From Thermaurantimonas aggregans (GTDB lineage: Bacteria; Bacteroidota; Bacteroidia; Flavobacteriales; Schleiferiaceae): a stretch of DNA of 64,000 nt. Position numbers and translations under genes: made by a program. The notes under the pieces are model-generated. The model made no database searches. It was not told the DNA's origin and was given only the letters and a program-made list of their open reading frames with translations. Location: the NCBI RefSeq assembly GCF_003851885.1, contig NZ_BHZE01000002.1:62001-126000 (forward strand). The letters are read 5' to 3'. The first letter of the stretch is position 1, and each line of letters opens with the position of its first letter. This document shows positions 1 through 64,000 of this stretch, in pieces.

Positions 1-97
1 TAAAAACGACCAGCGATTCTCTTGGTATGCAGATATTTACATTTTTCAGATTGTGAACCCGAGCACCTGTTACTTCGATTACTTCTTGCTCCAACAT
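1..97 (-). CDS. uvrA: UvrA excinuclease subunit A, N-terminal fragment (runs off the window edge)
   Basis: Translation from the ATG at 97 gives 32 residues that include IEVTGARVHNLKNV and end at the window edge. This is the highly conserved start of UvrA, the ATP-dependent damage-recognition subunit of nucleotide excision repair, just before its first Walker A motif. Only the first beta strands are visible, so nothing can be said about zinc fingers or completeness. It lies downstream of, and on the same strand as, the lytic transglycosylase. An in-frame TTG directly follows the ATG, but the ATG is the natural choice. Confidence 0.85.
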   Translation of the reverse strand, partial: MLEQEVIEVTGARVHNLKNVNICIPRESLVVF

Positions 98-114
98 TAG
101 CCTGTGAACTCTTT

Positions 115-1143
115 TTAAAGATTTTCAACATCAGAAAAGCTCTCCTGGTTTTCTGCTTTTTCTTCGTGGAGCTCAGGTACTACGCCTTTCAGATCTGACA
201 TGATGTGATGATATCCTTTCTTAGGAATGGCTACTAGGTATTTTTTTCCGGTGGCATTGGTGAGTTTAATGTCGCGTATCCATGGATTGTGATAGCGTAA
301 TATTTTGTAAGTGATGCCAAACTGAGCTGCAAAATCAGGCCAACTACTTACAGCGGTATCTACCGTTACGTAATTGACCGGTATAGGTTGGTAGAGATCC
401 TTCTTGCGGAAGTTAAATCCGTATTTTTTTGGATTGTTGTAAATCTCTTTAACTGCTAAAATGCGAAATACGTAACGCGAGGTCTCTTGATTGAGTTGTA
501 AGTCAAAGTAATTGGTAACACCTTGCCGATTGATCTGTTTCGATATACCATTAACACCTAAATTGTAAGAAGCTGCAGCAAGTGCCCACGAGCCAAAGCG
601 CTTTTTAGCGTCGAGCAAGTATTTACAAGCGGCTTCAGTGGCCTTTTCCAGGTGATAGCGCTCATCGACTTCGTCGTTTACTTCCAGGCCATAGTTTACA
701 GCAGCATCTTTCATGAGCTGCCAGGGTCCGGTGGCACCGGCTGGGCTTACTATGTTAGTGAGGCCGCTCTCGATCAGAGCTATGAATTTTAAATCGTCAG
801 GCACATTGTACTTCCGTAGAATCTTTTCGATCGTTGGGAAGTACTTATTTGCCCTTTTGAAGTAGAGTAGACCCTGCGACTGAAAATAGACGTTAGAAAG
901 CAATTCTCTATCGAAGCGCTCTAAAATCTCCGGATCGTCAAAGGGAACTTCCTCACCGGCAAACATCAGATCATCCGGCATTACAAGCGCAAATACATTG
1001 TACTTTTCGTTGAATCGACGAAGAAATTCGATGTCTGTATCGTGATCGCTGTAAGCAAACATCAGAAGCTTAATAGCTGCTAAGGTGAGCAGTGTAATTG
1101 AGAGTATTTTGAAAAATCGAGAAAGTCTAGCAATTTTCACCAT
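115..1143 (-). CDS. Membrane-anchored lytic murein transglycosylase (SLT domain, MltD-like)
   Basis: A 342-residue protein with an N-terminal hydrophobic segment (about residues 8-31), then an SLT/lysozyme-like domain. The motif FIALIESGL carries the expected catalytic glutamate (E125), followed by SPAGATGPWQLM and AASYNLG, both hallmarks of family 1 transglycosylases. The C-terminal part (about 245-320) resembles a LysM-type peptidoglycan-binding region, but the match is weak. It should cleave the glycan strands of murein in the periplasm. The ATG at 1143 is preferred; a TTG at 1161 is possible. Either start overlaps the 3' end of rfbC, so the two are probably co-transcribed. Confidence 0.85.
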   Translation of the reverse strand: MVKIARLSRFFKILSITLLTLAAIKLLMFAYSDHDTDIEFLRRFNEKYNVFALVMPDDLMFAGEEVPFDDPEILERFDRELLSNVYFQSQGLLYFKRANKYFPTIEKILRKYNVPDDLKFIALIESGLTNIVSPAGATGPWQLMKDAAVNYGLEVNDEVDERYHLEKATEAACKYLLDAKKRFGSWALAAASYNLGVNGISKQINRQGVTNYFDLQLNQETSRYVFRILAVKEIYNNPKKYGFNFRKKDLYQPIPVNYVTVDTAVSSWPDFAAQFGITYKILRYHNPWIRDIKLTNATGKKYLVAIPKKGYHHIMSDLKGVVPELHEEKAENQESFSDVENL

Positions 1144-1687
1144 AGATAAACGGACTGTCAAAATCTTTGAAAAAAGGCGCTGTTTGATCTTTAGCTGACA
1201 ATATTGGATTTTCTATACCCCAGTCGATACCAATGTCAGGATCATTCCAGCGGATGGCACCTTCCGTTTCGGGATGGTAGGTATCCGTGCATTTGTATTG
1301 AAACAAAGTATTGTCTCTCAAAGTCTTAAACCCATGTGCAAACCCTGGAGGAATCCACATAAGGTTAAAATTTTCTTCGGTCAGCTCATGGGCAAAAAAT
1401 TTGCCATAAGTGGGTGAACCTTTGCGTATGTCAACGGCTACGTCGAGTACTGCACCTTTTACAACGCGTACCAATTTGCCCTGGGCATGTGGGGGGCGCT
1501 GAAAGTGAAGTCCGCGTACTACTCCGGCATTCGACAGACTCTGATTGTCCTGAACAAACTCATATCGGATGCCGAGAGCGAAAAATTTTTCTTTGTTATA
1601 CGATTCAAAAAAATGACCGCGAGCGTCGGAAAACACCTTGGGTTCTATGACAAAAAGCCCTTCAATACCAGTTTCAATTATTTTCAA
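1127..1687 (-). CDS. rfbC: dTDP-4-dehydrorhamnose 3,5-epimerase
   Basis: RmlC/RfbC-type cupin enzyme of dTDP-L-rhamnose synthesis, a precursor for cell-surface polysaccharides. The active-site region RGLHFQ (His61) and the catalytic tyrosine in CTDTYHPETEGAIRW (Tyr137) are both present, as is the WIPPGFAHGF strand. The length (186 aa) is normal. No ATG is available near the start; TTG at 1687 yields MKIIETGIEG, matching family N-termini, and TTG at 1696 would add three residues. A TATCTTTG -7 box lies 22 bases upstream. No other rhamnose genes are nearby. Confidence 0.93.
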   Translation of the reverse strand: MKIIETGIEGLFVIEPKVFSDARGHFFESYNKEKFFALGIRYEFVQDNQSLSNAGVVRGLHFQRPPHAQGKLVRVVKGAVLDVAVDIRKGSPTYGKFFAHELTEENFNLMWIPPGFAHGFKTLRDNTLFQYKCTDTYHPETEGAIRWNDPDIGIDWGIENPILSAKDQTAPFFKDFDSPFIYGENC

Positions 1688-1709
1688 AGTTCCCAAAATT
1701 TAAATCGCG

Positions 1710-1717
1710 CAAAGATA
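1710..1717 (-). promoter_or_regulatory. Promoter -7 box for rfbC and the lytic transglycosylase
   Basis: The minus strand reads TATCTTTG, an exact match to the Bacteroidota -7 consensus TAnnTTTG. It sits just upstream of the rfbC TTG start. No convincing -33 TTG was found at the usual spacing. Confidence 0.5.
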
Positions 1718-1761
1718 CAGCAGCAGAAAAGTATAGTACTTCTCTGATATTTAATCAGATA

Positions 1762-2295
1762 CTAATTTTTTGGCCAATACGTACCAATGTGAACGCCCGG
1801 AAAGTCCGGGTTTTCAAAATATTTTTTAAGGGCAAAAGCAGTGGAAGAAAAGGCAATCTCGCTCCAGGGAATTTCCTCTTTAGTAAAAAGCCTTACTTCA
1901 CTGCTTTCTGATGTTTCGCTCATCTTTTCATGCTGCATGTCAGCTAGAAAAATCATGTACACCTGTCGGGCGTGGGGCAAGTTGTAAACCGTGTGCAGGC
2001 GCTTAATTTCTACAAATGCCGCAGTTTCTTCGTACGTCTCTCTTCGAGCTCCTTCTTCCACAGTTTCGCCGTTTTCCAGAAATCCACAAGGCAAATTCCA
2101 TAATCCCTTCCGAGGCTCAATTGCCCGTTTTGCAAGCAAAACTTTATTCTGCCAAACCGAAAGTGTACCTACGATGATGTTGGGATTTTGATAGTGAATC
2201 TGCCCACAAACTTCACAACAGTAGCGTTCAAAGTGGTCGCCATTGGGAATTTTTCGAACAATAGATGCAGACCCGCAAACGGAGCAGAAGTTCAT
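1762..2295 (-). CDS. Nudix hydrolase with N-terminal zinc ribbon (NudC-like)
   Basis: A 177-residue protein. The N-terminus has a CxxC...CxxC zinc ribbon (C4, C7, C27, C30). A Nudix fold follows, with a box starting at G71 (GFLENGE, then RETYEET) that retains the RExxEE metal-binding glutamates but has Thr where the consensus has Gly. The zinc ribbon plus Nudix arrangement resembles NADH pyrophosphatase, yet the protein lacks the long N-terminal domain of true NudC, so the substrate is unknown. Its ATG overlaps the stop codon of the upstream AlkD-like gene (TAATG), indicating translational coupling. Confidence 0.82.
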   Translation of the reverse strand: MNFCSVCGSASIVRKIPNGDHFERYCCEVCGQIHYQNPNIIVGTLSVWQNKVLLAKRAIEPRKGLWNLPCGFLENGETVEEGARRETYEETAAFVEIKRLHTVYNLPHARQVYMIFLADMQHEKMSETSESSEVRLFTKEEIPWSEIAFSSTAFALKKYFENPDFPGVHIGTYWPKN

Positions 2296-3014
2296 TAATT
2301 ATCGGCGTATTTTAATCGTTTTGTCCACTTTAGTGCTTCGCGTTTCGCGAGGTTTGACAAGATTTTGTCGTGTTGCTTCACAAAGGTATCAATTTGTTTG
2401 GGATTCGTCTTCGAATATTCTCTCAAGGCCCAACCGATGGCTTTTTGAATGAAAAAATCTCGATGATCAGCCAATGAAAGTATGTAATGATGCAGCAAGT
2501 CAAAATCGGTCTTTTCTTTGTATTTGAGTTGAAACAAAAGAGCTGAACGCATTAGCCATAAGTGTTTGGAATTCAGCCAGCGCTGGCCGATTTCTTTCTG
2601 CAATTCCTTTCGATCATAAAGCCACTTGCCCACAATATTCGTGGCTAAAAAATCGACCGTATCCCACCAGGGCTTTGTAGTGATGCACTTTTCTAATAGA
2701 TTCTGCATTTGTACATCGCTGAGTAAACGATGTCTCGCTGCTAAGAGGTCAATGGCTGTGTATTGGAACTCCCGTTCGTTTGATTCATACAAGAGTTTTA
2801 CAAGCTCGATTAAATCTTCGGAAGTCTTAACCGAAGCTACTTCCTTAAACCACTGTTTTTGAATGGACTTGCGTACAGGAGCTGGCACACCGATAAATGC
2901 GAATTGGTTTCGCATATACGCCTCCATCCAAGGTTTTTTCGAGAGATCTGCCGCGCCATGATAGGCTTCTGCCAGCCAATCGATGGAAGAATTAATTTCC
3001 ACTATTTCAGTCAA
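2295..3014 (-). CDS. DNA alkylation repair protein, AlkD-like HEAT-repeat glycosylase family
   Basis: A 239-residue helical protein matching the AlkD family, whose members excise positively charged alkylated bases. Visible family features are MEAYMRNQFAFIGVPAPVRK near the N-terminus, EREFQYTAIDLL, WWDTVDFLATNIVG and the C-terminal FIQKAIGWALREYSKTNP. No ATG lies upstream of the conserved YMRNQF block, so translation must start at TTG 3014, which directly follows the stop codon of the upstream barrel gene, or at GTG 3002. It is coupled to the Nudix gene downstream, which may reflect a shared nucleotide-damage role (inference). Confidence 0.85.
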   Translation of the reverse strand: MTEIVEINSSIDWLAEAYHGAADLSKKPWMEAYMRNQFAFIGVPAPVRKSIQKQWFKEVASVKTSEDLIELVKLLYESNEREFQYTAIDLLAARHRLLSDVQMQNLLEKCITTKPWWDTVDFLATNIVGKWLYDRKELQKEIGQRWLNSKHLWLMRSALLFQLKYKEKTDFDLLHHYILSLADHRDFFIQKAIGWALREYSKTNPKQIDTFVKQHDKILSNLAKREALKWTKRLKYADN

Positions 3015-4142
3015 TTAAAAAGCTTCAGTAACCATCAGGTAGTAATGGGCGCCCTCGCGTCCCAGTCCTACGTCGAAACGAAGATTCAGTCGCTCAGCTG
3101 GATTGATTACAAATCTCAGACCTGTGCCTACAGAGTATTTCACGCGCTGCAGCGAGAGGTCATTAGTCGTTTTAAAAACATCGCCCGCCCCGGCAAAGGT
3201 GACCATGCCCAATCGCCAAAAGAGCGGAAAGCGATATTCTAGTTGAAATCCAGTAAAATTTCGGTCTCTGAATCGGTTTCGAGCATATCCGCGCAAGATT
3301 TCCTCACCACCCACAGTGGCCATGTCTAGCATGGGCACCCCGCTGGTATTGTATCGGCCTACAAATTGCACTGCCAAAACGTTTTTAGGTTTTAGCTCGA
3401 AATAGGTTTGGTAGGTCAAGTTGACATTGATGTAGTCAAAGTTGCTGCCGATCACTTTGTCGTAGAAGTAGGTAGAAATTTCAAACAGATGCCCTTTGTA
3501 CGAGTTCACAATATTGTCGCGGTCGTCATATGTCATTACGAATCCGAGGCCAGAGGTTACGCCACCGCGATTCCCGATGATGTTCCCGACTTCTAATAAG
3601 CCATTTTCTTTAATCTTAAAATTGTATTCGTTCGAAACCATAAGGTCAAATCCCATGAAGAGTTCACCTCTTATTCTTCTGAGCATCAAATACTTAAATG
3701 ATTTAAGGTCGTAAGCATAAAATTCTTCGTTGGAGCGAGGGGTAGCGTTGCCGATTCCATAAAATCGATCTGGAAAATTTCGGTATCTCAATTCGCCCTT
3801 GAGCAGATAATCTTCATTGCGGGTAAATACATTCCAAAGAGCCCAGATGTCAAGTTGTCTGTTTTGTGTGTAATCGGCTAAAAATTGAATGTAAGAAAGA
3901 CGCGCGTCTTTTTGCTCCGGTTTTTTAGCCTTAAAGGAGAAGTAATAGACCCCTGCAGCCCCAAAGGCAAGACGGGTATCAGGTGTGTAGTAGAGCAATG
4001 GAATAACTGCAATTCCGGATTTTTCGGTAGAAACGGTATCATCGAGAGGTCTTATACCAAACCATTGCAGCCAATCTTGTGCACTTGAACTAAAAATAAC
4101 TAATTGTAACGCTAGTAGTAGATATGCCCTGCTTTTTATCAC
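3015..4142 (-). CDS. Omp85/surface-antigen-like outer-membrane beta-barrel protein
   Basis: A 375-residue protein starting at GTG, with a signal peptide (roughly MIKSRAYLLLALQLVIFSSS, then AQ). The remainder is alternating amphipathic beta strands. The C-terminal half resembles the bacterial surface antigen (D15) barrel: VTSGLGFVMTYDDRDNIVNS, GGEEILRGY and YRFPLFWRLG are typical of BamA/TamA-type barrels, although no POTRA domains are present. It probably lies in the outer membrane; its cargo or substrate is unknown. The next gene on the strand begins directly after its stop codon. Confidence 0.75.
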   Translation of the reverse strand: MIKSRAYLLLALQLVIFSSSAQDWLQWFGIRPLDDTVSTEKSGIAVIPLLYYTPDTRLAFGAAGVYYFSFKAKKPEQKDARLSYIQFLADYTQNRQLDIWALWNVFTRNEDYLLKGELRYRNFPDRFYGIGNATPRSNEEFYAYDLKSFKYLMLRRIRGELFMGFDLMVSNEYNFKIKENGLLEVGNIIGNRGGVTSGLGFVMTYDDRDNIVNSYKGHLFEISTYFYDKVIGSNFDYINVNLTYQTYFELKPKNVLAVQFVGRYNTSGVPMLDMATVGGEEILRGYARNRFRDRNFTGFQLEYRFPLFWRLGMVTFAGAGDVFKTTNDLSLQRVKYSVGTGLRFVINPAERLNLRFDVGLGREGAHYYLMVTEAF

Positions 4143-4212
4143 GATGCAAATGAAAACAAAAAACTACATTCAAATTATCTGACAGAGAAAAGTGTTGCGA
4201 TCAAATTGAGGA

Positions 4213-7200
4213 TTATCGGAACAATGTGATAGTGCCTTTGCGCTGGCCGCGATAGTGATAAAAGATGTACGGGTATACTCCTTGTGGCACTTCCTTACCT
4301 TTATAGGTACCGTCCCAGAATTCGTTGAAAGGGTCATCTGTTTCGAAGACGAGCTGCCCCCATCGGTTGTAAATTTCCAATCGGGCACGTTCGAGGCATT
4401 CAGCTCCTGCAAGGTAGAATACATCGTTTGTTCCATCGCCGTTGGGGGTAAAGGTATTTGGAATGTAGAAGAAATCGCCGTAATAATCGACCGTTACTGG
4501 TATCTGATAGTTGTATTCACGATTACACAGGGTGTCGATAATTGTGAGTTTGATGATGTAATTGCCTGATTCAGTGTAGTTGAAAATAGGGAAACGACCG
4601 ATTCGGGTATTACCTCCTCCAAAATCCCAAATGTATATGTAATGAGGCTGGGTATTTGATATTTCAAATTCAAAAGACCCTTCCGGACATTTAGGTTTTA
4701 CTGATAAAATTTCCGGCCGCTGAATGGTATCGGAGTATGTGGCTGAAAAGAAAACCGTATCCGTTCGGTTACATATGGTATCGATTAGTACGAAATATCC
4801 ATTGTAGGAGCCTTCGGCCGGATAGTTATGTGTTAATTGGTTCAGTCCGGTATACACTGTACCATCTCCCATGTTCCATAGCACTTGATGTCCTGAAGTC
4901 GAAAGATTTTCTACTGTGATTTTAAATTCTGAATCGCAGGAGCGATAGAACGTACTAATCTCGGCTTTAGGCCTAGGAAATTCGGGAATAAAAAAAGCAA
5001 TTTCTGTGGTGTCATATTGATTGCACAGGGTGTCGTGGGCGATCAATTTAACCCGGAATGTATCTGGACCCACATAAAACGCTGTAGGTGCTGTTTGTGT
5101 AGACGTCTGGCCATTTCCTAGAATCCATAAAAAGTTCTGAGCATTGATGCTCTGATTGTTAAATACAACTTTATACATGTTGCAAACAGAATCTACTTCT
5201 ACTGTGAGCTCCACACTGGCATCGGCTTTTACGAAATTGTCAAAGTCGATTTTCACAGCCCCGAGATTGCAGTTTGGACCGCCACGGGTGGGGCTGAAAA
5301 CTCCCGGAGTTGTTGGAAAAGTTCCGCCTTGGCATCCTGCACAGATGGCCTGGTAAATAATACCTTCGGGGGAGAATCGACTGGTGCCTCCGTCCACGTG
5401 TTCGTTAGAGCTACCACCGAAATATGTAGCGTATTTAAGCGTGTTGCCATCTGCACCTAATACCATGAAATAAAAATCGCTCCCATCGGTGGTAGATTGA
5501 AAAGCATCAGATGTTAATGGAAGTCCTGAGGTTGAGCCATTTGGAATAGGGTTAGCTGGCGGGCTATTCACAGCACCTCCCCAGCCTGAGAGCATTATGT
5601 TAAAACATTCATCTACATTAAATGCAGCTGGAGAAATATTGATTGTGTTAGGTCCGCTGCCAAAGGTTGTGATCCAGTGCATCAGGCTAAGATCAGCATT
5701 CATTTTAAAAACGACCTGGCTACGGCCAGATTGCCCGTATTTACTGGGTGTTTTGATGATTGAACCCAATGTTTGGGCCATGCCATAGACTTCACCGTTT
5801 CGGTTGTGATCGATAAAGTACACCTGGTCATAGGCATTGGTCCCAAAGTAGGTTCCTCGCTGGAAAGCACCTGTAATGGCTGAAAATCGCGCTAAAAATC
5901 CATCTGAACTACCTGAATAAGTGTTTTGAAATGATCCGTTGTGTGTTGGAATAGAACTGCTGGTCGTCCCACCGCAGATAAATACCTGTTGACTAAATAT
6001 CTTCACGGAGTAACCTGCATCGTTTTGCGTCCCTCCATAGAAAGTTCCCCAGAGGATTTGATTGAGATTAGGAGAAAATTTAACCAGGATTGCATCTTGC
6101 TGCCCGAAGTAGGTAAATGCGGGATTGGGTAAGATCAGATTGCTGCTGTTTGTACAAGAGGTTACGTAAATATTGTTTAACGAATCGACAATCACTTCAC
6201 CACGGGCATAATCGCCATAGTTGCGCACAAGGGCAGCGTTGTGTCCGTCGTTCCCATTTCCGCCCAGGTAAGTAGAGGCTATAAGGGCTGATCCAGTCGC
6301 ATTAAATCGGGTAATGAAGATATCGCTTCCATTCGCATATGTGTAATTGCCTATTACAAAATTCGACCCTCCAGCAAAGTTTGTCTGCGCTGTATTTGGA
6401 GTAATCGGAAAGTTGACGGAACCAGTTATGCCATACACGATAAGTTCGTTGTTGCTGTTTACTACCATACTATGTACTTGCTCACTACTACTTCCTCCTA
6501 AATAGGTGGAATAAATGAGCTGAGTGCCTGCAGGATTAAATTTAGAGATAGATACATCCGTGGTTGTGGGAAAATTACTACCGGAATTAAATGTAGTTTG
6601 AAACGCACCTTGAGTGGTAGGATATCCATTACCGAATACAATTCCGCCGGCGTAGAAGTTTCCGTTATTGTCAAACGTAGCTGAAAATCCCCAGTTGTCG
6701 GAAGTAGAGCCAGTGAAAGTAGAAAAGACTACCGTTGGGTCAATTACCAATTCGTATTGAGGATTGTAGGTGCCGAGTTTAAAAGTTACTATGTTTTTAT
6801 CGACTACATAGTGGCACGCCACTCTGCGTGGCTGTCCATCGATGATTTGGTAGGTATATGGAGCTTTTTCTACCACATCTCCTGCGTTGGTTTTAACGAT
6901 GAGATTGCCTTCGCGGTCGATGTAAATACTATCTGTAAAAGCATAGCGCACTTTGATCAGAGAAGGGTCAGCGCCCGGTGCTATCCTGTAGTCGTATTTA
7001 AATTGGTTTTCAGCCTCATAAAAATGAACGCTGATACCGGGATATACATTCTCATACGATACTCCACTATACACAGGCACTTCTGACCGCCAGTATTTAG
7101 GGTCTTTTCCCAGGAAGTAATTGTGATAAAACGCTTTTTTCTTTAAACCTTTTTTGATTGCTTTCAGATTTGCGTTTACAAATTGCATCTCGTACGTATG

Positions 7201-7479
7201 CATTCTCAATATACCTGGAGTGTAGCCAAACTGTGAAATGCCAAAAGATCTGGGAGTGGCAGCACTGTGTTGGGGGCCATGAAACTGCGCCCAATCGTAC
7301 GGGTGAATCAGAAAAACTTTAACCTTTCCGTCTTCGAAATAAATATTTCCGTTACTGATTTTCAGTCTGTATTCAAAGGATTCGGGCCATTGACCGGCAT
7401 TGTACACAAATTGGGCATCCTGAGCCTTCACCATCACAGCCCACAGCATTAGCAACAGATTTCGAACTATACCCCTCAC
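4213..7479 (-). CDS. Very large T9SS-secreted protein with beta-propeller-type repeats, PKD domains and a gliding-motility-type C-terminal sorting domain
   Basis: A 1088-residue protein with a GTG start and signal peptide ending ...MVKAQ. Residues about 20-240 resemble the DUF7948 domain found at the N-terminus of such proteins (FVYNAGQWPESFEYRLK). Residues about 250-740 carry repeated SBBP-like units (STYLGG, GTFYGG, GTYFGT, ATYFGG). Several PKD-like Ig domains follow (about 750-1000: FLWILGNGQT, VLWNMGDGT, YIWDFGGGN). The last 85 residues (IPNTFTPNGDGTNDVF ... YNRWGQLVFE ... GVYPYIFYY-like) form the type B sorting domain (TIGR04131 type) recognised by T9SS. It is therefore exported to the cell surface or medium, perhaps as an adhesin. 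It stands alone between unrelated genes. Confidence 0.9.
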   Translation of the reverse strand: MRGIVRNLLLMLWAVMVKAQDAQFVYNAGQWPESFEYRLKISNGNIYFEDGKVKVFLIHPYDWAQFHGPQHSAATPRSFGISQFGYTPGILRMHTYEMQFVNANLKAIKKGLKKKAFYHNYFLGKDPKYWRSEVPVYSGVSYENVYPGISVHFYEAENQFKYDYRIAPGADPSLIKVRYAFTDSIYIDREGNLIVKTNAGDVVEKAPYTYQIIDGQPRRVACHYVVDKNIVTFKLGTYNPQYELVIDPTVVFSTFTGSTSDNWGFSATFDNNGNFYAGGIVFGNGYPTTQGAFQTTFNSGSNFPTTTDVSISKFNPAGTQLIYSTYLGGSSSEQVHSMVVNSNNELIVYGITGSVNFPITPNTAQTNFAGGSNFVIGNYTYANGSDIFITRFNATGSALIASTYLGGNGNDGHNAALVRNYGDYARGEVIVDSLNNIYVTSCTNSSNLILPNPAFTYFGQQDAILVKFSPNLNQILWGTFYGGTQNDAGYSVKIFSQQVFICGGTTSSSIPTHNGSFQNTYSGSSDGFLARFSAITGAFQRGTYFGTNAYDQVYFIDHNRNGEVYGMAQTLGSIIKTPSKYGQSGRSQVVFKMNADLSLMHWITTFGSGPNTINISPAAFNVDECFNIMLSGWGGAVNSPPANPIPNGSTSGLPLTSDAFQSTTDGSDFYFMVLGADGNTLKYATYFGGSSNEHVDGGTSRFSPEGIIYQAICAGCQGGTFPTTPGVFSPTRGGPNCNLGAVKIDFDNFVKADASVELTVEVDSVCNMYKVVFNNQSINAQNFLWILGNGQTSTQTAPTAFYVGPDTFRVKLIAHDTLCNQYDTTEIAFFIPEFPRPKAEISTFYRSCDSEFKITVENLSTSGHQVLWNMGDGTVYTGLNQLTHNYPAEGSYNGYFVLIDTICNRTDTVFFSATYSDTIQRPEILSVKPKCPEGSFEFEISNTQPHYIYIWDFGGGNTRIGRFPIFNYTESGNYIIKLTIIDTLCNREYNYQIPVTVDYYGDFFYIPNTFTPNGDGTNDVFYLAGAECLERARLEIYNRWGQLVFETDDPFNEFWDGTYKGKEVPQGVYPYIFYHYRGQRKGTITLFR

Positions 7480-7571
7480 CCGATTTTAAAATTATGGTTA
7501 CTAATGTATAACAAAAATGATTAAAAAAATCTTGTGCTTAATGCCGAAAAAAGCACATTTTCGACTGATTT

Positions 7572-8768
7572 TTAAAGTTTTTCAGCCAAAATCCAGAGAT
7601 TTTCGTTCTTTTCGGTTTTTGTTGCGATCAAAGCGTGGGTATTGCTTTCTTCAATCTTGTGTTTTTTTCGGATGCTTTCAGGCCTGTCGGGAAATTTACC
7701 TGTAATCACCATAGCTTCAGATACTTGTAGTTCTGATAGGGACTTAGAAAACCGCAAAGTGCGGTAGACCCTCCAGCCGGGCACTTTCGTTAGCTGTGAT
7801 GAAGTATAAATGCGCGCTTCTGGATGAAAAGTTTTCAATTTAAAATCAGCAGCTAAGGCTTTATCACCACCACTTTTAACTAGAGCTGCATGAGGTATGT
7901 AAATTAAATCTTCGGGTTTAGCAGTTGTCAGCACCTTGTTATGATGGGTAAGTTTATCTGAAAAAAAAAGCAAATGAGAGGTATCGTCGCACTTCCATAT
8001 CTCCAGTAGAGGAGGTGAAGCATGAGACGCATACAGCAGCAAAACCTCTTTGAGCTCGTCTTCCACAGCCAATAGATACACTTTGGCAGGTGCACCAATG
8101 TAGCGACTTAAAAAGTCAAGATCGGCTACTGGACTTACTTTTAAAAGGAAATCAACTTCTAAATTTTCAAGACTTTTACGTAATGCTGAGGGATTAGGCT
8201 CATAGTCTGCCGGGTGAAAGGTTTTCTTGCCCGAGGCGGTACGTCGGGCAGGATCGGCGTAAATTAAGGTTTTTTCATTGGATGGGAGAAGGTTCTTAAG
8301 CCAGTCAAAAGCATCGAGGTTATATCGCTCTACGTGTGGTAAATACTTTGAAAAATTGAAATCGTTGTAATCAAAAATGGATTTGTTTCGCTCAAGATAG
8401 ATGGTTTTTGATGCAGCACGTGCAAGGGCTATGGTGTCCATTCCTAAGCCTCCTGTGAGGTCAATAGCGGTTTTGTAAGCCTCAGACAGCTTAGCTTTAA
8501 AAGCGGCCGTATGGTGATGAGATGCCTGCTGAAGGGGAAGACCCGCCGGAAGAAGCCATCCGGGATAAGACTTGAGTAAAAATTCAAACTTTTTTGCATA
8601 TTTGATTCTGGCAAAACACTGCTGTGCGGCTTCTTTGAAGACAGGTTCGTTGCTGTATTTCAATAAAGCTCTTTCAATTCCATGTTGCTTTATTTCATCG
8701 TACAATTTGGCGTATTCATCTCTTTCTAATCCCAGAGAAACGCGCTCAAAGAGCTCTTTCGAAGACAT
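7572..8768 (-). CDS. Class I SAM-dependent methyltransferase with THUMP-like domain (PG_1098-type)
   Basis: A 398-residue protein. Motif I of a Rossmann methyltransferase is seen as DLTGGLGMDTIALARAA, followed by an acidic strand YLERNKS. Motif IV is YADPARRTASGKK, resembling the catalytic loop of nucleic-acid methyltransferases. A C-terminal THUMP-like/ferredoxin-like segment (about 290-395) ends with FPDRPESIRKKHKIEES. This architecture is widespread and uncharacterised in Bacteroidota; an RNA substrate is likely by analogy (inference). Its start overlaps the end of the upstream DUF4159 gene by 23 bases. Confidence 0.8.
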   Translation of the reverse strand: MSSKELFERVSLGLERDEYAKLYDEIKQHGIERALLKYSNEPVFKEAAQQCFARIKYAKKFEFLLKSYPGWLLPAGLPLQQASHHHTAAFKAKLSEAYKTAIDLTGGLGMDTIALARAASKTIYLERNKSIFDYNDFNFSKYLPHVERYNLDAFDWLKNLLPSNEKTLIYADPARRTASGKKTFHPADYEPNPSALRKSLENLEVDFLLKVSPVADLDFLSRYIGAPAKVYLLAVEDELKEVLLLYASHASPPLLEIWKCDDTSHLLFFSDKLTHHNKVLTTAKPEDLIYIPHAALVKSGGDKALAADFKLKTFHPEARIYTSSQLTKVPGWRVYRTLRFSKSLSELQVSEAMVITGKFPDRPESIRKKHKIEESNTHALIATKTEKNENLWILAEKL

Positions 8769-9405
8769 AGTGTAAGATGTTGCAACCCATTTTTAGGGCA
8801 CGCTGGCGCACCTCTTCGGGGTTGTTGTGCACTTCTTGATCCTCCCAGCCGTTGCCGAGGTCTGTTTCGTAGGTGTAGAGCAGTACGATGCGGCCGTTGT
8901 GTGTAATGGCGAATGCCTGAGCAGGTTTACCGTCGTGCTCGTGAATTTTCGGGATGTTTTTAAAGGGAAATTTTTGCTGAAAAATGGGGTGAAAATCAGG
9001 CAGTAGTTCCAGTTTCTTGTCGGGAAAGAGTTTTTGAATTTCTCTGCGCGCGTAAGGATCCATGCCATAGTTGTCGTCTATGTGAAGGAAACCACCGTTA
9101 AGCAAGTATTTTCTGAGATTTTTTATATCTTGATCGGTAAAATAAATGTTTCCATGCCCGGTGGCGTGAATGAAGGGGTAATTAAAGATATCTGGCGACG
9201 AAGGCTCTACCACGGCAGGTTCGGGATGGATGCGTGCGGGCAAGTGTTCATTGCAAAAGCGAATTAGATTTGGCAGTGAAGTAGGATTAGCGTACCAATC
9301 GCCCCCACCGGCGTATTTGAGAACAGCTATTTTCAATGATTGGCTGTACAAAAAGGATGCACTCAAAACAAGTAAAAGGGTTTGAACATGGCGCATACTC
9401 CTCAT
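8746..9405 (-). CDS. DUF4159 domain protein, exported
   Basis: A 219-residue protein with a signal peptide (about residues 1-20, ending LYSQ). The mature part matches DUF4159: LKYAGGGDWYANPTSLPNL, an FIHATGHGNIYFTDQDI strand, GGFLHIDDNYGMDPY and a C-terminal NNPEEVRQRALKMG. The fold is thought to resemble a glutamine-amidotransferase-like domain, but catalytic function is not established. The ATG at 9405 directly follows the lolD stop (TGATATG); ATG 9396 is an alternative. It is coupled to the methyltransferase downstream. Confidence 0.8.
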   Translation of the reverse strand: MRSMRHVQTLLLVLSASFLYSQSLKIAVLKYAGGGDWYANPTSLPNLIRFCNEHLPARIHPEPAVVEPSSPDIFNYPFIHATGHGNIYFTDQDIKNLRKYLLNGGFLHIDDNYGMDPYARREIQKLFPDKKLELLPDFHPIFQQKFPFKNIPKIHEHDGKPAQAFAITHNGRIVLLYTYETDLGNGWEDQEVHNNPEEVRQRALKMGCNILHYVFERAL

Positions 9406-9406
9406 A

Positions 9407-10066
9407 TCAGACAATTTTTCCGTCGCGTAAAGATATCACCTTGCTTGCCATAGCTGCCAGACTGTCGTTATGCGTCACGATTAGGAAGGTGATGCCAAGC
9501 TCTGAGCAGAGTGTCTGAAAGAGGTGACTGATCTGTTCAGCGTTTTTAGAATCTAAGTTTCCCGTAGGTTCGTCGGCCATTACAATTTTTGGATTATTTA
9601 TCAGGGCGCGGGCTATGGCCACGCGTTGTTGTTCACCTCCGCTGAGTTCTGAAGGTTTGTGATTGAGGCGATGCTCCAGGCCTACTTTTTCGAGCCAAAC
9701 AGCTGCTTGTTCCTCAGCCTTCTTTCGGCTTACGCCTGCGATCATAGACGGTATGGCTACATTCTCTAGGGCGGTAAACTCCGGTAGAAGATGGTGAAAC
9801 TGAAATACAAAGCCAATATTACGGTTCTTGAGCTCTGCCAATTTTTTGTCAGAAAGAGATTTGTACGAAACCCCTTCAAAAAAGACCTCTCCACTATCGG
9901 GTTTATCGAGCGAACCCAATAGGTTGAGCAATGTGCTTTTTCCGGCACCTGAAGGACCTACAATGGCTATGAGTTTACCGGATTCGATTTCGACGCTTAT
10001 GTTGTCGATTACCTTAAGATGGCCATACGACTTGCTGAGTGCATTTGCACGTATCAGTATGCTCAA
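9407..10066 (-). CDS. lolD: ABC transporter ATP-binding protein, LolD/MacB-like
   Basis: A 219-residue ATPase with Walker A (GPSGAGKST), signature ([15 protein letters not shown]), Walker B ([12 protein letters not shown]) and H-loop (IVTHN). The sequence around the signature and NLDS is of the LolD/MacB type, which extracts lipoproteins or drives mechanotransmission, rather than CcmA. Homologous frame continues upstream into ccmF with no suitable ATG. The likely start is TTG 10066, whose bases overlap the ccmF stop codon (TTGA), giving tight coupling. No cognate LolC/E-like permease is adjacent, so the partner is unknown. Confidence 0.85.
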
Positions 10067-12492
10067 CGGCGTTGGATTTTGTAACGTTGATACACTGACA
10101 AAAATATTCCAAGGGTCATCATTACTATACCTGTCCAAAGTAAATTGATGGCTGGAAATACGATGGCTTTCATGATGATGAAATCGGGACCGTCGTTTAA
10201 CTTCTTCCAGGTGGTGAAGACCAACTTGTTTTGTTCCTGATTGATGTCCTTGAAGCGCACCTTGATGCCTGCTTCTTCTGAAACGGCATCGATGTGGTTC
10301 ACGACGTTCGACTCGTCGAGGTAGTATTTGGGCCGCACTTCATAGCGATTCCCTGTGGCTGATATCAATTTCAAAACAGCTTCAATTTCAATGGTCTTGA
10401 TTTCTTTTGTGCGAGGGTCGCGACTGGTATTGGCTATAATGCTGTCGAGCACCATAAAATATCGATCGACGATAAATGTATCTCCCCTAGCCATCATAAA
10501 TTCCATCTCATCCCCAAAACCATCGGGTGAATTTCGGTTTTGTACATCAGAGGCGTAGGAGAGAAAGGTATAGATGTCTTTATGCAAGTAGTGCTTAGTG
10601 CCAGGTTCGGCCACCAAGCCCATTCGGTCATTGATTTGAATATGGGGCACTACCGTAAAGGCATGAGCTAATTGGCCATCATTCTCTTTCAAAAAATCTA
10701 CTTTGTAATATCTGCGATGATTTTCCTGCCAGGTATCGCTCCAAGTCACCAGATAAGGTTCCATGACGAGGGTATCGCCCTTTTCCATTAAAATATTTTC
10801 ACTGGCTGGGATGTTTTCTGCAATGTACGTTTTGTTTTTAGTAATGATTTTTTGATTGGCTTGGCTCACTACGGTACCAAGCATCATGAGGCCGAAACCG
10901 GCATGTGCGATAGATGCCCCCGAAACAGCCCAGTTGCCGCGTACGATGCGCAACCAAAAATCCAGATTCGATACAAGAGCGAGAGCTGAGGTAAATGTAA
11001 GTAAGCTATACAGTGGATGCTTCCACATCTTAAAAAGAAGGATGAAAGGAAGGCTCAACAGCACGCTCACAGCTATGCTCAGCGAAATATTTTTCCAAAA
11101 CTGATTTGCCTTCTTCTGTCTGTACGACAAGAATTGCCCAAAGGCCATAAAAAGCGTTATGATGATGGCGAAGGGCAATTGAAAAGAATTGTAGTGCTTA
11201 ATGGCATCTACGGGTGGGGCGAGCTTCTCGGGCAAGAGCTTTACCAATCCATCAGGCCCAATCAATTTATTGATTACCGGTATCGAAGTGCTGAAGATGA
11301 TTTGGAAGCCTGAAACCAGTAAAATCAAAGCCCCTACAAACATCCAAAACTCGCGGCTATAGAGTGTTTCGTCTTCAGTCTTGTCGGGAATCCATTTGTA
11401 ATGAAAGGCAAAGAGCAGGAAAGGCAGTAGTAAAAAGAAAAACAAAAGGGCTAAGAGCTGACCATTGAGCCCCAGATCGACGAACGAATGCACTGAAGCA
11501 TCGCCTAATACGCCACTGCGGGTCAAAAAAGTAGAGTAGAGGATGAAGAAATAGGTTAGAAATAGCATCCAATAACTGGTGCGTAGAGCAGTGCCTTTGT
11601 TAATGGCGATCATCATCAGATGTGCTGAAGCAGCCAAAGTTAGCCAAGGTACAAGGGAAGCGTTTTCAACAGGATCCCATGCCCAGAAACCTCCAAAACT
11701 CAGCGATTCATATGCCCAGGCGCCACCCATCAAGATGCCTGCACCCAGAATACCTAGCGCAAAATATGTCCAGGGTAAGGCTGGCTTTAACCATCCTTTG
11801 TAGTCGCGCTGAATGAGTGATCCGAGTGCAAAGGCAAAAGGAATAACCGTAGAGGCAAAACCAAGGAATAATGTGGGGGGGTGTATGGTCATCCAGTAGT
11901 TTTGTAATAAGGGATTCAATCCTCGACCCTCCATAAAGCCAGGTAGCTTCTGCAGGTAGTCTTCCATTTTGGTCCAAGGTAGTCCTATGTTTTCGGGCAA
12001 TTCTCGGATCAGCACAAAGGGCGAGCTGCCAATTTTTACCCCAAAGGGATATATTCCCAGAATCATGCTTATCAGAAAAGTCTGTACCAATAAACCGATC
12101 ATCAGCACTGGGGCTTCGAAGCGGTGTCTTGCTAATGGAAAAATCAAAAACAGCATCGCGTGCCAAAAAATCCAAAGAATGAAACTGCCCTCTTGACCCT
12201 CCCAAAAGGCAGAAAAGATGTATTTCGTCTCGAGGTTTCGGCTGGTGTGCTTCCAGGCATAGTCGTACTCGAAGTAGTGGCCCGTGAGCATCACGAGCAT
12301 TAGAGCCACAATAGCTACTACTGAAAAGGTGTGAAGATAAAAAAGAATTCTTCCAGTTTTTTGATAATCAATGTTTTGACTTTTTAAAGTCAAATAGTAA
12401 AAAAAGGCTGATACCAGTGCAGTTACAAAAGCGAGGGATGTAAATATGCGACCGGCTTCCCCTATCCATGTTGCTTCACCAATGTAATTCAT
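10063..12492 (-). CDS. ccmF: Cytochrome c haem lyase subunit CcmF
   Basis: An 809-residue polytopic membrane protein of the CcmF/CcsA haem-handling superfamily. The tryptophan-rich WWD motif is visible as SFGGFWAWDPVENASLVPWL (about residues 260-280), together with conserved periplasmic histidines in MTIHPPTLFLG and a second HS-containing loop (GDASVHSF). The large C-terminal periplasmic segment and last TM helix (about 770-800) match CcmF. It ligates haem from CcmE to apocytochromes. The ATG overlaps the ccmE stop (ATGA), and the 3' end overlaps lolD. No ccmH is visible in the cluster. Confidence 0.92.
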   Translation of the reverse strand: MNYIGEATWIGEAGRIFTSLAFVTALVSAFFYYLTLKSQNIDYQKTGRILFYLHTFSVVAIVALMLVMLTGHYFEYDYAWKHTSRNLETKYIFSAFWEGQEGSFILWIFWHAMLFLIFPLARHRFEAPVLMIGLLVQTFLISMILGIYPFGVKIGSSPFVLIRELPENIGLPWTKMEDYLQKLPGFMEGRGLNPLLQNYWMTIHPPTLFLGFASTVIPFAFALGSLIQRDYKGWLKPALPWTYFALGILGAGILMGGAWAYESLSFGGFWAWDPVENASLVPWLTLAASAHLMMIAINKGTALRTSYWMLFLTYFFILYSTFLTRSGVLGDASVHSFVDLGLNGQLLALLFFFLLLPFLLFAFHYKWIPDKTEDETLYSREFWMFVGALILLVSGFQIIFSTSIPVINKLIGPDGLVKLLPEKLAPPVDAIKHYNSFQLPFAIIITLFMAFGQFLSYRQKKANQFWKNISLSIAVSVLLSLPFILLFKMWKHPLYSLLTFTSALALVSNLDFWLRIVRGNWAVSGASIAHAGFGLMMLGTVVSQANQKIITKNKTYIAENIPASENILMEKGDTLVMEPYLVTWSDTWQENHRRYYKVDFLKENDGQLAHAFTVVPHIQINDRMGLVAEPGTKHYLHKDIYTFLSYASDVQNRNSPDGFGDEMEFMMARGDTFIVDRYFMVLDSIIANTSRDPRTKEIKTIEIEAVLKLISATGNRYEVRPKYYLDESNVVNHIDAVSEEAGIKVRFKDINQEQNKLVFTTWKKLNDGPDFIIMKAIVFPAINLLWTGIVMMTLGIFLSVYQRYKIQRR

Positions 12493-12887
12493 TCGCCGTC
12501 AGTTTTACCTTCTTCCAGTTTGTTTTGTTCGTTGTATTTCGATGGACACTTCAATAAAATCTCGTCAGCTACAAAGGCTGTGTCAGTCGAATATCCCTTC
12601 ATTGTGATGTCTTCACTGCGCTCAAAGTCAGTTGGCTTGGGTTTGAAATACAGTACTTTGCGGCTATTTCCTTCTTTATCTACGGCGTAAAAGGAAAAAA
12701 CACCCGCTCTTGCATCGAAGTCCATGGGCTTTTCGCGGTCGAGTTGCCCGATCACTGTGTACACTTTTCCAGGATTCTGCTCAGCTTTTGTAAAATTTAC
12801 ATAAGTACTCGCATCGCTAAGCGTAGCCATTACTGCGCCAATGGCAATGGCTATCACGATGAGCAAGACGATATACGACTTTTTCAT
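12489..12887 (-). CDS. ccmE: Cytochrome c maturation haem chaperone CcmE, CxxxY variant
   Basis: A 132-residue protein with an N-terminal TM anchor (about 5-22) and a periplasmic OB-fold (VYTVIGQLD ... SFYAVDKEG). In classical CcmE haem is held through a histidine in HxxxY; here the equivalent site reads CPSKY (C114, Y118), i.e. the CxxxY type described from archaea and Desulfovibrio. That variant is associated in the literature with the modified System I lacking CcmH, consistent with none being seen here. Tight overlap with ccmF shows operon membership. Confidence 0.88.
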   Translation of the reverse strand: MKKSYIVLLIVIAIAIGAVMATLSDASTYVNFTKAEQNPGKVYTVIGQLDREKPMDFDARAGVFSFYAVDKEGNSRKVLYFKPKPTDFERSEDITMKGYSTDTAFVADEILLKCPSKYNEQNKLEEGKTDGE

Positions 12888-12904
12888 AATGCTTACCTTA
12901 CATT

Positions 12905-13117
12905 TTACTTCGATGAGTCTTCCAGCTTCTTAATCCTTCGGTCGAGATAAGTCAGGTAGCCGATCAGTCCAAACAGTACGATCAGACATACCACAACTAC
13001 CACATAGATTTTACCTTCAGCCCTGAAAGCGTCGGCCATTTCGGGTTCTACTTGCTGACTGACTGCTTGGCCGAAAGTCAGTTGAGCCATTAAAAAAGTG
13101 TAGATGTATTTGTTCAT
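12905..13117 (-). CDS. ccmD: CcmD-like small membrane protein
   Basis: A 70-residue protein with a short leader-like N-terminus, one strong TM helix (about residues 36-58, VYVVVVVCLIVLFGLIGYLTY) truncated here to its core, and a charged C-terminus DRRIKKLED. This shape and position between ccmC and ccmE identify a CcmD equivalent, which stabilises the CcmC-CcmE haem-loading complex. The ATG overlaps the ccmC stop codon (ATGA). Sequence alone would not be diagnostic; context carries the call. Confidence 0.75.
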   Translation of the reverse strand: MNKYIYTFLMAQLTFGQAVSQQVEPEMADAFRAEGKIYVVVVVCLIVLFGLIGYLTYLDRRIKKLEDSSK

Positions 13118-13833
13118 TTTTTTAATTCAATCGTCTTTCTTCCAAAATTTTCAGTTGAGAGCTCCTGAAGCTCATTTCTCTTTTGCTCCAATCGATACAG
13201 CCGCACTTTGAGTTCAAGTATCCATGTTCCGATGAGCGACCAGCCAATCACTGCCGGATAAAACACCATTCGCATTCGATTGTCTAAATCATAAGAGCTG
13301 AAGGCGGGATTTCCTCCATTGCCCGGATGTAAACTGTCGGTCAGCCGTGGCAAAATTTGAATGAATACAATCATAATCACAAAAGCAAACACATTGTACA
13401 CGGCGGATATGCGCGCCTTCTTCTCTCCGTCTTCCACCGCGCCTCTGAGTACAAAATAGGCTAAATAAGCCAGTAAAGTAATAGCTGCACCATTAAGCTT
13501 GGGGTCATTTACCCAAAAAGCTCCCCATGTATAGCGCGCCCAAATCATGCCTGTTACTATGCCAATAACCGACACTAATACTCCCACTTGAGCCGCTGCA
13601 AAGGCTACGGTGTCGTATTTGAGGTCTAACTTGAGCAAGTAGCGCACGCTGTACACTAGGCTAACTGTCAGCATTACCAGCATAGTCATCCACATCGTCA
13701 CATGAAAGTACAGATTTCGAATCGACTCATTTAAAATTGGCAGCCGGGGTACTTCTGAGAGAAAACCCATTACAATGGTATACACCACCAGCATCGACGC
13801 CAGCACCTTCCACCAATTTTTTTTCAAAGACAT
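13114..13833 (-). CDS. ccmC: Haem-delivery protein CcmC (CcsA/CcmC family)
   Basis: A 239-residue protein with about six TM helices. The WWD-family motif reads TWGAFWVNDPKLNG, and conserved histidines occur in LYFHVTMWM and in DSLHPGNGG, as expected for CcmC, which loads haem onto CcmE. The ATG at 13833 is chosen because a TATATTTG -7 box sits 14 bases upstream; an in-frame extension to 13890 would include that promoter. It opens the operon ccmC-ccmD-ccmE-ccmF-lolD. No ccmA or ccmB lies upstream, so the haem exporter must be elsewhere or absent. Confidence 0.9.
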   Translation of the reverse strand: MSLKKNWWKVLASMLVVYTIVMGFLSEVPRLPILNESIRNLYFHVTMWMTMLVMLTVSLVYSVRYLLKLDLKYDTVAFAAAQVGVLVSVIGIVTGMIWARYTWGAFWVNDPKLNGAAITLLAYLAYFVLRGAVEDGEKKARISAVYNVFAFVIMIVFIQILPRLTDSLHPGNGGNPAFSSYDLDNRMRMVFYPAVIGWSLIGTWILELKVRLYRLEQKRNELQELSTENFGRKTIELKK

Positions 13834-13846
13834 AAAAATTTTTGCG

Positions 13847-13854
13847 CAAATATA
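13847..13854 (-). promoter_or_regulatory. Promoter -7 box of the ccm operon
   Basis: The minus strand reads TATATTTG, matching TAnnTTTG, 13 bases before the ccmC ATG. Its place argues for the shorter ccmC start. Confidence 0.5.
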
Positions 13855-13890
13855 CAATGGCCTACAGGGCCATTTTTGTTCAAATAACAC

Positions 13891-14269
13891 GCCAATAGCC
13901 TGTGTTGATTGCCTATTGAAATTCTAAAAATTAAGCATCACATCATTCCAACAGAAGTGTGAAGGAACTTTGTTTTACTTCTCATACTCGGGCGTTCCTC
14001 TGAAAAGGCCTCTTTCGGGCTCGCTATTTGCCCGGTACTTTGCTACGCACTGCCGGCTTCGCAGGTACCTTCCAGATTTTATTTTATGCAGATAGATTTT
14101 AAAAACTTTCGTATGTTCACCTCATGCCTAACGGCTTTCGGCCGGGTAGCTCTGAACTTGTGATTGCAATTTTGTTTTTTTAATTTTCTTTTTTGTTTCG
14201 CTGCATCCTTTCATTTTTTACCTTAAAAATCTTAGTACTCTCTTGTGAATCGAGATTGTGATTGAATAT
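13891..14269. other. Gene-free divergent region between the ccm operon and pyrG
   Basis: About 380 bases without a credible reading frame. The left part is mixed composition with short inverted repeats, for example GGTAC at 14034 with GTACC near 14067 enclosing CTGC/GCAG. The right part (about 14160-14260) is strongly T-rich on the plus strand. No tRNA, known riboswitch or transposase remnant was recognised. Confidence 0.5.
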
Positions 14270-14277
14270 TAGCTTTG
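14270..14277 (+). promoter_or_regulatory. Promoter -7 box of pyrG
   Basis: The sequence TAGCTTTG matches TAnnTTTG. Transcription should start four to eight bases downstream, at or next to GCCCG (14280-14284), which is the 5' arm of the leader hairpin. Confidence 0.55.
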
Positions 14278-14279
14278 TC

Positions 14280-14305
14280 GCCCGTTTAAACAACGTTAAA
14301 CGGGC
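14280..14305 (+). promoter_or_regulatory. Perfect leader hairpin at the predicted 5' end of pyrG mRNA
   Basis: GCCCGTTTAA (14280-14289), loop ACAACG, then TTAAACGGGC (14296-14305): a perfect 10-bp stem ending 12 bases before the pyrG ATG. It coincides with the predicted transcript start, so small shifts in start site would lengthen or shorten its 5' arm. It has no U-tract, so it is not a terminator. A role in control by nucleotide pools is inference. Confidence 0.6.
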
Positions 14306-14317
14306 GCACTTCACATC

Positions 14318-15937
14318 ATGTCACATTCTACCAAATACATCTTCGTCACCGGCGGGGTAACATCGTCATTAGGTAAAGGCATCATCTCAGCTTCACTGGC
14401 AACACTGCTTCAGTCGAGGGGGTACTCCGTTACCATCCAGAAACTCGACCCCTACATTAATGTGGATCCAGGTACGCTTAATCCATATGAACACGGCGAG
14501 TGCTATGTGACCGAAGACGGTGCTGAGACCGATCTCGATCTAGGCCATTACGAGCGTTTCCTCAATCGCCCAACCTCTAAAGCCAACAATGTGACTACAG
14601 GTCGCATCTACTTGAATGTGATTGAAAAAGAGCGAAGAGGTGAATTTTTGGGCAAGACTGTGCAGGTAATCCCTCACATTACCGATGAAATCAAAAATCA
14701 CATCAAGATTCTCGGCCAATCAGGAGAGTACGAAATAGTAATTACCGAAATAGGTGGCACTGTGGGCGACATAGAGGCGCTGCCCTACATTGAGGCTGTT
14801 CGTCAGCTCAAATGGGAGCTTGGACAAGACGCCCTGGTAGTACACCTTACACTGATTCCCTATTTATCAGCCACAGGGGAGCTGAAGACCAAGCCCACCC
14901 AGCACTCTGTAAAAATGCTTCAAGAGAGCGGTGTACAGCCCGACATCTTGGTATGCCGCACCGAGCACCCCTTGGGAGAAGACTTGCGCAAAAAACTGGC
15001 ACTCTTCTGCAATGTGAAGAAAGATGCTGTCATCGAATCCATTGATGCTGAGACCATCTATGCCGTACCTATCCTCATGCGTAATGAAAAGCTCGATGAA
15101 GCTGTACTTAAGCGCTTAAATCTACCGGTACGTCAAGAACCTGATTTAGTGCGTTGGAAAGAATTTTTGTACCGTCTAAAGTTTCCAAAGACAGAAGTTA
15201 CCATCGGATTAATCGGCAAATACGTCGAGCTCAAAGATTCTTATAAATCCATAGCCGAAAGTTTTATACATGCCGGTGCTCATACCGAAGTCAAAGTTAA
15301 TATCCGGTGGATTCACGCCGAATCCCTCCGTCCCGAGACGGTAGTTGATACACTAAAAGGTCTGCACGGTGTGCTAGTGGCTCCCGGTTTTGGAGAGCGA
15401 GGTTTTGAAGGCAAGCTCGAAGCTGTGCGCTATGCCCGCGAAAACAAAATACCCTTTTTCGGCATTTGTCTGGGTATGCAAATCGCTGTAATTGAATTTG
15501 CTCGAAATGTTATAGGCTTGCAAGATGCCAGCTCCACCGAATTTCATCCGAAAACCCCTCACCCAGTGATTGACTTAATGGAAGAACAGAAAAAAATCAC
15601 TGAAAAGGGAGGAACGATGCGTTTAGGTGCCTGGCCCTGTAAACTCGAACCAGATTCACTGGCGCACCGAATTTACCGCAGACTCGAGATCTCTGAGCGG
15701 CATCGCCATCGCTACGAGCTCAATAATGCCTATCGTTCTCAACTTATGGCAGCCGGCCTCCGCCTCTCAGGTATAAATCCCGACAAGGATTTAGTCGAAA
15801 TCATTGAACTCGACGACCATCCCTTTTTTATTGGCGTACAGTTTCACCCAGAATATAAAAGTACCGTGTACAACCCGCATCCGCTTTTTATACATTTTGT
15901 AAAAGCAGCTAGTCATTATGCTGTGGATAATGAGTAA
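14318..15937 (+). CDS. pyrG: CTP synthase
   Basis: A 539-residue enzyme that converts UTP, ATP and glutamine to CTP. The N-terminal synthase domain starts FVTGGVTSSLGKGIISASLA (P-loop) and contains DPYINVDPGTLNPYEHGE. The C-terminal class I glutamine amidotransferase domain has the nucleophile in FFGICLGMQ and the His/Glu pair in GVQFHPEYKS. Length and motifs are complete. It is preceded by the -7 box and hairpin leader and followed 25 bases later by yidC. Confidence 0.97.
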   Translation: MSHSTKYIFVTGGVTSSLGKGIISASLATLLQSRGYSVTIQKLDPYINVDPGTLNPYEHGECYVTEDGAETDLDLGHYERFLNRPTSKANNVTTGRIYLNVIEKERRGEFLGKTVQVIPHITDEIKNHIKILGQSGEYEIVITEIGGTVGDIEALPYIEAVRQLKWELGQDALVVHLTLIPYLSATGELKTKPTQHSVKMLQESGVQPDILVCRTEHPLGEDLRKKLALFCNVKKDAVIESIDAETIYAVPILMRNEKLDEAVLKRLNLPVRQEPDLVRWKEFLYRLKFPKTEVTIGLIGKYVELKDSYKSIAESFIHAGAHTEVKVNIRWIHAESLRPETVVDTLKGLHGVLVAPGFGERGFEGKLEAVRYARENKIPFFGICLGMQIAVIEFARNVIGLQDASSTEFHPKTPHPVIDLMEEQKKITEKGGTMRLGAWPCKLEPDSLAHRIYRRLEISERHRHRYELNNAYRSQLMAAGLRLSGINPDKDLVEIIELDDHPFFIGVQFHPEYKSTVYNPHPLFIHFVKAASHYAVDNE

Positions 15938-15962
15938 CCTAAAAAAAGTTTGAGAAATACGT

Positions 15963-17708
15963 ATGAACAAACTAGACAACAATACCATCATAGGCCTCAT
16001 ACTGATAGGCCTCATAATGATGTGGATAGGTTTTACATCCACACCCTCACAATCAACTCAAGAAAATACTCAAACTACTCCTACAGAACAACCTGAAGAA
16101 GAGGTAGTCGAGTCAGTCGATCTTTCGCAACCCATCGACAACGGCATCGCGATGATGCAAACAGCTGCTGAAGAATTTTATGCAATGGAGAACGACCTGC
16201 TGAATCTCACCTTCAGCAGCAAAGGCGCTGTATTGAAGCGCGTGGAGATTAAAAAGCAATTTAACTGGAAAAAAGAACCGCTTCAGCTTATTAACGACAA
16301 CTTTGAATGGAAGCTGCTGCTTGGCAAAGTTGTAGCCGTACCTACCAGCAAGCTCTTTTTTCGAATAAAAGACAAATCAGATCGGCACATTACATTCACA
16401 ACGCAATTTGAAGGCAAAGACTTGAACATCACGTACAGCCTTGAGCCAGGAAGTTATCGCATTAACATCGATATCGAATCGCCTTTGCTCAGCAATGGCG
16501 GCTACATCGATATGCGCATGAGGGCTTTTAGGCTGGAGAAAAACCGCGACTTCGAGAGCAATCGCACCTCTGTGTACTATCACTTGGCCAATGGCAAGCT
16601 AAAAAATCTCAGCGAAACTCGCTCAGACAACGAGCGCGCCGAACAGCTCGATTGGATTGCCTTCCGCCAGCAGTTTTTCTCCGTAATCCTGAGCTGCGAA
16701 AGCGATTTTAGCTCTGCTGAAATGACGGTGGAGCCTCTGGCCGATGAAAATTACACCAAACTCATGGCCTTACGCGCCGAACTGCCGGCTACTACCTCTG
16801 CCGTGAAACTCCACATGTACCTTGGCCCCAATAAGTTTAACATTCTCAAAAAATACAAAAACGACTACGAAAAGCTCATCCCTCTAGGCTGGGCCATTTT
16901 TGGCTGGATCAATCGAGGAGTTGTCATTCCCATTTTCAACTGGCTTGAGTCGTATAACCTCAACTACGGCATCATCATCCTCATTATGGCCATTCTTATT
17001 AAGATTGTCATCTTCCCCTTTACTTACGGTTCGTACCGCAGTATGGCCAAAATGCGCATCCTGAAGCCCGAAATGGATGAGATCAACGAAAAGTATAAAG
17101 ACGAGAAAGACCAGCTCAAAAAGCAGCAAGCTCTCATGGAGCTATACCGTAAGAGCGGGGTTAATCCTCTTGGCGGATGTATTCCCTTGTTGTTTCAGTT
17201 GCCCATTTTGTTTGCTGTGTTTCAATTTTTCCCTGCCTCTTTCGAGTTGAGAGGTCAGTCCTTTTTGTGGGCAGAAGATTTATCAACATACGATTCTATT
17301 CTCGATTTACCCTTCCGCATTCCAGGGTATGGCTCACACGTTAGCCTTTTTACGCTGCTCATGACCATCTCTACCATTATCTACACCTGGATGAACCAGC
17401 AGCTCACTCCTCAAAACAATCAGTATCCGCAGCTGAAGTATATGATGTACTTGATGCCCATCGTTTTCCTTGGAGTATTTAACAATTATGCTTCAGGTCT
17501 AACGTATTACTACTTCATTTCAAACATCATTACCTTCGGTCAGCAATATGCCATTAAGGCTTTTATTGACGAAGAGAAGTTGCACGCTAAGATCAAGGAA
17601 AATCAAGCGCGTGAGGTAAAACCTTCGAAATTCATGCAGACCTTTGAGCAGTTGGCCAAAGAGCAACAAGCCAAAGGCAATAGAACCATCCGCAGAAGAA
17701 AGATGTAA
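15963..17708 (+). CDS. yidC: Membrane protein insertase YidC
   Basis: A 581-residue insertase of the Oxa1/Alb3 family. An N-terminal TM helix (about 8-24) is followed by a Thr/Glu-rich linker, a large periplasmic beta domain, and the five-helix core from about residue 320 (NYGIIILIMAILIKIVIFPF). The cytoplasmic hairpin is KMRILKPEMDEINEKYKDEK and the GVNPLGGCIPLLFQLPI segment is typical. It assembles inner-membrane proteins with or without SecYEG. The C-terminus is basic (NRTIRRRKM), as usual. It lies between pyrG and a lipoprotein gene. Confidence 0.96.
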   Translation: MNKLDNNTIIGLILIGLIMMWIGFTSTPSQSTQENTQTTPTEQPEEEVVESVDLSQPIDNGIAMMQTAAEEFYAMENDLLNLTFSSKGAVLKRVEIKKQFNWKKEPLQLINDNFEWKLLLGKVVAVPTSKLFFRIKDKSDRHITFTTQFEGKDLNITYSLEPGSYRINIDIESPLLSNGGYIDMRMRAFRLEKNRDFESNRTSVYYHLANGKLKNLSETRSDNERAEQLDWIAFRQQFFSVILSCESDFSSAEMTVEPLADENYTKLMALRAELPATTSAVKLHMYLGPNKFNILKKYKNDYEKLIPLGWAIFGWINRGVVIPIFNWLESYNLNYGIIILIMAILIKIVIFPFTYGSYRSMAKMRILKPEMDEINEKYKDEKDQLKKQQALMELYRKSGVNPLGGCIPLLFQLPILFAVFQFFPASFELRGQSFLWAEDLSTYDSILDLPFRIPGYGSHVSLFTLLMTISTIIYTWMNQQLTPQNNQYPQLKYMMYLMPIVFLGVFNNYASGLTYYYFISNIITFGQQYAIKAFIDEEKLHAKIKENQAREVKPSKFMQTFEQLAKEQQAKGNRTIRRRKM

Positions 17709-17710
17709 TT

Positions 17711-18187
17711 ATGAAAAATTTTCAAAAACTCACGATAATTGCTCTGCTGGCAGCTTTTTCAGCATGTAAGAGCACCTCAAACACGACAGCCCGAGCGCTT
17801 AAAGGGAACAAACCTTTTGTGATTTCGCTTGAGCGCACGCCATGCTTTGGCACCTGTCCGGTTTACAAGGTTAGCATACACTCTGATGGTAAAATTGAAT
17901 ACAGCGGAAAAGACTTCGCAAACCCAAAGGGCGAGTATGAAACCTACATCCCGCTTACGGAGGTAGAAGTGCTGCGAAAAGCAATTATTGAAGCCAACTT
18001 TGTAAATCTGGCTGATACGTATGACAATATGTACATTAGTGATTTGCCTTCGGTTATTACCACGCTTACTGTGGAGGGCAAACAGGTAAAATCCATTAAA
18101 AATCGATACAATCCCCCTCCACAATTGGTGAAGCTCGAAGTACTAATCGACAACATATGGAGAAAAGAACTCGAGGTAAAAGAGTAA
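17711..18187 (+). CDS. DUF6438 lipoprotein
   Basis: A 158-residue predicted lipoprotein: the signal ends in LLAAFSAC (lipobox Cys at about 19). The mature part matches DUF6438, with the conserved RTPCFGTCPVYKVSI motif containing two cysteines four residues apart, and a C-terminal NRYNPPPQLVKLEVLID segment. The family has no assigned function. It starts two bases after the yidC stop and is followed by a strong terminator, so it is the last gene of the pyrG-yidC transcript. Confidence 0.72.
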   Translation: MKNFQKLTIIALLAAFSACKSTSNTTARALKGNKPFVISLERTPCFGTCPVYKVSIHSDGKIEYSGKDFANPKGEYETYIPLTEVEVLRKAIIEANFVNLADTYDNMYISDLPSVITTLTVEGKQVKSIKNRYNPPPQLVKLEVLIDNIWRKELEVKE

Positions 18188-18206
18188 TAGTTCTCAAAAG
18201 ACATTC

Positions 18207-18234
18207 AAAAAAGCCCGTTTTAATGGGCTTTTTT
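18207..18234 (+). terminator. Rho-independent terminator after the DUF6438 gene
   Basis: AAAAAAGCCC, an eight-base loop, then GGGCTTTTTT. The stem runs into a T-tract on both strands, so it could be bidirectional. Confidence 0.85.
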
Positions 18235-18266
18235 GATTTCATTACCTTGTGAAAACCTTACCTTTG
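18232..18266 (+). promoter_or_regulatory. Promoter of the PurF-like gene (-33 TTTG, -7 TACCTTTG)
   Basis: TTTG at 18232-18235 and TACCTTTG at 18259-18266 with a 23-base spacer. The -33 element overlaps the T-tract of the upstream terminator. The ATG follows 52 bases downstream of the -7 box. Confidence 0.55.
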
Positions 18267-18318
18267 TATGCTCATTGTTCAATAATTTCTTTCTGAACCA
18301 CAACGCTTTGCACCTCCG

Positions 18319-20217
18319 ATGAGCGATAGCCTACAGCATGAGTGCGGCATTGCCCTACTCCGTCTCTTAAAACCTCTGGACTACTACCGCGAAAAGTACA
18401 AAACAGCTTTCTACGGCCTCAATAAGATGTACCTGCTTATGGAAAAGCAGCACAATAGAGGCCAAGATGGCGCCGGTCTAGCATCCATTAAATTCGACAT
18501 GCAGCCCGGTCAACGATACATAAGTCGTATCCGCTCGAATGACCCTACGCCGATCAAAGACATCTTCGCGCGCATCAAAATTCGATTTTCTGAAACCCTT
18601 GGCTCTAAAAATCCCGAAGATCTCACAACTCAGGAGTTAAAAGAACTGCTGCCTTATATCGGCGAAGTGTATCTCGGCCACTTACGCTATGGCACGTATG
18701 GCGGCAATAGCATCGAGCAATGCCATCCTTTCTTGCGCCAAAACAACTGGATGACGCGCAACCTGCTGCTGGCAGGTAATTTTAACATGACCAACGTTGA
18801 CCAACTCTTTAATAAACTCATTAGCCTCGGTCAACATCCAAAAGAAAAAGCCGACACAGTAACCATCCTGGAAAAAATCGGTCACTTTCTCGACAAAGAA
18901 AACGAAGAAATCTACCAGAAGTACAGAAAGGCTGGCTACAGCAAGAAGGACATTTCACCCTTGATAGCCCAAGAGCTCGATGTAGCTAACATTCTGAAAA
19001 AAGCCAGTAAACACTGGGATGGTGGCTATGTAATGGCCGGCTTACTCGGCCATGGCGATGCCTTTGTGCTGCGCGACCCCAATGGCATAAGACCGGCATT
19101 TTACTACGTAGATAATGAAATAATTGCCGTAGCCAGTGAGCGACCCGTATTGCAAACCACCTTTAACGTACCCCTCGAATCGGTACAAGAATTAGAACCC
19201 GGCCACGCCCTCATTATCAAGCGAAGCGGACAGTATTTCATCAAGAAAATTAAAAAAGACGCCGAACGGCGCAGTTGTTCTTTTGAGCGCATCTACTTCA
19301 GCCGCGGCAACGATGCAGGTATTTACCAAGAACGCATTTCTTTTGGCAAATCGCTCCTCGAACCCATTCTCAAAACCATAAATTACGACCTTGAAAACAC
19401 AGTATTCTCGTACATACCAAATACGGCAGAAGTGGCTTATTACGGGTTAATTCAGGGCTTAAACGAATATCTAAATACCAAAAAAGCTGAACAGCTGGCC
19501 AAAGCGGGTAAAGCCCTCACCCAACAGCAGATCTTGTCTATTCTCAATCAGAAAATTCGGATGGAAAAGGTTGCCTGGAAAGATGCCAAGCTGCGCACCT
19601 TTATCACCGAAGATGCCTCTCGGTCTGATTTGGTGAGCCATTTGTACGACGTTACGTATGGCATCATTCGCCCCTCAGATACGCTTGTGGTACTCGACGA
19701 TTCCATCGTGCGCGGAACCACGTTGAGAGATAGTATTTTGAAAATTTTGGATCGGCTCAATCCCAAACACATCGTAGTGGCTTCATCAGCACCACAGATT
19801 CGATACCCCGATTGCTATGGCATCGATATGGCTCGGTTGGGCGATTTCGCTGCCTTTCAAGCTGCAGTAGCCCTGCACTGGGAGCGCGGTACGCATTACA
19901 TTCTGAATGAAGTATATCAGCAGTGCAAAGCCTATTTGGCCGAAGAAGATCCAGAGCCAAAAAATCTCGTAAAGGCTATTTACAAACCTTTTACGGTACA
20001 AGAGATTTCAGATAAAATGGCTGAACTACTCTCCCCGCCAGGTATGAAGGCGAAGGTTTCCTTTGTTTTTCAGAGCATCGAGTCTCTGCATCAAAGCTCC
20101 CCAATGCATACGGGCGATTGGTACTTTACGGGCGATTATCCCACGCCTGGAGGTATGCGCGTAGTAAATAAGGCTTTTGTTCACTATATGGAAGGCAATC
20201 CCAATAGGGCTTACTGA
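18319..20217 (+). CDS. Long amidophosphoribosyltransferase-like protein (PurF family)
   Basis: A 632-residue protein, longer than standard PurF (about 470-510 aa). The Ntn glutaminase domain would start at Cys9 after an eight-residue leader ending in Glu (CGIALLRL), with NRGQDGAG and GHLRYGTYGG conserved. The phosphoribosyltransferase domain has the PRPP loop VVLDDSIVRGTTLRDS. Extra helical segments (about residues 90-115 and 170-230) and YFSRGNDAGIYQER in place of the usual PurF motif mark a divergent branch. It probably makes phosphoribosylamine or a related amine; the exact role is uncertain. No purine genes are adjacent, and lpxH follows. Confidence 0.8.
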   Translation: MSDSLQHECGIALLRLLKPLDYYREKYKTAFYGLNKMYLLMEKQHNRGQDGAGLASIKFDMQPGQRYISRIRSNDPTPIKDIFARIKIRFSETLGSKNPEDLTTQELKELLPYIGEVYLGHLRYGTYGGNSIEQCHPFLRQNNWMTRNLLLAGNFNMTNVDQLFNKLISLGQHPKEKADTVTILEKIGHFLDKENEEIYQKYRKAGYSKKDISPLIAQELDVANILKKASKHWDGGYVMAGLLGHGDAFVLRDPNGIRPAFYYVDNEIIAVASERPVLQTTFNVPLESVQELEPGHALIIKRSGQYFIKKIKKDAERRSCSFERIYFSRGNDAGIYQERISFGKSLLEPILKTINYDLENTVFSYIPNTAEVAYYGLIQGLNEYLNTKKAEQLAKAGKALTQQQILSILNQKIRMEKVAWKDAKLRTFITEDASRSDLVSHLYDVTYGIIRPSDTLVVLDDSIVRGTTLRDSILKILDRLNPKHIVVASSAPQIRYPDCYGIDMARLGDFAAFQAAVALHWERGTHYILNEVYQQCKAYLAEEDPEPKNLVKAIYKPFTVQEISDKMAELLSPPGMKAKVSFVFQSIESLHQSSPMHTGDWYFTGDYPTPGGMRVVNKAFVHYMEGNPNRAY

Positions 20218-20219
20218 CC

Positions 20220-20993
20220 ATGACGGCAACTTCAAAAATTTTTTTCATCTCCGACCTTCATCTCGGTGTCGATGCCAAATTCACCTCTATTCAGCGAGAG
20301 CGCCTCTTTGTTAAATGGCTTGAGAAATACGGAGCTGAGATGAACGAGTTATACGTCGTAGGCGATTTGTTTGATTTTTGGTTTGAGTACAAGAAGGCTG
20401 TTCCTAGAGGCTTTACGCGCGCTATAGGATCGCTGGCCCTTTTGGCCGACAGTGGAGTAAAAATTCACTTCTTCACCGGTAATCACGATCTGTGGATTTT
20501 TGACTATTTGCCGAATGAAATAGGTTGCACCTTGCATCGCAATCCAATAACCCAAATCATTAACGGAAAAAAATTTTTCATAGGCCACGGTGATGGCTTA
20601 GGTCCGGGTGATTACGGATATAAATTTTTGAAAAAGGTTTTTACCAATCCGCTGGCACAGTGGCTATTTAGGCATGTACATCCCGATATAGGTATTCGCC
20701 TAGCTCAAGGCTCGAGTCGTGTGAGCCGAAAACACACCGGAGGGTCAGATGCTGTGTTCACTTCCAAAGAGCAAGAGTGGCTTTATCACTATTGTTTAGA
20801 GGTGCTTCAGAGCGAGCATGTCGATTATTTTATTTTCGGTCACAGACACTTACCTCTCGATTTGCAAGTTGGCAGTCATAGCCGGTACATCAACTTGGGT
20901 GAATGGTTGCACTATCAGACGTATGCTGTGTGGAATGGCACTGAGCTCGAATTGCGAGCCTTCGAATCAGATGCGCAGTTTATAAAAGGTTAG
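20220..20993 (+). CDS. lpxH: UDP-2,3-diacylglucosamine diphosphatase LpxH
   Basis: A 257-residue calcineurin-like metallophosphoesterase of lipid A synthesis, hydrolysing UDP-diacylglucosamine to lipid X. All five metal motifs are visible: SDLHLG, GDLFDFWFE, GNHD, GHGDG and FGHRHLP. The GDLFDFWFE form and the length fit LpxH rather than other members of the superfamily. It starts two bases after the PurF-like stop codon, so the genes are probably co-transcribed. Confidence 0.9.
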   Translation: MTATSKIFFISDLHLGVDAKFTSIQRERLFVKWLEKYGAEMNELYVVGDLFDFWFEYKKAVPRGFTRAIGSLALLADSGVKIHFFTGNHDLWIFDYLPNEIGCTLHRNPITQIINGKKFFIGHGDGLGPGDYGYKFLKKVFTNPLAQWLFRHVHPDIGIRLAQGSSRVSRKHTGGSDAVFTSKEQEWLYHYCLEVLQSEHVDYFIFGHRHLPLDLQVGSHSRYINLGEWLHYQTYAVWNGTELELRAFESDAQFIKG

Positions 20994-20995
20994 TG

Positions 20996-21472
20996 ATGGA
21001 TTGGTTTTTACTGGTCATTGCTTTTTTGTTTTTGATTGCGGGGCTGGCGGGAGCCGTTTTACCTGTTTTACCAGGTCCGCCTCTGAGTTTTTTAGGACTC
21101 CTTATACTGCATTTTTCTTCTCAAGTTCAATTTTCACTTGCCTTTCTCGTTGTGGCAGCGCTGGTAGCAGCGCTAATCACTGTTTTAGACTATGTGATTC
21201 CCACCTATTTCACACAGAAGCTGAAGGCTTCGCCAGCAGCGGTTAGAGGCACGTTTGTGGGTACCCTTCTAGGTCTTTTTTTAATACCTCCAGTAGGAAT
21301 TTTGATTTTTCCGATACTTGGCGCTTTTGTGGGCGAACTCATTTTTTCAAACGATGTTCAAAAAGCTTTCAAAAGTGCTTTTGCCAGTTTTGCTGGCCTA
21401 GTGGGTGGCATTGTCATCAAAGGTGTCTATGGCCTTTGGGCGCTCGTGTATGGTGCTTTTGCACTGTTCTGA
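20996..21472 (+). CDS. DUF456 membrane protein
   Basis: A 158-residue hydrophobic protein with about four TM helices rich in Gly, Ala and Pro (AGAVLPVLPGPPLSFLGLL; LLGLFLIPPVGILIFPILGAFVGEL). This pattern matches DUF456, of unknown function. An ATG at 20996 follows the lpxH stop by two bases; a GTG directly before it is in frame but unnecessary. Probably the last gene of the PurF-like/lpxH transcript. Confidence 0.8.
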   Translation: MDWFLLVIAFLFLIAGLAGAVLPVLPGPPLSFLGLLILHFSSQVQFSLAFLVVAALVAALITVLDYVIPTYFTQKLKASPAAVRGTFVGTLLGLFLIPPVGILIFPILGAFVGELIFSNDVQKAFKSAFASFAGLVGGIVIKGVYGLWALVYGAFALF

Positions 21473-21628
21473 TTCCTTACAGCAGCAGCTAGTATTTTGA
21501 TTTTTTCCCGAAGTTCATGTAAGGTTTCAGTTTTATGTTTCACCCCATTGAGCTCAATATAAAATACTGCACATGCTGTAATAACCGACAAGCATTTTGA
21601 TTGAATTTTTGAAAAAAACAGTATCCCT

Positions 21629-22090
21629 ATGAAATCAATTAACTTAAGATTGTTAACCATCTTATTTTTCTGCACTATAACCTTTGCTAATGCACAAGAT
21701 ACACGGTTAGAAAAAATTTTTAAAAGTAAGAATCTTCCCTTCCAGTATGAACGAGAGGCTCTGAGATATTTAGTAGGCTATCCGCTGAAAAATGGCAGGG
21801 CACAGATTGTAAAAGTCACTGCTTTTCACACAATCGGAAATATAGATAACATAACAATATCGACAATGGTGAGGAGTAGCAGATTGAAAGGAAATGAGCT
21901 ATCTGCATGGGTGACTAATACCAATAAAAAGATTAAACATGGATCCTTCAGATTGAATAAAGAGGCAGTGAATTTTGAACTGGAGATTCCGGTTAATTCT
22001 ACTGACAAATCGATTTTAGAGGCACTTGAAATGGTGGCAGCTGAAGGCGATAAAGCAGAACTTGAACTCGCTGAGGGAGATGACTTTTGA
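21629..22090 (+). CDS. Small exported protein of unknown function
   Basis: A 153-residue protein with a clear signal peptide (MKSINLRLLTILFFCTITFA, cleaved near NAQ). The mature part is predicted mixed alpha/beta with many charged residues and an acidic tail (AELELAEGDDF). No cysteines occur after the signal region and no known domain was recognised. It stands alone between the DUF456 gene and a convergent tRNA gene. Codon use looks like its neighbours, so it is probably a true gene rather than chance. Confidence 0.6.
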   Translation: MKSINLRLLTILFFCTITFANAQDTRLEKIFKSKNLPFQYEREALRYLVGYPLKNGRAQIVKVTAFHTIGNIDNITISTMVRSSRLKGNELSAWVTNTNKKIKHGSFRLNKEAVNFELEIPVNSTDKSILEALEMVAAEGDKAELELAEGDDF

Positions 22091-22163
22091 TTACTCGACT
22101 TCTGCTAAGTTACAACTACTTTGGTGGCAGAGCAAGAAGAGTTTTTCTGTATTAAATCCGTCG

Positions 22164-22196
22164 AAAAAAAAAGGTCACAACTTTTACGTTGTAACC
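22164..22196 (-). terminator. Rho-independent terminator of tRNA-Ile2
   Basis: On the minus strand GGTTACAAC, a six-base loop and GTTGTGACC (one T-G wobble) precede a run of nine T. It also lies at the 3' end of the convergent exported-protein gene. Confidence 0.7.
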
Positions 22197-22209
22197 TCTT
22201 GATTTTGAG

Positions 22210-22283
22210 TGGGCCCAACAGGGCTTGAACCTGTGACCCCCTGATTATGAGTCAGGTGCTCTGACCAGCTGAGCTATAGGCCC
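22210..22283 (-). tRNA. tRNA with CAU anticodon, probably tRNA-Ile2 (lysidine type)
   Basis: A 74-base cloverleaf: acceptor GGGCCTA/TGGGCCC with discriminator A, D-arm GCTC/GAGC, anticodon stem-loop CCTGA CTCATAA TCAGG, T-arm ACAGG TTCAAGC CCTGT. CCA is not encoded. CAU can be elongator Met or Ile2. The C4-G69 and C5-G68 pairs are known determinants for TilS, which makes lysidine-34 in tRNA-Ile2, and the GGGCC acceptor is Ile-like, so Ile2 is favoured. Confidence 0.85.
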
Positions 22284-22307
22284 TAACCGCATTATTGCAT
22301 CGGGCTG

Positions 22308-22315
22308 CAAATATA
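22308..22315 (-). promoter_or_regulatory. Promoter -7 box of tRNA-Ile2
   Basis: The minus strand reads TATATTTG, matching TAnnTTTG, 24 bases upstream of the tRNA 5' end. Confidence 0.5.
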
Positions 22316-22357
22316 CATGCCCCGATTTATTAATCGAACTTTAAAAACCATACCTTT

Positions 22358-23797
22358 TTACTTGTGAATTCTTAACAGCCATAGACCAAATATCACGAGC
22401 GCACCGTTGATGAGAATCAATTCAAAGCTAAAGGTGTAGCCAAACCACACAAGACTGTTTTTCTTAAGCAAATACGTGAGCAAAGGCCCAGCAATGGCAG
22501 CAATGGGTATCCACCGATCGTTTACTTGCCAACGCGTAAACATACCTACAACATACAGCCCAAGTAGCGGCCCATAGGTAAAACCTGCAATGGTAAAAAT
22601 TTCGTTGATGACGCTCTCGCTCACAAAATATTTGAAAATCACAATTAAAATCAGCATAGCTGCTGACATTGCCAGGTGAGTAAGTATGCGAATACGCCGA
22701 GTTCGCTGATTTTCTATAAGCTCTAAGCCTAGAATGTCAACCGTAAATGATGTGGTAAGAGCTGTGAGTGCACTGTCAGCACTACTGTACGCAGCCGCTA
22801 TAACCCCGAGTATAAACAGAATGCCCAATATCTGTGGAGCATCGGGGCTGAAAGCCACTGCTGCAAACAGACGGTCGCCTGTGGCTTCGATTCCATGAAG
22901 GGCAGCCCAGTCGTACAGCAATACGCCGAGGGACAAAAAGATCAGATTTACAGGAAGGAGCATTACAGAAAAGAGCATCATATTTTTTTGTGCGTCTTTT
23001 AAGTTTCTGCAGGCCAGGTTTTTCTGCATCATATCTTGGTCGAGACCAGTCATTGTGATGGCGATAAACATGCCCCCCAAAAATTGCTTGACGAAGTGCC
23101 TGCCGTCAGAAAGAAAATGATCGAAAAACCAGACTTTCGAAAGCGGATTAGAATATATGTAGCCAAATAAGCTTTCATCGGACATATTGAAATCTCTCCA
23201 TATAAAAGTAACTGTAGCTATGAGGGCGCCGAGCATGAAAACGGTTTGCACCACGTCAGTGTAGATGATGGTACCTATGCCCCCACGCTGTGTATACAGG
23301 TAAATCATGCCGATGCTGAGCGAAACTGTAGCCCAAAATGGCCAACCAAAGTGCTCGAATACAAGTGTGTGTAGGATTAGCGCCACTAAGTACAAGCGAA
23401 ATCCGGCACCGAACAGACGGGAGAGGATAAAAAAAGATGCCCCTGTTTTGTATCCCACTGGGCCAAAGCGGACTTTCAAATATTGGTATATAGAAATCAG
23501 TTGTAGACGGTAGTAAAGAGGAAGCAAAATGGTAGCGATGATTGCATAGCCGGCCAAATAGCCGAGCACCATCTGCATGTAAGCCATGTTTTGGGTCTTC
23601 ACCCAACCGGGAATGGAGATGAAAGTAACTCCCGACAAGGAGGCGCCAATCATACCCACCGAAATCATAAGCCAGTGGGCATTTCGGCCCCCGGTGAAGA
23701 AGAAAAAGTTATCTCCCCGACTCTTCTTGCGGCTGATGACAAAGAGAAGGCTGAAATAACCAAGTATAAGAGTAAGAATAAAATAAGGAAGTGACAT
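22358..23797 (-). CDS. Sodium:solute symporter (SSS family)
   Basis: A 479-residue protein with about 13 TM helices. SSS family features are GGRNAHWLMISVGMIGASLSG near the N-terminus (unwound first core helix), the QRGGIGTIIYTDVVQ segment typical of SSS members, and AAYSSADSALTALTTSF near the sodium site. The substrate cannot be read from the sequence; sugars, amino acids or vitamins are all possible. ATG 23797 is preferred over the in-frame codon at 23815, which would fall in the T-tract of the upstream tRNA terminator. It lies between two tRNA genes on the same strand. Confidence 0.88.
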   Translation of the reverse strand: MSLPYFILTLILGYFSLLFVISRKKSRGDNFFFFTGGRNAHWLMISVGMIGASLSGVTFISIPGWVKTQNMAYMQMVLGYLAGYAIIATILLPLYYRLQLISIYQYLKVRFGPVGYKTGASFFILSRLFGAGFRLYLVALILHTLVFEHFGWPFWATVSLSIGMIYLYTQRGGIGTIIYTDVVQTVFMLGALIATVTFIWRDFNMSDESLFGYIYSNPLSKVWFFDHFLSDGRHFVKQFLGGMFIAITMTGLDQDMMQKNLACRNLKDAQKNMMLFSVMLLPVNLIFLSLGVLLYDWAALHGIEATGDRLFAAVAFSPDAPQILGILFILGVIAAAYSSADSALTALTTSFTVDILGLELIENQRTRRIRILTHLAMSAAMLILIVIFKYFVSESVINEIFTIAGFTYGPLLGLYVVGMFTRWQVNDRWIPIAAIAGPLLTYLLKKNSLVWFGYTFSFELILINGALVIFGLWLLRIHK

Positions 23798-23813
23798 ACT
23801 AACTGATGTAAAC

Positions 23814-23840
23814 AAAAAAACCTCTCCGAAGGGGGAGAGG
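23814..23840 (-). terminator. Rho-independent terminator of tRNA-Leu
   Basis: On the minus strand CCTCTCC, a short loop and GGAGAGG are followed by seven T. It separates the tRNA from the downstream symporter gene. Confidence 0.85.
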
Positions 23841-23855
23841 TGCTCTGCACTGCTG

Positions 23856-23937
23856 TGCGGATGGAGGGACTCGAACCCCCACGCCTCACGGCACCAGATC
23901 CTAAGTCTGGCGCGGCTACCAATTACGCCACATCCGC
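23856..23937 (-). tRNA. tRNA-Leu (UAG)
   Basis: An 82-base class II tRNA: acceptor GCGGATG/CATCCGC-type pairing with discriminator A, anticodon stem-loop CCAGA CTTAGGA TCTGG (anticodon TAG), a long variable arm TGCCGTGAGGCGT, and T-arm GGGGG TTCGAGT CCCTC. CCA is not encoded. It reads CUA/CUN leucine codons. Confidence 0.95.
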
Positions 23938-23955
23938 ATTTTTATAAAACGGCTG

Positions 23956-23984
23956 CAAAGCTACACAAATATTTTATACAGCAA
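23956..23984 (-). promoter_or_regulatory. Promoter of tRNA-Leu
   Basis: On the minus strand a TTG (23984-23982) and TAGCTTTG (23963-23956) are separated by 18 bases, a good match to the Bacteroidota promoter. The tRNA 5' end is 18 bases downstream of the -7 box. Confidence 0.6.
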
Positions 23985-24051
23985 TGGAATTTTATTAACC
24001 GTTGATTTTTTTCTGTTCGCCCTTACTTTGCCGACCAAATTTTTACACGAG

Positions 24052-24957
24052 ATGCTTAAGATAAAACCGGGAGATATCCCCGTTCCGAAGTTTCAAGGAT
24101 TGCTGCAGCATGCTGTGGCACCACGACCCATCGCATTGGCCAGTACTGTAGATGCCAATGGCAATCCCAATTTGAGTCCATTTAGCTTTTTCAACGTTTT
24201 CAGTGCCAATCCTCCGATCTTGGTCTTTTCGCCTGCCCGCCGTGTGCGCAACAATACCACTAAAGACACTCTGGAAAATGTATTGGCTACCAAAGAAGTG
24301 GTAATAAATGTAGTGACGTACCCAATGGTGTATCAGACCTCGCTGGCATCATCAGAATATCCGACAGGTGTGAATGAATTTGTAAAATCGGGTTTCACGC
24401 CGATTGAGTCTGAGTTGGTCAAGCCCTTTCGGGTAAAAGAGTCCCCCGTGCAGTTCGAATGCCGGGTAAATGATGTGATTGCGCTTGGCAGTCAAGGTGG
24501 TGCAGGACATTTGGTGATTTGCGAGGTGTTACTGGTGCACGTATCACCCGACATTTTGAATGCTGAAGGCATGATCGACCAACACAAAATAGATCTGGTA
24601 GCACGGTTGGGCAAAAATTGGTATTCGCGCAACAGCGGCAGTGCACTCTTTGAGGTAGATAAGCCTCTTGAGAAGCTGGGTGTGGGTGTAGATGCAATAC
24701 CTGCTGAGGCGAAGGAGTCTGGAATCTTCAGCGGCAATGACCTCGGACGACTGGGTAATGTAGAGAAGTTGCCTGAAAAAGAAGAAGTTAATGTCTTTAT
24801 CGAACAGTTGAAGAAGGACAATCCCATGTATGCCAATATTGAGCAATGGAGTAAGGCTAAGCTCTTTCAGTTGGCGAAAGACTTTTTACAAGATCAAGAC
24901 GGCGACCCAATGGAGTCATGGATGATCCTGCTCTACGCTGCCGAAAAGGCTTCTTAA
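24052..24957 (+). CDS. Flavin reductase-like / FMN-binding split-barrel protein
   Basis: A 301-residue protein whose first ~200 residues match the flavin reductase-like fold: HAVAPRPIALASTVDANGNPNLSPFSFFNVFS and PPILVFSPARR are the typical FMN-binding strands. A C-terminal extension of about 100 residues, partly helical and acidic, is common in Bacteroidota members. It may bind FMN and reduce flavins or be part of an oxidoreductase; no partner oxygenase is adjacent. ATG 24052 is preferred over an upstream in-frame TTG (24028) that overlaps a promoter-like TTACTTTG. Confidence 0.82.
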   Translation: MLKIKPGDIPVPKFQGLLQHAVAPRPIALASTVDANGNPNLSPFSFFNVFSANPPILVFSPARRVRNNTTKDTLENVLATKEVVINVVTYPMVYQTSLASSEYPTGVNEFVKSGFTPIESELVKPFRVKESPVQFECRVNDVIALGSQGGAGHLVICEVLLVHVSPDILNAEGMIDQHKIDLVARLGKNWYSRNSGSALFEVDKPLEKLGVGVDAIPAEAKESGIFSGNDLGRLGNVEKLPEKEEVNVFIEQLKKDNPMYANIEQWSKAKLFQLAKDFLQDQDGDPMESWMILLYAAEKAS

Positions 24958-24986
24958 GAAAGGTTTGATTTACATACAAATACGAT

Positions 24987-25034
24987 AAGCCTCGGACACA
25001 GGTGGTTAGTGTACGCTCGTCTGGGGCTTTTTTG
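24987..25034 (+). terminator. Probable terminator of the flavin reductase-like gene
   Basis: AGCCTCGGAC (from 24988) can pair over ten positions, two of them G-T, with GTCTGGGGCT (ending 25028), followed by a T-tract. Confidence 0.55.
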
Positions 25035-25379
25035 TTGATTGATTTTTGATGCCTAGCACGGTTAAATGTAAAATTTCAACCATTCTAAAAGGTTGCTAAA
25101 CAGAGAATTTTGTAGGTGGGTCACGAGTATTTTAGCAATCGAATCGTCACTGGAAATGCGTTTTACAGAAGATTGTTAGGAAGTAAAGGAGGCTTTGGGC
25201 TAGAATGTAACTATGAAAAGATGAGGATGGAAGCACTGCCCGCATGAGGTAAACAGAGGACGCGCGCCAACGCGGTTGCAAAGGCGTAGCGAAGCGAAGT
25301 CACAGCATGGGAGCAAAGCGTGTACTGACGAAAACTTTTAGAATTGTCAGCATCTTCGACTCCATCAGAGTAGCCCTAT

Positions 25380-25453
25380 CCAGGCGAAGTCAGTTATTGC
25401 TGCCTTATCTAGACAGGCTCAACGGCTGTGGTGCTTATGGCGACTTCGCCTGG
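25380..25453. repeat. Perfect 12-bp inverted repeat with 50-base spacer
   Basis: CCAGGCGAAGTC at 25380-25391 and its exact reverse complement at 25442-25453. The right arm also contains a smaller nested hairpin GGCGA-CT-TCGCC. It lies 30 bases beyond the 3' end of the PLP enzyme gene. It has no adjacent T-tract on either strand close enough for a classic terminator. Confidence 0.75.
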
Positions 25454-25482
25454 AGTACGCCCAAATAAAAAAAGAAAAAAAT

Positions 25483-26718
25483 TTAAAAATTTAGGGCTTG
25501 TTCGAGATCGGCAATGAGGTCTTCGTGGTGCTCGATGCCTATGCTCAGTCGGATCATAGAAGGTGTGATGTTGTGCAGCTGCTTATCGGCTTCGGGTACA
25601 TCGCTGTGGGTCATGGTGTAGGGGTGCTGGGCAAGGGATTCGTTGGAGCCGAGACTAACGGCGAGGTGGATGAGCTTGAGGCGATTGAGAAATCGGAAGG
25701 CTTCGCTTTCACCTCTGGATATGTCGAAGGAGATCATGGCACCTGAGCCTACACACTGCCTGTGGAAGATTGATACCTGGCGCTCGCCTTGGGAGGGTAG
25801 GCCCGGATAATAAACGCGGGTGATTTTTGGGTGTTTTAAAAGCCAATCAACCACCTGAAGGGCATTTTTCTGCTGGCGCTCCATTCGGATTTTAAGGGTT
25901 TCGATGCTTCGCATCAGCAGCCAGGCGGTATTTGGACTGATCATATTGCCTAGGAAGGTGCGAAGATGTTTGATCTGCTCGAGGTCAGTATGGCTGCCGA
26001 GTACTACACCGGCTATAAGATCGCTGTGGCCGCCGAGATATTTCGTGGCTGAGTAGAGTACAATATCAGCTCCGTGTAACAAGGGGTGCTGAAATACCGG
26101 CCCGAGGTAGGTATTGTCAACGACTACTTTCACGGTGTGGCCGGAGTGCTGCTGCAGGGCATCGGCGATGCGACGCACCATATGGATGTCGAAAAGGTCG
26201 TTGGTAGGGTTAGCGGGAGTTTCAATGTAGAGCATTCGGATGTGGTCCTTGAATCCGGAAGATTCGATGAGCTCGAGAATTTCGCTTTCCTCTTGTTTTG
26301 GGTGTATGTCGAGCACTTTTACGCCGATGGAGATGAGGTAGTGGTTAATAAAGTGATGTGTGCCACCATATACCGGATTGCCATACACGATGGCATCGCC
26401 GGGCTTTAGGAAGGCAAGCATGGTAGTGGCAATGGCACTCATACCGCTTTCGAAGGCAGCAGCCTCTTCGGCTTGATCCCAAAGGCAAAGGCGCTCTTCG
26501 AGGATCTGCATGTTGGGATTGTTGAGCCGGGAGTAAATTAAGCCTGGTATTTCACCCGGCCGCGCATAGCGCTTTCCGTAGGCCAGTTCAAAAAAGGCTT
26601 TGCCCTCTTCAGCAGTTTTGAATACGAAAGTAGATGTTTGAAAGATTGGACATTTAATGGCTCCCTCGCTCCACTCAGGGTGGTAGCCATACGACATCAT
26701 GAGTGACTCTGGATGCAT
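25483..26718 (-). CDS. Cys/Met-metabolism PLP enzyme (methionine gamma-lyase / cystathionine gamma-synthase family)
   Basis: A 411-residue fold-type I PLP enzyme. The PLP-binding lysine lies in YSATKYLGGHSD; the N-terminal YSRLNNPNMQILEERL, ESGMSAIATTML (phosphate-binding) and YIETPANPTNDLFDI match the family. The C-terminal SLGSNESLAQHP motif is usual. Substrate choice (methionine, homocysteine, cystathionine or O-acyl-homoserine) cannot be set from sequence here. It diverges from an Lrp-type regulator, which suggests amino-acid-responsive catabolism, as in methionine gamma-lyase systems (inference). Confidence 0.85.
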   Translation of the reverse strand: MHPESLMMSYGYHPEWSEGAIKCPIFQTSTFVFKTAEEGKAFFELAYGKRYARPGEIPGLIYSRLNNPNMQILEERLCLWDQAEEAAAFESGMSAIATTMLAFLKPGDAIVYGNPVYGGTHHFINHYLISIGVKVLDIHPKQEESEILELIESSGFKDHIRMLYIETPANPTNDLFDIHMVRRIADALQQHSGHTVKVVVDNTYLGPVFQHPLLHGADIVLYSATKYLGGHSDLIAGVVLGSHTDLEQIKHLRTFLGNMISPNTAWLLMRSIETLKIRMERQQKNALQVVDWLLKHPKITRVYYPGLPSQGERQVSIFHRQCVGSGAMISFDISRGESEAFRFLNRLKLIHLAVSLGSNESLAQHPYTMTHSDVPEADKQLHNITPSMIRLSIGIEHHEDLIADLEQALNF

Positions 26719-26735
26719 GATGAAAAAAATTTAAA

Positions 26736-26743
26736 CAAAATTA
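26736..26743 (-). promoter_or_regulatory. Promoter -7 box of the PLP enzyme gene
   Basis: The minus strand reads TAATTTTG, matching TAnnTTTG, 17 bases before the ATG. Confidence 0.5.
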
Positions 26744-26763
26744 GAATGTTCCTAAAAATATTC
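26744..26763. promoter_or_regulatory. Candidate operator (imperfect palindrome) between the PLP enzyme and lrp-like genes
   Basis: GAATGTTCCTAAAAATATTC matches its own reverse complement at 14 of 20 positions, with perfect GAAT/ATTC ends. It lies directly upstream of the -7 box of the PLP enzyme gene, where a regulator would act. AT-rich dyads of this kind are typical Lrp/AsnC sites, but chance cannot be excluded. Confidence 0.35.
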
Positions 26764-26781
26764 GATTGAGCTTTGTTTTAA

Positions 26782-26814
26782 TTGAAAAAATAAGCAATTT
26801 AAGCTGTAATTTTG
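26782..26814 (+). promoter_or_regulatory. Promoter of the Lrp-type regulator
   Basis: TTG at 26782-26784 and TAATTTTG at 26807-26814, spacer 22 bases. It fits a translation start at 26832. Confidence 0.55.
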
Positions 26815-26831
26815 GTAAAAAATTAGATCAA

Positions 26832-27311
26832 ATGAGCGTTGAAAGCGACAAAAGCCTAAAAATTACCGCTAGCGACATAATGCTCTTGAAGTACTTGCAA
26901 AAAAATGCACGTGCCACCCTTAAAGAGCTAGCCGTTTATGCAGGTTACCAAAGCCCGTCGGGTGTACTGGAGCGGCTTAAAAGGCTGGAAGAACGAAACA
27001 TCATTTTGGAATACGAGACCAAGCTAAACAAAAATGCGCTGGGCTATAAGGTGTCGGTGCTCACGCATGTGAAGATTAAGGAGCACTATGAGGCTGTGAT
27101 TCATGATTTTGAAGATCATGTGAAGAACCTGGAGGAGGTGAAGTGGTTTTTTCATGTGACGGGCGAATACGACTACATACTTATGGTGGTTTGCCAAGAC
27201 ATAGAGACCTACCACAGCTTTGTAGTGAAAAAACTTTCTAAAATTCCCAACATAATGACGGTCCACTCTTCTTTTGTGCTGAAGGAAGTGGAATGTAACA
27301 GCCTTTTGTAA
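26832..27311 (+). CDS. Lrp/AsnC family transcriptional regulator
   Basis: A 159-residue protein. The N-terminal winged helix-turn-helix covers about residues 10-70 (ASDIMLLKYLQKNARATLKE, then SPSGVLERLKRLEERNII). The C-terminal RAM/AsnC ligand-binding domain follows (YKVSVLTHVKIKEHYEAV; FHVTGEYDYILMVVCQDIE). ATG 26832 is used because the promoter -7 box lies just before it; an in-frame upstream extension would overlap the promoter. It is divergent from the PLP enzyme and is its probable regulator. Confidence 0.9.
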   Translation: MSVESDKSLKITASDIMLLKYLQKNARATLKELAVYAGYQSPSGVLERLKRLEERNIILEYETKLNKNALGYKVSVLTHVKIKEHYEAVIHDFEDHVKNLEEVKWFFHVTGEYDYILMVVCQDIETYHSFVVKKLSKIPNIMTVHSSFVLKEVECNSLL

Positions 27312-27394
27312 TTCGATCATCGCTTGATGTAATGGGGTTTTTAAAAACCTGTGGAAGGTGTTCGTGTTTAATGAAGGTATTTGTTTAATAAAAC

Positions 27395-28297
27395 ATGCTG
27401 ACAGTAGCCTGGAGACCTGAGTACGTGCAACCCTTGCCCGTAGGACATCGATTTCCGATGCTGAAATATGAGCTCATACCTGAGCAACTCCTTAGGGAAG
27501 GGATAATTTCGGAAAGTCAAATCTTTAGTCCGGAGCCAGCTTCTGACGAAGACATCTTGGCAGTGCATCAGAGCGACTATGTACGCAGGCTAGAGGAGTT
27601 GAAACTTACCCGGTCAGAAGAGAGGCGCATAGGGTTTCCTCATAATGAGCGCTTGGTTTTCAGAGAAAAGTGTATTTCCCAGGGAAGCATCGAAAATGCC
27701 TTGAACGCTTTGAAGTACGGATGTAGTCTCAATGTAGCCGGTGGTACGCATCACGCCTATGCCGATAGAGGAGAAGGTTTTTGTTTGCTGAACGATATCG
27801 CTATAGCTGCCTCTTATCTGCTGAGGCACCAACTTGCCAAACGGATTCTGGTGGTGGACCTCGACGTACATCAAGGAAATGGAACAGCGGCTATTTTTAG
27901 AAATGTACCTGAGGTTTACACCTTCTCAATGCATGGAGCAAACAACTATCCGCTGCACAAAGAGCTTTCGGATTGCGATATAGCCTTACCTGACGGAATA
28001 ACGGACGAGCCTTATTTAAAGTTGCTTGACCATCATTTGAACGAAATTTCCGATAAATTTCAACCTGATTTTATCTTTTACCAAAGCGGAGTAGATGTTC
28101 TGGCCACTGATAAGCTAGGTAGATTGGCGCTGACAGAGCAAGGATGTGCTTGGCGCGATCGACTGGTGTTTGAATTTTGTAAAAGGCATAACCTGCCTGT
28201 AGCAGTAAGCATGGGGGGAGGATATTCCCCCAAGTTAGCCCATATTGTAAATGCACACGTCACAACTTATCGCGAGGCTGCTTGTGTTTTTGATTAG
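27395..28297 (+). CDS. Histone deacetylase-family (acetoin utilisation/acetylpolyamine-type) metal hydrolase
   Basis: A 300-residue arginase-deacetylase fold protein. The catalytic His-His pair is in VAGGTHHAYADRGEGFC and the metal site in VVDLDVHQGNGTAAIF, with a second metal Asp in FYQSGVDVLATDKLG and a GGGYS glycine motif. In bacteria such enzymes deacetylate polyamines, proteins or small molecules; the substrate is unknown. It lies 83 bases after the Lrp-type gene on the same strand, but no functional link is evident. Confidence 0.88.
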   Translation: MLTVAWRPEYVQPLPVGHRFPMLKYELIPEQLLREGIISESQIFSPEPASDEDILAVHQSDYVRRLEELKLTRSEERRIGFPHNERLVFREKCISQGSIENALNALKYGCSLNVAGGTHHAYADRGEGFCLLNDIAIAASYLLRHQLAKRILVVDLDVHQGNGTAAIFRNVPEVYTFSMHGANNYPLHKELSDCDIALPDGITDEPYLKLLDHHLNEISDKFQPDFIFYQSGVDVLATDKLGRLALTEQGCAWRDRLVFEFCKRHNLPVAVSMGGGYSPKLAHIVNAHVTTYREAACVFD

Positions 28298-28530
28298 GAA
28301 TTAAGTGATGAATTCTTTTTTTTCTTAAAGTTGGCTATTCGATAGAAAAACTCTAGTGCGTCGGCTTCTGAGCGAAATTCTTTAGAAACTGAAAAGACAG
28401 GTAGTCCAAGGATTTTTTTGTTGACATTAACTACAAAAAGCTTTTCGCTTATTTTTACTAAGGTGATCTTTTTTTGAAAGGAATTGTACTCTTTAATAAG
28501 GGGATATGTCAGATTTTGAAAAGAATCCAT
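28294..28530 (-). CDS. Small hypothetical protein
   Basis: A 78-residue reading frame beginning at ATG 28530, immediately after the rplS terminator and overlapping the convergent deacetylase stop by four bases. Predicted to be mostly beta strands (ITLVKISEKLFVVNVNKKIL) followed by a helix (RSEADALEFFYRIANFKKKK) and a Lys/Ser tail. It has no signal peptide or recognised domain. The amphipathic, protein-like composition suggests a real gene, though read-through of the rplS terminator or an unseen promoter would be needed. Confidence 0.45.
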   Translation of the reverse strand: MDSFQNLTYPLIKEYNSFQKKITLVKISEKLFVVNVNKKILGLPVFSVSKEFRSEADALEFFYRIANFKKKKNSSLNS

Positions 28531-28534
28531 AAAC

Positions 28535-28560
28535 AAAAAATCCGCTACAAAGTAGCGGAT
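28535..28560 (-). terminator. Rho-independent terminator of rplS
   Basis: On the minus strand ATCCGCTAC, a three-base loop and GTAGCGGAT form a perfect 9-bp stem followed by six T. Confidence 0.85.
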
Positions 28561-28583
28561 TTCGTATTAAAAAGATGTGAAGT

Positions 28584-28931
28584 TTACATTCTTTTTTCTT
28601 TAATTCTAGCAGCTTTACCCATGCGCTGGCGCTGGTAGAAGATTCTGGCACGGCGTACTTTACCGCGCTTGTTCACCTCGATAGAAGAGATTGAAGGCGC
28701 ATTGATGGGGAAAATTCTCTCAACGCCGATTTCGCCACTCATCTTGCGGATTGTAAACGTTTCAGTAGCACCTGAACCTCTGCGCTGAATCACTACTCCC
28801 TTGAAGGATTGCGGACGAGTCTTGTCACCTTCTTTGATCATGTAGGTAACAGTGATGGTGTCACCTGCTTTGAAGTCAGGCCACTTTTTTTGCTCGATGT
28901 ACTTTTCTTGTACGTACTTGATTAAGTCCAT
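28584..28931 (-). CDS. rplS: 50S ribosomal protein L19
   Basis: A 115-residue protein with the L19 features [49 protein letters not shown] and [20 protein letters not shown]. It binds at the 30S-50S interface. The full expected length is present. A near-consensus -7 box TATACTTG (minus strand, 29040-29033) lies about 100 bases upstream, implying a leader of that length. It stands alone without the trmD/rimM neighbours seen in many bacteria. Confidence 0.97.
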
Positions 28932-29090
28932 TGTTTTTCATTTAAACGTTAACCGATATCAACGTACACAATTTTTGCCAGAGGTTGAGTATCAGTGAGT
29001 TGTAGAAACTTTAGTTCTTTTTTTTCGGCTTGCAAGTATAAGGCGATTTTTTTTGAAAATAAATATTAAATATGAAAAAGATCTAGATGG

Positions 29091-29939
29091 TTAGTTTAAA
29101 ATTTTGCGAACGAAAAACGTATCTTGAAATTCTGAGCTTGTGGCAAATTGCGGGGCTCCACTCCACCGACCAGGTATGCGATGAATCAAACTGAGTTGAG
29201 CGCTGTGTAAGAGTTTTTGAATTTCTTCAAGATCATAGGCGACGTTTGCTTCGGGTACATCTTCGCTCATGATGTAGCATTTGTGATGCCGATGCGGAAA
29301 GCGAATTTCGGCCGAATTCATGTAAGGCCGATTGTGATCGTCAATGCAGAAAAAAGTTAACATAGCTCTGCCGCCAGGAGCAAGTGTGCGTGAAATTTCT
29401 TTAAGGTAATGTGCCACCTCGTCGTGAAGCATGTGGGTGAAGACAGATGTGGCCACTGCGATGTCAAATCGGTCGTTTTGATAGGGAAATCGGATTGAAG
29501 TGCTTGGAGTATGGGTGTTGAGATTGTAAAGATGATTTCGTGCAGGCAAGTGGGTAAAAGTGAAATTTGGATATTTGGAAGAGATGTTTTTCTGACACCA
29601 CTTAATGCCAATTTCCACTATATCAAAGCCTTCATAGCTGCCATCAGCAGAGAGCACATCTGTGAGGGCTACAGCCAGGCGACCTATACCTGAACCGATG
29701 TCTAAAACCTTAGACGTCGATGTGAGTTCAGCGTGTGTCTTGAGCAAATGCACAAAATGTCGACCTGTTTCTATGAAATCTCCTCTTCCGGTGAAGATCA
29801 TACCTCGTGGTGGCTGCAAAGGATGTCTTTTTCCTGAAATGCGGTCGAAAATATCCAAAGGAAAATACACCAATCTGCGAACTAAAAGGCGATGTTCTGG
29901 CCTGAGAGAATAATAAATTTTTCTCAATAAATTACTCAT
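29091..29939 (-). CDS. Class I SAM-dependent methyltransferase
   Basis: A 282-residue methyltransferase. Motif I is VLDIGSGIGRLAVALTDVL, followed by YEGFDIVEIGIKWCQKNI; the post-motif FDIAVATSVFTHMLHDEVAHYL and LAPGGRAMLTFF match methyltransferase domain 25/11-type enzymes. The substrate is unknown. It follows the sugar-transferase gene on the same strand by 19 bases, so a role in modifying a surface glycan or lipid is plausible (inference from context). The N-terminus is basic (LLRKIYYSLRPEHRLLVRRL), perhaps membrane-associated. Confidence 0.82.
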   Translation of the reverse strand: MSNLLRKIYYSLRPEHRLLVRRLVYFPLDIFDRISGKRHPLQPPRGMIFTGRGDFIETGRHFVHLLKTHAELTSTSKVLDIGSGIGRLAVALTDVLSADGSYEGFDIVEIGIKWCQKNISSKYPNFTFTHLPARNHLYNLNTHTPSTSIRFPYQNDRFDIAVATSVFTHMLHDEVAHYLKEISRTLAPGGRAMLTFFCIDDHNRPYMNSAEIRFPHRHHKCYIMSEDVPEANVAYDLEEIQKLLHSAQLSLIHRIPGRWSGAPQFATSSEFQDTFFVRKILN

Positions 29940-29958
29940 TTTACATTAGATAGTTTTT

Positions 29959-31260
29959 TTATTTTCCTTCACCTTTTAACACGTGAATTAATGTAAGAAA
30001 AAGAATTTTGATATCCAGAGTTAAACTCCAATTTTCAATATACCATACGTCGTTTTCAAGCCGCTCATTAAAGTGTTTATCATCAATTATTTCTCCACGT
30101 AATCCACGTACCTGAGCTAATCCGGTGATGCCAGGTTTTATCCAATGTCGCACCATAAAACGAGCACTTTTTTGTTTAAAGATTTCAATATCGTTTAAGT
30201 GGTAGGGGCGCGGTCCAATAAGTGACATATCACCTTTCAAAACATTTAAAAATTGTGGCCATTCATCAATGCTGTATTTGCGAAGAAAGGCGCAAATTTT
30301 TGGCATTTTATTGTTGTCTATTGTTCTAAATTTATAAAGTGTAAAAATTTTTCCGGTTTGTCCAAATCTTTTTTGAGTGTAAATGGGCGATTTTTTCCAT
30401 ACAAAGTAAAGTAATGTATAAACCAGAAGAAATGGTATAAATAGAAATATGACGATTAGTAAAGTGATCAGGAGGTCCATGCCTCTTTTTAAGGCGCGAT
30501 TAAATGGCGATGACAAAGGCTCATCGCGCATTTTCAGTACATTTAATCGGCCTATTTGCGTGACTAAAGCTGAAAGCGAAATGGCAGAAATTTCGTGTAG
30601 TGAGATATAATGTTCTACAAACATTCGGTCACACCATGTTTGTACTGATGTCAGGGTTTTTCCATCTCTGTAAGTACTTATCACTGCCGAAATTTTTTCG
30701 GTAGTTTTGCTGAATAAAAATTCTTCTGGATCTTCGGTTTTTATTTCAATAATTTCTGTAAAATGAGGCAATGATGAACGCAATAAATTAGCTATTTCTG
30801 AAACTGTATAGTCATTTCCAATTACCAAGTAATTAGCAGTATAAAGATCTTTAAAGTATCTTTTGTAAAAAAGTGATATCAGCAAGATAAAAAGATTGCC
30901 AATAAACAATAATAAAATAAAAAATATCAAGGCAAAAATACGCGAGTAATAATAGCCTTTAAGGCTGACTAGTAATAATGAATAAAGTAAAATAAGTATA
31001 AACCATCTTCTGTTAAAAGTATCAGAAATGGATGTAAAGTTGGTGCCAGTATTTCTTCTATTTGTATAGAAGTACAAAGCAATCCAAACTGCATGAAGTA
31101 GAACGTACAACTGTAGGTAGTAGTCGTAATAAATGTTTTCGAGAGGTGTAGAATCGTCAAATCGCAGAAAGATGGCCGTAAAAAAGGAAATGTTTAGCGC
31201 AGCTATTTCAACAATTAGAAAAAATGCAGGTGAGATTTTTTTAAAAGATACTACAGTCAT
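29959..31260 (-). CDS. Polyprenyl-phosphate sugar-phosphate transferase (bacterial sugar transferase, WbaP/CpsE-like)
   Basis: A 433-residue protein with four or five N-terminal TM helices (about 10-140), a divergent CoA-binding-like cytoplasmic segment, another TM hairpin (about 265-290), and a catalytic domain. Catalytic features are RALKRGMDLLITLL, SPIYTQKRFGQTGKIFTLYKFRT, SIDEWPQFLNVLKGDMSLIGPRP and KPGITGLAQVRG. It primes exopolysaccharide or O-antigen synthesis by moving a sugar-1-phosphate to undecaprenyl phosphate at the inner membrane. Only one methyltransferase accompanies it; no glycosyltransferase cluster is present. Confidence 0.92.
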   Translation of the reverse strand: MTVVSFKKISPAFFLIVEIAALNISFFTAIFLRFDDSTPLENIYYDYYLQLYVLLHAVWIALYFYTNRRNTGTNFTSISDTFNRRWFILILLYSLLLVSLKGYYYSRIFALIFFILLLFIGNLFILLISLFYKRYFKDLYTANYLVIGNDYTVSEIANLLRSSLPHFTEIIEIKTEDPEEFLFSKTTEKISAVISTYRDGKTLTSVQTWCDRMFVEHYISLHEISAISLSALVTQIGRLNVLKMRDEPLSSPFNRALKRGMDLLITLLIVIFLFIPFLLVYTLLYFVWKKSPIYTQKRFGQTGKIFTLYKFRTIDNNKMPKICAFLRKYSIDEWPQFLNVLKGDMSLIGPRPYHLNDIEIFKQKSARFMVRHWIKPGITGLAQVRGLRGEIIDDKHFNERLENDVWYIENWSLTLDIKILFLTLIHVLKGEGK

Positions 31261-31533
31261 TTGTGCAATTGGTCCTTCTCGATCGCTGTTAGAGAGTTCT
31301 CTGCGCGAAGTAGCAGTAAAATGAGGAGTTTTAAAAGAATTTTATTGATAAGTCCAAATTATAAACATTTTGCACAAGAAATTCAAGTTTACTTCAGTTT
31401 AAATTGAGAGAATATATTATCAAATAGTTATATAACATTATGGTATACAGAATATTACAATGAGTTCGATTTCGATTTTAATTATTCTAGTCAATGTCAG
31501 AAATGGTTTCCTTAGCCCATCAAAAAACAAAGT

Positions 31534-32256
31534 TTAAAGAGGCATTTGTGCTTCAGGAGTGTTGCCAACACCTTCCTTTCCAAGTAATTTACTGACTGGT
31601 ATGGCATAAAGGTCATCAACTGGTAAAGCATCCAGATGGTTAACAGCTGCTTTAAAATCTTCATGCAGCCAAATGTCGATGTCTTCAGCTTCCATAATAA
31701 CGGGCATTCGTGGTTCTACTGTGTTGTGAATCGATTGCATAAAAGTATTGGCCTGGCGAGTCAAGATGCTTACGCTGAGCGCATAAGGAAGTGTTTCAGG
31801 CGCATTTTCAAAAATGCCTGCCACAAGCATCGGTCGATGATCGCTGTGTCGAATAAAATGGGGTTGTTTTATTTTGTTAAGTTGTTGATATTCAAAAAAA
31901 CCGTCTAATAAGACAATACATCGATTGTTTATTGAATTTCGAAAGGAGGGTTTTTCACTCAAAGTTTCAATTCGCGCATTGAGCGTATTGTTGATGATTT
32001 TCTTTTGCTGCTCGATAGTTCGTGCCCATTTAGGTATAAGTCCCCAAAAGGCAGGAATGATTGAAAATGGAGAAATGTTTTTAATTAAAACAGGGAGCCC
32101 CGGATGATCAAATCCATACTTAAACCAACCAACTCCGAGTGAGGTTTTTGTCTGATCGAGTTGATTAAAAAAGGTAGGCTGGGAGTCAGACGTAACACCC
32201 AGCCTGCGGGCATACACTTCGTTTTTATGTGTCAGATAACTAACGGAATAGCACAT
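31534..32256 (-). CDS. SRAP domain protein (HMCES/YedK-like abasic-site DNA-protein crosslinker)
   Basis: A 240-residue protein beginning MCYSVSY, so Met removal exposes the catalytic Cys2 that forms a thiazolidine link with abasic sites. Other conserved residues appear in FWGLIPKWA, NARIETLSEKPSF, CIVLLDGFFEY and IHNTVEPRMPVIM (the catalytic His). It protects abasic sites in single-stranded DNA. The ATG overlaps the stop codon of the upstream T9SS cargo gene (TGATG), an odd pairing of a DNA-damage enzyme and a secreted protein. An extra in-frame TTG at 32259 would block the N-terminal Cys and is rejected. Confidence 0.9.
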   Translation of the reverse strand: MCYSVSYLTHKNEVYARRLGVTSDSQPTFFNQLDQTKTSLGVGWFKYGFDHPGLPVLIKNISPFSIIPAFWGLIPKWARTIEQQKKIINNTLNARIETLSEKPSFRNSINNRCIVLLDGFFEYQQLNKIKQPHFIRHSDHRPMLVAGIFENAPETLPYALSVSILTRQANTFMQSIHNTVEPRMPVIMEAEDIDIWLHEDFKAAVNHLDALPVDDLYAIPVSKLLGKEGVGNTPEAQMPL

Positions 32257-34235
32257 CAATAAGCCTTTAACAACTTAAAAACCTTCTCGACACCGTCGAG
32301 TTCAATACGCAGCATGTAGGGGGCAGCTGGCAAATACACTGTTCGAGACCATTCAGGTTGAGAAAAATCCTGTAATTGAAAGATGGTTTTGCCCAATAGA
32401 TCATACAGAGAGATCCGAACGGGTGCACCTCCCGGAGGCATGCCATAGACAAAGAGCTTATCGCCTGAAAATCCTGCCTGAAGGCGATCGGGGTCAAAGT
32501 CATCGATGCTGATGCTTGCGCAAGTGAGTGAATCACAAGCTCCGAAACACACAATTGGCAACGTGGTGTCGTTTGTGGGTACTGTGAGAAATCTGTTTCC
32601 GAACTGCGTGCAGCTGCCGGTGATTAGTTCTTGAGTAGTGAAAGAGCTTCCATTCGAAAACTTGTACAGTATCAAAGCACCTGTGTCAATCGGAATGGTA
32701 ATTCTATAAATGTTTGGCTGAATTTGCGTCAATTTGTATTGACTGTAATTCCACTGATTGAATGTACCAGCTACGTGTACCCCTTCAGGCGAAACATTTT
32801 TACCTTTCATGTTTACTTGGAAAGTAACATCAGATGTTGATGGAGCAGGCGGAGGGGCTGGACAGGGATTACAACTGCCAAAGCAGACAGCCGGCAACAC
32901 TGTATCGTTAACAGGCACTACGACAAAGCGGTTGGCCGGAGTGCCGATGCCACAGGCAGCAGGTACAGTCTCATCATTGCCCCAGGCGTTGCCGTTGATG
33001 AACTTGTACTGAACGGTATCGCCTTCGTTGAGCGCTGTGGTGTACGTCCAGAAACCGCTGGCAGAGTCGAAGGTCATCGGCGTAGCCGCAGGATTCCAAC
33101 CCTGGAAGTTGCCAGCGATGTGCACTCCGGCAGGTGAAGCAGGCGTAGAGCCGAGGTTAACGCGGAAGGTTACCAGACTTGTAGGAGCCGGAGGCGGAGG
33201 GGCTGGACAGGGATTACAACTGCCAAAGCAGACAGCCGGCAACACTGTATCGTTAACAGGCACTACGACAAAGCGGTTGGCCGGAGTGCCGATGCCACAG
33301 GCAGCAGGTACAGTCTCATCATTGCCCCAGGCGTTGCCGTTGATGAACTTGTACTGAACGGTATCGCCTTCGTTGAGCGCTGTGGTGTACGTCCAGAAAC
33401 CGCTGGCAGAGTCGAAGGTCATCGGCGTAGCCGCAGGATTCCAACCCTGGAAGTTGCCAGCGATGTGCACTCCGGCAGGCGAAGCAGGCGTAGAGCCGAG
33501 GTTAACGCGGAAGGTCACCAGACTTGTAGGAGCCGGAGGCGGAGGGGCTGGACAGGGATTACAGCTGCCAAAGCAGACAGCCGGCAAGATGGTATCGTTC
33601 TGCGGAACAGTCAGCGTTCGATTGGCGAAAGGTCCTGAAGCACAAGGTCCGGAGAGGGATTCGTAGGTAGAGCCGTTCAGGAATTTGTATTCAAGAGACG
33701 TATTTGGACTCAATACTAATTGAATATAATAGGCTCCATTGAGTGAATCAAAGGTCATTGGCAACGATGAGGTGGACCAATTGTTAAAGGTACCCGAAAG
33801 AAAAACTCCTTGAGGAGCCGGGGTAGTTGTGCCCAAAGAAACTCTAAAAGTTACCAAAACACCTGATTCACAGCTATCACAGGAGCCAAAACAGGTAATC
33901 GGTAAAATGGTATCGCTATCTGGAATGACAATTTGGCGCTGTTGAATTTGATTGATACAACAACCTGAAGAGATGTTTTCACCTATGCCATTAATTAAAT
34001 AGGTGTAAGAAATTCTTTTTCCACACGAAGCTTGTAATTCGTACTGATAAATGCCGCCTCCTAAATGAAGCATTGGCTGCCCATTCTGGCCAAATACGCT
34101 CCCTGTAATTCGTACATCAGCATTTGATGGAATTCCGTTTGGGATACGAAGTCGAAAGAACGCGTTTATGGATTGAGAAACAATGCTTTGTGAAAATACA
34201 AAAAGAGATAAAAAAAGAAAATAAAAATTTTTCAT
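32256..34235 (-). CDS. T9SS-secreted protein with five starch-binding/CBM48-like repeats
   Basis: A 659-residue exported protein: signal peptide (about 1-22), five repeated Ig-like units of about 100-115 residues, and a type A T9SS sorting domain in the last ~80 residues (LFVYGMPPGGAPVRISLYD; LRIELDGVEKVFKLLKAY-like end). Each unit has a VTFRVNLG strand, GVHIAGNFQGWNP-type motif, VQYKFINGNAW, and a Cys pair CFGSCNPCP before a Pro-rich linker. These resemble glycogen-binding (CBM48/AMPK-beta-like) modules. Units three and four (about residues 233-462) are almost identical. A polysaccharide-binding role is inference; no catalytic domain is seen. Confidence 0.85.
   Translation of the reverse strand: MKNFYFLFLSLFVFSQSIVSQSINAFFRLRIPNGIPSNADVRITGSVFGQNGQPMLHLGGGIYQYELQASCGKRISYTYLINGIGENISSGCCINQIQQRQIVIPDSDTILPITCFGSCDSCESGVLVTFRVSLGTTTPAPQGVFLSGTFNNWSTSSLPMTFDSLNGAYYIQLVLSPNTSLEYKFLNGSTYESLSGPCASGPFANRTLTVPQNDTILPAVCFGSCNPCPAPPPPAPTSLVTFRVNLGSTPASPAGVHIAGNFQGWNPAATPMTFDSASGFWTYTTALNEGDTVQYKFINGNAWGNDETVPAACGIGTPANRFVVVPVNDTVLPAVCFGSCNPCPAPPPPAPTSLVTFRVNLGSTPASPAGVHIAGNFQGWNPAATPMTFDSASGFWTYTTALNEGDTVQYKFINGNAWGNDETVPAACGIGTPANRFVVVPVNDTVLPAVCFGSCNPCPAPPPAPSTSDVTFQVNMKGKNVSPEGVHVAGTFNQWNYSQYKLTQIQPNIYRITIPIDTGALILYKFSNGSSFTTQELITGSCTQFGNRFLTVPTNDTTLPIVCFGACDSLTCASISIDDFDPDRLQAGFSGDKLFVYGMPPGGAPVRISLYDLLGKTIFQLQDFSQPEWSRTVYLPAAPYMLRIELDGVEKVFKLLKAY
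32851..33540 (-). repeat. Two near-identical tandem 345-bp repeats inside the T9SS cargo gene
   Basis: Bases 32851-33195 and 33196-33540 align end to end without gaps. I found only two differences by eye (T/C in the codons for a Ser and a Val), both synonymous. The period is 115 codons, one complete domain plus linker. A third partial start of the unit at 33541 diverges after about 45 bases. The pattern points to a recent duplication or gene conversion. Confidence 0.92.
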
Positions 34236-34240
34236 ATATA

Positions 34241-34270
34241 GAAAGTGTAGATTTTACACTTTCAAAAGTA
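34241..34270 (-). promoter_or_regulatory. Promoter -7 box plus palindromic operator upstream of the T9SS cargo gene
   Basis: The minus strand carries TACTTTTG (34270-34263), then the perfect palindrome GAAAGTGTA-N5-TACACTTTC (34263-34241), five bases before the ATG. The palindrome covers the expected transcript start. An almost identical arrangement precedes the DASS transporter gene at 50382-50409. Confidence 0.6.
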
Positions 34271-34325
34271 CAATAAATTGTTAGTCTTCTTTTAAAATTT
34301 TGTGAAGTAGGCGAGAATGTCAATT

Positions 34326-34356
34326 AAAAATCCCGTTGACTTTCGGTCAACGGGAT
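34326..34356 (-). terminator. Rho-independent terminator of dnaA
   Basis: On the minus strand ATCCCGTTGAC, a five-base loop and GTCAACGGGAT form a perfect 11-bp stem followed by T5. Confidence 0.88.
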
Positions 34357-34384
34357 ACACCAAGCAATGTTAGAGAAAAATGTC

Positions 34385-35818
34385 TTAGTTATTGAGTGTA
34401 AGTTTTTTCTTTAAATCTTCCACATATCCTTTAAATTTTTTATCAGTATCCATTAGGTTCGCAACGGTTTTACAGGCATGGAGTACAGTAGCGTGGTCTT
34501 TGTTGCCACATTGGGCACCAATACTTGCCAGAGAGTTCTTCGTCAGCATTTTGGCAAAGTACATGCTGAGTTGTCGGGCTTGCACTACTTCGCGTTTTCT
34601 GGTTTTTGACTTCATTACATCAATAGGTAGGTCGAAGTAGTCACATACCACTTTTTGGATGTAATCGATGGATAGTTCGCGAGTGATGTTTTTCACGAAC
34701 TTATCGATCATCTGGCGAGCCAGGTCGATGGTGATTTGTTTTTTGTTTAAGGAGGCTTGAGCCAGCAGCGATATTAAGGCGCCTTCCAGTTCGCGTATGT
34801 TGGTATTAATGCTGTAAGCCAAATATTCGATAACATCTCGTGGCATCTCGATGCCATCTTTGTACAGCTTGCTTTCCAAAATAGCTATACGTGATTCTAA
34901 ATCAGGCATTTGAAGATCGGCAGACAGCCCCCATTTGAAGCGAGATAACAATCTTTGCTCTATTCCTTGAAGATCAACAGGCGATCTGTCAGAGGTTAAA
35001 ATGATTTGTTTATTGTTTTGGTGTAGATGGTTGAAAATTTCGAAGAACACGTCCTGAGTCTTGATTTTACCAGCAAGGTTGTGAATATCGTCGATGATCA
35101 GCACATCGATCATTCGGTAGAAGTGCACAAAATCATTGGTGGAATTGTTTCGGGTAGATTCGTAAAACTGTTGAGCAAAGGTGTCACAGCGCACATACAG
35201 AACAGTTTTGTCAGGATAATTCTCTTTGATTTCTATGCCAATAGCATTGGCTAAATGCGTTTTGCCTAAGCCTGTTGCGCCGTAAATAAGCAGGGGATTA
35301 AAAGAAGTGCCTCCTGGCTTTTTTGCTACAGCAAACCCAGCCGATCTCGCTAAGCGATTAAAATCACCTTCTATGTAGTTGTCAAAATTGTAGTTCGGAT
35401 TTAATTGAGAGTCAACATGAACTTTTCTAAGGCCCGGAATAACGAAAGGATTTTTTACCCCGTGTGCACTGATCTCCGCCGGGATGTTAACTTTTTGTTC
35501 TTTTACTGGACCTCTTTGATTAGAAGGTAAATTGATACTTGCCGGATTTTGATTTCCGTAAGTATTTTCCATAATTATTGAGTACACCAGCTTTGCATTT
35601 TCTCCAAGTTCTCTGGTGATGGCAGAGCGTATTAAAGGCAGGTAATGCTCTTCAAGCCATTCGTAAAAAAACTTGGACGGCACCTGTATTGTTAGTACAT
35701 TATCCCGGAGTTTCAGCGGTCGAATTGGCAAAAACCAAGTTTTGAAATTTTGTGGCGTTATGTTGTCTTTTATGTAGTTAAGACATGCATCCCACACTTT
35801 TTCCGGGTTTTTTTCCAT
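34385..35818 (-). CDS. dnaA: Chromosomal replication initiator DnaA
   Basis: A 477-residue initiator. Domain I covers about residues 1-85 (PQNFKTWFLPIRPLKL). A linker follows, then the AAA+ domain with Walker A YGATGLGKTHLANA, Walker B VLIIDDIHNLAG, sensor 1 ILTSDRSP, and the arginine-finger region RLLSRFKWGLSADL. The C-terminal DNA-binding domain has CGNKDHATVLHACKTV, the DnaA signature. It starts replication at oriC. The gene stands alone: dnaN is not adjacent, as is common in Bacteroidota. A DnaA-box-like site and a -7 box lie upstream, allowing autoregulation. Confidence 0.97.
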   Translation of the reverse strand: MEKNPEKVWDACLNYIKDNITPQNFKTWFLPIRPLKLRDNVLTIQVPSKFFYEWLEEHYLPLIRSAITRELGENAKLVYSIIMENTYGNQNPASINLPSNQRGPVKEQKVNIPAEISAHGVKNPFVIPGLRKVHVDSQLNPNYNFDNYIEGDFNRLARSAGFAVAKKPGGTSFNPLLIYGATGLGKTHLANAIGIEIKENYPDKTVLYVRCDTFAQQFYESTRNNSTNDFVHFYRMIDVLIIDDIHNLAGKIKTQDVFFEIFNHLHQNNKQIILTSDRSPVDLQGIEQRLLSRFKWGLSADLQMPDLESRIAILESKLYKDGIEMPRDVIEYLAYSINTNIRELEGALISLLAQASLNKKQITIDLARQMIDKFVKNITRELSIDYIQKVVCDYFDLPIDVMKSKTRKREVVQARQLSMYFAKMLTKNSLASIGAQCGNKDHATVLHACKTVANLMDTDKKFKGYVEDLKKKLTLNN

Positions 35819-35882
35819 AGCGAGGTGATTTTAAATTCTTTAAAAAAATTTTAAAGACTTTTCCAAAATTGGAGGGCAAAAA

Positions 35883-35891
35883 TGTGGACAA
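35883..35891 (-). promoter_or_regulatory. DnaA-box-like site upstream of dnaA
   Basis: The minus strand reads TTGTCCACA, one mismatch from the TTATCCACA consensus, in an AT-rich leader between the dnaA promoter and ATG. It is single, so it suggests autoregulation rather than an origin. Confidence 0.4.
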
Positions 35892-35949
35892 CATTTTTAA
35901 TAAAAAACTCTTTTTTGGGTTTTTTTATTTGTTTTTTATTCATAACTTG

Positions 35950-35957
35950 CAAAAGTA
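35950..35957 (-). promoter_or_regulatory. Promoter -7 box of dnaA
   Basis: The minus strand reads TACTTTTG, matching TAnnTTTG, about 130 bases upstream of the dnaA ATG; the long leader includes the DnaA-box-like site. Confidence 0.45.
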
Positions 35958-36010
35958 AACAGCTTAACAATTCCTTAATTTAAAAATTTAAAATACTGAA
36001 AAACAATAAT

Positions 36011-36415
36011 ATGTATCAGTATAAAACGAAAGTTAGGGTGCGCTATGGTGAAACAGACCGCATGGGGTATGTCTATTATGGCTATTATCCACTCTACTAT
36101 GAAGTAGGCCGAGTAGAAGCATTAAGAAATTTAGATATTTCTTACAAGAAATTGGAAGAGAATGGTATATTAATGCCGGTCTTATCCCTACAAATCAAAT
36201 ACATAAGACCAGCTTTTTATGACGACTTATTAACAATAAAAACCGAGATCCGAGAAATGCCCGCCAGTCGAATAACCTTCCATCACGAAATCTTCAACGA
36301 AGCCGAAACTTTGCTCAACATCGGTACGGTAGAACTGGTGTTTTTGAACGCAGCGACCGGAAAGCCAGTTCGATGTCCTGAAAATGTAATACAAGAATTA
36401 CAGAAATATTTTTAA
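36011..36415 (+). CDS. Acyl-CoA thioesterase, 4HBT/YbgC-FadM hotdog family
   Basis: A 134-residue single hotdog domain. The catalytic-region motif is VRYGETDRMGYVYYGYYPLYYEVGR, where Asp15 is the likely catalytic residue of 4-hydroxybenzoyl-CoA-type thioesterases. IKYIRPAFYDDLLTI and RITFHHEIFN are the later strands. It probably hydrolyses short acyl-CoA thioesters in the cytoplasm. It diverges from dnaA and precedes nadK by 75 bases. Confidence 0.88.
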   Translation: MYQYKTKVRVRYGETDRMGYVYYGYYPLYYEVGRVEALRNLDISYKKLEENGILMPVLSLQIKYIRPAFYDDLLTIKTEIREMPASRITFHHEIFNEAETLLNIGTVELVFLNAATGKPVRCPENVIQELQKYF

Positions 36416-36490
36416 AAAATCTTATAAAAATTTCATTCAACCACTTCTTTGCCGTTTTCATACCTTCGCGTCCCGATAAATTCTTTTTTG

Positions 36491-37372
36491 TTGAAGGTTG
36501 CAATATTTGGCATAAGTATCCCTACCGACGGCAGCACTTATGTTCAGCATTTATTGAATGTGCTAAGTGCTGCTAACGTTGCATATTCTTTGTATTTGCC
36601 GCTCGTCACAGTTCTCAAGGAACAGAACATTTCTTTTACAGCTATTGATGTATTTGAGAATGAAGAGGATTTGTATTTAAAAAATCCGGATTTTCTGATT
36701 TGTTTAGGGGGAGATGGCACCATATTAGAAGCCTCAACGCTCACTGCAGGTACTGGAATACCTGTAATGGGGATTAATCTTGGGCGTCTTGGCTTTCTTT
36801 CCAATGTCTCGAGAAACGACATAGACCTGGCTATATCCATGCTTTGCCAGGGAAGGTTCACCGTTTCAGAGCGGTCGATGCTCTCTCTGCGCAATTCTTC
36901 GAGTCCTTTGGGTGCTGACTTTCTCGCTCTTAATGAGGTGACCGTAAGCAGAAAAGATTCTGCCTCTATGATCACCATTCATGCGTGGATTGATGATCAA
37001 TTCTTAGCTAGCTATTGGGCTGATGGGCTCATCATCAGTACTCCTACCGGCAGTACGGGGTATAATTTAAGTTGCGGGGGGCCTATTGTTTCGCCTGCGA
37101 GTGGTGTAATGATAATTACTCCGATAGCACCTCATAATTTAAATGTACGTCCTGTTGTAATATCTGACAGCAGCCAGATTCGCCTTCAAATCGAAGCACG
37201 GGAGAAATACTTTTTAGTGGCAACGGATTCTAAGACTCAAAACATAGAATGCGGAAAAGACCTATTGATTCAAAAAGCTAAAGTTACTTTTTCGTTGGTT
37301 CAATTAGAGGGATATCCATACTATAAAATTCTGAGAGAAAAGCTTTATTGGGGGGCTGATAAAAGAAATTGA
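36491..37372 (+). CDS. nadK: NAD kinase
   Basis: A 293-residue enzyme that phosphorylates NAD to NADP. The signature GGDGT is present in FLICLGGDGTILEAS, followed by GINLGRLGFLSNV, the conserved NEVTVSRKDSASM and the TPTGSTGYNLSCGGPIVSP loop. No ATG fits: TTG 36491 gives MKVAIFGISI, the usual start; another TTG at 36449 would prefix 14 residues of atypical sequence. It begins the conserved run nadK - DUF6089 - uppS - bamA - ompH - ompH. Confidence 0.94.
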   Translation: MKVAIFGISIPTDGSTYVQHLLNVLSAANVAYSLYLPLVTVLKEQNISFTAIDVFENEEDLYLKNPDFLICLGGDGTILEASTLTAGTGIPVMGINLGRLGFLSNVSRNDIDLAISMLCQGRFTVSERSMLSLRNSSSPLGADFLALNEVTVSRKDSASMITIHAWIDDQFLASYWADGLIISTPTGSTGYNLSCGGPIVSPASGVMIITPIAPHNLNVRPVVISDSSQIRLQIEAREKYFLVATDSKTQNIECGKDLLIQKAKVTFSLVQLEGYPYYKILREKLYWGADKRN

Positions 37373-37402
37373 CACGTACAAATTGAAATAAAAAGACAGT
37401 AC

Positions 37403-38236
37403 ATGCGTTTAAAAAACGAAATCAAACAGGTGCAAGTTAAATATATATTTTTTTTTCTGCTTTTTGCTGAGCGCGTCATTGGCCAATTTATTGGTGCCGG
37501 CATTTCCGGAGGTGCTTCTCATTTTATCGGCGATGTAGGAAACTACGGCATTCACATGCCACAGGGGTACAATTTGGGATTAGCAGCTATTTACGCACTG
37601 AATCCACATTATTCCATTGAAGCGGGGGGATTTTATGGTGTAGTGGCCAATGACGACGCCCTTAGCTCGATTGATTGGCGTAAAAATCGAAATTTGAGTT
37701 TTCGATCTTTAGTTTATGAAGCGCACGGGCGAGTGAATTTTAACTTTTTTCCGGTGACTAATCGCACAGGTGAAAACCACAGTCCATATATCTTTCTGGG
37801 TTACGGTCTTTTTGCATTTTATCCTGAGGCATGGTATCAAAATCGATGGGTGAAGCTAAGGCCCTTGGGAACTGAAGGACAAGGCACCCGATTGAGCGAC
37901 AAGGGAATCTATCCGGAAACAAGCAGCTTTATACTCTTTGGATTAGGTTATACAATTACAATTTCTCAAATTGTAAATTTCTACTTCGAAACAGGATTTC
38001 GACGTACCGACACAGATTATTTAGACGATGTAAGCGGCTACTATGTAGATGCCGCCGAGCTGGCAGAAATTCGAGGGCCTGTGGCAGCTACTCTCAGCAA
38101 TCGATCGATCGTGCGGTACGATACTACCGATCGTCTACGAGGAAATCCCACAAACAATGATTGGTACGTATTTACGAATTTTAAAATAATATTCAAACTA
38201 TCTTCGTCGCGCGAAAAATGCAGAACCGGTTGGTAA
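37403..38236 (+). CDS. DUF6089 outer-membrane beta-barrel protein
   Basis: A 277-residue exported protein with a hydrophobic signal (about residues 13-27, IFFFLLFAERVIGQ). Barrel-like strands follow: GISGGASHFIGDVGNYG near the N-terminus and FFNETGFRRTDTDYLDDVSGYYVD-like sequence near residue 200. This matches DUF6089, found between nadK and uppS in many flavobacteria. The family is uncharacterised; the conserved position next to bamA suggests an envelope role (inference). The 3' end overlaps uppS by 19 bases. Confidence 0.8.
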   Translation: MRLKNEIKQVQVKYIFFFLLFAERVIGQFIGAGISGGASHFIGDVGNYGIHMPQGYNLGLAAIYALNPHYSIEAGGFYGVVANDDALSSIDWRKNRNLSFRSLVYEAHGRVNFNFFPVTNRTGENHSPYIFLGYGLFAFYPEAWYQNRWVKLRPLGTEGQGTRLSDKGIYPETSSFILFGLGYTITISQIVNFYFETGFRRTDTDYLDDVSGYYVDAAELAEIRGPVAATLSNRSIVRYDTTDRLRGNPTNNDWYVFTNFKIIFKLSSSREKCRTGW

Positions 38237-39009
38237 CAAACTCAGATAACGCTGCTCTTAATCAGGCAACTATAGAAATAGACCTCACTCGACTGCCCAA
38301 ACACATTGCTATAATTATGGATGGCAATGGCCGTTGGGCTCGGGCTAAAGGATATATTCGTTCACTCGGTCATGAAAACGGCGTCGATGCTCTTCGCAGA
38401 ATAGCCACAGCCTCAGCTGAGTTGGGTATCGAATATCTTACGGTGTACGCCTTCAGCACTGAAAATTGGAAACGCCCGAAAACTGAGGTAAAAGCGCTGA
38501 TGTCGATCTTAGTAAAAGCCTTGCGCAAAGAGCTTTCTACGTTGCTGGATAACAACATTCGCCTACAAGCGATTGGAGACATCTTGTTACTGCCTGAAGA
38601 CATTCAAAAACAGCTTAAAGAGGTCATAGCCCTTACTGCTAAAGGTTCTCGCATGGCTTTAACGCTAGCACTCAGTTATTCATCTAAAGAAGAAATTCTG
38701 CGTGCTACTCGATTGCTGGCCGAAGACGTGCGAAAAGGGCTTTTGCTGCCTGAAAACATTACCGAACAAGTCTTTGAAAACTATCTATATACACGTGGAA
38801 TGCCTCACCCAGACCTGCTCATTCGCACCAGTGGTGAATATCGAATAAGCAACTACCTGCTTTGGCAACTAGCCTACACTGAGCTGTATTTTTCGCCCAA
38901 GCTTTGGCCTGATTTTACAAAGGAGGATTTGCTACTGGCCATTGCTGAGTATCAAAAGCGCGAAAGAAGGTTTGGTTTAATTTCAGAACAACTCAATGAA
39001 AATTCTTAA
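38218..39009 (+). CDS. uppS: Undecaprenyl diphosphate synthase (cis-prenyltransferase)
   Basis: A 263-residue enzyme that builds the C55 lipid carrier for peptidoglycan and O-antigen. Conserved regions are IAIIMDGNGRWARAKG (catalytic Asp and P-loop-like), LTVYAFSTENWKRP, and DLLIRTSGEYRISNYLLWQLAYTELYF. Length is normal. It overlaps the DUF6089 gene upstream and bamA downstream (14 bases), indicating tight co-transcription. Confidence 0.96.
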   Translation: MQNRLVTNSDNAALNQATIEIDLTRLPKHIAIIMDGNGRWARAKGYIRSLGHENGVDALRRIATASAELGIEYLTVYAFSTENWKRPKTEVKALMSILVKALRKELSTLLDNNIRLQAIGDILLLPEDIQKQLKEVIALTAKGSRMALTLALSYSSKEEILRATRLLAEDVRKGLLLPENITEQVFENYLYTRGMPHPDLLIRTSGEYRISNYLLWQLAYTELYFSPKLWPDFTKEDLLLAIAEYQKRERRFGLISEQLNENS

Positions 39010-41524
39010 AATACCAGCCCTTTATACTGTTTTGCTTTTGTCTTTATATATCGTTTTACCTAGTCAAATACACGGCCAGGTTCAAAACACTGTGGAGGTT
39101 ACCGAGGGGCTTGAGTACGAAATCGGAGGGATAACCCTAGCAGGCGCTCAGCATTTAGATTATAACTTGGTTTTGCTCATTTCAGGGCTCAACGTAGGAG
39201 ATCGTATTGTTTTTCCCAGCGATAAAATTACTCGCGCTATCAAAAACCTTTGGAAGCAAAAGCTCTTTGAAGACATTCAAATCTATGTGACTGGAAAAAG
39301 TGGTCGAATTATTTACCTTGAAATCTATCTAAAAGATCTTCCTCGACTTAGTAAATATTACATTACTGGAGTAAAAAAAAGCCGTCGCGACGAATTGCGC
39401 GACGAAATCAAATTGAACCGCGGAAACATCGTAACGGATAACCTTATAATTACAGCAAAAAACAAAATATTAAAATATTACGAAGACAAAGGCTATTTCG
39501 ATGCTGAAGTAGAAGTAGTAACCGAAAGAGATACTGCTGAAAACAATGCATTAATCTTAGGTTTTCGCATTAAAGAAGGGGAAAGAATAAAAATCAAAGA
39601 AATTGAATTTATCGGAAATAAAAACATCAGCGATGCCAAGCTTAGAAAGGCTATGAAAGAAACCAAACGCCATCGCTGGTACAATATTTTTCGCACTTCG
39701 AAATACATCGATGAAAAATTTAGAGAAGACCTCGAAAAAGTAATTGATAAGTATCAGGAAAACGGCTATCGAGATGCTCGAATACTTAAAGATTCCATTT
39801 ACCGAATACCCGGAGACAATTTTATTAACCTCTACATCACCATCGAAGAAGGCAATAAATTTTACTTCAGAAACATTACTTGGATTGGGAATACAAAATA
39901 TCCGGATGAGGTTTTGAATGCTGTTCTGAAAATTAAAAAAGGAGACCCCTACGATGCTAAGCGACTCAGCGAACGCCTATATGCCGACCCCAACGGCAAC
40001 GACGTAAACTCGTTGTACATGGACAATGGATACCTCTTTTTTAACCTTACTCCCGTAGAGGTATTAATCGAAAATGACTCCATCGATTTGGAAATGCGTA
40101 TCCGCGAAGGCAGGCAAGCTACCATTAACAGAGTAACTGTAAACGGTAACGATCGCACAAACGATCACGTAATCATGCGCGAAGTGCGCACTCGCCCCGG
40201 CGATCTTTTCCGCAAGAGCGACATTCAACGCACCATGCGCGAGCTATCGCAGCTCGGATTTTTCGACCCACAACAGCTCAATGTTAATCCCGTTCCCAAT
40301 CCTGAAACCGGTACTGTGGACATCGAATACACCGTGGTAGAACGCAGTACCAGTCAGCTCGAGCTGCAAGGAGGTTGGGGTGGTGGCTTGGGTATCGTGG
40401 GTACTCTTGGCTTGAGCTTCAACAACTTTTCAGCGCGTAATATTTTTAACAAAAAAGCATGGGCCCCTCTACCCTCTGGCGATGGGCAAACGCTTAATCT
40501 CAGAGCACAGAGCACCGGCCGATTCTTTCAGAATTATTCCATCTCTTTTACAGAACCTTGGTTAGGAGGTAAAAAGCCTAATTCGCTAACCATTTCTGGA
40601 TATCATTCTGTACAAAATTTCGGTGGAAGAAGGATCGGCGACCCACTTCGTCAGGCTCTAAACATCACTGGGCTTACGGTAGGTCTTGGCAAGCGCCTTC
40701 GCTGGCCTGATGATTATTTTACTCTATATCAGGCTTTAGAATTTCAGCACTACAGACTCGACAACTTCGAGTTGGGTATCCCCAATTTCAGAAACGGATT
40801 TTCAAATAACTTTTCATATCGCTTCGTTTTAACGAGAAATAATACCGATGTACCCATCTTTCCCACACGCGGTTCAAACACTATATTTACCCTTAAGCTT
40901 ACTCCTCCATACTCCCTACTCACCGGAAGAGACTACAGCGATGCCACACCACAAGACAAATATTATTTGCTTGAATACTACAAGTTTAAATTTAACACAA
41001 CATGGTATACTGAGATCTATAAAAACATTGTTATCTCATCACATGCCGAAATGGGATTCATGGGTACGTACAACCGTGTAATTGGCCTTTCGCCCTTCGA
41101 AAGGTTCTTCGTGGGTGGTGATGGTATTCAAAACTTTATCCTTGACGGCCGCGAAATCATTGGCTTAAGGGGATATCCTAACAATTCCATAGTGCCTGGT
41201 GCAACTTCTACCGGCCAACAAAGTCAATTGGGAAATGGTGGAGTTCTTTATTCAAAATACACGGCTGAGTTGCGTTTCTTGATTTCGCCTAATCCCAATG
41301 CCCAAATATGGCCTCTTCTCTTTGTAGAGGCTGGAAACAATTTTGGTTCGTTTAGAGAGTATCGCCCCTTTCAGCTTTACAGAAGCACGGGTGCTGGTAT
41401 TCGAATTTTTATGCCCATGTTCGGGCTCCTTGGCATAGATGTTGGCTACGGTTTTGACCCTGTACCGGGATTTTCGGCTCCCTCAGGGTGGCGTACGCAC
41501 TTCATTATTGGTCAGCAATTCTAA
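38996..41524 (+). CDS. bamA: Outer-membrane protein assembly factor BamA
   Basis: An 842-residue Omp85 protein. After the signal peptide (about 1-28, ending HGQ) come about five POTRA repeats to residue ~430 (for example FEDIQIYVTGKSG, YYEDKGYFDAEV, KYQENGYRDARI, RMRELSQLGFFDPQQ-type), then a 16-stranded barrel with GGWGGGLGIVGTLGLSFNN, FFVGGDGI, IIGLRGYPNNS (the VRGF-like motif as LRGY) and a C-terminal aromatic residue in FIIGQQF. It folds outer-membrane proteins. It is embedded between uppS and two ompH genes. Confidence 0.96.
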   Translation: MKILKIPALYTVLLLSLYIVLPSQIHGQVQNTVEVTEGLEYEIGGITLAGAQHLDYNLVLLISGLNVGDRIVFPSDKITRAIKNLWKQKLFEDIQIYVTGKSGRIIYLEIYLKDLPRLSKYYITGVKKSRRDELRDEIKLNRGNIVTDNLIITAKNKILKYYEDKGYFDAEVEVVTERDTAENNALILGFRIKEGERIKIKEIEFIGNKNISDAKLRKAMKETKRHRWYNIFRTSKYIDEKFREDLEKVIDKYQENGYRDARILKDSIYRIPGDNFINLYITIEEGNKFYFRNITWIGNTKYPDEVLNAVLKIKKGDPYDAKRLSERLYADPNGNDVNSLYMDNGYLFFNLTPVEVLIENDSIDLEMRIREGRQATINRVTVNGNDRTNDHVIMREVRTRPGDLFRKSDIQRTMRELSQLGFFDPQQLNVNPVPNPETGTVDIEYTVVERSTSQLELQGGWGGGLGIVGTLGLSFNNFSARNIFNKKAWAPLPSGDGQTLNLRAQSTGRFFQNYSISFTEPWLGGKKPNSLTISGYHSVQNFGGRRIGDPLRQALNITGLTVGLGKRLRWPDDYFTLYQALEFQHYRLDNFELGIPNFRNGFSNNFSYRFVLTRNNTDVPIFPTRGSNTIFTLKLTPPYSLLTGRDYSDATPQDKYYLLEYYKFKFNTTWYTEIYKNIVISSHAEMGFMGTYNRVIGLSPFERFFVGGDGIQNFILDGREIIGLRGYPNNSIVPGATSTGQQSQLGNGGVLYSKYTAELRFLISPNPNAQIWPLLFVEAGNNFGSFREYRPFQLYRSTGAGIRIFMPMFGLLGIDVGYGFDPVPGFSAPSGWRTHFIIGQQF

Positions 41525-41550
41525 TGAGAGTAACTTCGCCTGCAGAAAGT

Positions 41551-42075
41551 ATGAAGGTGTTTCCGCGCATTTTAGCTATCTTGATTTTTACTGTATTTAG
41601 CACTGTGCTAAATGCGCAAAACCAACGCATTGCCATTGTCGATACCGAGTACATCTTAAAAAAAGTACCCGAATACAACCAGGCGCAAATAGAGCTTGAC
41701 AGACTATCCTCACAATTTGAAGGAGAGGTTGAGGCGTTAAAAAGCGAATTGCTGGCTCTACAACGCGCGTTGAATGCTGAAAAGGTGCTCCTAACCGATG
41801 AAATGATAAAGGAGCGTGAGGAAGTGATCGCTAAAAAAGAAAAACAGATTTACGAAACACAAAGAAAGTATTTTGGACCTGAAGGCGAGCTGTTTAAAAA
41901 GCGAAAAAGCTTAGTAAAACCGATACAAGATCAAGTGTATAATGCTATTCAGGAGGTGAGTCGCCAGAAACGCATTGACCTCGTAATAGATAAGGCTAAT
42001 TCGCTGTCTATCCTTTATGTTAGTGATAAAATGGACATAAGCGACGATGTACTAAACAAATTAGGATATCGCTAA
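41551..42075 (+). CDS. OmpH/Skp-family periplasmic chaperone, copy 1
   Basis: A 174-residue exported protein: signal peptide MKVFPRILAILIFTVFSTVL then NAQ. The mature part starts QRIAIVDTEYILKKVPEYNQAQ, the typical OmpH beginning, and continues as a long alpha-helical hairpin (about 45-120). It should carry unfolded outer-membrane proteins to BamA. ATG 41551 gives a standard signal; ATG 41524, overlapping the bamA stop, would add nine residues and is an alternative. Confidence 0.9.
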   Translation: MKVFPRILAILIFTVFSTVLNAQNQRIAIVDTEYILKKVPEYNQAQIELDRLSSQFEGEVEALKSELLALQRALNAEKVLLTDEMIKEREEVIAKKEKQIYETQRKYFGPEGELFKKRKSLVKPIQDQVYNAIQEVSRQKRIDLVIDKANSLSILYVSDKMDISDDVLNKLGYR

Positions 42076-42109
42076 TGACGAAAATTATAAACCTCTAATA
42101 CCATAAACT

Positions 42110-42730
42110 ATGCTTAGAAAAACCCTGCTTGCAGCTGTAATTACCTTGATTACCACTGCTGGGGCCTATGCCCAGAAATTTGCTCATCTCGATTTTACTG
42201 AATTGGTGCGCACCATGCCTGAGTATAAACAAGCTCAGGAAGAAATGGAAAAAATGCGCAAAGAAATGGAAGACGAACTCCTCGAGCTACAAAACGAACT
42301 GCGTGAAAAAGCCCAAAAATTTGAGAAAGAAGCTTCAGGCTATACTGAATTAGTACGCCAAAGAAAAATTCGAGAACTGCAAGAGATGCAGCAAAAAATC
42401 CAGGAGTATGCCGAAGAAAACCAGGAAAATCTCGCTCGTCGCCAGCAAGAACTTCTGCAGCCCCTCACTCAAAAGGCACAAAAAGCTATTGAAGAAGTAG
42501 CTACAAAAAACGGATATACTTACGTATTCGACTCAAGCCAGGGCAATGGCCTGCTCTTCTTTAAAAACGGCGAAGACATTATTGCACTTGTAAAGAAGCA
42601 ATTAGAATCTATGCCTCCGATCGATATGAAGTCGAGCAAAGGAACAACTGAAGCTCCTAAACCAAATTCTCAAACACCAGCGCCTGCTCAGCAGCAACAA
42701 ACCTCTCCTGCAAAAGACAAGAAAAAATAA
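42110..42730 (+). CDS. OmpH/Skp-family periplasmic chaperone, copy 2
   Basis: A 206-residue exported protein with signal ending AGAYAQ and mature start KFAHLDFTELVRTMPEYKQAQ. The coiled-coil arms cover about 45-125 and are rich in Glu, Lys and Gln. A Pro/Gln/Thr-rich disordered tail (about 180-206) distinguishes it from copy 1. Two adjacent OmpH paralogues after bamA are usual in flavobacteria. A strong terminator follows. Confidence 0.92.
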   Translation: MLRKTLLAAVITLITTAGAYAQKFAHLDFTELVRTMPEYKQAQEEMEKMRKEMEDELLELQNELREKAQKFEKEASGYTELVRQRKIRELQEMQQKIQEYAEENQENLARRQQELLQPLTQKAQKAIEEVATKNGYTYVFDSSQGNGLLFFKNGEDIIALVKKQLESMPPIDMKSSKGTTEAPKPNSQTPAPAQQQQTSPAKDKKK

Positions 42731-42751
42731 TTTTAAAAAAGTTAGTTTGTT

Positions 42752-42782
42752 AAAAAAGCCTCCAGTAATCGGGGGCTTTTTT
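42752..42782 (+). terminator. Rho-independent terminator after the second ompH gene
   Basis: AAAAAAGCCTCC, a seven-base loop and GGGGGCTTTTTT. It closes the nadK-ompH transcript. Confidence 0.85.
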
Positions 42783-42789
42783 ATTTTTG
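42782..42789 (+). promoter_or_regulatory. Promoter -7 box of the DUF493 gene
   Basis: TATTTTTG matches TAnnTTTG and directly abuts the terminator T-tract; the ATG follows 11 bases later. The T-rich context makes a chance match possible. Confidence 0.35.
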
Positions 42790-42800
42790 TAATTCAACCT

Positions 42801-43085
42801 ATGAAGATGGACAAAGGCGAGTACAATTTTGATAAACTGTTTGAAGTGTTGAGCAAAGAGAGTTGGCCGCAGGTATATTATTTTAAATTCATTGTGAGAG
42901 CTGACAACCATCTTATTGCTAGAGTTCAAAGTCTGTTCAATTCAAACGAAGCCAACATTAGCATGCGTCGTTCGGCTAAGGGAAACTATGTGACCATTTC
43001 AGCTAAAGAGATGATGCTCACCGCTGAAAGTGTAGTGGAGCGCTACAAGAAAGCTTCAGAAATAGAGGGCATTATTGCTCTTTGA
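42801..43085 (+). CDS. DUF493 (YbeD-like) small protein
   Basis: A 94-residue protein matching the DUF493 family: WPQVYYFKFIVRADN, SMRRSAKGNYVTISAKEMM. The fold is a ferredoxin-like domain resembling the regulatory domain of phosphoglycerate dehydrogenase; YbeD is linked to lipoylation in E. coli, but the function here is unknown. ATG 42801 is preferred because the upstream in-frame extension lies in the terminator. It starts the gene group that continues with the LD-carboxypeptidase. Confidence 0.75.
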   Translation: MKMDKGEYNFDKLFEVLSKESWPQVYYFKFIVRADNHLIARVQSLFNSNEANISMRRSAKGNYVTISAKEMMLTAESVVERYKKASEIEGIIAL

Positions 43086-43100
43086 TGCATTTTAGTTGAA

Positions 43101-44000
43101 ATGTTTCACCCTCCACTTCTCCGTTCAGGCGATACTATTTATATCACAGCGCCTGCCAGGGCATTTCCAATCGACGAGGTTCAATATGCAATTCACACGA
43201 TTGAAAAATTTGGCTTTAAGGCAATCGTAGGCAATACGATAGGTGCCTCGTACCATCAATGGTCGGCTACTGATAGTAAACGTGCTGCAGATGTTCAAAC
43301 TGCTTTGAACAATCCTGAGGTAAAAGCCCTGTTTATGGCTCGGGGCGGATATGGATGCGTACGAATCATCGATGAGGTAGATTTTTCACCCTTACAAAAA
43401 CACCCCAAGTGGATGGTGGGATTCAGTGATGTTACTGTTTTCCACGCTCATTTGTGGTCGAATTTCCGTTTAGCCAGTTTGCACGCTCCGATGATTATTA
43501 ACTTTAAAGAAAACACCGAAGAAAGCATCCAATCCATCTTCCATCAGCTCACAACGGGTGTGGGGAGTCTCAACGGTGCTGAAGGATTGCCAGGTTATGC
43601 CCGAGGGCCATTAGTTGGCGGCAATTTATCGGTGTTATACTCTCTGCTGGGCTCCAGGTCGTTTCCCGATTTACAAGGTGTTATTCTGATGTTAGAAGAC
43701 CTAGATGAATATCTGTATCACATAGATCGCATGCTGTTTGCCCTTAAGCGAGCGGGGGTTTTAGAGGGTTTGGCGGGCTTGGTTATTGGTTCTTTCACAA
43801 AAATGCACGACAATCAGGTGCCTTTTGGCTACACAGTACGGGAGATCTTTCTGCATCACTTTGCAAACAGAGGCATTCCGTTGGCTTTTGGGGCAAATAT
43901 TGGACATCACACCGATCAGCGGGCATTTATTCACGGTGCTGATGCCGTTTTGGAAGTAGATTCGACAGGCAATTGGCAATTACAATGGCAACTCACTTAG
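43101..44000 (+). CDS. LD-carboxypeptidase (peptidase S66, LdcA/MccF-like)
   Basis: A 299-residue cytoplasmic serine peptidase that trims murein tetrapeptides during recycling. The nucleophile serine is in [16 protein letters not shown], the catalytic Glu in [18 protein letters not shown], and the His in [16 protein letters not shown]. The N-terminal [10 protein letters not shown] and [12 protein letters not shown] motifs are typical. A MccF-like immunity role cannot be excluded, but the Bacteroidota context supports murein recycling. It overlaps yraN by 16 bases. Confidence 0.9.
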
Positions 44001-44344
44001 AAACGGGTCGAGGGGGAGAACAGCTGGCTGCCGAATTTTTGGAACAAAAAGGCCATCAGATTCTGGAGCGTAATTGGCGATGGGATAAGGCAGAGATCGA
44101 TATCATTTCGAGAGATGGCGATTTCCTGGTCTTCACTGAGGTAAAAACCCGCTCAGGGTATCCTGTACCTGAGGCTTATGAAACGCTCGATGAGCATAAA
44201 ATGGCTCATTATGCCGATGCTGCTGAGGCTTATCTGGAATGGAAAGACTTGGATTTAGAAGTGCGTTTTGACTTCATCGTGGTGTGGTTAATTCCTTATC
44301 GCGATCCCCTAATCCGTCATTTTCCATTTGCCTTTAATCCTTGA
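43985..44344 (+). CDS. yraN: YraN/UPF0102 endonuclease-like protein
   Basis: A 119-residue protein of the UPF0102 family with a restriction-endonuclease-like core: [41 protein letters not shown] (the D-ExK-like active site), and FDFIVVWL. A role in recombination or Holliday junction processing has been suggested for the family. ATG 43985 is used; the in-frame TTG at 43973 overlaps further with the carboxypeptidase and is unneeded. Confidence 0.88.
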
Positions 44345-44448
44345 GTTTCTGAAAATGTTTTAACTGACAGGTTTTAAAAAAGCGTTTTAAAAAGAAATTA
44401 CAGCCCTGATAATGATATTCCACAAGCTCCTTGAGGTAGATAGTGCCT

Positions 44449-44456
44449 TACTTTTG
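44449..44456 (+). promoter_or_regulatory. Promoter -7 box of hutH
   Basis: TACTTTTG matches TAnnTTTG, 22 bases before the hutH ATG. A TTG at 44431-44433 gives a 15-base spacer, slightly short. Confidence 0.45.
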
Positions 44457-44478
44457 CAATGCTTCAATGCTTTTGTAA

Positions 44479-45999
44479 ATGACCATACACATTACTCCAT
44501 CGCATACCATTGATTTTAAGCTGATTTATGATGTTTATTTTCATAAAAACTCAAAAATTACTCTATCACCAGAAGTACTTGACCACGTAAAGAGTACACG
44601 AGAGCGCTTTGAAAATCTTTTACATTCATCACATTCGCCCGTGTATGGTGTTAATACAGGCTTCGGATCTCTGTGCAATGTAAAAATTGATGAAAGCCAG
44701 CTTGCGGAACTTCAGAAAAACATTGTGATGTCGCATGCTTGTGGCACAGGGAGTTATGCTGGCGATGAGGTGGTGCGGTTGATGCTTTTTTTTAAAATTG
44801 CGTCGCTCGTTCGCGGTTACAGCGCTATTTCGGTCGATACCCTTAATGCACTGACGGAATTTTTCAATCGTTCAGTACTGCCATATGTGCCTAAACAGGG
44901 CTCTCTCGGAGCAAGTGGCGACCTTGCTCCGTTAGCACACTTGTCTTTGCCCCTATTAGGGTTGGGATACGTGGCTGTATCAGGCGAGAAGATGCCTACC
45001 TCACAATGCACGGCACTCGAAGGTATGCAACTGCCCGTACAGCTGCGTTCTAAAGAAGGCCTTGCCCTGCTCAATGGCACACAATACATGTCGGCTTCTC
45101 TGGCAGCAGCACTCATCAGAGCCTTTAGACTGCATCAGCTGGCCAGTTGGATTTCAGCTCTTTCTCTAGAGGCATTTTTGGGTCGGCGCGAACCTTTTGA
45201 TCCGCTCATTCATTCAGTTAGACCACATGCCGGTCAGCAAAAAGTAGCTGAATTTATGTACAGGCACTTGATCGATAGCGAATTACATACAGTAGAGCGC
45301 TCCTGGGTTCAGGATCCATATTCTTTCCGTTGTATTCCTCAGGTACATGGGGCATCGCTCGATACTTTGAATTACACACTGCAAGTGTTGCTCACCGAAG
45401 TGAATTCTGTGACAGACAATCCCCTGTACTTTCACGAAGACGATGTCATCTTATCCGGTGGAAACTTTCACGGACAGTCACTGGCTTATGTAGCTGATTT
45501 TGCCGCAATTGCTGTTCACGAATTGGCCAACATTTCAGAAAGGCGGATGTATCTACTACTGTCGGGTCAAAGGGGGTTACCGCCCTTCTTGGTAATGAAT
45601 CCCGGACTGAACAGTGGATTAATGATCGCACAATACAGTGCGGCAGCGCTTGTAAGTGCCTCCAAACAGCTGTGTTCCCCGGCTTCCATTGACAGTATTC
45701 CCTCCTCCAATGGCCAAGAAGACCACGTAAGCATGGGGGCGAATGCTGTAAATAAATTGCACGATGTGCTCGATTTGACAGAAAAAGTACTTGCTATCGA
45801 ACTTCTTCACGCTTCTCAAGCTTTGTACTTCAGAAAAGGTAAGTTAAATGCGTCGCTGGAGGAATTTTTATCACTTTTCAGAGATACTGTACCTGTGCTA
45901 GAAAACGACCGCGAATTGCACAATGACATCGAAGCAGCCATTCAGTTTGTAAAAAACCTACCGGTATCTTTTGACGCCATCAATCAATGGATAGAATGA
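44479..45999 (+). CDS. hutH: Histidine ammonia-lyase
   Basis: A 506-residue MIO-type lyase. The Ala-Ser-Gly triad that forms the MIO electrophile is A145-G147 in GSLGASGDLAPLAHLSLPLL. The active-site loop YGVNTGFGSL and SHACG with His86 fit histidine rather than tyrosine or phenylalanine lyases (TAL has a His-Leu pair at this place). NGTQYMSASLA and the QDPYSFRCIPQVHGA region are also conserved. It would convert histidine to urocanate. No hutU, hutI or hutG is adjacent; instead it is followed by a DUF2520 gene in ATGA overlap. Confidence 0.88.
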   Translation: MTIHITPSHTIDFKLIYDVYFHKNSKITLSPEVLDHVKSTRERFENLLHSSHSPVYGVNTGFGSLCNVKIDESQLAELQKNIVMSHACGTGSYAGDEVVRLMLFFKIASLVRGYSAISVDTLNALTEFFNRSVLPYVPKQGSLGASGDLAPLAHLSLPLLGLGYVAVSGEKMPTSQCTALEGMQLPVQLRSKEGLALLNGTQYMSASLAAALIRAFRLHQLASWISALSLEAFLGRREPFDPLIHSVRPHAGQQKVAEFMYRHLIDSELHTVERSWVQDPYSFRCIPQVHGASLDTLNYTLQVLLTEVNSVTDNPLYFHEDDVILSGGNFHGQSLAYVADFAAIAVHELANISERRMYLLLSGQRGLPPFLVMNPGLNSGLMIAQYSAAALVSASKQLCSPASIDSIPSSNGQEDHVSMGANAVNKLHDVLDLTEKVLAIELLHASQALYFRKGKLNASLEEFLSLFRDTVPVLENDRELHNDIEAAIQFVKNLPVSFDAINQWIE

Positions 46000-46802
46000 C
46001 GGGAGGTAGTCATTTAATCGTCGGTTCGGGCAATGCCGCGCGTTTCGTATTGAAACTGCTGGATGTCCTTTTTAACAGTGATTTTAAGGCAATGCTCGTT
46101 TCACGCTCGCCTGACACATGCAGTGTAAAGTTTAAGGAATGGAAGAATGTCACTATATCGAATCACCAATTCCATACAGACACTTATGATGCCATTTGGC
46201 TTGCTGTGCCTGATGCATTTATTTCGTCTTATGCGCAATCATTAAAAGCCGATGCCAGAAGGTGGATTCATCTATCGGGAGCCACCTCGCTCGAAGCTCT
46301 TGAACCCCATGCTGATAAAGGTTTAGTGATTTGGCCCATAATCTCATTAGCCTCGGCCTACGACATTCGTCAGGTTCCCTTTGCAATTGAGACTGCCACT
46401 CATGACGACTTCGTAGAAGTACTCAAATTGAAATTTACAAATGTTATCGAAATGCCCTACGAAAAGCGTCTTGCTGCCCATATGGCTGCTGTGGTGAGCA
46501 ATAATTTTGCTCATCACCTGCACGCATTGCTCGAGGAGGAGCTCATTCAGCAAGGAATTTCACGACAATTCCTGAAGCCTATTATCGAACAGACCTTTCA
46601 GCGCATTTTGGCTGGTGATTTAAAGGGCAGTCAGACAGGTCCGGCGCGAAGAGGCGATTTGCCAACCATCGAAAAACACCTCAAAACCATCAAAAGCGAA
46701 AAACTATTGCTCCTATACAAAACGTTAACCCAAAGTATTCAAAAATATTATGCCACTGAACTACAAGCAAATACTACCGGAAATAACGACCTTCGTGTTT
46801 GA
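45996..46802 (+). CDS. DUF2520 / Rossmann-like oxidoreductase family protein
   Basis: A 268-residue protein. The N-terminal Rossmann-like domain starts HLIVGSGNAARFVLKLL and contains AIWLAVPDAFI and WIHLSGATSLEAL. The C-terminal helical DUF2520 domain has VVSNNFAHHLHALLEEEL and the conserved QTGPARRGD. The fold resembles pyrroline-5-carboxylate reductase or ketopantoate reductase-like enzymes; no substrate is established. ATG 45996 overlaps the hutH stop (ATGA). It overlaps the KdsC-like gene by 53 bases. Confidence 0.8.
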   Translation: MTGGSHLIVGSGNAARFVLKLLDVLFNSDFKAMLVSRSPDTCSVKFKEWKNVTISNHQFHTDTYDAIWLAVPDAFISSYAQSLKADARRWIHLSGATSLEALEPHADKGLVIWPIISLASAYDIRQVPFAIETATHDDFVEVLKLKFTNVIEMPYEKRLAAHMAAVVSNNFAHHLHALLEEELIQQGISRQFLKPIIEQTFQRILAGDLKGSQTGPARRGDLPTIEKHLKTIKSEKLLLLYKTLTQSIQKYYATELQANTTGNNDLRV

Positions 46803-47274
46803 TATAGATGGAGTACTGACGGATGGACGCATACACGTGTTGCCTGATGGACGTGCAGTGCGAAATATGACTACCCACGACAGTTTCGCTATTCAATTAG
46901 CGATAAAAAAAGGCTTGCGCGTGGCGATCATCAGCGGGGGCTCCGGTTTAGGAATTTCTGAAATTCTTCGCCATCTAGGTGTAGTTGATCTTTATCTGAA
47001 TGCTGCATACAAAATTGAGGCGTACGAAGACCTAAAAGCATGCTACGGACTCAGCGATAGCGAAATTTGCTACATGGGCGACGACCTCCCTGATTATGAG
47101 GTGATGAGCCGTGTTCGACTTGCTGTGTGCCCACACGATGCAGCACCGGAGATTCGCGCCATCTCGCACTACGTATCGCCTAAAACGGGTGGTAATGGCT
47201 GTGTGCGCGACATTCTTGAGCAGACCCTGAGAGTAAGAGGCTGGTGGAACGATGTACATTCGCGTTCATGGTAG
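46750..47274 (+). CDS. KdsC-like HAD phosphatase (3-deoxy-D-manno-octulosonate 8-phosphate phosphatase family)
   Basis: A 174-residue HAD enzyme of the cap-less C0 type. Motif I is FVFDIDGVLTDGRI, motif II IISGGSG, motif III/IV YMGDDLPDYEVM. This is the KdsC signature arrangement, acting in Kdo synthesis for lipopolysaccharide. The GMPxx-like C-terminal tail seen in some KdsC members is not obvious. It is part of a tight gene run with the UbiA-like prenyltransferase, which overlaps it by seven bases. Confidence 0.87.
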   Translation: MPLNYKQILPEITTFVFDIDGVLTDGRIHVLPDGRAVRNMTTHDSFAIQLAIKKGLRVAIISGGSGLGISEILRHLGVVDLYLNAAYKIEAYEDLKACYGLSDSEICYMGDDLPDYEVMSRVRLAVCPHDAAPEIRAISHYVSPKTGGNGCVRDILEQTLRVRGWWNDVHSRSW

Positions 47275-48182
47275 CCACTTTTTTTGATTATCTCAAGCTC
47301 GTTCGCTGGAAGAATTTGCTCCTGGCAGCATTCATTCAGCTCTTTTTAAGATACGGTTTTTACATTCCGTTTGGTATGGATCCCGCGCTCGACCATTGGC
47401 AATTTGCGTCAGGTGTTTTTGCTACCATGCTGCTAATGGCCGCGGGATATATAATCAATGATATTTATGATGTAGAATCGGATAAAATAAATAAACCAGA
47501 CCGGCTGATTGTACAGAATAAAGTTTCTGAAAAAAATGCATGGATACTCTATTATCTATTCAATGCGATCGGGCTAATTATTTCCTTTTCTTTATCGTTA
47601 ATTATTAATCGATTTAAGTACTTTTCAATTCCTGTTATCACCGTAGTTTTACTTTTTTTATATGCTACTGATTTTAAACGGAAGCCCTTTATCGGAAATC
47701 TCATCATTTCTCTCCTTGCAGCGCTCAGTATTATTACTGTTCTTTTCTTCGATATAATGCCCTTAATTTCAATGCCTTCTACATCGATAGAATTGCGTTA
47801 CTTCGTGCTGATTGTTCATGTATTTATTGCTGTTTTTGCTTTTCTGACCACCCTTGTCCGCGAGCTGATAAAAACTTTGGAAGATATTACCGGAGATAGA
47901 CAAGCTGGATATGTAACTTTACCACTGAAAATAGGAGAAAAAAACACTGTAATTCTTTCAATATTCGCATTAACTAGCCTTATTGCTTTCTCGCTTTTTT
48001 CGGTAGTAAAAGTGAATATGATCTATCTGTATATTTATTCTGCGATGTTTTTGCTTATACCCTGGTTGATCGTCTTCTATTTATTGATTTCCAATAAAGA
48101 AAAAAAGTATAAAATGGCTCAGCAGTGGATGAAAATATCTATGTTTACGGGTATTTTATCGCTGTTAGTATTGCAAATTTGA
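47268..48182 (+). CDS. UbiA-family prenyltransferase, resembling geranylgeranylglycerol-phosphate geranylgeranyltransferase
   Basis: A 304-residue polytopic protein (eight or nine TM helices). The first Asp-rich motif is NDIYDVESDKINKPDR, matching the NDxxDxxxD of UbiA enzymes; the second lies in LIKTLEDITGDRQAGY. The set KINKPDRL and the second-motif form are close to the family annotated as digeranylgeranylglyceryl phosphate synthase, an archaeal-type ether-lipid enzyme also found in Bacteroidota. Menaquinone or haem roles (MenA, CyoE) are less likely from the motif context. The true substrate is unproven. Confidence 0.82.
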   Translation: MVATFFDYLKLVRWKNLLLAAFIQLFLRYGFYIPFGMDPALDHWQFASGVFATMLLMAAGYIINDIYDVESDKINKPDRLIVQNKVSEKNAWILYYLFNAIGLIISFSLSLIINRFKYFSIPVITVVLLFLYATDFKRKPFIGNLIISLLAALSIITVLFFDIMPLISMPSTSIELRYFVLIVHVFIAVFAFLTTLVRELIKTLEDITGDRQAGYVTLPLKIGEKNTVILSIFALTSLIAFSLFSVVKVNMIYLYIYSAMFLLIPWLIVFYLLISNKEKKYKMAQQWMKISMFTGILSLLVLQI

Positions 48183-48197
48183 AGGTCTTTGTAAAGA

Positions 48198-48467
48198 ATG
48201 AAGGTAATAAAATGTTCAAATTGTAAACAGTGGACAGATAACGATAAAAAACATTGTCTCTTTTGTGGGTTCGAACACCATAAACAGCAGAAAATCGAAC
48301 GCGAACATTTAAAAAAACCTCTTGATGCGGGCTTTCCTTTTATTAAAATTCAGCAGACTGATCCGATTTTTATAAAAGCTGGAAAAGGTGTGGTGCTCTT
48401 TTTCCAAATCATCGTCTATGGTATTGTTTCATTGATTATGTATTTAGCCTCATCAGTAGTACATTAA
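48198..48467 (+). CDS. Small zinc-ribbon membrane protein
   Basis: An 89-residue protein: the N-terminus has CSNCKQW and CLFCGF, a C4 zinc ribbon (C6, C9, C20, C23), then a basic linker and one C-terminal TM helix (about 65-86). No family was recognised. It starts 16 bases after the UbiA-like gene and precedes another small membrane protein by 12 bases, suggesting co-transcription. Confidence 0.65.
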   Translation: MKVIKCSNCKQWTDNDKKHCLFCGFEHHKQQKIEREHLKKPLDAGFPFIKIQQTDPIFIKAGKGVVLFFQIIVYGIVSLIMYLASSVVH

Positions 48468-48479
48468 TGATTCAGGTTT

Positions 48480-48857
48480 GTGCTTAATTTGCTTAAAAAA
48501 TATCTTTCTATTTTAGGTAAAAAGGAAGCTCTTTTGATTGTGCTATTTTCAGTAAATCAATTGATAGAGAAATTTGGAATTTTCATACCCTATGTCCACT
48601 CTTACTTCGACGATTTAATTGCAGTTCCGGCCACTCTTGGCCTTACTAAATTCCTGATGTATTTTATTCATAGAAATACCTACAAACATTTGTATACACC
48701 CTTTCAAATCTTTGTAGTGATCTGTATGTTTTCAGTGTATTTCGAATGGTATCTCCCTGAAAAATATCCCTATCATTATCGCGATTATGTCGATATTTTG
48801 TGTTATGTTGTTGGCGGTATTTTTTATTATCATTTTATTCAAAAAAAATCAAGATAA
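48480..48857 (+). CDS. Small polytopic membrane protein of unknown function
   Basis: A 125-residue protein starting at GTG 48480 with about four TM helices and conserved-looking charged loops (IPYVHSYFDDLIAVP; FEWYLPEKYPYHYRDYVDILCY). The HSYFDDL segment is characteristic of a Bacteroidota family carried in databases under a doubtful magnesium-citrate transporter name; I see no transporter motif. It overlaps the convergent DASS transporter by nine bases. Confidence 0.65.
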   Translation: MLNLLKKYLSILGKKEALLIVLFSVNQLIEKFGIFIPYVHSYFDDLIAVPATLGLTKFLMYFIHRNTYKHLYTPFQIFVVICMFSVYFEWYLPEKYPYHYRDYVDILCYVVGGIFYYHFIQKKSR

Positions 48858-50378
48858 AATTGGAAAAAGGAAAAAGCTGAGTAGATATACAGTGAAAAGA
48901 CCAATGATGCCGATGATTGCGCCAAGTTTTATGAAATCTTGACTCTTCAGCATGCCTGAGGCATAGGCAAGTGCATTGGGAGGTGTGCTTACGGGCAGTG
49001 CCATTGCTAAAGATGCTGATAAAGCAATCGAAAAGGCGAGCTCCTTTGCGAAAACCACATCCGTTTGCCCAAACGCAAATGCGGCTGATATGCCAATGGG
49101 AATCAGAAGATTAGCAGCTGCTGTATTAGAAATTACGGTAGAAAGTGCCAGTGTGGCGACCATGAGCGATATGAGTAAGATGTTTCTGTCGTCAGGCAAA
49201 AATTCTAGCACCATGCGGTCGAGTCCTGTGTCTGACATGCCCCTACCTAAGGCAATGCCCCCAGCAATTAGAATAAGCACATTCCACTCCAGACTGTTAA
49301 TATCGTTTTTTTTGATTAATCCAGTAACTGAGAAAACCACGACTGGCAGCAGCGCTACCACGCTTGTAGGCAGGCCGTGAATCTTCTCCGTCATCCAGAG
49401 TAGTACTGTAATGGTAAAAATGGACATTACAAATACTTTTTTTGGATCTAAATCGGCCGGTTGAATCGAGATAGAAAGTTTATTGTTCTTTGGAGGAAAA
49501 ATAGCGATTAACAGAAATGCTGTAATTGCAAGAAGAACGATACAAATAGGGATGGCTATGATCATCCAATCTGTAAATCCGATGTTGAGGCCTTTATTTT
49601 GCAAGAAGCCTAGAGCTATTGCATTAGGAGGCGAACCTATAGGAGTTCCCATGCCGCCGATATTGGCAGCAAAGGGTACAGCGAGGATCAAGGCTTTTTG
49701 AAATTTCTTTTCATCGCTCATTTGTGACAAAATGGGACCTAAGAGGGTTAGCATCATGGCTGTGGTAGCCGTGTTGCTCATCCACATTGAAAAAAGCGCA
49801 GTAAAACCCATAATGCCGATGATCAATTGAACGGGGGTAGCGCCGAAATAACGCAGCATCCAAGTAGCCAATGTTTGGTCAACGCCTCGTTTTACGCAGG
49901 CTTGGGCGAGAATAAAACCTCCCAAAAACAAGTAGATTACCGGCTCGGCTAAGGGTTGAAAATAATGCTTAAAATCTTGCTGATTCTCGGGATTTTCAAA
50001 TCCAAGGTTAGACCAATTGCCCGGATTGGCTAGCAGCAGCACTTGCAAGCCTATGATGAGAAGTGACGTCGCAAAAAGGGGGATTGCCTCGGTAATCCAA
50101 AGTAGGCAGGCAAATACAAAAATGAAAATCATCAAAGCTGCTTCTTTGGGTATGCTCTGCTGCTTTGCATAAATGTATACACTGATGGAGATAATTAGCA
50201 AAGTTAGAAATACACTGATTGCACGAGAATCCCATTTTGGATTAGTACCAGCTATTTTTGTATGTGCTTTAATGTATTCGAGTACGTCTTCGATCTTGCG
50301 CGTCGGATAAGTACCGATGTAAATTGCCTCTTTCACGACGTTTGAAAATTTAAGAGGGCTTTTGTTCTCAGAGGTCAT
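48849..50378 (-). CDS. DASS-family anion:Na+ symporter (SLC13/CitT-like)
   Basis: A 509-residue transporter with about 12 TM helices. The duplicated sodium-binding SNT motifs are WMSNTATTAMMLTLLGPI and VISNTAAANLLIPIG, each paired with a proline hairpin (GTPIGSPPNAIALG; PVSTPPNALAY). This is the divalent anion:sodium symporter family for C4-dicarboxylates, citrate, sulfate or phosphate; the substrate is not readable. The promoter region carries a palindrome shared with the T9SS cargo gene at 34235. Confidence 0.9.
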   Translation of the reverse strand: MTSENKSPLKFSNVVKEAIYIGTYPTRKIEDVLEYIKAHTKIAGTNPKWDSRAISVFLTLLIISISVYIYAKQQSIPKEAALMIFIFVFACLLWITEAIPLFATSLLIIGLQVLLLANPGNWSNLGFENPENQQDFKHYFQPLAEPVIYLFLGGFILAQACVKRGVDQTLATWMLRYFGATPVQLIIGIMGFTALFSMWMSNTATTAMMLTLLGPILSQMSDEKKFQKALILAVPFAANIGGMGTPIGSPPNAIALGFLQNKGLNIGFTDWMIIAIPICIVLLAITAFLLIAIFPPKNNKLSISIQPADLDPKKVFVMSIFTITVLLWMTEKIHGLPTSVVALLPVVVFSVTGLIKKNDINSLEWNVLILIAGGIALGRGMSDTGLDRMVLEFLPDDRNILLISLMVATLALSTVISNTAAANLLIPIGISAAFAFGQTDVVFAKELAFSIALSASLAMALPVSTPPNALAYASGMLKSQDFIKLGAIIGIIGLFTVYLLSFFLFPILS

Positions 50379-50381
50379 AAA

Positions 50382-50409
50382 AGTGTATGTTTTACACTAT
50401 GTAAAAGTA
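50382..50409 (-). promoter_or_regulatory. Promoter-operator of the DASS transporter (palindrome shared with the gene at 34235)
   Basis: The minus strand has TACTTTTA (50409-50402, one mismatch from TAnnTTTG), then AGTGTA-N5-TACACT (50398-50382), three bases before the ATG. Both the half-sites and the AAAA of the spacer are the same as at 34244-34260. Confidence 0.55.
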
Positions 50410-50553
50410 GAATGGTGAATCATGCTGATTTATGACCTAAAACAGGGATTCAAAAAGTTGCTTAACTAGTTACGCTTAAATGAAATCTTCAACTTTTAAA
50501 CTTCAGCTTGTGCTTAAAATTTTGCCTAAATCCTTAAAAAATGATCAATTAAA

Positions 50554-52872
50554 TTACTGAAGGAGTATTTCTACGCGACGGTCTCTAGGTTGTGCCTTTT
50601 GCAGTGGCTTTACAATCACACCGCCCTTATCTTTTTTTATCCTTGAGGGTTGCACACCTTCCTCTATTAAAATAGTTTTTACATAATCGAGTCTATTTTC
50701 TATTAATCTGAAATTTAATGATTTAGGTCCAGTATTATCGGCATATCCTCTCAGAAGTACAATAGAAGACGTAGAATCTGCCAAGTATCTGGCGATTTCT
50801 CGCAAATGTGATTCTTCTGCGGATGATAGTTTTGCTTTGCCTGATTCGAAATAGATGGCTCCCCGGGTTTTAAATCCTGCTGTTGCTTTTATATCCCATA
50901 TAGGGGAATTATCCTGTTCTGTAATTTCTCTTTTATCTGCTAAATTATCTTCGGTGTTTTCTTTTATGCTTTGATCATCTTGAGTCAATTTTTCCGTATT
51001 TATTTGATTTTCAATAGTTTGAACTTTTTGTGCTAATAGTTCTAAAATTTTTGTTTGTCTTTCTAAAATTTCAACAATGGATTTTTGAGCAGTACTATCT
51101 GTTGTAGTTTGACTTGTATCACTGAAATTTTCTGAAGATCGATTAGGCATTTCTGAGGGCGATACGGAGACGCTATTTGGATTTTTAACCTCATTACTCT
51201 GGCGCAGGGTCGTCGTGGTTGAACTTCTTGTTTTTTTAGCATTTTCAGGTCTTTTTTGTGAAGGAAATAACTCACTGGTCTCACCTACTTTATTCTTATT
51301 TTGAGATGGCTCATTATCCATTGAAAGTTGCTGTTCTATCGAAGGTGGTTCAGAGGTATTTGTTGGCATCAATGCCTGAGGGGTAACTTTCTTAACTTCT
51401 GAAATTTGTTGAGCATTTGTTTGATCGACCTCTTGATTTATTTTAGAATTTTGAGAAGAAAAGGCTGGCTGAATAACAGTTTCTGATGTTGGCCATTCTT
51501 CAATATTTTTTTCTTGATTACTTATCCAAATTTGTAAGCTGTCATTCTGGCTTTTAAGGGTTTTTAATAGATTTTCAAGTGAATATTTTTTAAGCTCAAG
51601 TTGTTCCAAATGATTCGAATAAACGATGTAAATACTGTCGCGCACTTCTTTTGGCAATATAGTATCTAATGCAATTTCATTTTTGTAGTTATTCAAAATG
51701 CGAATGCTATCGTTTATTTCAGAAAGTTTGCTTTCTGCAGTAATTTTTTCGCTTTGCAATTCGCTTATTTTTTGCCGACTTTTTAAGATTTGAATTTCTA
51801 AAATTGCTTTATTCAGATTCACACGAAGATCGCTTATTTGTTTTTGCTGATTTTCTATCACATATATCAATGAATCCGACAGATTAAGGGTAGATAATTG
51901 CCTTTGAGCCATCACTGCCGGGTCGAATTTGCTAGGAGTATTTTCTAATGAGGGTGGCGGTGCGTACCCTCCGATGCTTGGAAATTTCTTCAATCTCCTT
52001 TGACTGCCAAAGCTCCACTGAATACCCACGGAATGAAAAAGGTAACTGTCGCATACAAAATCGTCGCCTCTTTTTGAGGTCGTTTGTCGGCGGTTTGTAG
52101 GATCAGATGCACGTTGCTGCAGTTGGCTGTTGAATTGAGTGGGATAATTCATACTCACATCATCTAAATAATCTGTGGTTGTTACTGTTAGTTGGGTTGA
52201 AAGATTGAGATTAATTTGCCGACTCAATCGTATGCGAAAGCCCAGCTCTAATCTACCTCCGAAAGCTATTGTCTGATAATCAACGCCTTCTGTTTTTAGG
52301 CCAGTGAGTAACGTCTCGTAATCTCCGTTTTGGCGCAAGGCGGGGTTTGAAAGGTTGTAAAAATTCCCTTCATTATCGCGTAAATCCGCGTAAGTTTCAA
52401 AATTGAGCAATACAGCGTGCACTCCAATGTATGGGGCGATAAAGGACCTGTGAGATAACCACTTCAAATTATCGGTCTTAAAAATCAAGCCAATAGAAGC
52501 ATCGTAGATGGAAGTTTCGGCATTGAGCCCACGGTCAAAGAAAGGTGCATCTGTCCAAAGAGTGCCATCGGGTTTTACAAAGCGGTCATTTGCGCTAAAG
52601 CTTACATTTCCAAAGGCCATTTTTAAAGCCCAGGATGGGCTGATGTATCGCTCGAGACTGACTTGCCAAGATGGTAAAGGAATATACTCAGCATTATAGG
52701 TGTATAAATGCCCAATTGATTTCAAGAGATCACCGTCCTCAAAGCGGTAGGGGGTTAGGTCGCCATAATAGGTAGAATAGCCAGTTTGAACGCTAAATCG
52801 CCATTTGTAGGGAAACATTTGGCTATTTAACAAACTAGGAAATAGAAGAAACAGTACAACGAATCGCGTCAT
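50554..52872 (-). CDS. Large outer-membrane OmpA-family protein with barrel, coiled coil and disordered linker
   Basis: A 772-residue exported protein (signal about 1-18). Residues about 20-310 are a barrel with YSTYYGDLTPYRF and DYLDDVSMNYPTQFN strands. Residues about 340-470 are a coiled coil (repeated Lys/Glu/Leu heptads). Residues about 480-650 are Ser/Thr/Asn/Gln-rich and probably disordered. The C-terminal OmpA peptidoglycan-binding domain contains YFESGKAKLSSAEE and RGYADNTGPKSLNFRLIENR. The protein would link outer membrane and murein through a long spacer. ATG 52872 overlaps the stop of the upstream gene (ATGA). Confidence 0.85.
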   Translation of the reverse strand: MTRFVVLFLLFPSLLNSQMFPYKWRFSVQTGYSTYYGDLTPYRFEDGDLLKSIGHLYTYNAEYIPLPSWQVSLERYISPSWALKMAFGNVSFSANDRFVKPDGTLWTDAPFFDRGLNAETSIYDASIGLIFKTDNLKWLSHRSFIAPYIGVHAVLLNFETYADLRDNEGNFYNLSNPALRQNGDYETLLTGLKTEGVDYQTIAFGGRLELGFRIRLSRQINLNLSTQLTVTTTDYLDDVSMNYPTQFNSQLQQRASDPTNRRQTTSKRGDDFVCDSYLFHSVGIQWSFGSQRRLKKFPSIGGYAPPPSLENTPSKFDPAVMAQRQLSTLNLSDSLIYVIENQQKQISDLRVNLNKAILEIQILKSRQKISELQSEKITAESKLSEINDSIRILNNYKNEIALDTILPKEVRDSIYIVYSNHLEQLELKKYSLENLLKTLKSQNDSLQIWISNQEKNIEEWPTSETVIQPAFSSQNSKINQEVDQTNAQQISEVKKVTPQALMPTNTSEPPSIEQQLSMDNEPSQNKNKVGETSELFPSQKRPENAKKTRSSTTTTLRQSNEVKNPNSVSVSPSEMPNRSSENFSDTSQTTTDSTAQKSIVEILERQTKILELLAQKVQTIENQINTEKLTQDDQSIKENTEDNLADKREITEQDNSPIWDIKATAGFKTRGAIYFESGKAKLSSAEESHLREIARYLADSTSSIVLLRGYADNTGPKSLNFRLIENRLDYVKTILIEEGVQPSRIKKDKGGVIVKPLQKAQPRDRRVEILLQ

Positions 52873-54047
52873 CTTTTGCGCTTTTTGTCGAAACCAGCCC
52901 ATACATTTAATTCGATGCTGACACCGCCAAATAAAGCCGCATCGAGCTGAATTTGGCCATCTGAGTTAGCGTCAGACGAAAGCAGTGTGCCGCCAATGTG
53001 GAAACGCGCTACGCGAAAAGCTTTGTATCCTAGCCCAGCATAGATCGGCAAGTTTATTACAGGGCCTGAGTATTTGATTTGTGAAAATTCCAGATCTCTC
53101 AACAAGACGCCTACTGAGAGAGAAGCGTTGCCCAGATAGCGGGCAAACGTCTTGTTAGCCAGAGGAATAGAGATTCCTACGTATGGGGATGTGTCGTACA
53201 CCAGATTGCTAAAATTGCCCTCCCAGTATACGAATCCATAGCCAAAGTTGATGGGAATGGAACCAGGTAATTGCTCTGTCACAGCTACGGAGGTGCGTTC
53301 TTCTCTCAGAATGAGCATGTTGTCACTCAAAAATTGAGTTGCCTCACTTTGAACCAATTCGATCAGCTCTTGGATGAGTTTTTCGGCGTATGCTACGCGT
53401 TGCGATTCCTCTTTGCTCTTTTTCGCAATGTTAAATCGAGCATTGCTTAGACTTTCACTTTCTATTTGTCGGATTTTTGCCAATACAAGACTGCTGAATC
53501 TGTCGAAAGTTCGACCAGTTGTATGTCTGAACTCTTGTAATCCCTCAGCTATTAGGGCATTAAGTGTTTTCAATAGTTGATTGGGCGATTGTAATCCGAT
53601 GATGCTGTTGCGTCGGTAGATATAATTTGATCGGATTGCAGCTTCTAAATTGGCATTGAGAGAGAGTTGTAGTGCTCTTAACTGTTCAGGAGTGGCTTTT
53701 GTAAAGTATTGAAAGGTAAAAAAATATTGCCTCCCGCTGCGTAAGGGATCGAGCTGAATTTCAAATCGATCGACTTTCATGTCGAAAGGTCGCTGATAGA
53801 ATCCGATGTAATAGGGTTTGTTTTTTTCAGATTTTTCGTATAAAATTAATTCTACCCTATGTACTTCCTCTGGCAAAAGACCGACAATCTTAATTGGCTC
53901 TTCAGCTGGAAGCTCGGCTCCTCCAAAGAGCTGATTTTTAAGAATATCAAATGTGATTGTTCGAATATTGGACTGCCCTATCAGATCGCCAGATGTAAGA
54001 AAAAGTAAAATAATTATAGAAAAGATGTAGAAGGTTAATTTTTTCAT
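52869..54047 (-). CDS. Exported protein of unknown function, paired with the OmpA-like gene
   Basis: A 392-residue protein with signal peptide (MKKLTFYIFSIIILLFLTSG). Residues about 30-120 are beta-rich; about 125-245 form a helical, charged region; about 250-385 look like short outer-membrane barrel strands (NFGYGFVYWEGNFSNLVYD; YVGISIPLANKTFARYL). No known domain was recognised. Its stop overlaps the OmpA-like ATG, so the two proteins are made together and probably act together. Confidence 0.7.
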   Translation of the reverse strand: MKKLTFYIFSIIILLFLTSGDLIGQSNIRTITFDILKNQLFGGAELPAEEPIKIVGLLPEEVHRVELILYEKSEKNKPYYIGFYQRPFDMKVDRFEIQLDPLRSGRQYFFTFQYFTKATPEQLRALQLSLNANLEAAIRSNYIYRRNSIIGLQSPNQLLKTLNALIAEGLQEFRHTTGRTFDRFSSLVLAKIRQIESESLSNARFNIAKKSKEESQRVAYAEKLIQELIELVQSEATQFLSDNMLILREERTSVAVTEQLPGSIPINFGYGFVYWEGNFSNLVYDTSPYVGISIPLANKTFARYLGNASLSVGVLLRDLEFSQIKYSGPVINLPIYAGLGYKAFRVARFHIGGTLLSSDANSDGQIQLDAALFGGVSIELNVWAGFDKKRKR

Positions 54048-54195
54048 CTATCAATTTTTGACGCAATTTAAACAAATTCTCGATGGGTATTTTAAAAGTT
54101 TGTTCGAACGGATTACTCTGAATTTCTCATACTAAAATTTTATTGTAAAAAAATGAAATGTAGGAATCTCACTTATGTGAGGCAACTCAATAAAC

Positions 54196-54203
54196 TATCT
54201 TTG
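54196..54203 (+). promoter_or_regulatory. Promoter -7 box of the 2OG-Fe(II) oxygenase gene
   Basis: TATCTTTG matches TAnnTTTG, 18 bases before ATG 54222, and lies inside a longer possible frame starting at 54153, which argues against that longer start. Confidence 0.5.
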
Positions 54204-54221
54204 CCCAAACATTTTGAAGAA

Positions 54222-55034
54222 ATGCAACCAATCTCCTCCATTATAAATCCCGAAGTTTTAAACCAAAAGGAAAAATTATCCAAACTTTTTAAAGAGGCAC
54301 AGCCCTGCAGGCATGTAGCTATTGAAAACTTTTTAAATCCGCAAATTGCAGATCAACTCTTTGAAAATTTTCCTCCATTTGAAACCTTGAATGTAAAGCG
54401 CAAGAGCATAAACGAAGATAAAGCTGAGGACTACCACTTCGAGCGCTGGCACCCAATATTTTCCCAAGTAAGAGATGCCGTGCAAAGCGAAGAATTTTGC
54501 ACTTGGCTGAGTGAGATGACCGGAGTAGAAGGCCTGAGATCTACCGATGATAGCCTGGGAAGTGGGTTACATCAGGGTAAAAATGGCAGTTTTGTAGATG
54601 TGCATGTAGATGTAAACATGAATCCTGAAAAGGGCCTATGGCGACGAATTAATCTGTTGATTTACCTCAATAAATATTGGAAACCTGAATACGGTGGAGA
54701 TTTAGAGCTCTGGGATGTGGAAATGAAGAAATGTGTGAAAAAAATTCCACCTTTTCACAATGTGGCTGTAATTTTTTATACCGACGATAATTCGCCTCAT
54801 GGATATAGTCGCATTCATGTGCCTGAGCACGAAAGCAGAAAGTCTTTTTATACCTATTACTATACTCCAATCGGTGAAGGTTTTACTTATCGCGATTCCA
54901 AATTCTTGCCTCGACCGGATGAAAGTTTGGGTAAAAAATTGATTACCAATGTAAAAGAAACAATTAAAATCAACACAAAACGCGCATTAAAATTTCTTGG
55001 CGTTAAAAAACTTGATTTTCAGGATAAAAATTAA
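54222..55034 (+). CDS. 2-oxoglutarate/Fe(II)-dependent oxygenase, prolyl-hydroxylase-like
   Basis: A 270-residue protein. The iron triad is seen as His-x-Asp in VDVHVDVNMNP and a distal His in NSPHGYSRIH, with the 2OG-binding Arg in ESRKSFYTYYYTP. The double-stranded beta-helix core also contains INLLIYLNKYWKPEYGGDLELW. The substrate may be a protein or a small molecule, unknown. The start at 54222 is preferred on promoter grounds over 54153. No biosynthetic cluster is adjacent. Confidence 0.85.
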   Translation: MQPISSIINPEVLNQKEKLSKLFKEAQPCRHVAIENFLNPQIADQLFENFPPFETLNVKRKSINEDKAEDYHFERWHPIFSQVRDAVQSEEFCTWLSEMTGVEGLRSTDDSLGSGLHQGKNGSFVDVHVDVNMNPEKGLWRRINLLIYLNKYWKPEYGGDLELWDVEMKKCVKKIPPFHNVAVIFYTDDNSPHGYSRIHVPEHESRKSFYTYYYTPIGEGFTYRDSKFLPRPDESLGKKLITNVKETIKINTKRALKFLGVKKLDFQDKN

Positions 55035-55089
55035 TAAGGCACTTCGTTAGTTGTAATTTGTTTTCATATTTGTCTAGGAATTTGTGCAA

Positions 55090-55488
55090 ATGAATGTTTT
55101 GATCATTGACGATAATCAAATCGACTTATTAATAAACCAGCGAGTTGTAAAGAATTTAATGCCAGAGGCTGAGATAAAATCCTGTATATCTGCTATCGAC
55201 GCTCTCAAGTATTTGGAGTATCTTCATATAAATCAAGAATTCGAAAAATTGCCGGATATCATTCTGCTCGATATCCGCATGCCCATAATGGATGGCTTTG
55301 AATTTTTAGAAAAGCTCAATGAATCACCAAGTCTGAAGCTAAAAATACCAAAGGTATTACTGGTCACTTCATCCATTGATCCATTGGACGTTCAGCGCTC
55401 AAATGAGCATCCCTTAGTAAAGGGTTTTATCGGAAAACCCCTGAAAATGAACGCGCTACAAGAAATAATTAATAAGCTAAATTTTTAA
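55090..55488 (+). CDS. Single-domain response regulator (receiver only)
   Basis: A 132-residue receiver domain. The acidic pair is in VLIIDDNQID, the phospho-accepting Asp in ILLDIRMPIMDGFEFLEKL, the Thr/Ser position in VLLVTSSID and the Lys in FIGKPLKMNAL. It lacks an output domain, so it probably acts by protein contact. No histidine kinase is adjacent. It overlaps the convergent mnmD gene by 12 bases. Confidence 0.9.
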   Translation: MNVLIIDDNQIDLLINQRVVKNLMPEAEIKSCISAIDALKYLEYLHINQEFEKLPDIILLDIRMPIMDGFEFLEKLNESPSLKLKIPKVLLVTSSIDPLDVQRSNEHPLVKGFIGKPLKMNALQEIINKLNF

Positions 55489-56145
55489 AGCTCTGAGCAT
55501 TTCTCTTTTACCAGGCGGCCCCGGAATTTTTTCTACTTGAAAACCCACTTCTTTCAATGCGCGTCGTACGTCTCCCTTAGCAGAGTATGTAACCCAAACG
55601 CCTGGCGTACGCAGCATTTCAAAGCATTTGCCCATTGCTTCTACAGTCCACAATTCAGGTTGGGCTGATGGGCTAAAGGCATCGAAATATATCAGATCGA
55701 TGCAATTTGCCTCAGGATGGAAGTTTTCAAAGGCAGTATGTATCAACTCAATTTTAAAATTTTCTGAAACGCGTGAAAATGACTCCGCATTAAATGTGTG
55801 AAAGGCAGTAAACTGCACTTCATCTAAACCAAGCAAGTCAATGTAATTCAATTTTTTAGCAGTTTCTGCATCAATGGGAAACAGATCCACAGCCTTGTAG
55901 TCAACCAAGAGTTGCCGTTTTAAAGTCTCTAAAAAGGTAAGCACGGCATTTAGACCTGTACCATACCCCATCTCGAAAATGTGCAGATTTTCCTTAGGGA
56001 ATTTTTCGAGGTAATACAGCAGACCCTCTTTAATAAAAACATGCATAGACTCCTGAATGGCGCCATGCATGCTGTGATACGATTGCTGTAGGTGGGTATT
56101 TATGAGGGTAGAAGAACCGTCTTTAGTTTCTGCGAGTTGAAACAT
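55477..56145 (-). CDS. mnmD: tRNA 5-methylaminomethyl-2-thiouridine-34 methyltransferase MnmD
   Basis: A 222-residue enzyme equal to the N-terminal methyltransferase part of MnmC; the FAD-dependent C-terminal oxidase is absent, which is the stand-alone form. Visible features are YHSMHGAIQESMHVF, FEMGYGTGLNAVLT (SAM motif), LIYFDAFSPSAQPELWT and GPPGKREM. It completes mnm5s2U at the wobble position. It is the last gene of an overlapping run with the cytochrome and DUF4920 genes. Confidence 0.88.
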   Translation of the reverse strand: MFQLAETKDGSSTLINTHLQQSYHSMHGAIQESMHVFIKEGLLYYLEKFPKENLHIFEMGYGTGLNAVLTFLETLKRQLLVDYKAVDLFPIDAETAKKLNYIDLLGLDEVQFTAFHTFNAESFSRVSENFKIELIHTAFENFHPEANCIDLIYFDAFSPSAQPELWTVEAMGKCFEMLRTPGVWVTYSAKGDVRRALKEVGFQVEKIPGPPGKREMLRALKI

Positions 56146-56611
56146 GTTCCGGCAGATCGACGTAGAGTTTTTTAATACGCGGAATTGGGCCCTGACAGAA
56201 CTGTTGATGACAATTCACGCAGTTGCTTACCAGTGTGTTAAAAGCAGCGGGTTTTTCAGCTTCAGGCGCTTCTTTGAAGTTTTTTACCGATTCGATCCAC
56301 GCTGTAGCCATTGGGTGAAATACTTCGGTGATTTCTTCTGGGTCTGTAGCCTCGGCTGTGTGCAGCTGGTTGAGCCATTCAGGTACTTCAATCGACGAAT
56401 AATCACCGGCTTCTACGGATTTTTTCCATTGTGCAGTGAGCTTGTCCATGCGTCGCATCAAGAGGGCAAGCTCCGACATTTCAGGTCTTTTGTGCAAGTC
56501 TGCATCCTTTTCGTTCACAGCATTTTTCGACTCAGAACTGCACGAATAAAAAAGCGCTCCTGCTAAGAGCGCTGTGAACAAGATGAATTTTTTATTTAAT
56601 AATGACACCAT
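56123..56611 (-). CDS. Monohaem cytochrome c-like lipoprotein
   Basis: A 162-residue predicted lipoprotein (lipobox Cys in GALFYSCSS). The mature part is helical with one haem-binding site CVNCH near the C-terminus (about residue 135), the layout of a cytochrome c-prime-type four-helix bundle. The haem would be attached by the Ccm system, whose genes are in this window. It overlaps DUF4920 upstream (20 bases) and mnmD downstream (23 bases). Confidence 0.75.
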   Translation of the reverse strand: MVSLLNKKFILFTALLAGALFYSCSSESKNAVNEKDADLHKRPEMSELALLMRRMDKLTAQWKKSVEAGDYSSIEVPEWLNQLHTAEATDPEEITEVFHPMATAWIESVKNFKEAPEAEKPAAFNTLVSNCVNCHQQFCQGPIPRIKKLYVDLPEHVSTRRN

Positions 56612-57092
56612 TGGCCATAAAGGTTATGCTAGTATCGGGCTGGGTGATGGCGGCAATTTCTTCAGCCGACTTTCCGGCGTCTTGAGCTTTGTGGCGGAGC
56701 CATTCTACATCTTGTACTTCGAGTTTAGCATATCCTTCCATGATGGCTGTATAACCGGCTGAATTTTTCGGAACAAAGAATTCGTAATCTTTAAAACGTA
56801 CCACCATAGTTTTTCCATTTCCTAGGTCTACATCCATCCAGCAACCTTTCTTCTGACAGCATTCGTTTATCGTTCCGCGTACTTTTACAAATACAGAATC
56901 ACCTTCTTTAAGCATAGTGAGCAGTTCGGATGCTTCTATTGCCCCTTCTTCAGTAATTTTTTCTCCAAAAAAACCGGTAGGAGATTCCTCTGATGTTTCT
57001 GGTTCTGTAGTTTCTGTCGTCTCTGTTTTGTTTGTACAAGCTATGGCTAAAAGGAGCATTCCTGTAATTGCAAAGTACTTTAACATTTTCAT
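56592..57092 (-). CDS. DUF4920 lipoprotein
   Basis: A 166-residue predicted lipoprotein (MKMLKYFAITGMLLLAIAC) with a Thr/Glu-rich linker, then a DUF4920 domain. The domain has ECCQKKGCWMDVDLGNGKTM and FKDYEFFVPKNSAGYTAIMEG; three cysteines in CCxxxGC suggest a metal or redox role, not established. ATG 57092 is 15 bases downstream of a TAAGTTTG -7 box. It heads the operon with the monohaem cytochrome and mnmD. Confidence 0.78.
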   Translation of the reverse strand: MKMLKYFAITGMLLLAIACTNKTETTETTEPETSEESPTGFFGEKITEEGAIEASELLTMLKEGDSVFVKVRGTINECCQKKGCWMDVDLGNGKTMVVRFKDYEFFVPKNSAGYTAIMEGYAKLEVQDVEWLRHKAQDAGKSAEEIAAITQPDTSITFMANGVIIK

Positions 57093-57106
57093 TTTAAAAT
57101 TTTCTG

Positions 57107-57114
57107 CAAACTTA
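57107..57114 (-). promoter_or_regulatory. Promoter -7 box of the DUF4920-cytochrome-mnmD operon
   Basis: The minus strand reads TAAGTTTG, matching TAnnTTTG, 14 bases before the DUF4920 ATG. Confidence 0.5.
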
Positions 57115-57140
57115 TGCCGATTGGTGAAATTATTAAACAG

Positions 57141-57174
57141 TTGCCCCCACAAAAACCTTCACAACTTACCTTTG
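57141..57174 (+). promoter_or_regulatory. Promoter of ilvE
   Basis: TTG at 57141-57143 and TACCTTTG at 57167-57174 with a 23-base spacer. It is divergent from the DUF4920 promoter. Confidence 0.55.
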
Positions 57175-57214
57175 TCGAGGGGACAACGAACTTTTTGTAA
57201 TACTATTCTACAAA

Positions 57215-58267
57215 ATGAAGATTTCAAAAGTTAATCAATCAAGGATTAATGAGGTTGATTTTTCCAATCTTCCATTTGGAAAAGTCTTTACTGACCACAT
57301 GCTCATCTGCACTTACGAAAATGGCCAATGGGGAGAACCTGAAATACGTCCATATGGACCGATTCCCATGTCGCCAGCTACACATGCCTTGCACTATGGG
57401 CAAGCTGTATTTGAAGGAATGAAAGCCTATCGAAAAGACAATGGCGTGGTGAGTATTTTTCGTCCGGAAGCAAATTTTCAAAGGCTCAATCGGAGTGCTG
57501 AGCGCATGACAATACCTCCTGTGCCTAGAGAGCTTTTTATGGATGGTCTTATTCAGCTCATTCAATTAGACTACGACTGGGTGCCGGCAGGAGAGGATAT
57601 ATCACTGTATATCAGGCCTTTTTTGTATGCATCTTCTGAATTCATAGCCGCTAGACCCTCTGAATCTTACGTTTTTTGCATTTTGCTCAGCCCTTCGGGT
57701 CCTTACTACAGCGGTGCTGTGAAGGTTAAAATCGAAGAAAAATTCGTGCGTTCGGCTGATGGTGGGGTGGGATTTGCTAAAGCCGCTGGAAACTACGGTG
57801 CAGCTTTTTACCCAACACGACTCGCACAAGAGGCCGGCTTTACTCAAATCATTTGGACGGATCACAAGAATCATCAGCTTATCGAGGAGTCAGGCACCAT
57901 GAATGTGGCTATGGTGATCGATGGCGTTTTTCGAACACCTGCTCTCAGCGATCGCATTTTGGCGGGAATTACTCGAGACAGCATTCTCACCATGCTGCGC
58001 GATCAAGGCTATCCCGTACAGGAAGGTCCTGTAACGGTGGACGAGTTACTCACTGCTGCTCGCGAGGGCAGACTCAACGAAATGTTTGGCATGGGTACAG
58101 CTGCTGTAATCAGTCCGATTTCTCATATTGGCTATCGTGGTCAGATTGTTGAAGTGCCTACACCTACTGATGGATTGTCAGTTTCGATCAAAAAAGCACT
58201 TTCAGATATTCGATTAGGTCGCACTGCCGATAAGTACGGCTGGATGCACGACGTGTTTAGACCATGA
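57215..58267 (+). CDS. ilvE: Branched-chain amino acid aminotransferase
   Basis: A 350-residue fold-type IV PLP enzyme. The N-terminal HALHYGQAVFEGMKAYR and the catalytic-lysine strand GFAKAAGNYGAAFYPT are typical of the large BCAT subfamily, as are WTDHKNHQLIEESGTMNV and GMGTAAVISPI. It exchanges amino groups between Leu/Ile/Val and 2-oxoglutarate in synthesis or breakdown. It stands alone, apart from other ilv/leu genes. Confidence 0.95.
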   Translation: MKISKVNQSRINEVDFSNLPFGKVFTDHMLICTYENGQWGEPEIRPYGPIPMSPATHALHYGQAVFEGMKAYRKDNGVVSIFRPEANFQRLNRSAERMTIPPVPRELFMDGLIQLIQLDYDWVPAGEDISLYIRPFLYASSEFIAARPSESYVFCILLSPSGPYYSGAVKVKIEEKFVRSADGGVGFAKAAGNYGAAFYPTRLAQEAGFTQIIWTDHKNHQLIEESGTMNVAMVIDGVFRTPALSDRILAGITRDSILTMLRDQGYPVQEGPVTVDELLTAAREGRLNEMFGMGTAAVISPISHIGYRGQIVEVPTPTDGLSVSIKKALSDIRLGRTADKYGWMHDVFRP

Positions 58268-58299
58268 TATTTTTGAGAAGTGACTTTAAACGGCACTTC

Positions 58300-59775
58300 T
58301 TACATGGTTTTGAGCTTTTTGCGATCGATTTTACCCGTGTCGCTTTTGGGCAAAGATTCCAGTATTACCAAATGCTTGGGTATTTTGTATTTAGCCAAAC
58401 CTTTTTCGCAAAACGCTTTCAGCGCTGGATAATCGAGCGTGTATCCTGGCTTGAGTGAAATAAACGCTTTGCCGGTTTCACCCCATTTTTCGTCAGGCAC
58501 ACCTATCACTGCCACTTCAGCCACCGCTTCGTGCGTAAGAATGTACTTCTCCACTTCTGCAGGATATACATTTTCGCCACCAGAGATGTACATATTTTTA
58601 ATTCGATCAACCACATACAGATAGCCCTCTTCATCCCTTCGCAGGATGTCGCCCGTCTTAAACCAGCCCTCCGAAATGCTGCTTCGGGTAGCTTCATCGT
58701 TTTTCCAAAATCCGGGTGTTACAATGGGACCTTTAAGCCACAGTTCACCTGTGCCTTTGCCATTTACAGTGTTGCCTTCGCCATCTACGAGTTTATACTC
58801 CACATAGAAATTGACAAACCCTATGGAGCCTCGCTTGCGAATGGCATCATCTTCAGGAAGAGAGGTGATGTTGGGTCCGCATTCCGTCAATCCATAGCCT
58901 TGACGAATGGGTACCCCTTTTTCGGCCCAAATTTGAATAAGTGGGATGGGCAGTGGCTCACCCCCAACGATAAAATATTTCAAATGAGTAAAGGTGGCTT
59001 CTTTAAACTTGTTTGTCTCCGCCAGCATGCGCACCATCGTAGGCACAAGCATAAAGAGGGTGATATTCCTTTCAACCAATACCTCAAGGCACATTTCAGG
59101 GTCAAACTTTTTCATAAGATATACTGAGCCTCCAAAGTGGAGTAGGGGAGTGAGCAGCACATTCCAACCACCTGTGTGAAAAGGAGGTGTCACAATCAAA
59201 GTGCTGTCGTCAGAGTGTACTTTAAGCCGAAGAGCCGTATTTACACTGTTCCAAAAGAGCATTTTGTGCGTGTAGAGAGCGCCTTTAGGAGCTCCAGTGG
59301 TACCGCTGGTGTAGAGAATGAAAATAGGGTCGTCTTCGGATAAATGAGTGCTGTATTTTAAATCTGTAGTGCCGGCAATTTGAAGGTCAAAGAGCCCTTC
59401 GATCGGTTTGTGAACTAAAGAGATACCGGCCTGATTCCATAGTTGGTTGTATTCATTTGATACAAATACCAGCGAACATTCTGCGTTAGAAACGATGTAG
59501 GCAATTTCGCGCGGTGCGAGTCTATAGTTCAGTGGCACCAATACAAAGCCAGCCTTTTGTGCAGCAAAAAACAGAGCGACATATTCGGCGCAAAATGCTG
59601 AAAGTACCCCGATGCGATCTCCTTTTTTTATTCCCTCAGCCAAAAGATAAATGCCGATTTTTTCGGCATAGTCGTTTAGCTTTTTAAATGTAAAGGTTCT
59701 ACCGGTGTCAACTTCTACAACGGCTGGCTTATTGGGGGAGTAAATGTTCCATTTTTTCGACCAATCAAGCTCCAT
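58300..59775 (-). CDS. Acyl-CoA synthetase (AMP-binding, fatty-acid or aryl acid CoA ligase)
   Basis: A 491-residue ANL-family enzyme. The P-loop motif is LYTSGTTGAPKGALYTHK (A3), A5 is QGYGLTECGPN, A7 is WFKTGDILRRDEEGYLYVVDR, and the catalytic Lys is in DTGKIDRKKL (A10). It activates a carboxylic acid as acyl-AMP and then CoA ester; the acid chain length is not readable. It converges with ilvE. A 7-bp hairpin (AGAAGTG/CACTTCT, 58275-58299) sits between the two stops and might end transcription weakly. Confidence 0.88.
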   Translation of the reverse strand: MELDWSKKWNIYSPNKPAVVEVDTGRTFTFKKLNDYAEKIGIYLLAEGIKKGDRIGVLSAFCAEYVALFFAAQKAGFVLVPLNYRLAPREIAYIVSNAECSLVFVSNEYNQLWNQAGISLVHKPIEGLFDLQIAGTTDLKYSTHLSEDDPIFILYTSGTTGAPKGALYTHKMLFWNSVNTALRLKVHSDDSTLIVTPPFHTGGWNVLLTPLLHFGGSVYLMKKFDPEMCLEVLVERNITLFMLVPTMVRMLAETNKFKEATFTHLKYFIVGGEPLPIPLIQIWAEKGVPIRQGYGLTECGPNITSLPEDDAIRKRGSIGFVNFYVEYKLVDGEGNTVNGKGTGELWLKGPIVTPGFWKNDEATRSSISEGWFKTGDILRRDEEGYLYVVDRIKNMYISGGENVYPAEVEKYILTHEAVAEVAVIGVPDEKWGETGKAFISLKPGYTLDYPALKAFCEKGLAKYKIPKHLVILESLPKSDTGKIDRKKLKTM

Positions 59776-60093
59776 AAACTCATTTTTTTGCGAACTAAGC
59801 TAATGCAGTTTTTTTGTTTAGTTATCCGGAGTGCATATTTGCTAGACTTAGCGAAAAAATGGAATTAGGAATAGATCTAAAACTCAGTGTATCAGGTTTA
59901 AAAGATTTTTTTTATTCATAAGACTCAAAGTCGTTTTACCTCCTTTCTGCTGGCGATGTTTCTTTATTCAAATAAAAGATCATTGATTTATAAGGCCTTG
60001 AGCAGTCATGGTGAATTTGTATAAACTCTGCCAGATCAAAAGCGTACTGAGATTTTTTTCCTTTCTTTGCACCGGTAAAACACGCGGAATTTC
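59776..60093. other. Gene-free divergent region between the acyl-CoA synthetase and accD
   Basis: About 320 AT-rich bases. The only promoter-like signal is TTTCTTTG at about 60063, one mismatch from TAnnTTTG, placed suitably for accD. I see no other gene, RNA or repeat. Confidence 0.4.
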
Positions 60094-60936
60094 ATGGCAT
60101 GGTTTAAACGAAATAAAGAGGGCATTACTACCAGTACTTCTGAAAAGAAAGAAACTCCTGAGGGTCTGTGGTATAAATGTCCGAAGTGCAAAGTAATTAC
60201 TGCAGTTGAAGATCACCAGGCCAACCTCTGGGTATGTGCCAACTGCAACTATCACGAAAAAATCAACGCTAAAGAATATTTTAAAATACTTTTTGACAAC
60301 GGCGAATTCACCGAACTAGACCCAAACATGAGGTCGGTCGATCCACTAAATTTTGTGGACACAAAAAAGTACTCCGATCGACTCGCCGAAGCCATCAAAA
60401 AAGTAAAAGTAAATGAAGCTGTTACCACTGGTGTCGGCAAGTTGAATGGCCGTGATATCGTAATCGCTGCCATGAACTTTAACTTCATCGGAGGCTCGAT
60501 GGGAAGCGTGGTGGGCGAAAAAATAGCTCGTGCCATGAAATATGGAATCGAGCACCGGGTGCCAGTAATGACAATTTCGAAATCAGGTGGGGCCCGCATG
60601 ATGGAGGCTGCGTACAGCTTGATGCAAATGGCCAAAACTGCTGCAATGATTGCTCGAATGCGCGAGGCTGGAATTCCCTATATATCGCTTTTGACCGACC
60701 CCACTACGGGAGGTGTCACTGCATCATTTGCTATGCTTGGCGATATCAATATTGCAGAGCCAGGCGCTTTGATCGGTTTCGCTGGTCCGCGAGTGGTAAA
60801 AGAAACTATTGGAAAAGATTTACCTGAAGGTTTTCAAACCTCTGAATTTTTGCTAGAACACGGATTTATCGACTTTATCGTTGAGCGCAAAAACATCCGT
60901 GAAAAAGTGGATTTTTTCCTCCAGTGTGTGATGTAA
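60094..60936 (+). CDS. accD: Acetyl-CoA carboxylase carboxyltransferase subunit beta
   Basis: A 280-residue subunit. The N-terminal zinc finger is CPKC...CANC (about residues 28-50). The crotonase-like carboxyltransferase core contains [49 protein letters not shown] and [13 protein letters not shown]. With AccA (not in the window) it moves the carboxyl group from carboxybiotin to acetyl-CoA. Length is normal. Confidence 0.96.
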
Positions 60937-60943
60937 ATTTAAC

Positions 60944-60973
60944 TTTGAATTTTGCGCTATTGTGCTATCTTTG
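60944..60973 (+). promoter_or_regulatory. Promoter of rpsO
   Basis: TTTG at 60944-60947 and TATCTTTG at 60966-60973 with an 18-base spacer: one of the best Bacteroidota-type promoters in the window. The rpsO ATG follows 36 bases later. Confidence 0.65.
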
Positions 60974-61009
60974 CCGGCCATTAAAATAAATAAAATTTAG
61001 AAGGACAAT

Positions 61010-61279
61010 ATGTATCTGACACCGGAAATTAAGCAGAGTATCTTCGCAAAATATGGTACTTCAGCTACCGATACTGGCTCACCCGAAAGCCAAATTGCAC
61101 TGTTTACCTACAGAATTAATTACTTAACCGAACACCTTCGCAAGCATAAAAAGGACAAGAGTACTGAAAGAGCACTCGTAATGCTGGTGGGTAAGAGAAA
61201 GAAATTGTTGAATTACTTAAAGGACGTAGATATTGAGCGCTACCGAAAAATCATTAACGAACTCAATATTCGCAAGTAA
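61010..61279 (+). CDS. rpsO: 30S ribosomal protein S15
   Basis: An 89-residue protein with the S15 features TDTGSPESQIALFTYRINYL, HLRKHKKDKSTERAL and LVGKRKKLLNYLKDVDIERY. It organises the central domain of 16S rRNA. It is followed by a terminator and then pnp, the usual rpsO-pnp order. Confidence 0.97.
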   Translation: MYLTPEIKQSIFAKYGTSATDTGSPESQIALFTYRINYLTEHLRKHKKDKSTERALVMLVGKRKKLLNYLKDVDIERYRKIINELNIRK

Positions 61280-61304
61280 TCTTCCTTTTAAAGTTCTTTT
61301 GTTT

Positions 61305-61336
61305 AAAAAGGGCATCAACTATTGATGGCCTTTTTT
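61305..61336 (+). terminator. Terminator between rpsO and pnp
   Basis: AAAAAGGGCATCA, a short loop and TGATGGCCTTTTTT, with one internal mismatch. It may attenuate rather than abolish transcription into pnp. Confidence 0.7.
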
Positions 61337-61361
61337 CGTTTTTAATAAGATACATGTAAAT

Positions 61362-63488
61362 ATGGCTCCAACACCCATTATACAAGAGATAAAATTGCCT
61401 GATGGTCAGATCATTACCATAGAAACCGGTAAACTTGCGCGTCAGGCACACGGAGCAGTGGTAGTAAAGTCAGGGGCTACCATGCTGCTGGCCACTGTGG
61501 TTTCAAACGAAGAACCGATGGAGGGCATCGACTTCATGCCCCTTACCGTAGAATACCGCGAAAAATTTTCTTCATCAGGTCGTGTGCCCGGCGGATTTAT
61601 AAAACGCGAAGCAAAGCCGAGCGACGAAGAGATTCTGGTAGCCCGCCTGGTTGACCGTGCTCTGCGCCCGTTATTTCCGGAAGATTATCATTCTGATACT
61701 CAGGTTATTATAAATCTCATTTCTTACGACAAAAACGTAGCTGCTGACTCATTAGCCGGTTTAGCGGCATCAGCTGCCATCGCCGTGTCCAACATCCCCT
61801 TCAATGGCCCGATTGGCGAGGTTCGCGTTGCTCGTATCAACGGTCAATTTAAAATCAACCCTTCTCCAGCTGAAATTCCTACGGCTGATATCGACTTGAT
61901 GGTAGGCGGCACGATGGATAGCATCATCATGGTGGAGGGCGAGATGAAGGAGGTTTCGGAGTCTGAAATGCTCGAGGCCTTAAAAGTGGCACACGAAGCC
62001 ATTAAAATTCTTTGCCAGGCCCAGCTGGAGTTAGCCGCTAAAGTACCAGGTGCATATCCCAAACGCGAGTATTGTCATGAGACGAACGACGAGGAGCTCA
62101 AAAAGAAAGTAGAAGAAGCTACTTACGCCAAGGTTTATGAGGTGGCCAAAAGTGCCCTTCCTAAAAAAGTTCGCAATGCGCGTTTCAAAGAAATTTTTAA
62201 AGAATTCATCGAATCGCTCGGCGAGGATGTAGATGAACAAACCATTAAACTCGCTGAGAAATATTACGGCCTGGTGCAATACCACGCCATGCGCAATATG
62301 ATCCTAAACGAATCTAAACGCCTCGATGGTCGTGGCCCGGCGGATATCCGCCCCATCTGGTGCGAGGTAGATTATTTGCCCGGTGCTCATGGTTCAGCCA
62401 TTTTTACGCGTGGCGAAACGCAATCGCTCACGACTGTTACATTGGGTTCTAAACTCGATGAAAACAAAATAGACTCAGCCACCTTCGTGGGCTCTGAGCG
62501 CTTCTATTTGCATTACAACTTTCCTCCGTTTTCAACTGGCGAGGCAAAGCCGCTGCGCGGTGTAGGCCGCAGAGAGATTGGTCACGGCAATCTGGCTCAG
62601 CGAGCCCTCAAACCGGTAATTAGTGAGGATATTCCCTACACCATTCGGGTAGTGAGCGACATTCTTGAGTCAAACGGTTCCTCTTCAATGGCTACTGTCT
62701 GTGCAGGAACGCTTGCCTTAATGGATTCGGGTATTCCCATTTCAGCGCCGGTATCGGGCATTGCTATGGGATTGATTACTGACGAAAAGTCAGGAAAATG
62801 GGCTGTTTTAAGTGACATTTTGGGCGATGAAGACCATCTGGGTGACATGGATTTTAAAGTCACCGGTACGGCCAAAGGTCTCACTGCTTGTCAAATGGAC
62901 ATAAAAATTCAGGGTCTTTCTTTCGAAATCATGGAAAAAGCCCTCACGCAAGCAAAAGAAGGACGCCTGCACATTCTAAACGAAATGCTCAAGACCATTG
63001 ACAAGCCACGCCCCGAACTCAAACCTCACGCACCTAAAATTATTAAATTGAGCATTCCTAAAGACCTCATAGGCGCAGTCATAGGTCCGGGTGGTAAGAT
63101 TATTCAGTCAATTCAAAGCGAAACCGGCACTGTAATTGTAATCGAAGAGGTCAACGATAAAGGTGTGGTTGAAATATCAGGTACCGACCCAGAGGGCATC
63201 AACGAAGCAAAAAAGCGAATTCTCGACATCGCTTTTGTGCCCACAGTAGGTGAGGTGTACACTGGAACTGTAAAGTCTATTCAAACATACGGCGCATTTA
63301 TTGAAATAGGGAAAGGAACCGACGGATTGCTGCATGTATCTGAAATCGACCATAAGAGGATTGCCAACGTGTCAGACGTGCTGAAAGAAGGCGACAAAAT
63401 CGATGTAAAACTGATCGCCATCGACGAAAAAGGCAAGCTCAAACTATCGAGAAAGGTACTGCTGCCCAAACCGGAGGTTTCAGGTTAA
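61362..63488 (+). CDS. pnp: Polyribonucleotide nucleotidyltransferase (PNPase)
   Basis: A 708-residue 3'-5' phosphorolytic exoribonuclease. Two RNase PH domains are visible: the first from about 15 ([19 protein letters not shown]), the second from about 325 ([32 protein letters not shown]). An all-helical domain lies between. A KH domain ([21 protein letters not shown]) and S1 domain ([20 protein letters not shown]) form the C-terminus. A hairpin GCGCGA-AACA-TCGCGC lies after the stop (63499-63514), without a T-tract. Confidence 0.97.
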
Positions 63489-63572
63489 TACCCCCTCTGC
63501 GCGAAACATCGCGCTGCTTACTGATTCAAGAAATCAACTTTTTAAATCCCCTTTGAAAACACCAGTTGACAA

Positions 63573-64000
63573 ATGAGGCAACTAAAAATTACAAAACAGG
63601 TTACGAACCGCGAAACTGCTTCGCTGGACAAGTACCTACAAGAAATCGGCAAAGTAGAACTCATCAGTGCCGAACAAGAAGTAGAACTCGCCCAGCGCAT
63701 TAAGGCTGGTGACCAGAAAGCACTGGAGCAGCTCACCAAAGCCAACTTGCGTTTTGTGGTATCAGTAGCTAAACAATATCAAAATCAAGGTCTTACTTTA
63801 CCTGACCTCATTAATGAGGGCAATCTTGGCCTTATAAAGGCTGCTCAGCGCTTTGACGAAACAAGAGGTTTTAAATTTATTTCTTATGCCGTTTGGTGGA
63901 TTCGTCAATCCATCCTTCAAGCTCTGGCCGAACAGAGCCGTATAGTTCGCTTACCGCTCAATAAAATTGGAGCGATTAACAAAATCAACAAGGCTTACGC
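63573..64000 (+). CDS. rpoD: Primary sigma factor RpoD, N-terminal part (runs off the window)
   Basis: The ATG at 63573 opens 142 codons in frame to the window end. The protein begins [20 protein letters not shown] and contains region 1.2 ([20 protein letters not shown]) and region 2 ([40 protein letters not shown]), the core-binding and -10 recognition helices. The very short region 1 before YLQEIGK is the Bacteroidota form of sigma-70, consistent with the unusual TAnnTTTG promoters. Only the 5' two-fifths or so is seen. Confidence 0.96.

Follow-up and report, generated by a model that had tools for sequence, protein, structure and literature searches.

A probable recent in-frame duplication of a carbohydrate-binding module in a predicted surface protein gene of Thermaurantimonas aggregans

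The 64,000-nucleotide stretch of Thermaurantimonas aggregans DNA analysed here (the window) contains a gene for a predicted secreted protein with five CBM48/CBM20-like modules (hereafter the CBM gene), the third and fourth of which are almost identical. We consider it probable (roughly 0.75) that these two modules arose by a recent 345-bp in-frame tandem duplication through the linkers, at a site where such events recur, and that the product is a T9SS-exported, predicted alpha-glucan-binding surface protein.

The CBM gene, its parts and the repeated tract

The following features, all on the minus strand, are referred to throughout.

32256..34235, minus: CBM gene, 659-aa predicted secreted protein with five CBM48/CBM20-like modules (open reading frame and Pfam)
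33858..34235, minus: signal-like stretch (recognised by eye) and module 1, degenerate and lacking the sugar-contact residues (module alignment)
33519..33857, minus: module 2, contact residues W, K, Y, N (module alignment)
33174..33518, minus: module 3, the first twin, W, K, W, N, third-position G+C 0.62 (alignment, AlphaFold)
32829..33173, minus: module 4, the second twin, W, K, W, N, third-position G+C 0.58 (module alignment)
32487..32828, minus: module 5, W, K, F, N, diverged (module alignment, Pfam)
32256..32486, minus: C-terminal region resembling a T9SS type A sorting signal (21.1 bits, cut-off 23)
32847..33191, minus: repeat copy 1, 345 bp (TRF, lag-345 comparison)
33192..33536, minus: repeat copy 2, 345 bp (TRF, lag-345 comparison)
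33537..33587, minus: partial third copy, 51 bp with one mismatch, at the module 2/3 linker (lag-345 and linker comparisons)
32847..32873, 33192-33218 and 33537-33563, minus: 27 bases identical in three linkers, the putative crossover zone (linker comparison)

A preliminary description of this DNA had reported two gapless 345-bp units with two silent differences (32851-33195 against 33196-33540), and this was reproduced, the mismatches lying at 33135/33480 and 33171/33516 in third codon positions. Identity at a lag of 345 runs slightly beyond those units, over 396 positions (32847-33242) with three mismatches (33135, 33171 and 33219), all silent and in third positions, the last of which (33219/33564) falls outside the two units. 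TRF gives a period of 345 and 2.2 copies, and since the longest exact stretch (288 bp) is also the longest exact direct repeat of the 64-kb window, the repeat is not due to chance. A DNA search of the genome found no second near-identical copy elsewhere; the gene's own linker matched at 93% over 59 bp, and all the other matches lie in paralogues (65%, 69% and 84% over 245, 167 and 56 bp, respectively). A viral source of module 3 was also considered and set aside, as 13 IMG/VR stretches fitted a pattern and none of them encodes a relative of module 3; the query comprised six peptide patterns, the first slightly off in that the GTG-coded first residue was taken as M.

The assignment of the units to CBM48-like modules holds for the whole protein, which scores above the Pfam cut-offs for CBM_48 (68.9 bits, cut-off 22.4), AMPK1_CBM (62.3, cut-off 26.8) and CBM_20 (50.7, cut-off 23.3), whereas single modules remain just below them, module 3 alone reaching 22.3 against 26.8 for AMPK1_CBM and 20.9 against 22.4 for CBM_48, and module 1 alone giving zero Pfam matches. 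The T9SS type A sorting-like tail scores under its curated cut-off (21.1 bits against 23), and the signal-like N-terminus was recognised by eye only. The other three modules had been called strongly diverged, which is correct over whole modules (module 2 shares 54% of residues with module 3, and modules 1 and 5 fall under the 45% print threshold) but not for the last approximately 25 codons of modules 2 and 3, which are near-identical and include the linker. Compared over their whole length, modules 3 and 4 have a protein identity of 97%, a dN of 0.030 and a dS of 0.067, and their protein differences are confined to the linker end that follows module 4, because that end lies outside the repeated tract.

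The joint between the two units is a hybrid. Read in gene orientation over 100 bases, the middle linker is identical to the module 4/5 linker at bases 1-64 and to the module 2/3 linker from base 38 onward, apart from one silent base at 85, while the two outer linkers (2/3 and 4/5) are identical at bases 38-64 (27 bases) and agree at 50 of 51 positions over 14-64. Since the breakpoint falls within the stretch common to the outer linkers, the event was probably homology-mediated, although a hybrid joint alone arises from any tandem duplication, and the single mismatch in the 51-bp outer homology counts against a linker-mediated crossover. We infer that one ancestral module gave rise to modules 3 and 4 by an in-frame 345-bp tandem duplication, its two flanking linkers having undergone unequal crossing-over (or replication slippage), and the 51-bp near-identity of the outer linkers, with its 27 identical bases, could have mediated the exchange. 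Where the preliminary description had offered either a very recent duplication or gene conversion under selection for an identical protein, the former, by unequal crossing-over, appears well supported by the hybrid linker; selection need not be invoked, as there are only two or three differences and the fact that all are silent is weak evidence. In the available text of a survey of domain repeats (PMC1553488), recent duplications are slightly in excess in the middle of arrays, and the window's duplication likewise sits mid-array.

A Pfam scan of four genes in the neighbourhood of the CBM gene identified DnaA, SRAP, a sugar transferase and a methyltransferase. The stop codon of the CBM gene and the SRAP ATG share one base (TGATG, or TAATG in the relative discussed below; window 32240-32275, minus strand), which suggests coupled translation of the two genes. 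On this reading, the SRAP gene starts at the ATG at 32256 and not at the listed TTG at 32259, which places Cys in the second position; SRAP proteins require Cys as their second residue. A hairpin followed by a T run was seen by eye between dnaA and the CBM gene (window 34325-34360, minus strand), and transcription of the CBM gene is therefore probably separate from that of dnaA. An L19-Flavobacteria ribosomal protein leader is present at window positions 28960-28987 (minus strand).

Comparison with relatives and alternative readings

At least 76 of the 88 genomes in the family set have some match to the CBM protein. Among the matches listed, the only ortholog of the CBM gene that was identified is in a Schleiferia-like genome, G039, which matches Schleiferia thermophila DSM 21410; its contig C1 was matched to NZ_QPJS01000001.1 of that strain, with a paralogue at the same place in both. 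The gene order dnaA, CBM gene, SRAP is common to the window and G039, and of the eight genomes searched for dnaA and SRAP, only G039 has it; in the six other genomes where both genes were found, they are widely separated or sit on separate contigs. The G001 genome, from the same genus and 70% complete, matched only the paralogue and gave no match for either dnaA or SRAP, and it is thus uninformative on this locus.

In G039, dnaA lies upstream on C1 (DnaA identity 90%), which ends within the array, and contig C9 begins within the array and runs on into SRAP, followed by two genes that by eye resemble the window's sugar transferase and methyltransferase; the two pieces most plausibly belong to one gene. 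Six modules are seen over the two contigs, compared to five in the window, and they correspond to window modules 1 and 2, an extra module (Sa3), the twins (Sb1 and Sb2) and module 5. The last 85 bases of C1 and the first 85 of C9 agree at 84 positions, which we read as two linker copies between which one or more modules are absent, the alternative being a base error at the edge of C9. Sa3, at the end of locus L127, groups with module 4 of the paralogue (88/69) and has a third-position G+C of 0.65; an exchange between paralogues, or a loss of Sa3 from the window's gene, is possible.

Silent sites separate similarity within each genome from similarity between species. The proportion of identical four-fold sites is 0.97 (of 67) for the window twins and 0.76 (of 54) for the G039 twins, compared to 0.29-0.38 in the four twin comparisons across species, 0.35 for dnaA across species and, for the paralogue, 0.27 between the window genome and G039 and 0.27-0.35 over three genomes. 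Silent sites are hence saturated between the species, and yet each pair is close within its own genome, which suggests a tract that has been renewed and is not old and static. By the preliminary description, its reading would be refuted by relatives that share both units but show numerous silent differences. G039 goes part of the way, having a twin pair at the corresponding position in which 13 of 54 four-fold sites differ, but that pair is far closer to itself than to the window's. On these sequence comparisons, the tract looks recurrently duplicated or homogenised. A control is provided by a five-module paralogue on another contig, whose modules pair one-to-one between the window genome and G039 at amino acid identities of 0.75-0.85 (other pairings were printed at 0.59 at most) and which, in the same genomes, shows no homogenisation like that of the CBM gene twins.

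In a codon-shuffle test (uncorrected), seven of nine pairs within the two arrays had more identical synonymous codons than expected (p<0.05), as against none of the nine tested pairs within paralogues (out of 20 possible) and none of nine across species or paralogues. The positive pairs were 3/4, 2/3 and 2/4 in the window and Sb1/Sb2, Sa2/Sb1, Sa2/Sa3 and Sa3/Sb1 in G039, with Sa2/Sa3 and Sa3/Sb1 only at 0.02; the pairs without excess were 3/5 and Sa3/Sb2. As the excess of 2/3 and of Sa3/Sb1 is mostly in the last approximately 25 codons, the linkers again appear as the exchange zone. A tree with G001 as the third genome supports the paralogue module groups 1, 3, 4 and 5, with module 2 forming no clade; the window twins are weakly supported (80/31), their grouping with the G039 twins is without resolution, and the tree does not show whether the ancestor of the window organism and G039 had one module or two.

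These patterns bear on an alternative that overlaps with recurrent duplication, namely that the ancestor already had two modules and that gene conversion has kept an older pair alike, each lineage overwriting its own. It would account for the near-identical pair of G039 in the same place and for the synonymous-codon excess that reaches module 2 and its linker, and a conversion tract longer than one period would leave nearly the same pattern as a crossover. However, one 396-bp tract spans a full period together with an overhang, and a single crossover is enough to account for this, and no two-module ancestor emerges from the tree; we regard it as somewhat doubtful, though with an appreciable chance of being right. 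An assembly artefact, in which a single unit was doubled in error or more copies were collapsed to two, seems highly improbable. The 288-bp exact stretch is longer than a usual short read and the G039 contigs end in the array, but the window's units carry distinct silent bases and each runs into a unique flank. Assemblers are more prone to losing repeat copies than to inventing them. A collapse of extra copies may have occurred, and the true copy number may differ from two.

Local GC-biased conversion acting on the twins, in which repeated recombination lifts the third-position G+C of the twins, was suggested by values of 0.62 and 0.58 for the window twins against 0.32, 0.43 and 0.46 for the other modules, and by 0.75, 0.64 and, for the third module, 0.65 against 0.23, 0.41 and 0.30 in G039, where none of 188 background stretches (from five 20-kb pieces) reaches 0.64. 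In the window genome, by contrast, values of at least 0.62 occur in 16 of 307 background stretches and values of at least 0.58 in 27, and in the wider family the homogenised modules are richer in only three of five ORFs, the mean rank correlation over 46 ORFs being approximately zero (p 0.98). GC-biased conversion was therefore rejected as a general rule for homogenised modules, and as a local effect it is distinctly unlikely; an old foreign origin of the G+C should have faded, given the saturation of silent sites between the species, so that a continuing local cause is possible.

In a sample of 100 distinct multi-module ORFs (the best 80 of 97 loci plus further loci, and thus biased to relatives), the window's gene ranks first in internal DNA identity (98.5%) and its G039 ortholog, cut by the contig edge, second (91.6%). 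Five of the 89 ORFs with at least three modules contain a pair above the homogenisation thresholds (synonymous-codon and protein identity both 0.7). Two further ORFs with high internal DNA identity, L132 (83.7%) and L054 (79.9%), fail these stricter thresholds. The idea that highly repeated ORFs are cut more often by contig ends was not borne out in the 66 of the 100 ORFs that belong to loci L019-L098 (one of four against eight of 62, Fisher p 0.45).

Predicted fold and sugar-contact residues

Module 3, folded as a single module with its GTG-coded first residue entered as M, gave an AlphaFold model with a mean pLDDT of 94.7. The top Foldseek match is the CBM20 of STBD1 with maltotetraose (E 6.9e-4), with CGTases and AMPK also among the top matches; among the 50 matches listed, two have E<=0.001, and the query TM is 0.47-0.63. 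A profile search of module 3 returned AMPK beta and SusF (PDB 4fe9). Within the CBM protein, only modules 3 and 4 have W, K, W and N aligned with the AMPK-beta contacts, whose residue numbers we presume to apply to the matched chain. The AMPK contacts to cyclodextrin are given as Trp100, Lys126, Trp133 and Asn150 in the accessible part of the source (PMC9788615).

The full contact set is restricted to Sb1 and Sb2 among the six modules of G039, and it is present in 258 of 397 family modules and in four of the five homogenised pairs. Being this common in the family, it does not amount to an enrichment, and the duplication of that particular module may be a matter of chance. The CBM protein is probably a surface alpha-glucan binder. 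Its central modules would bind alpha-glucan after T9SS export, and doubling the one module with a full contact set would increase valency or reach. Four cysteines, numbered 74, 97, 101 and 104 in module 3, are either invariant or reach at least 90% conservation across 54 modules, and they probably form disulfides.

Relation to known systems and implications

SusF-type surface proteins of Bacteroides carry several alpha-glucan-binding modules, and the CBM protein shares with them the presence of multiple such predicted modules on a predicted Bacteroidota surface protein; it differs in that the four neighbouring genes scanned are not a starch-utilisation set and its modules are CBM48/20-like. 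Similarly, the CBM48/CBM20 domains of AMPK beta, STBD1 and SEX4 are alike in predicted fold and aligned contact residues, whereas the window array is without an attached enzyme domain and has four conserved cysteines per module.

Periscope Proteins (SasG, Rib, Sgo_0707 and CdrA) are described, in the sections available of two papers (PMC8201768 and PMC9704523), as having near-identical tandem domains whose number changes protein length by recombination. Like them, the window's gene encodes adjacent folded domains that are nearly the same in DNA sequence (343 of 345 bp) in what is predicted to be a surface protein, and homologous recombination is the proposed source of length change in those accounts, as here. 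In contrast to the Periscope Proteins of those sections, only two near-identical units are seen in the window's gene, which has a T9SS-like tail, and its modules are probable ligand binders and not a stalk under a separate tip domain. With one genome per species compared here, the array may best be called periscope-like, not a member of that class. A literature search of openly licensed papers, in the portions available, found no account of the CBM gene or the array; the process is already known, and the place is new.

The tract may also be a contingency-like locus in the window organism and its Schleiferia-like relative, in which linker recombination continually adds or drops a ligand-competent module, with a locus-specific rise in G+C and cell-to-cell differences in reach or valency, a scenario that we consider unlikely but worth stating. 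The findings suggest that modules of such genes may drop out of short-read assemblies. A natural comparison is available within these genomes, where two paralogues are composed of the same modules and only one of them is homogenised. Should the array prove variable within populations, periscope-like length variation would have a counterpart among T9SS-type cargo of Bacteroidota that carries carbohydrate-binding modules.
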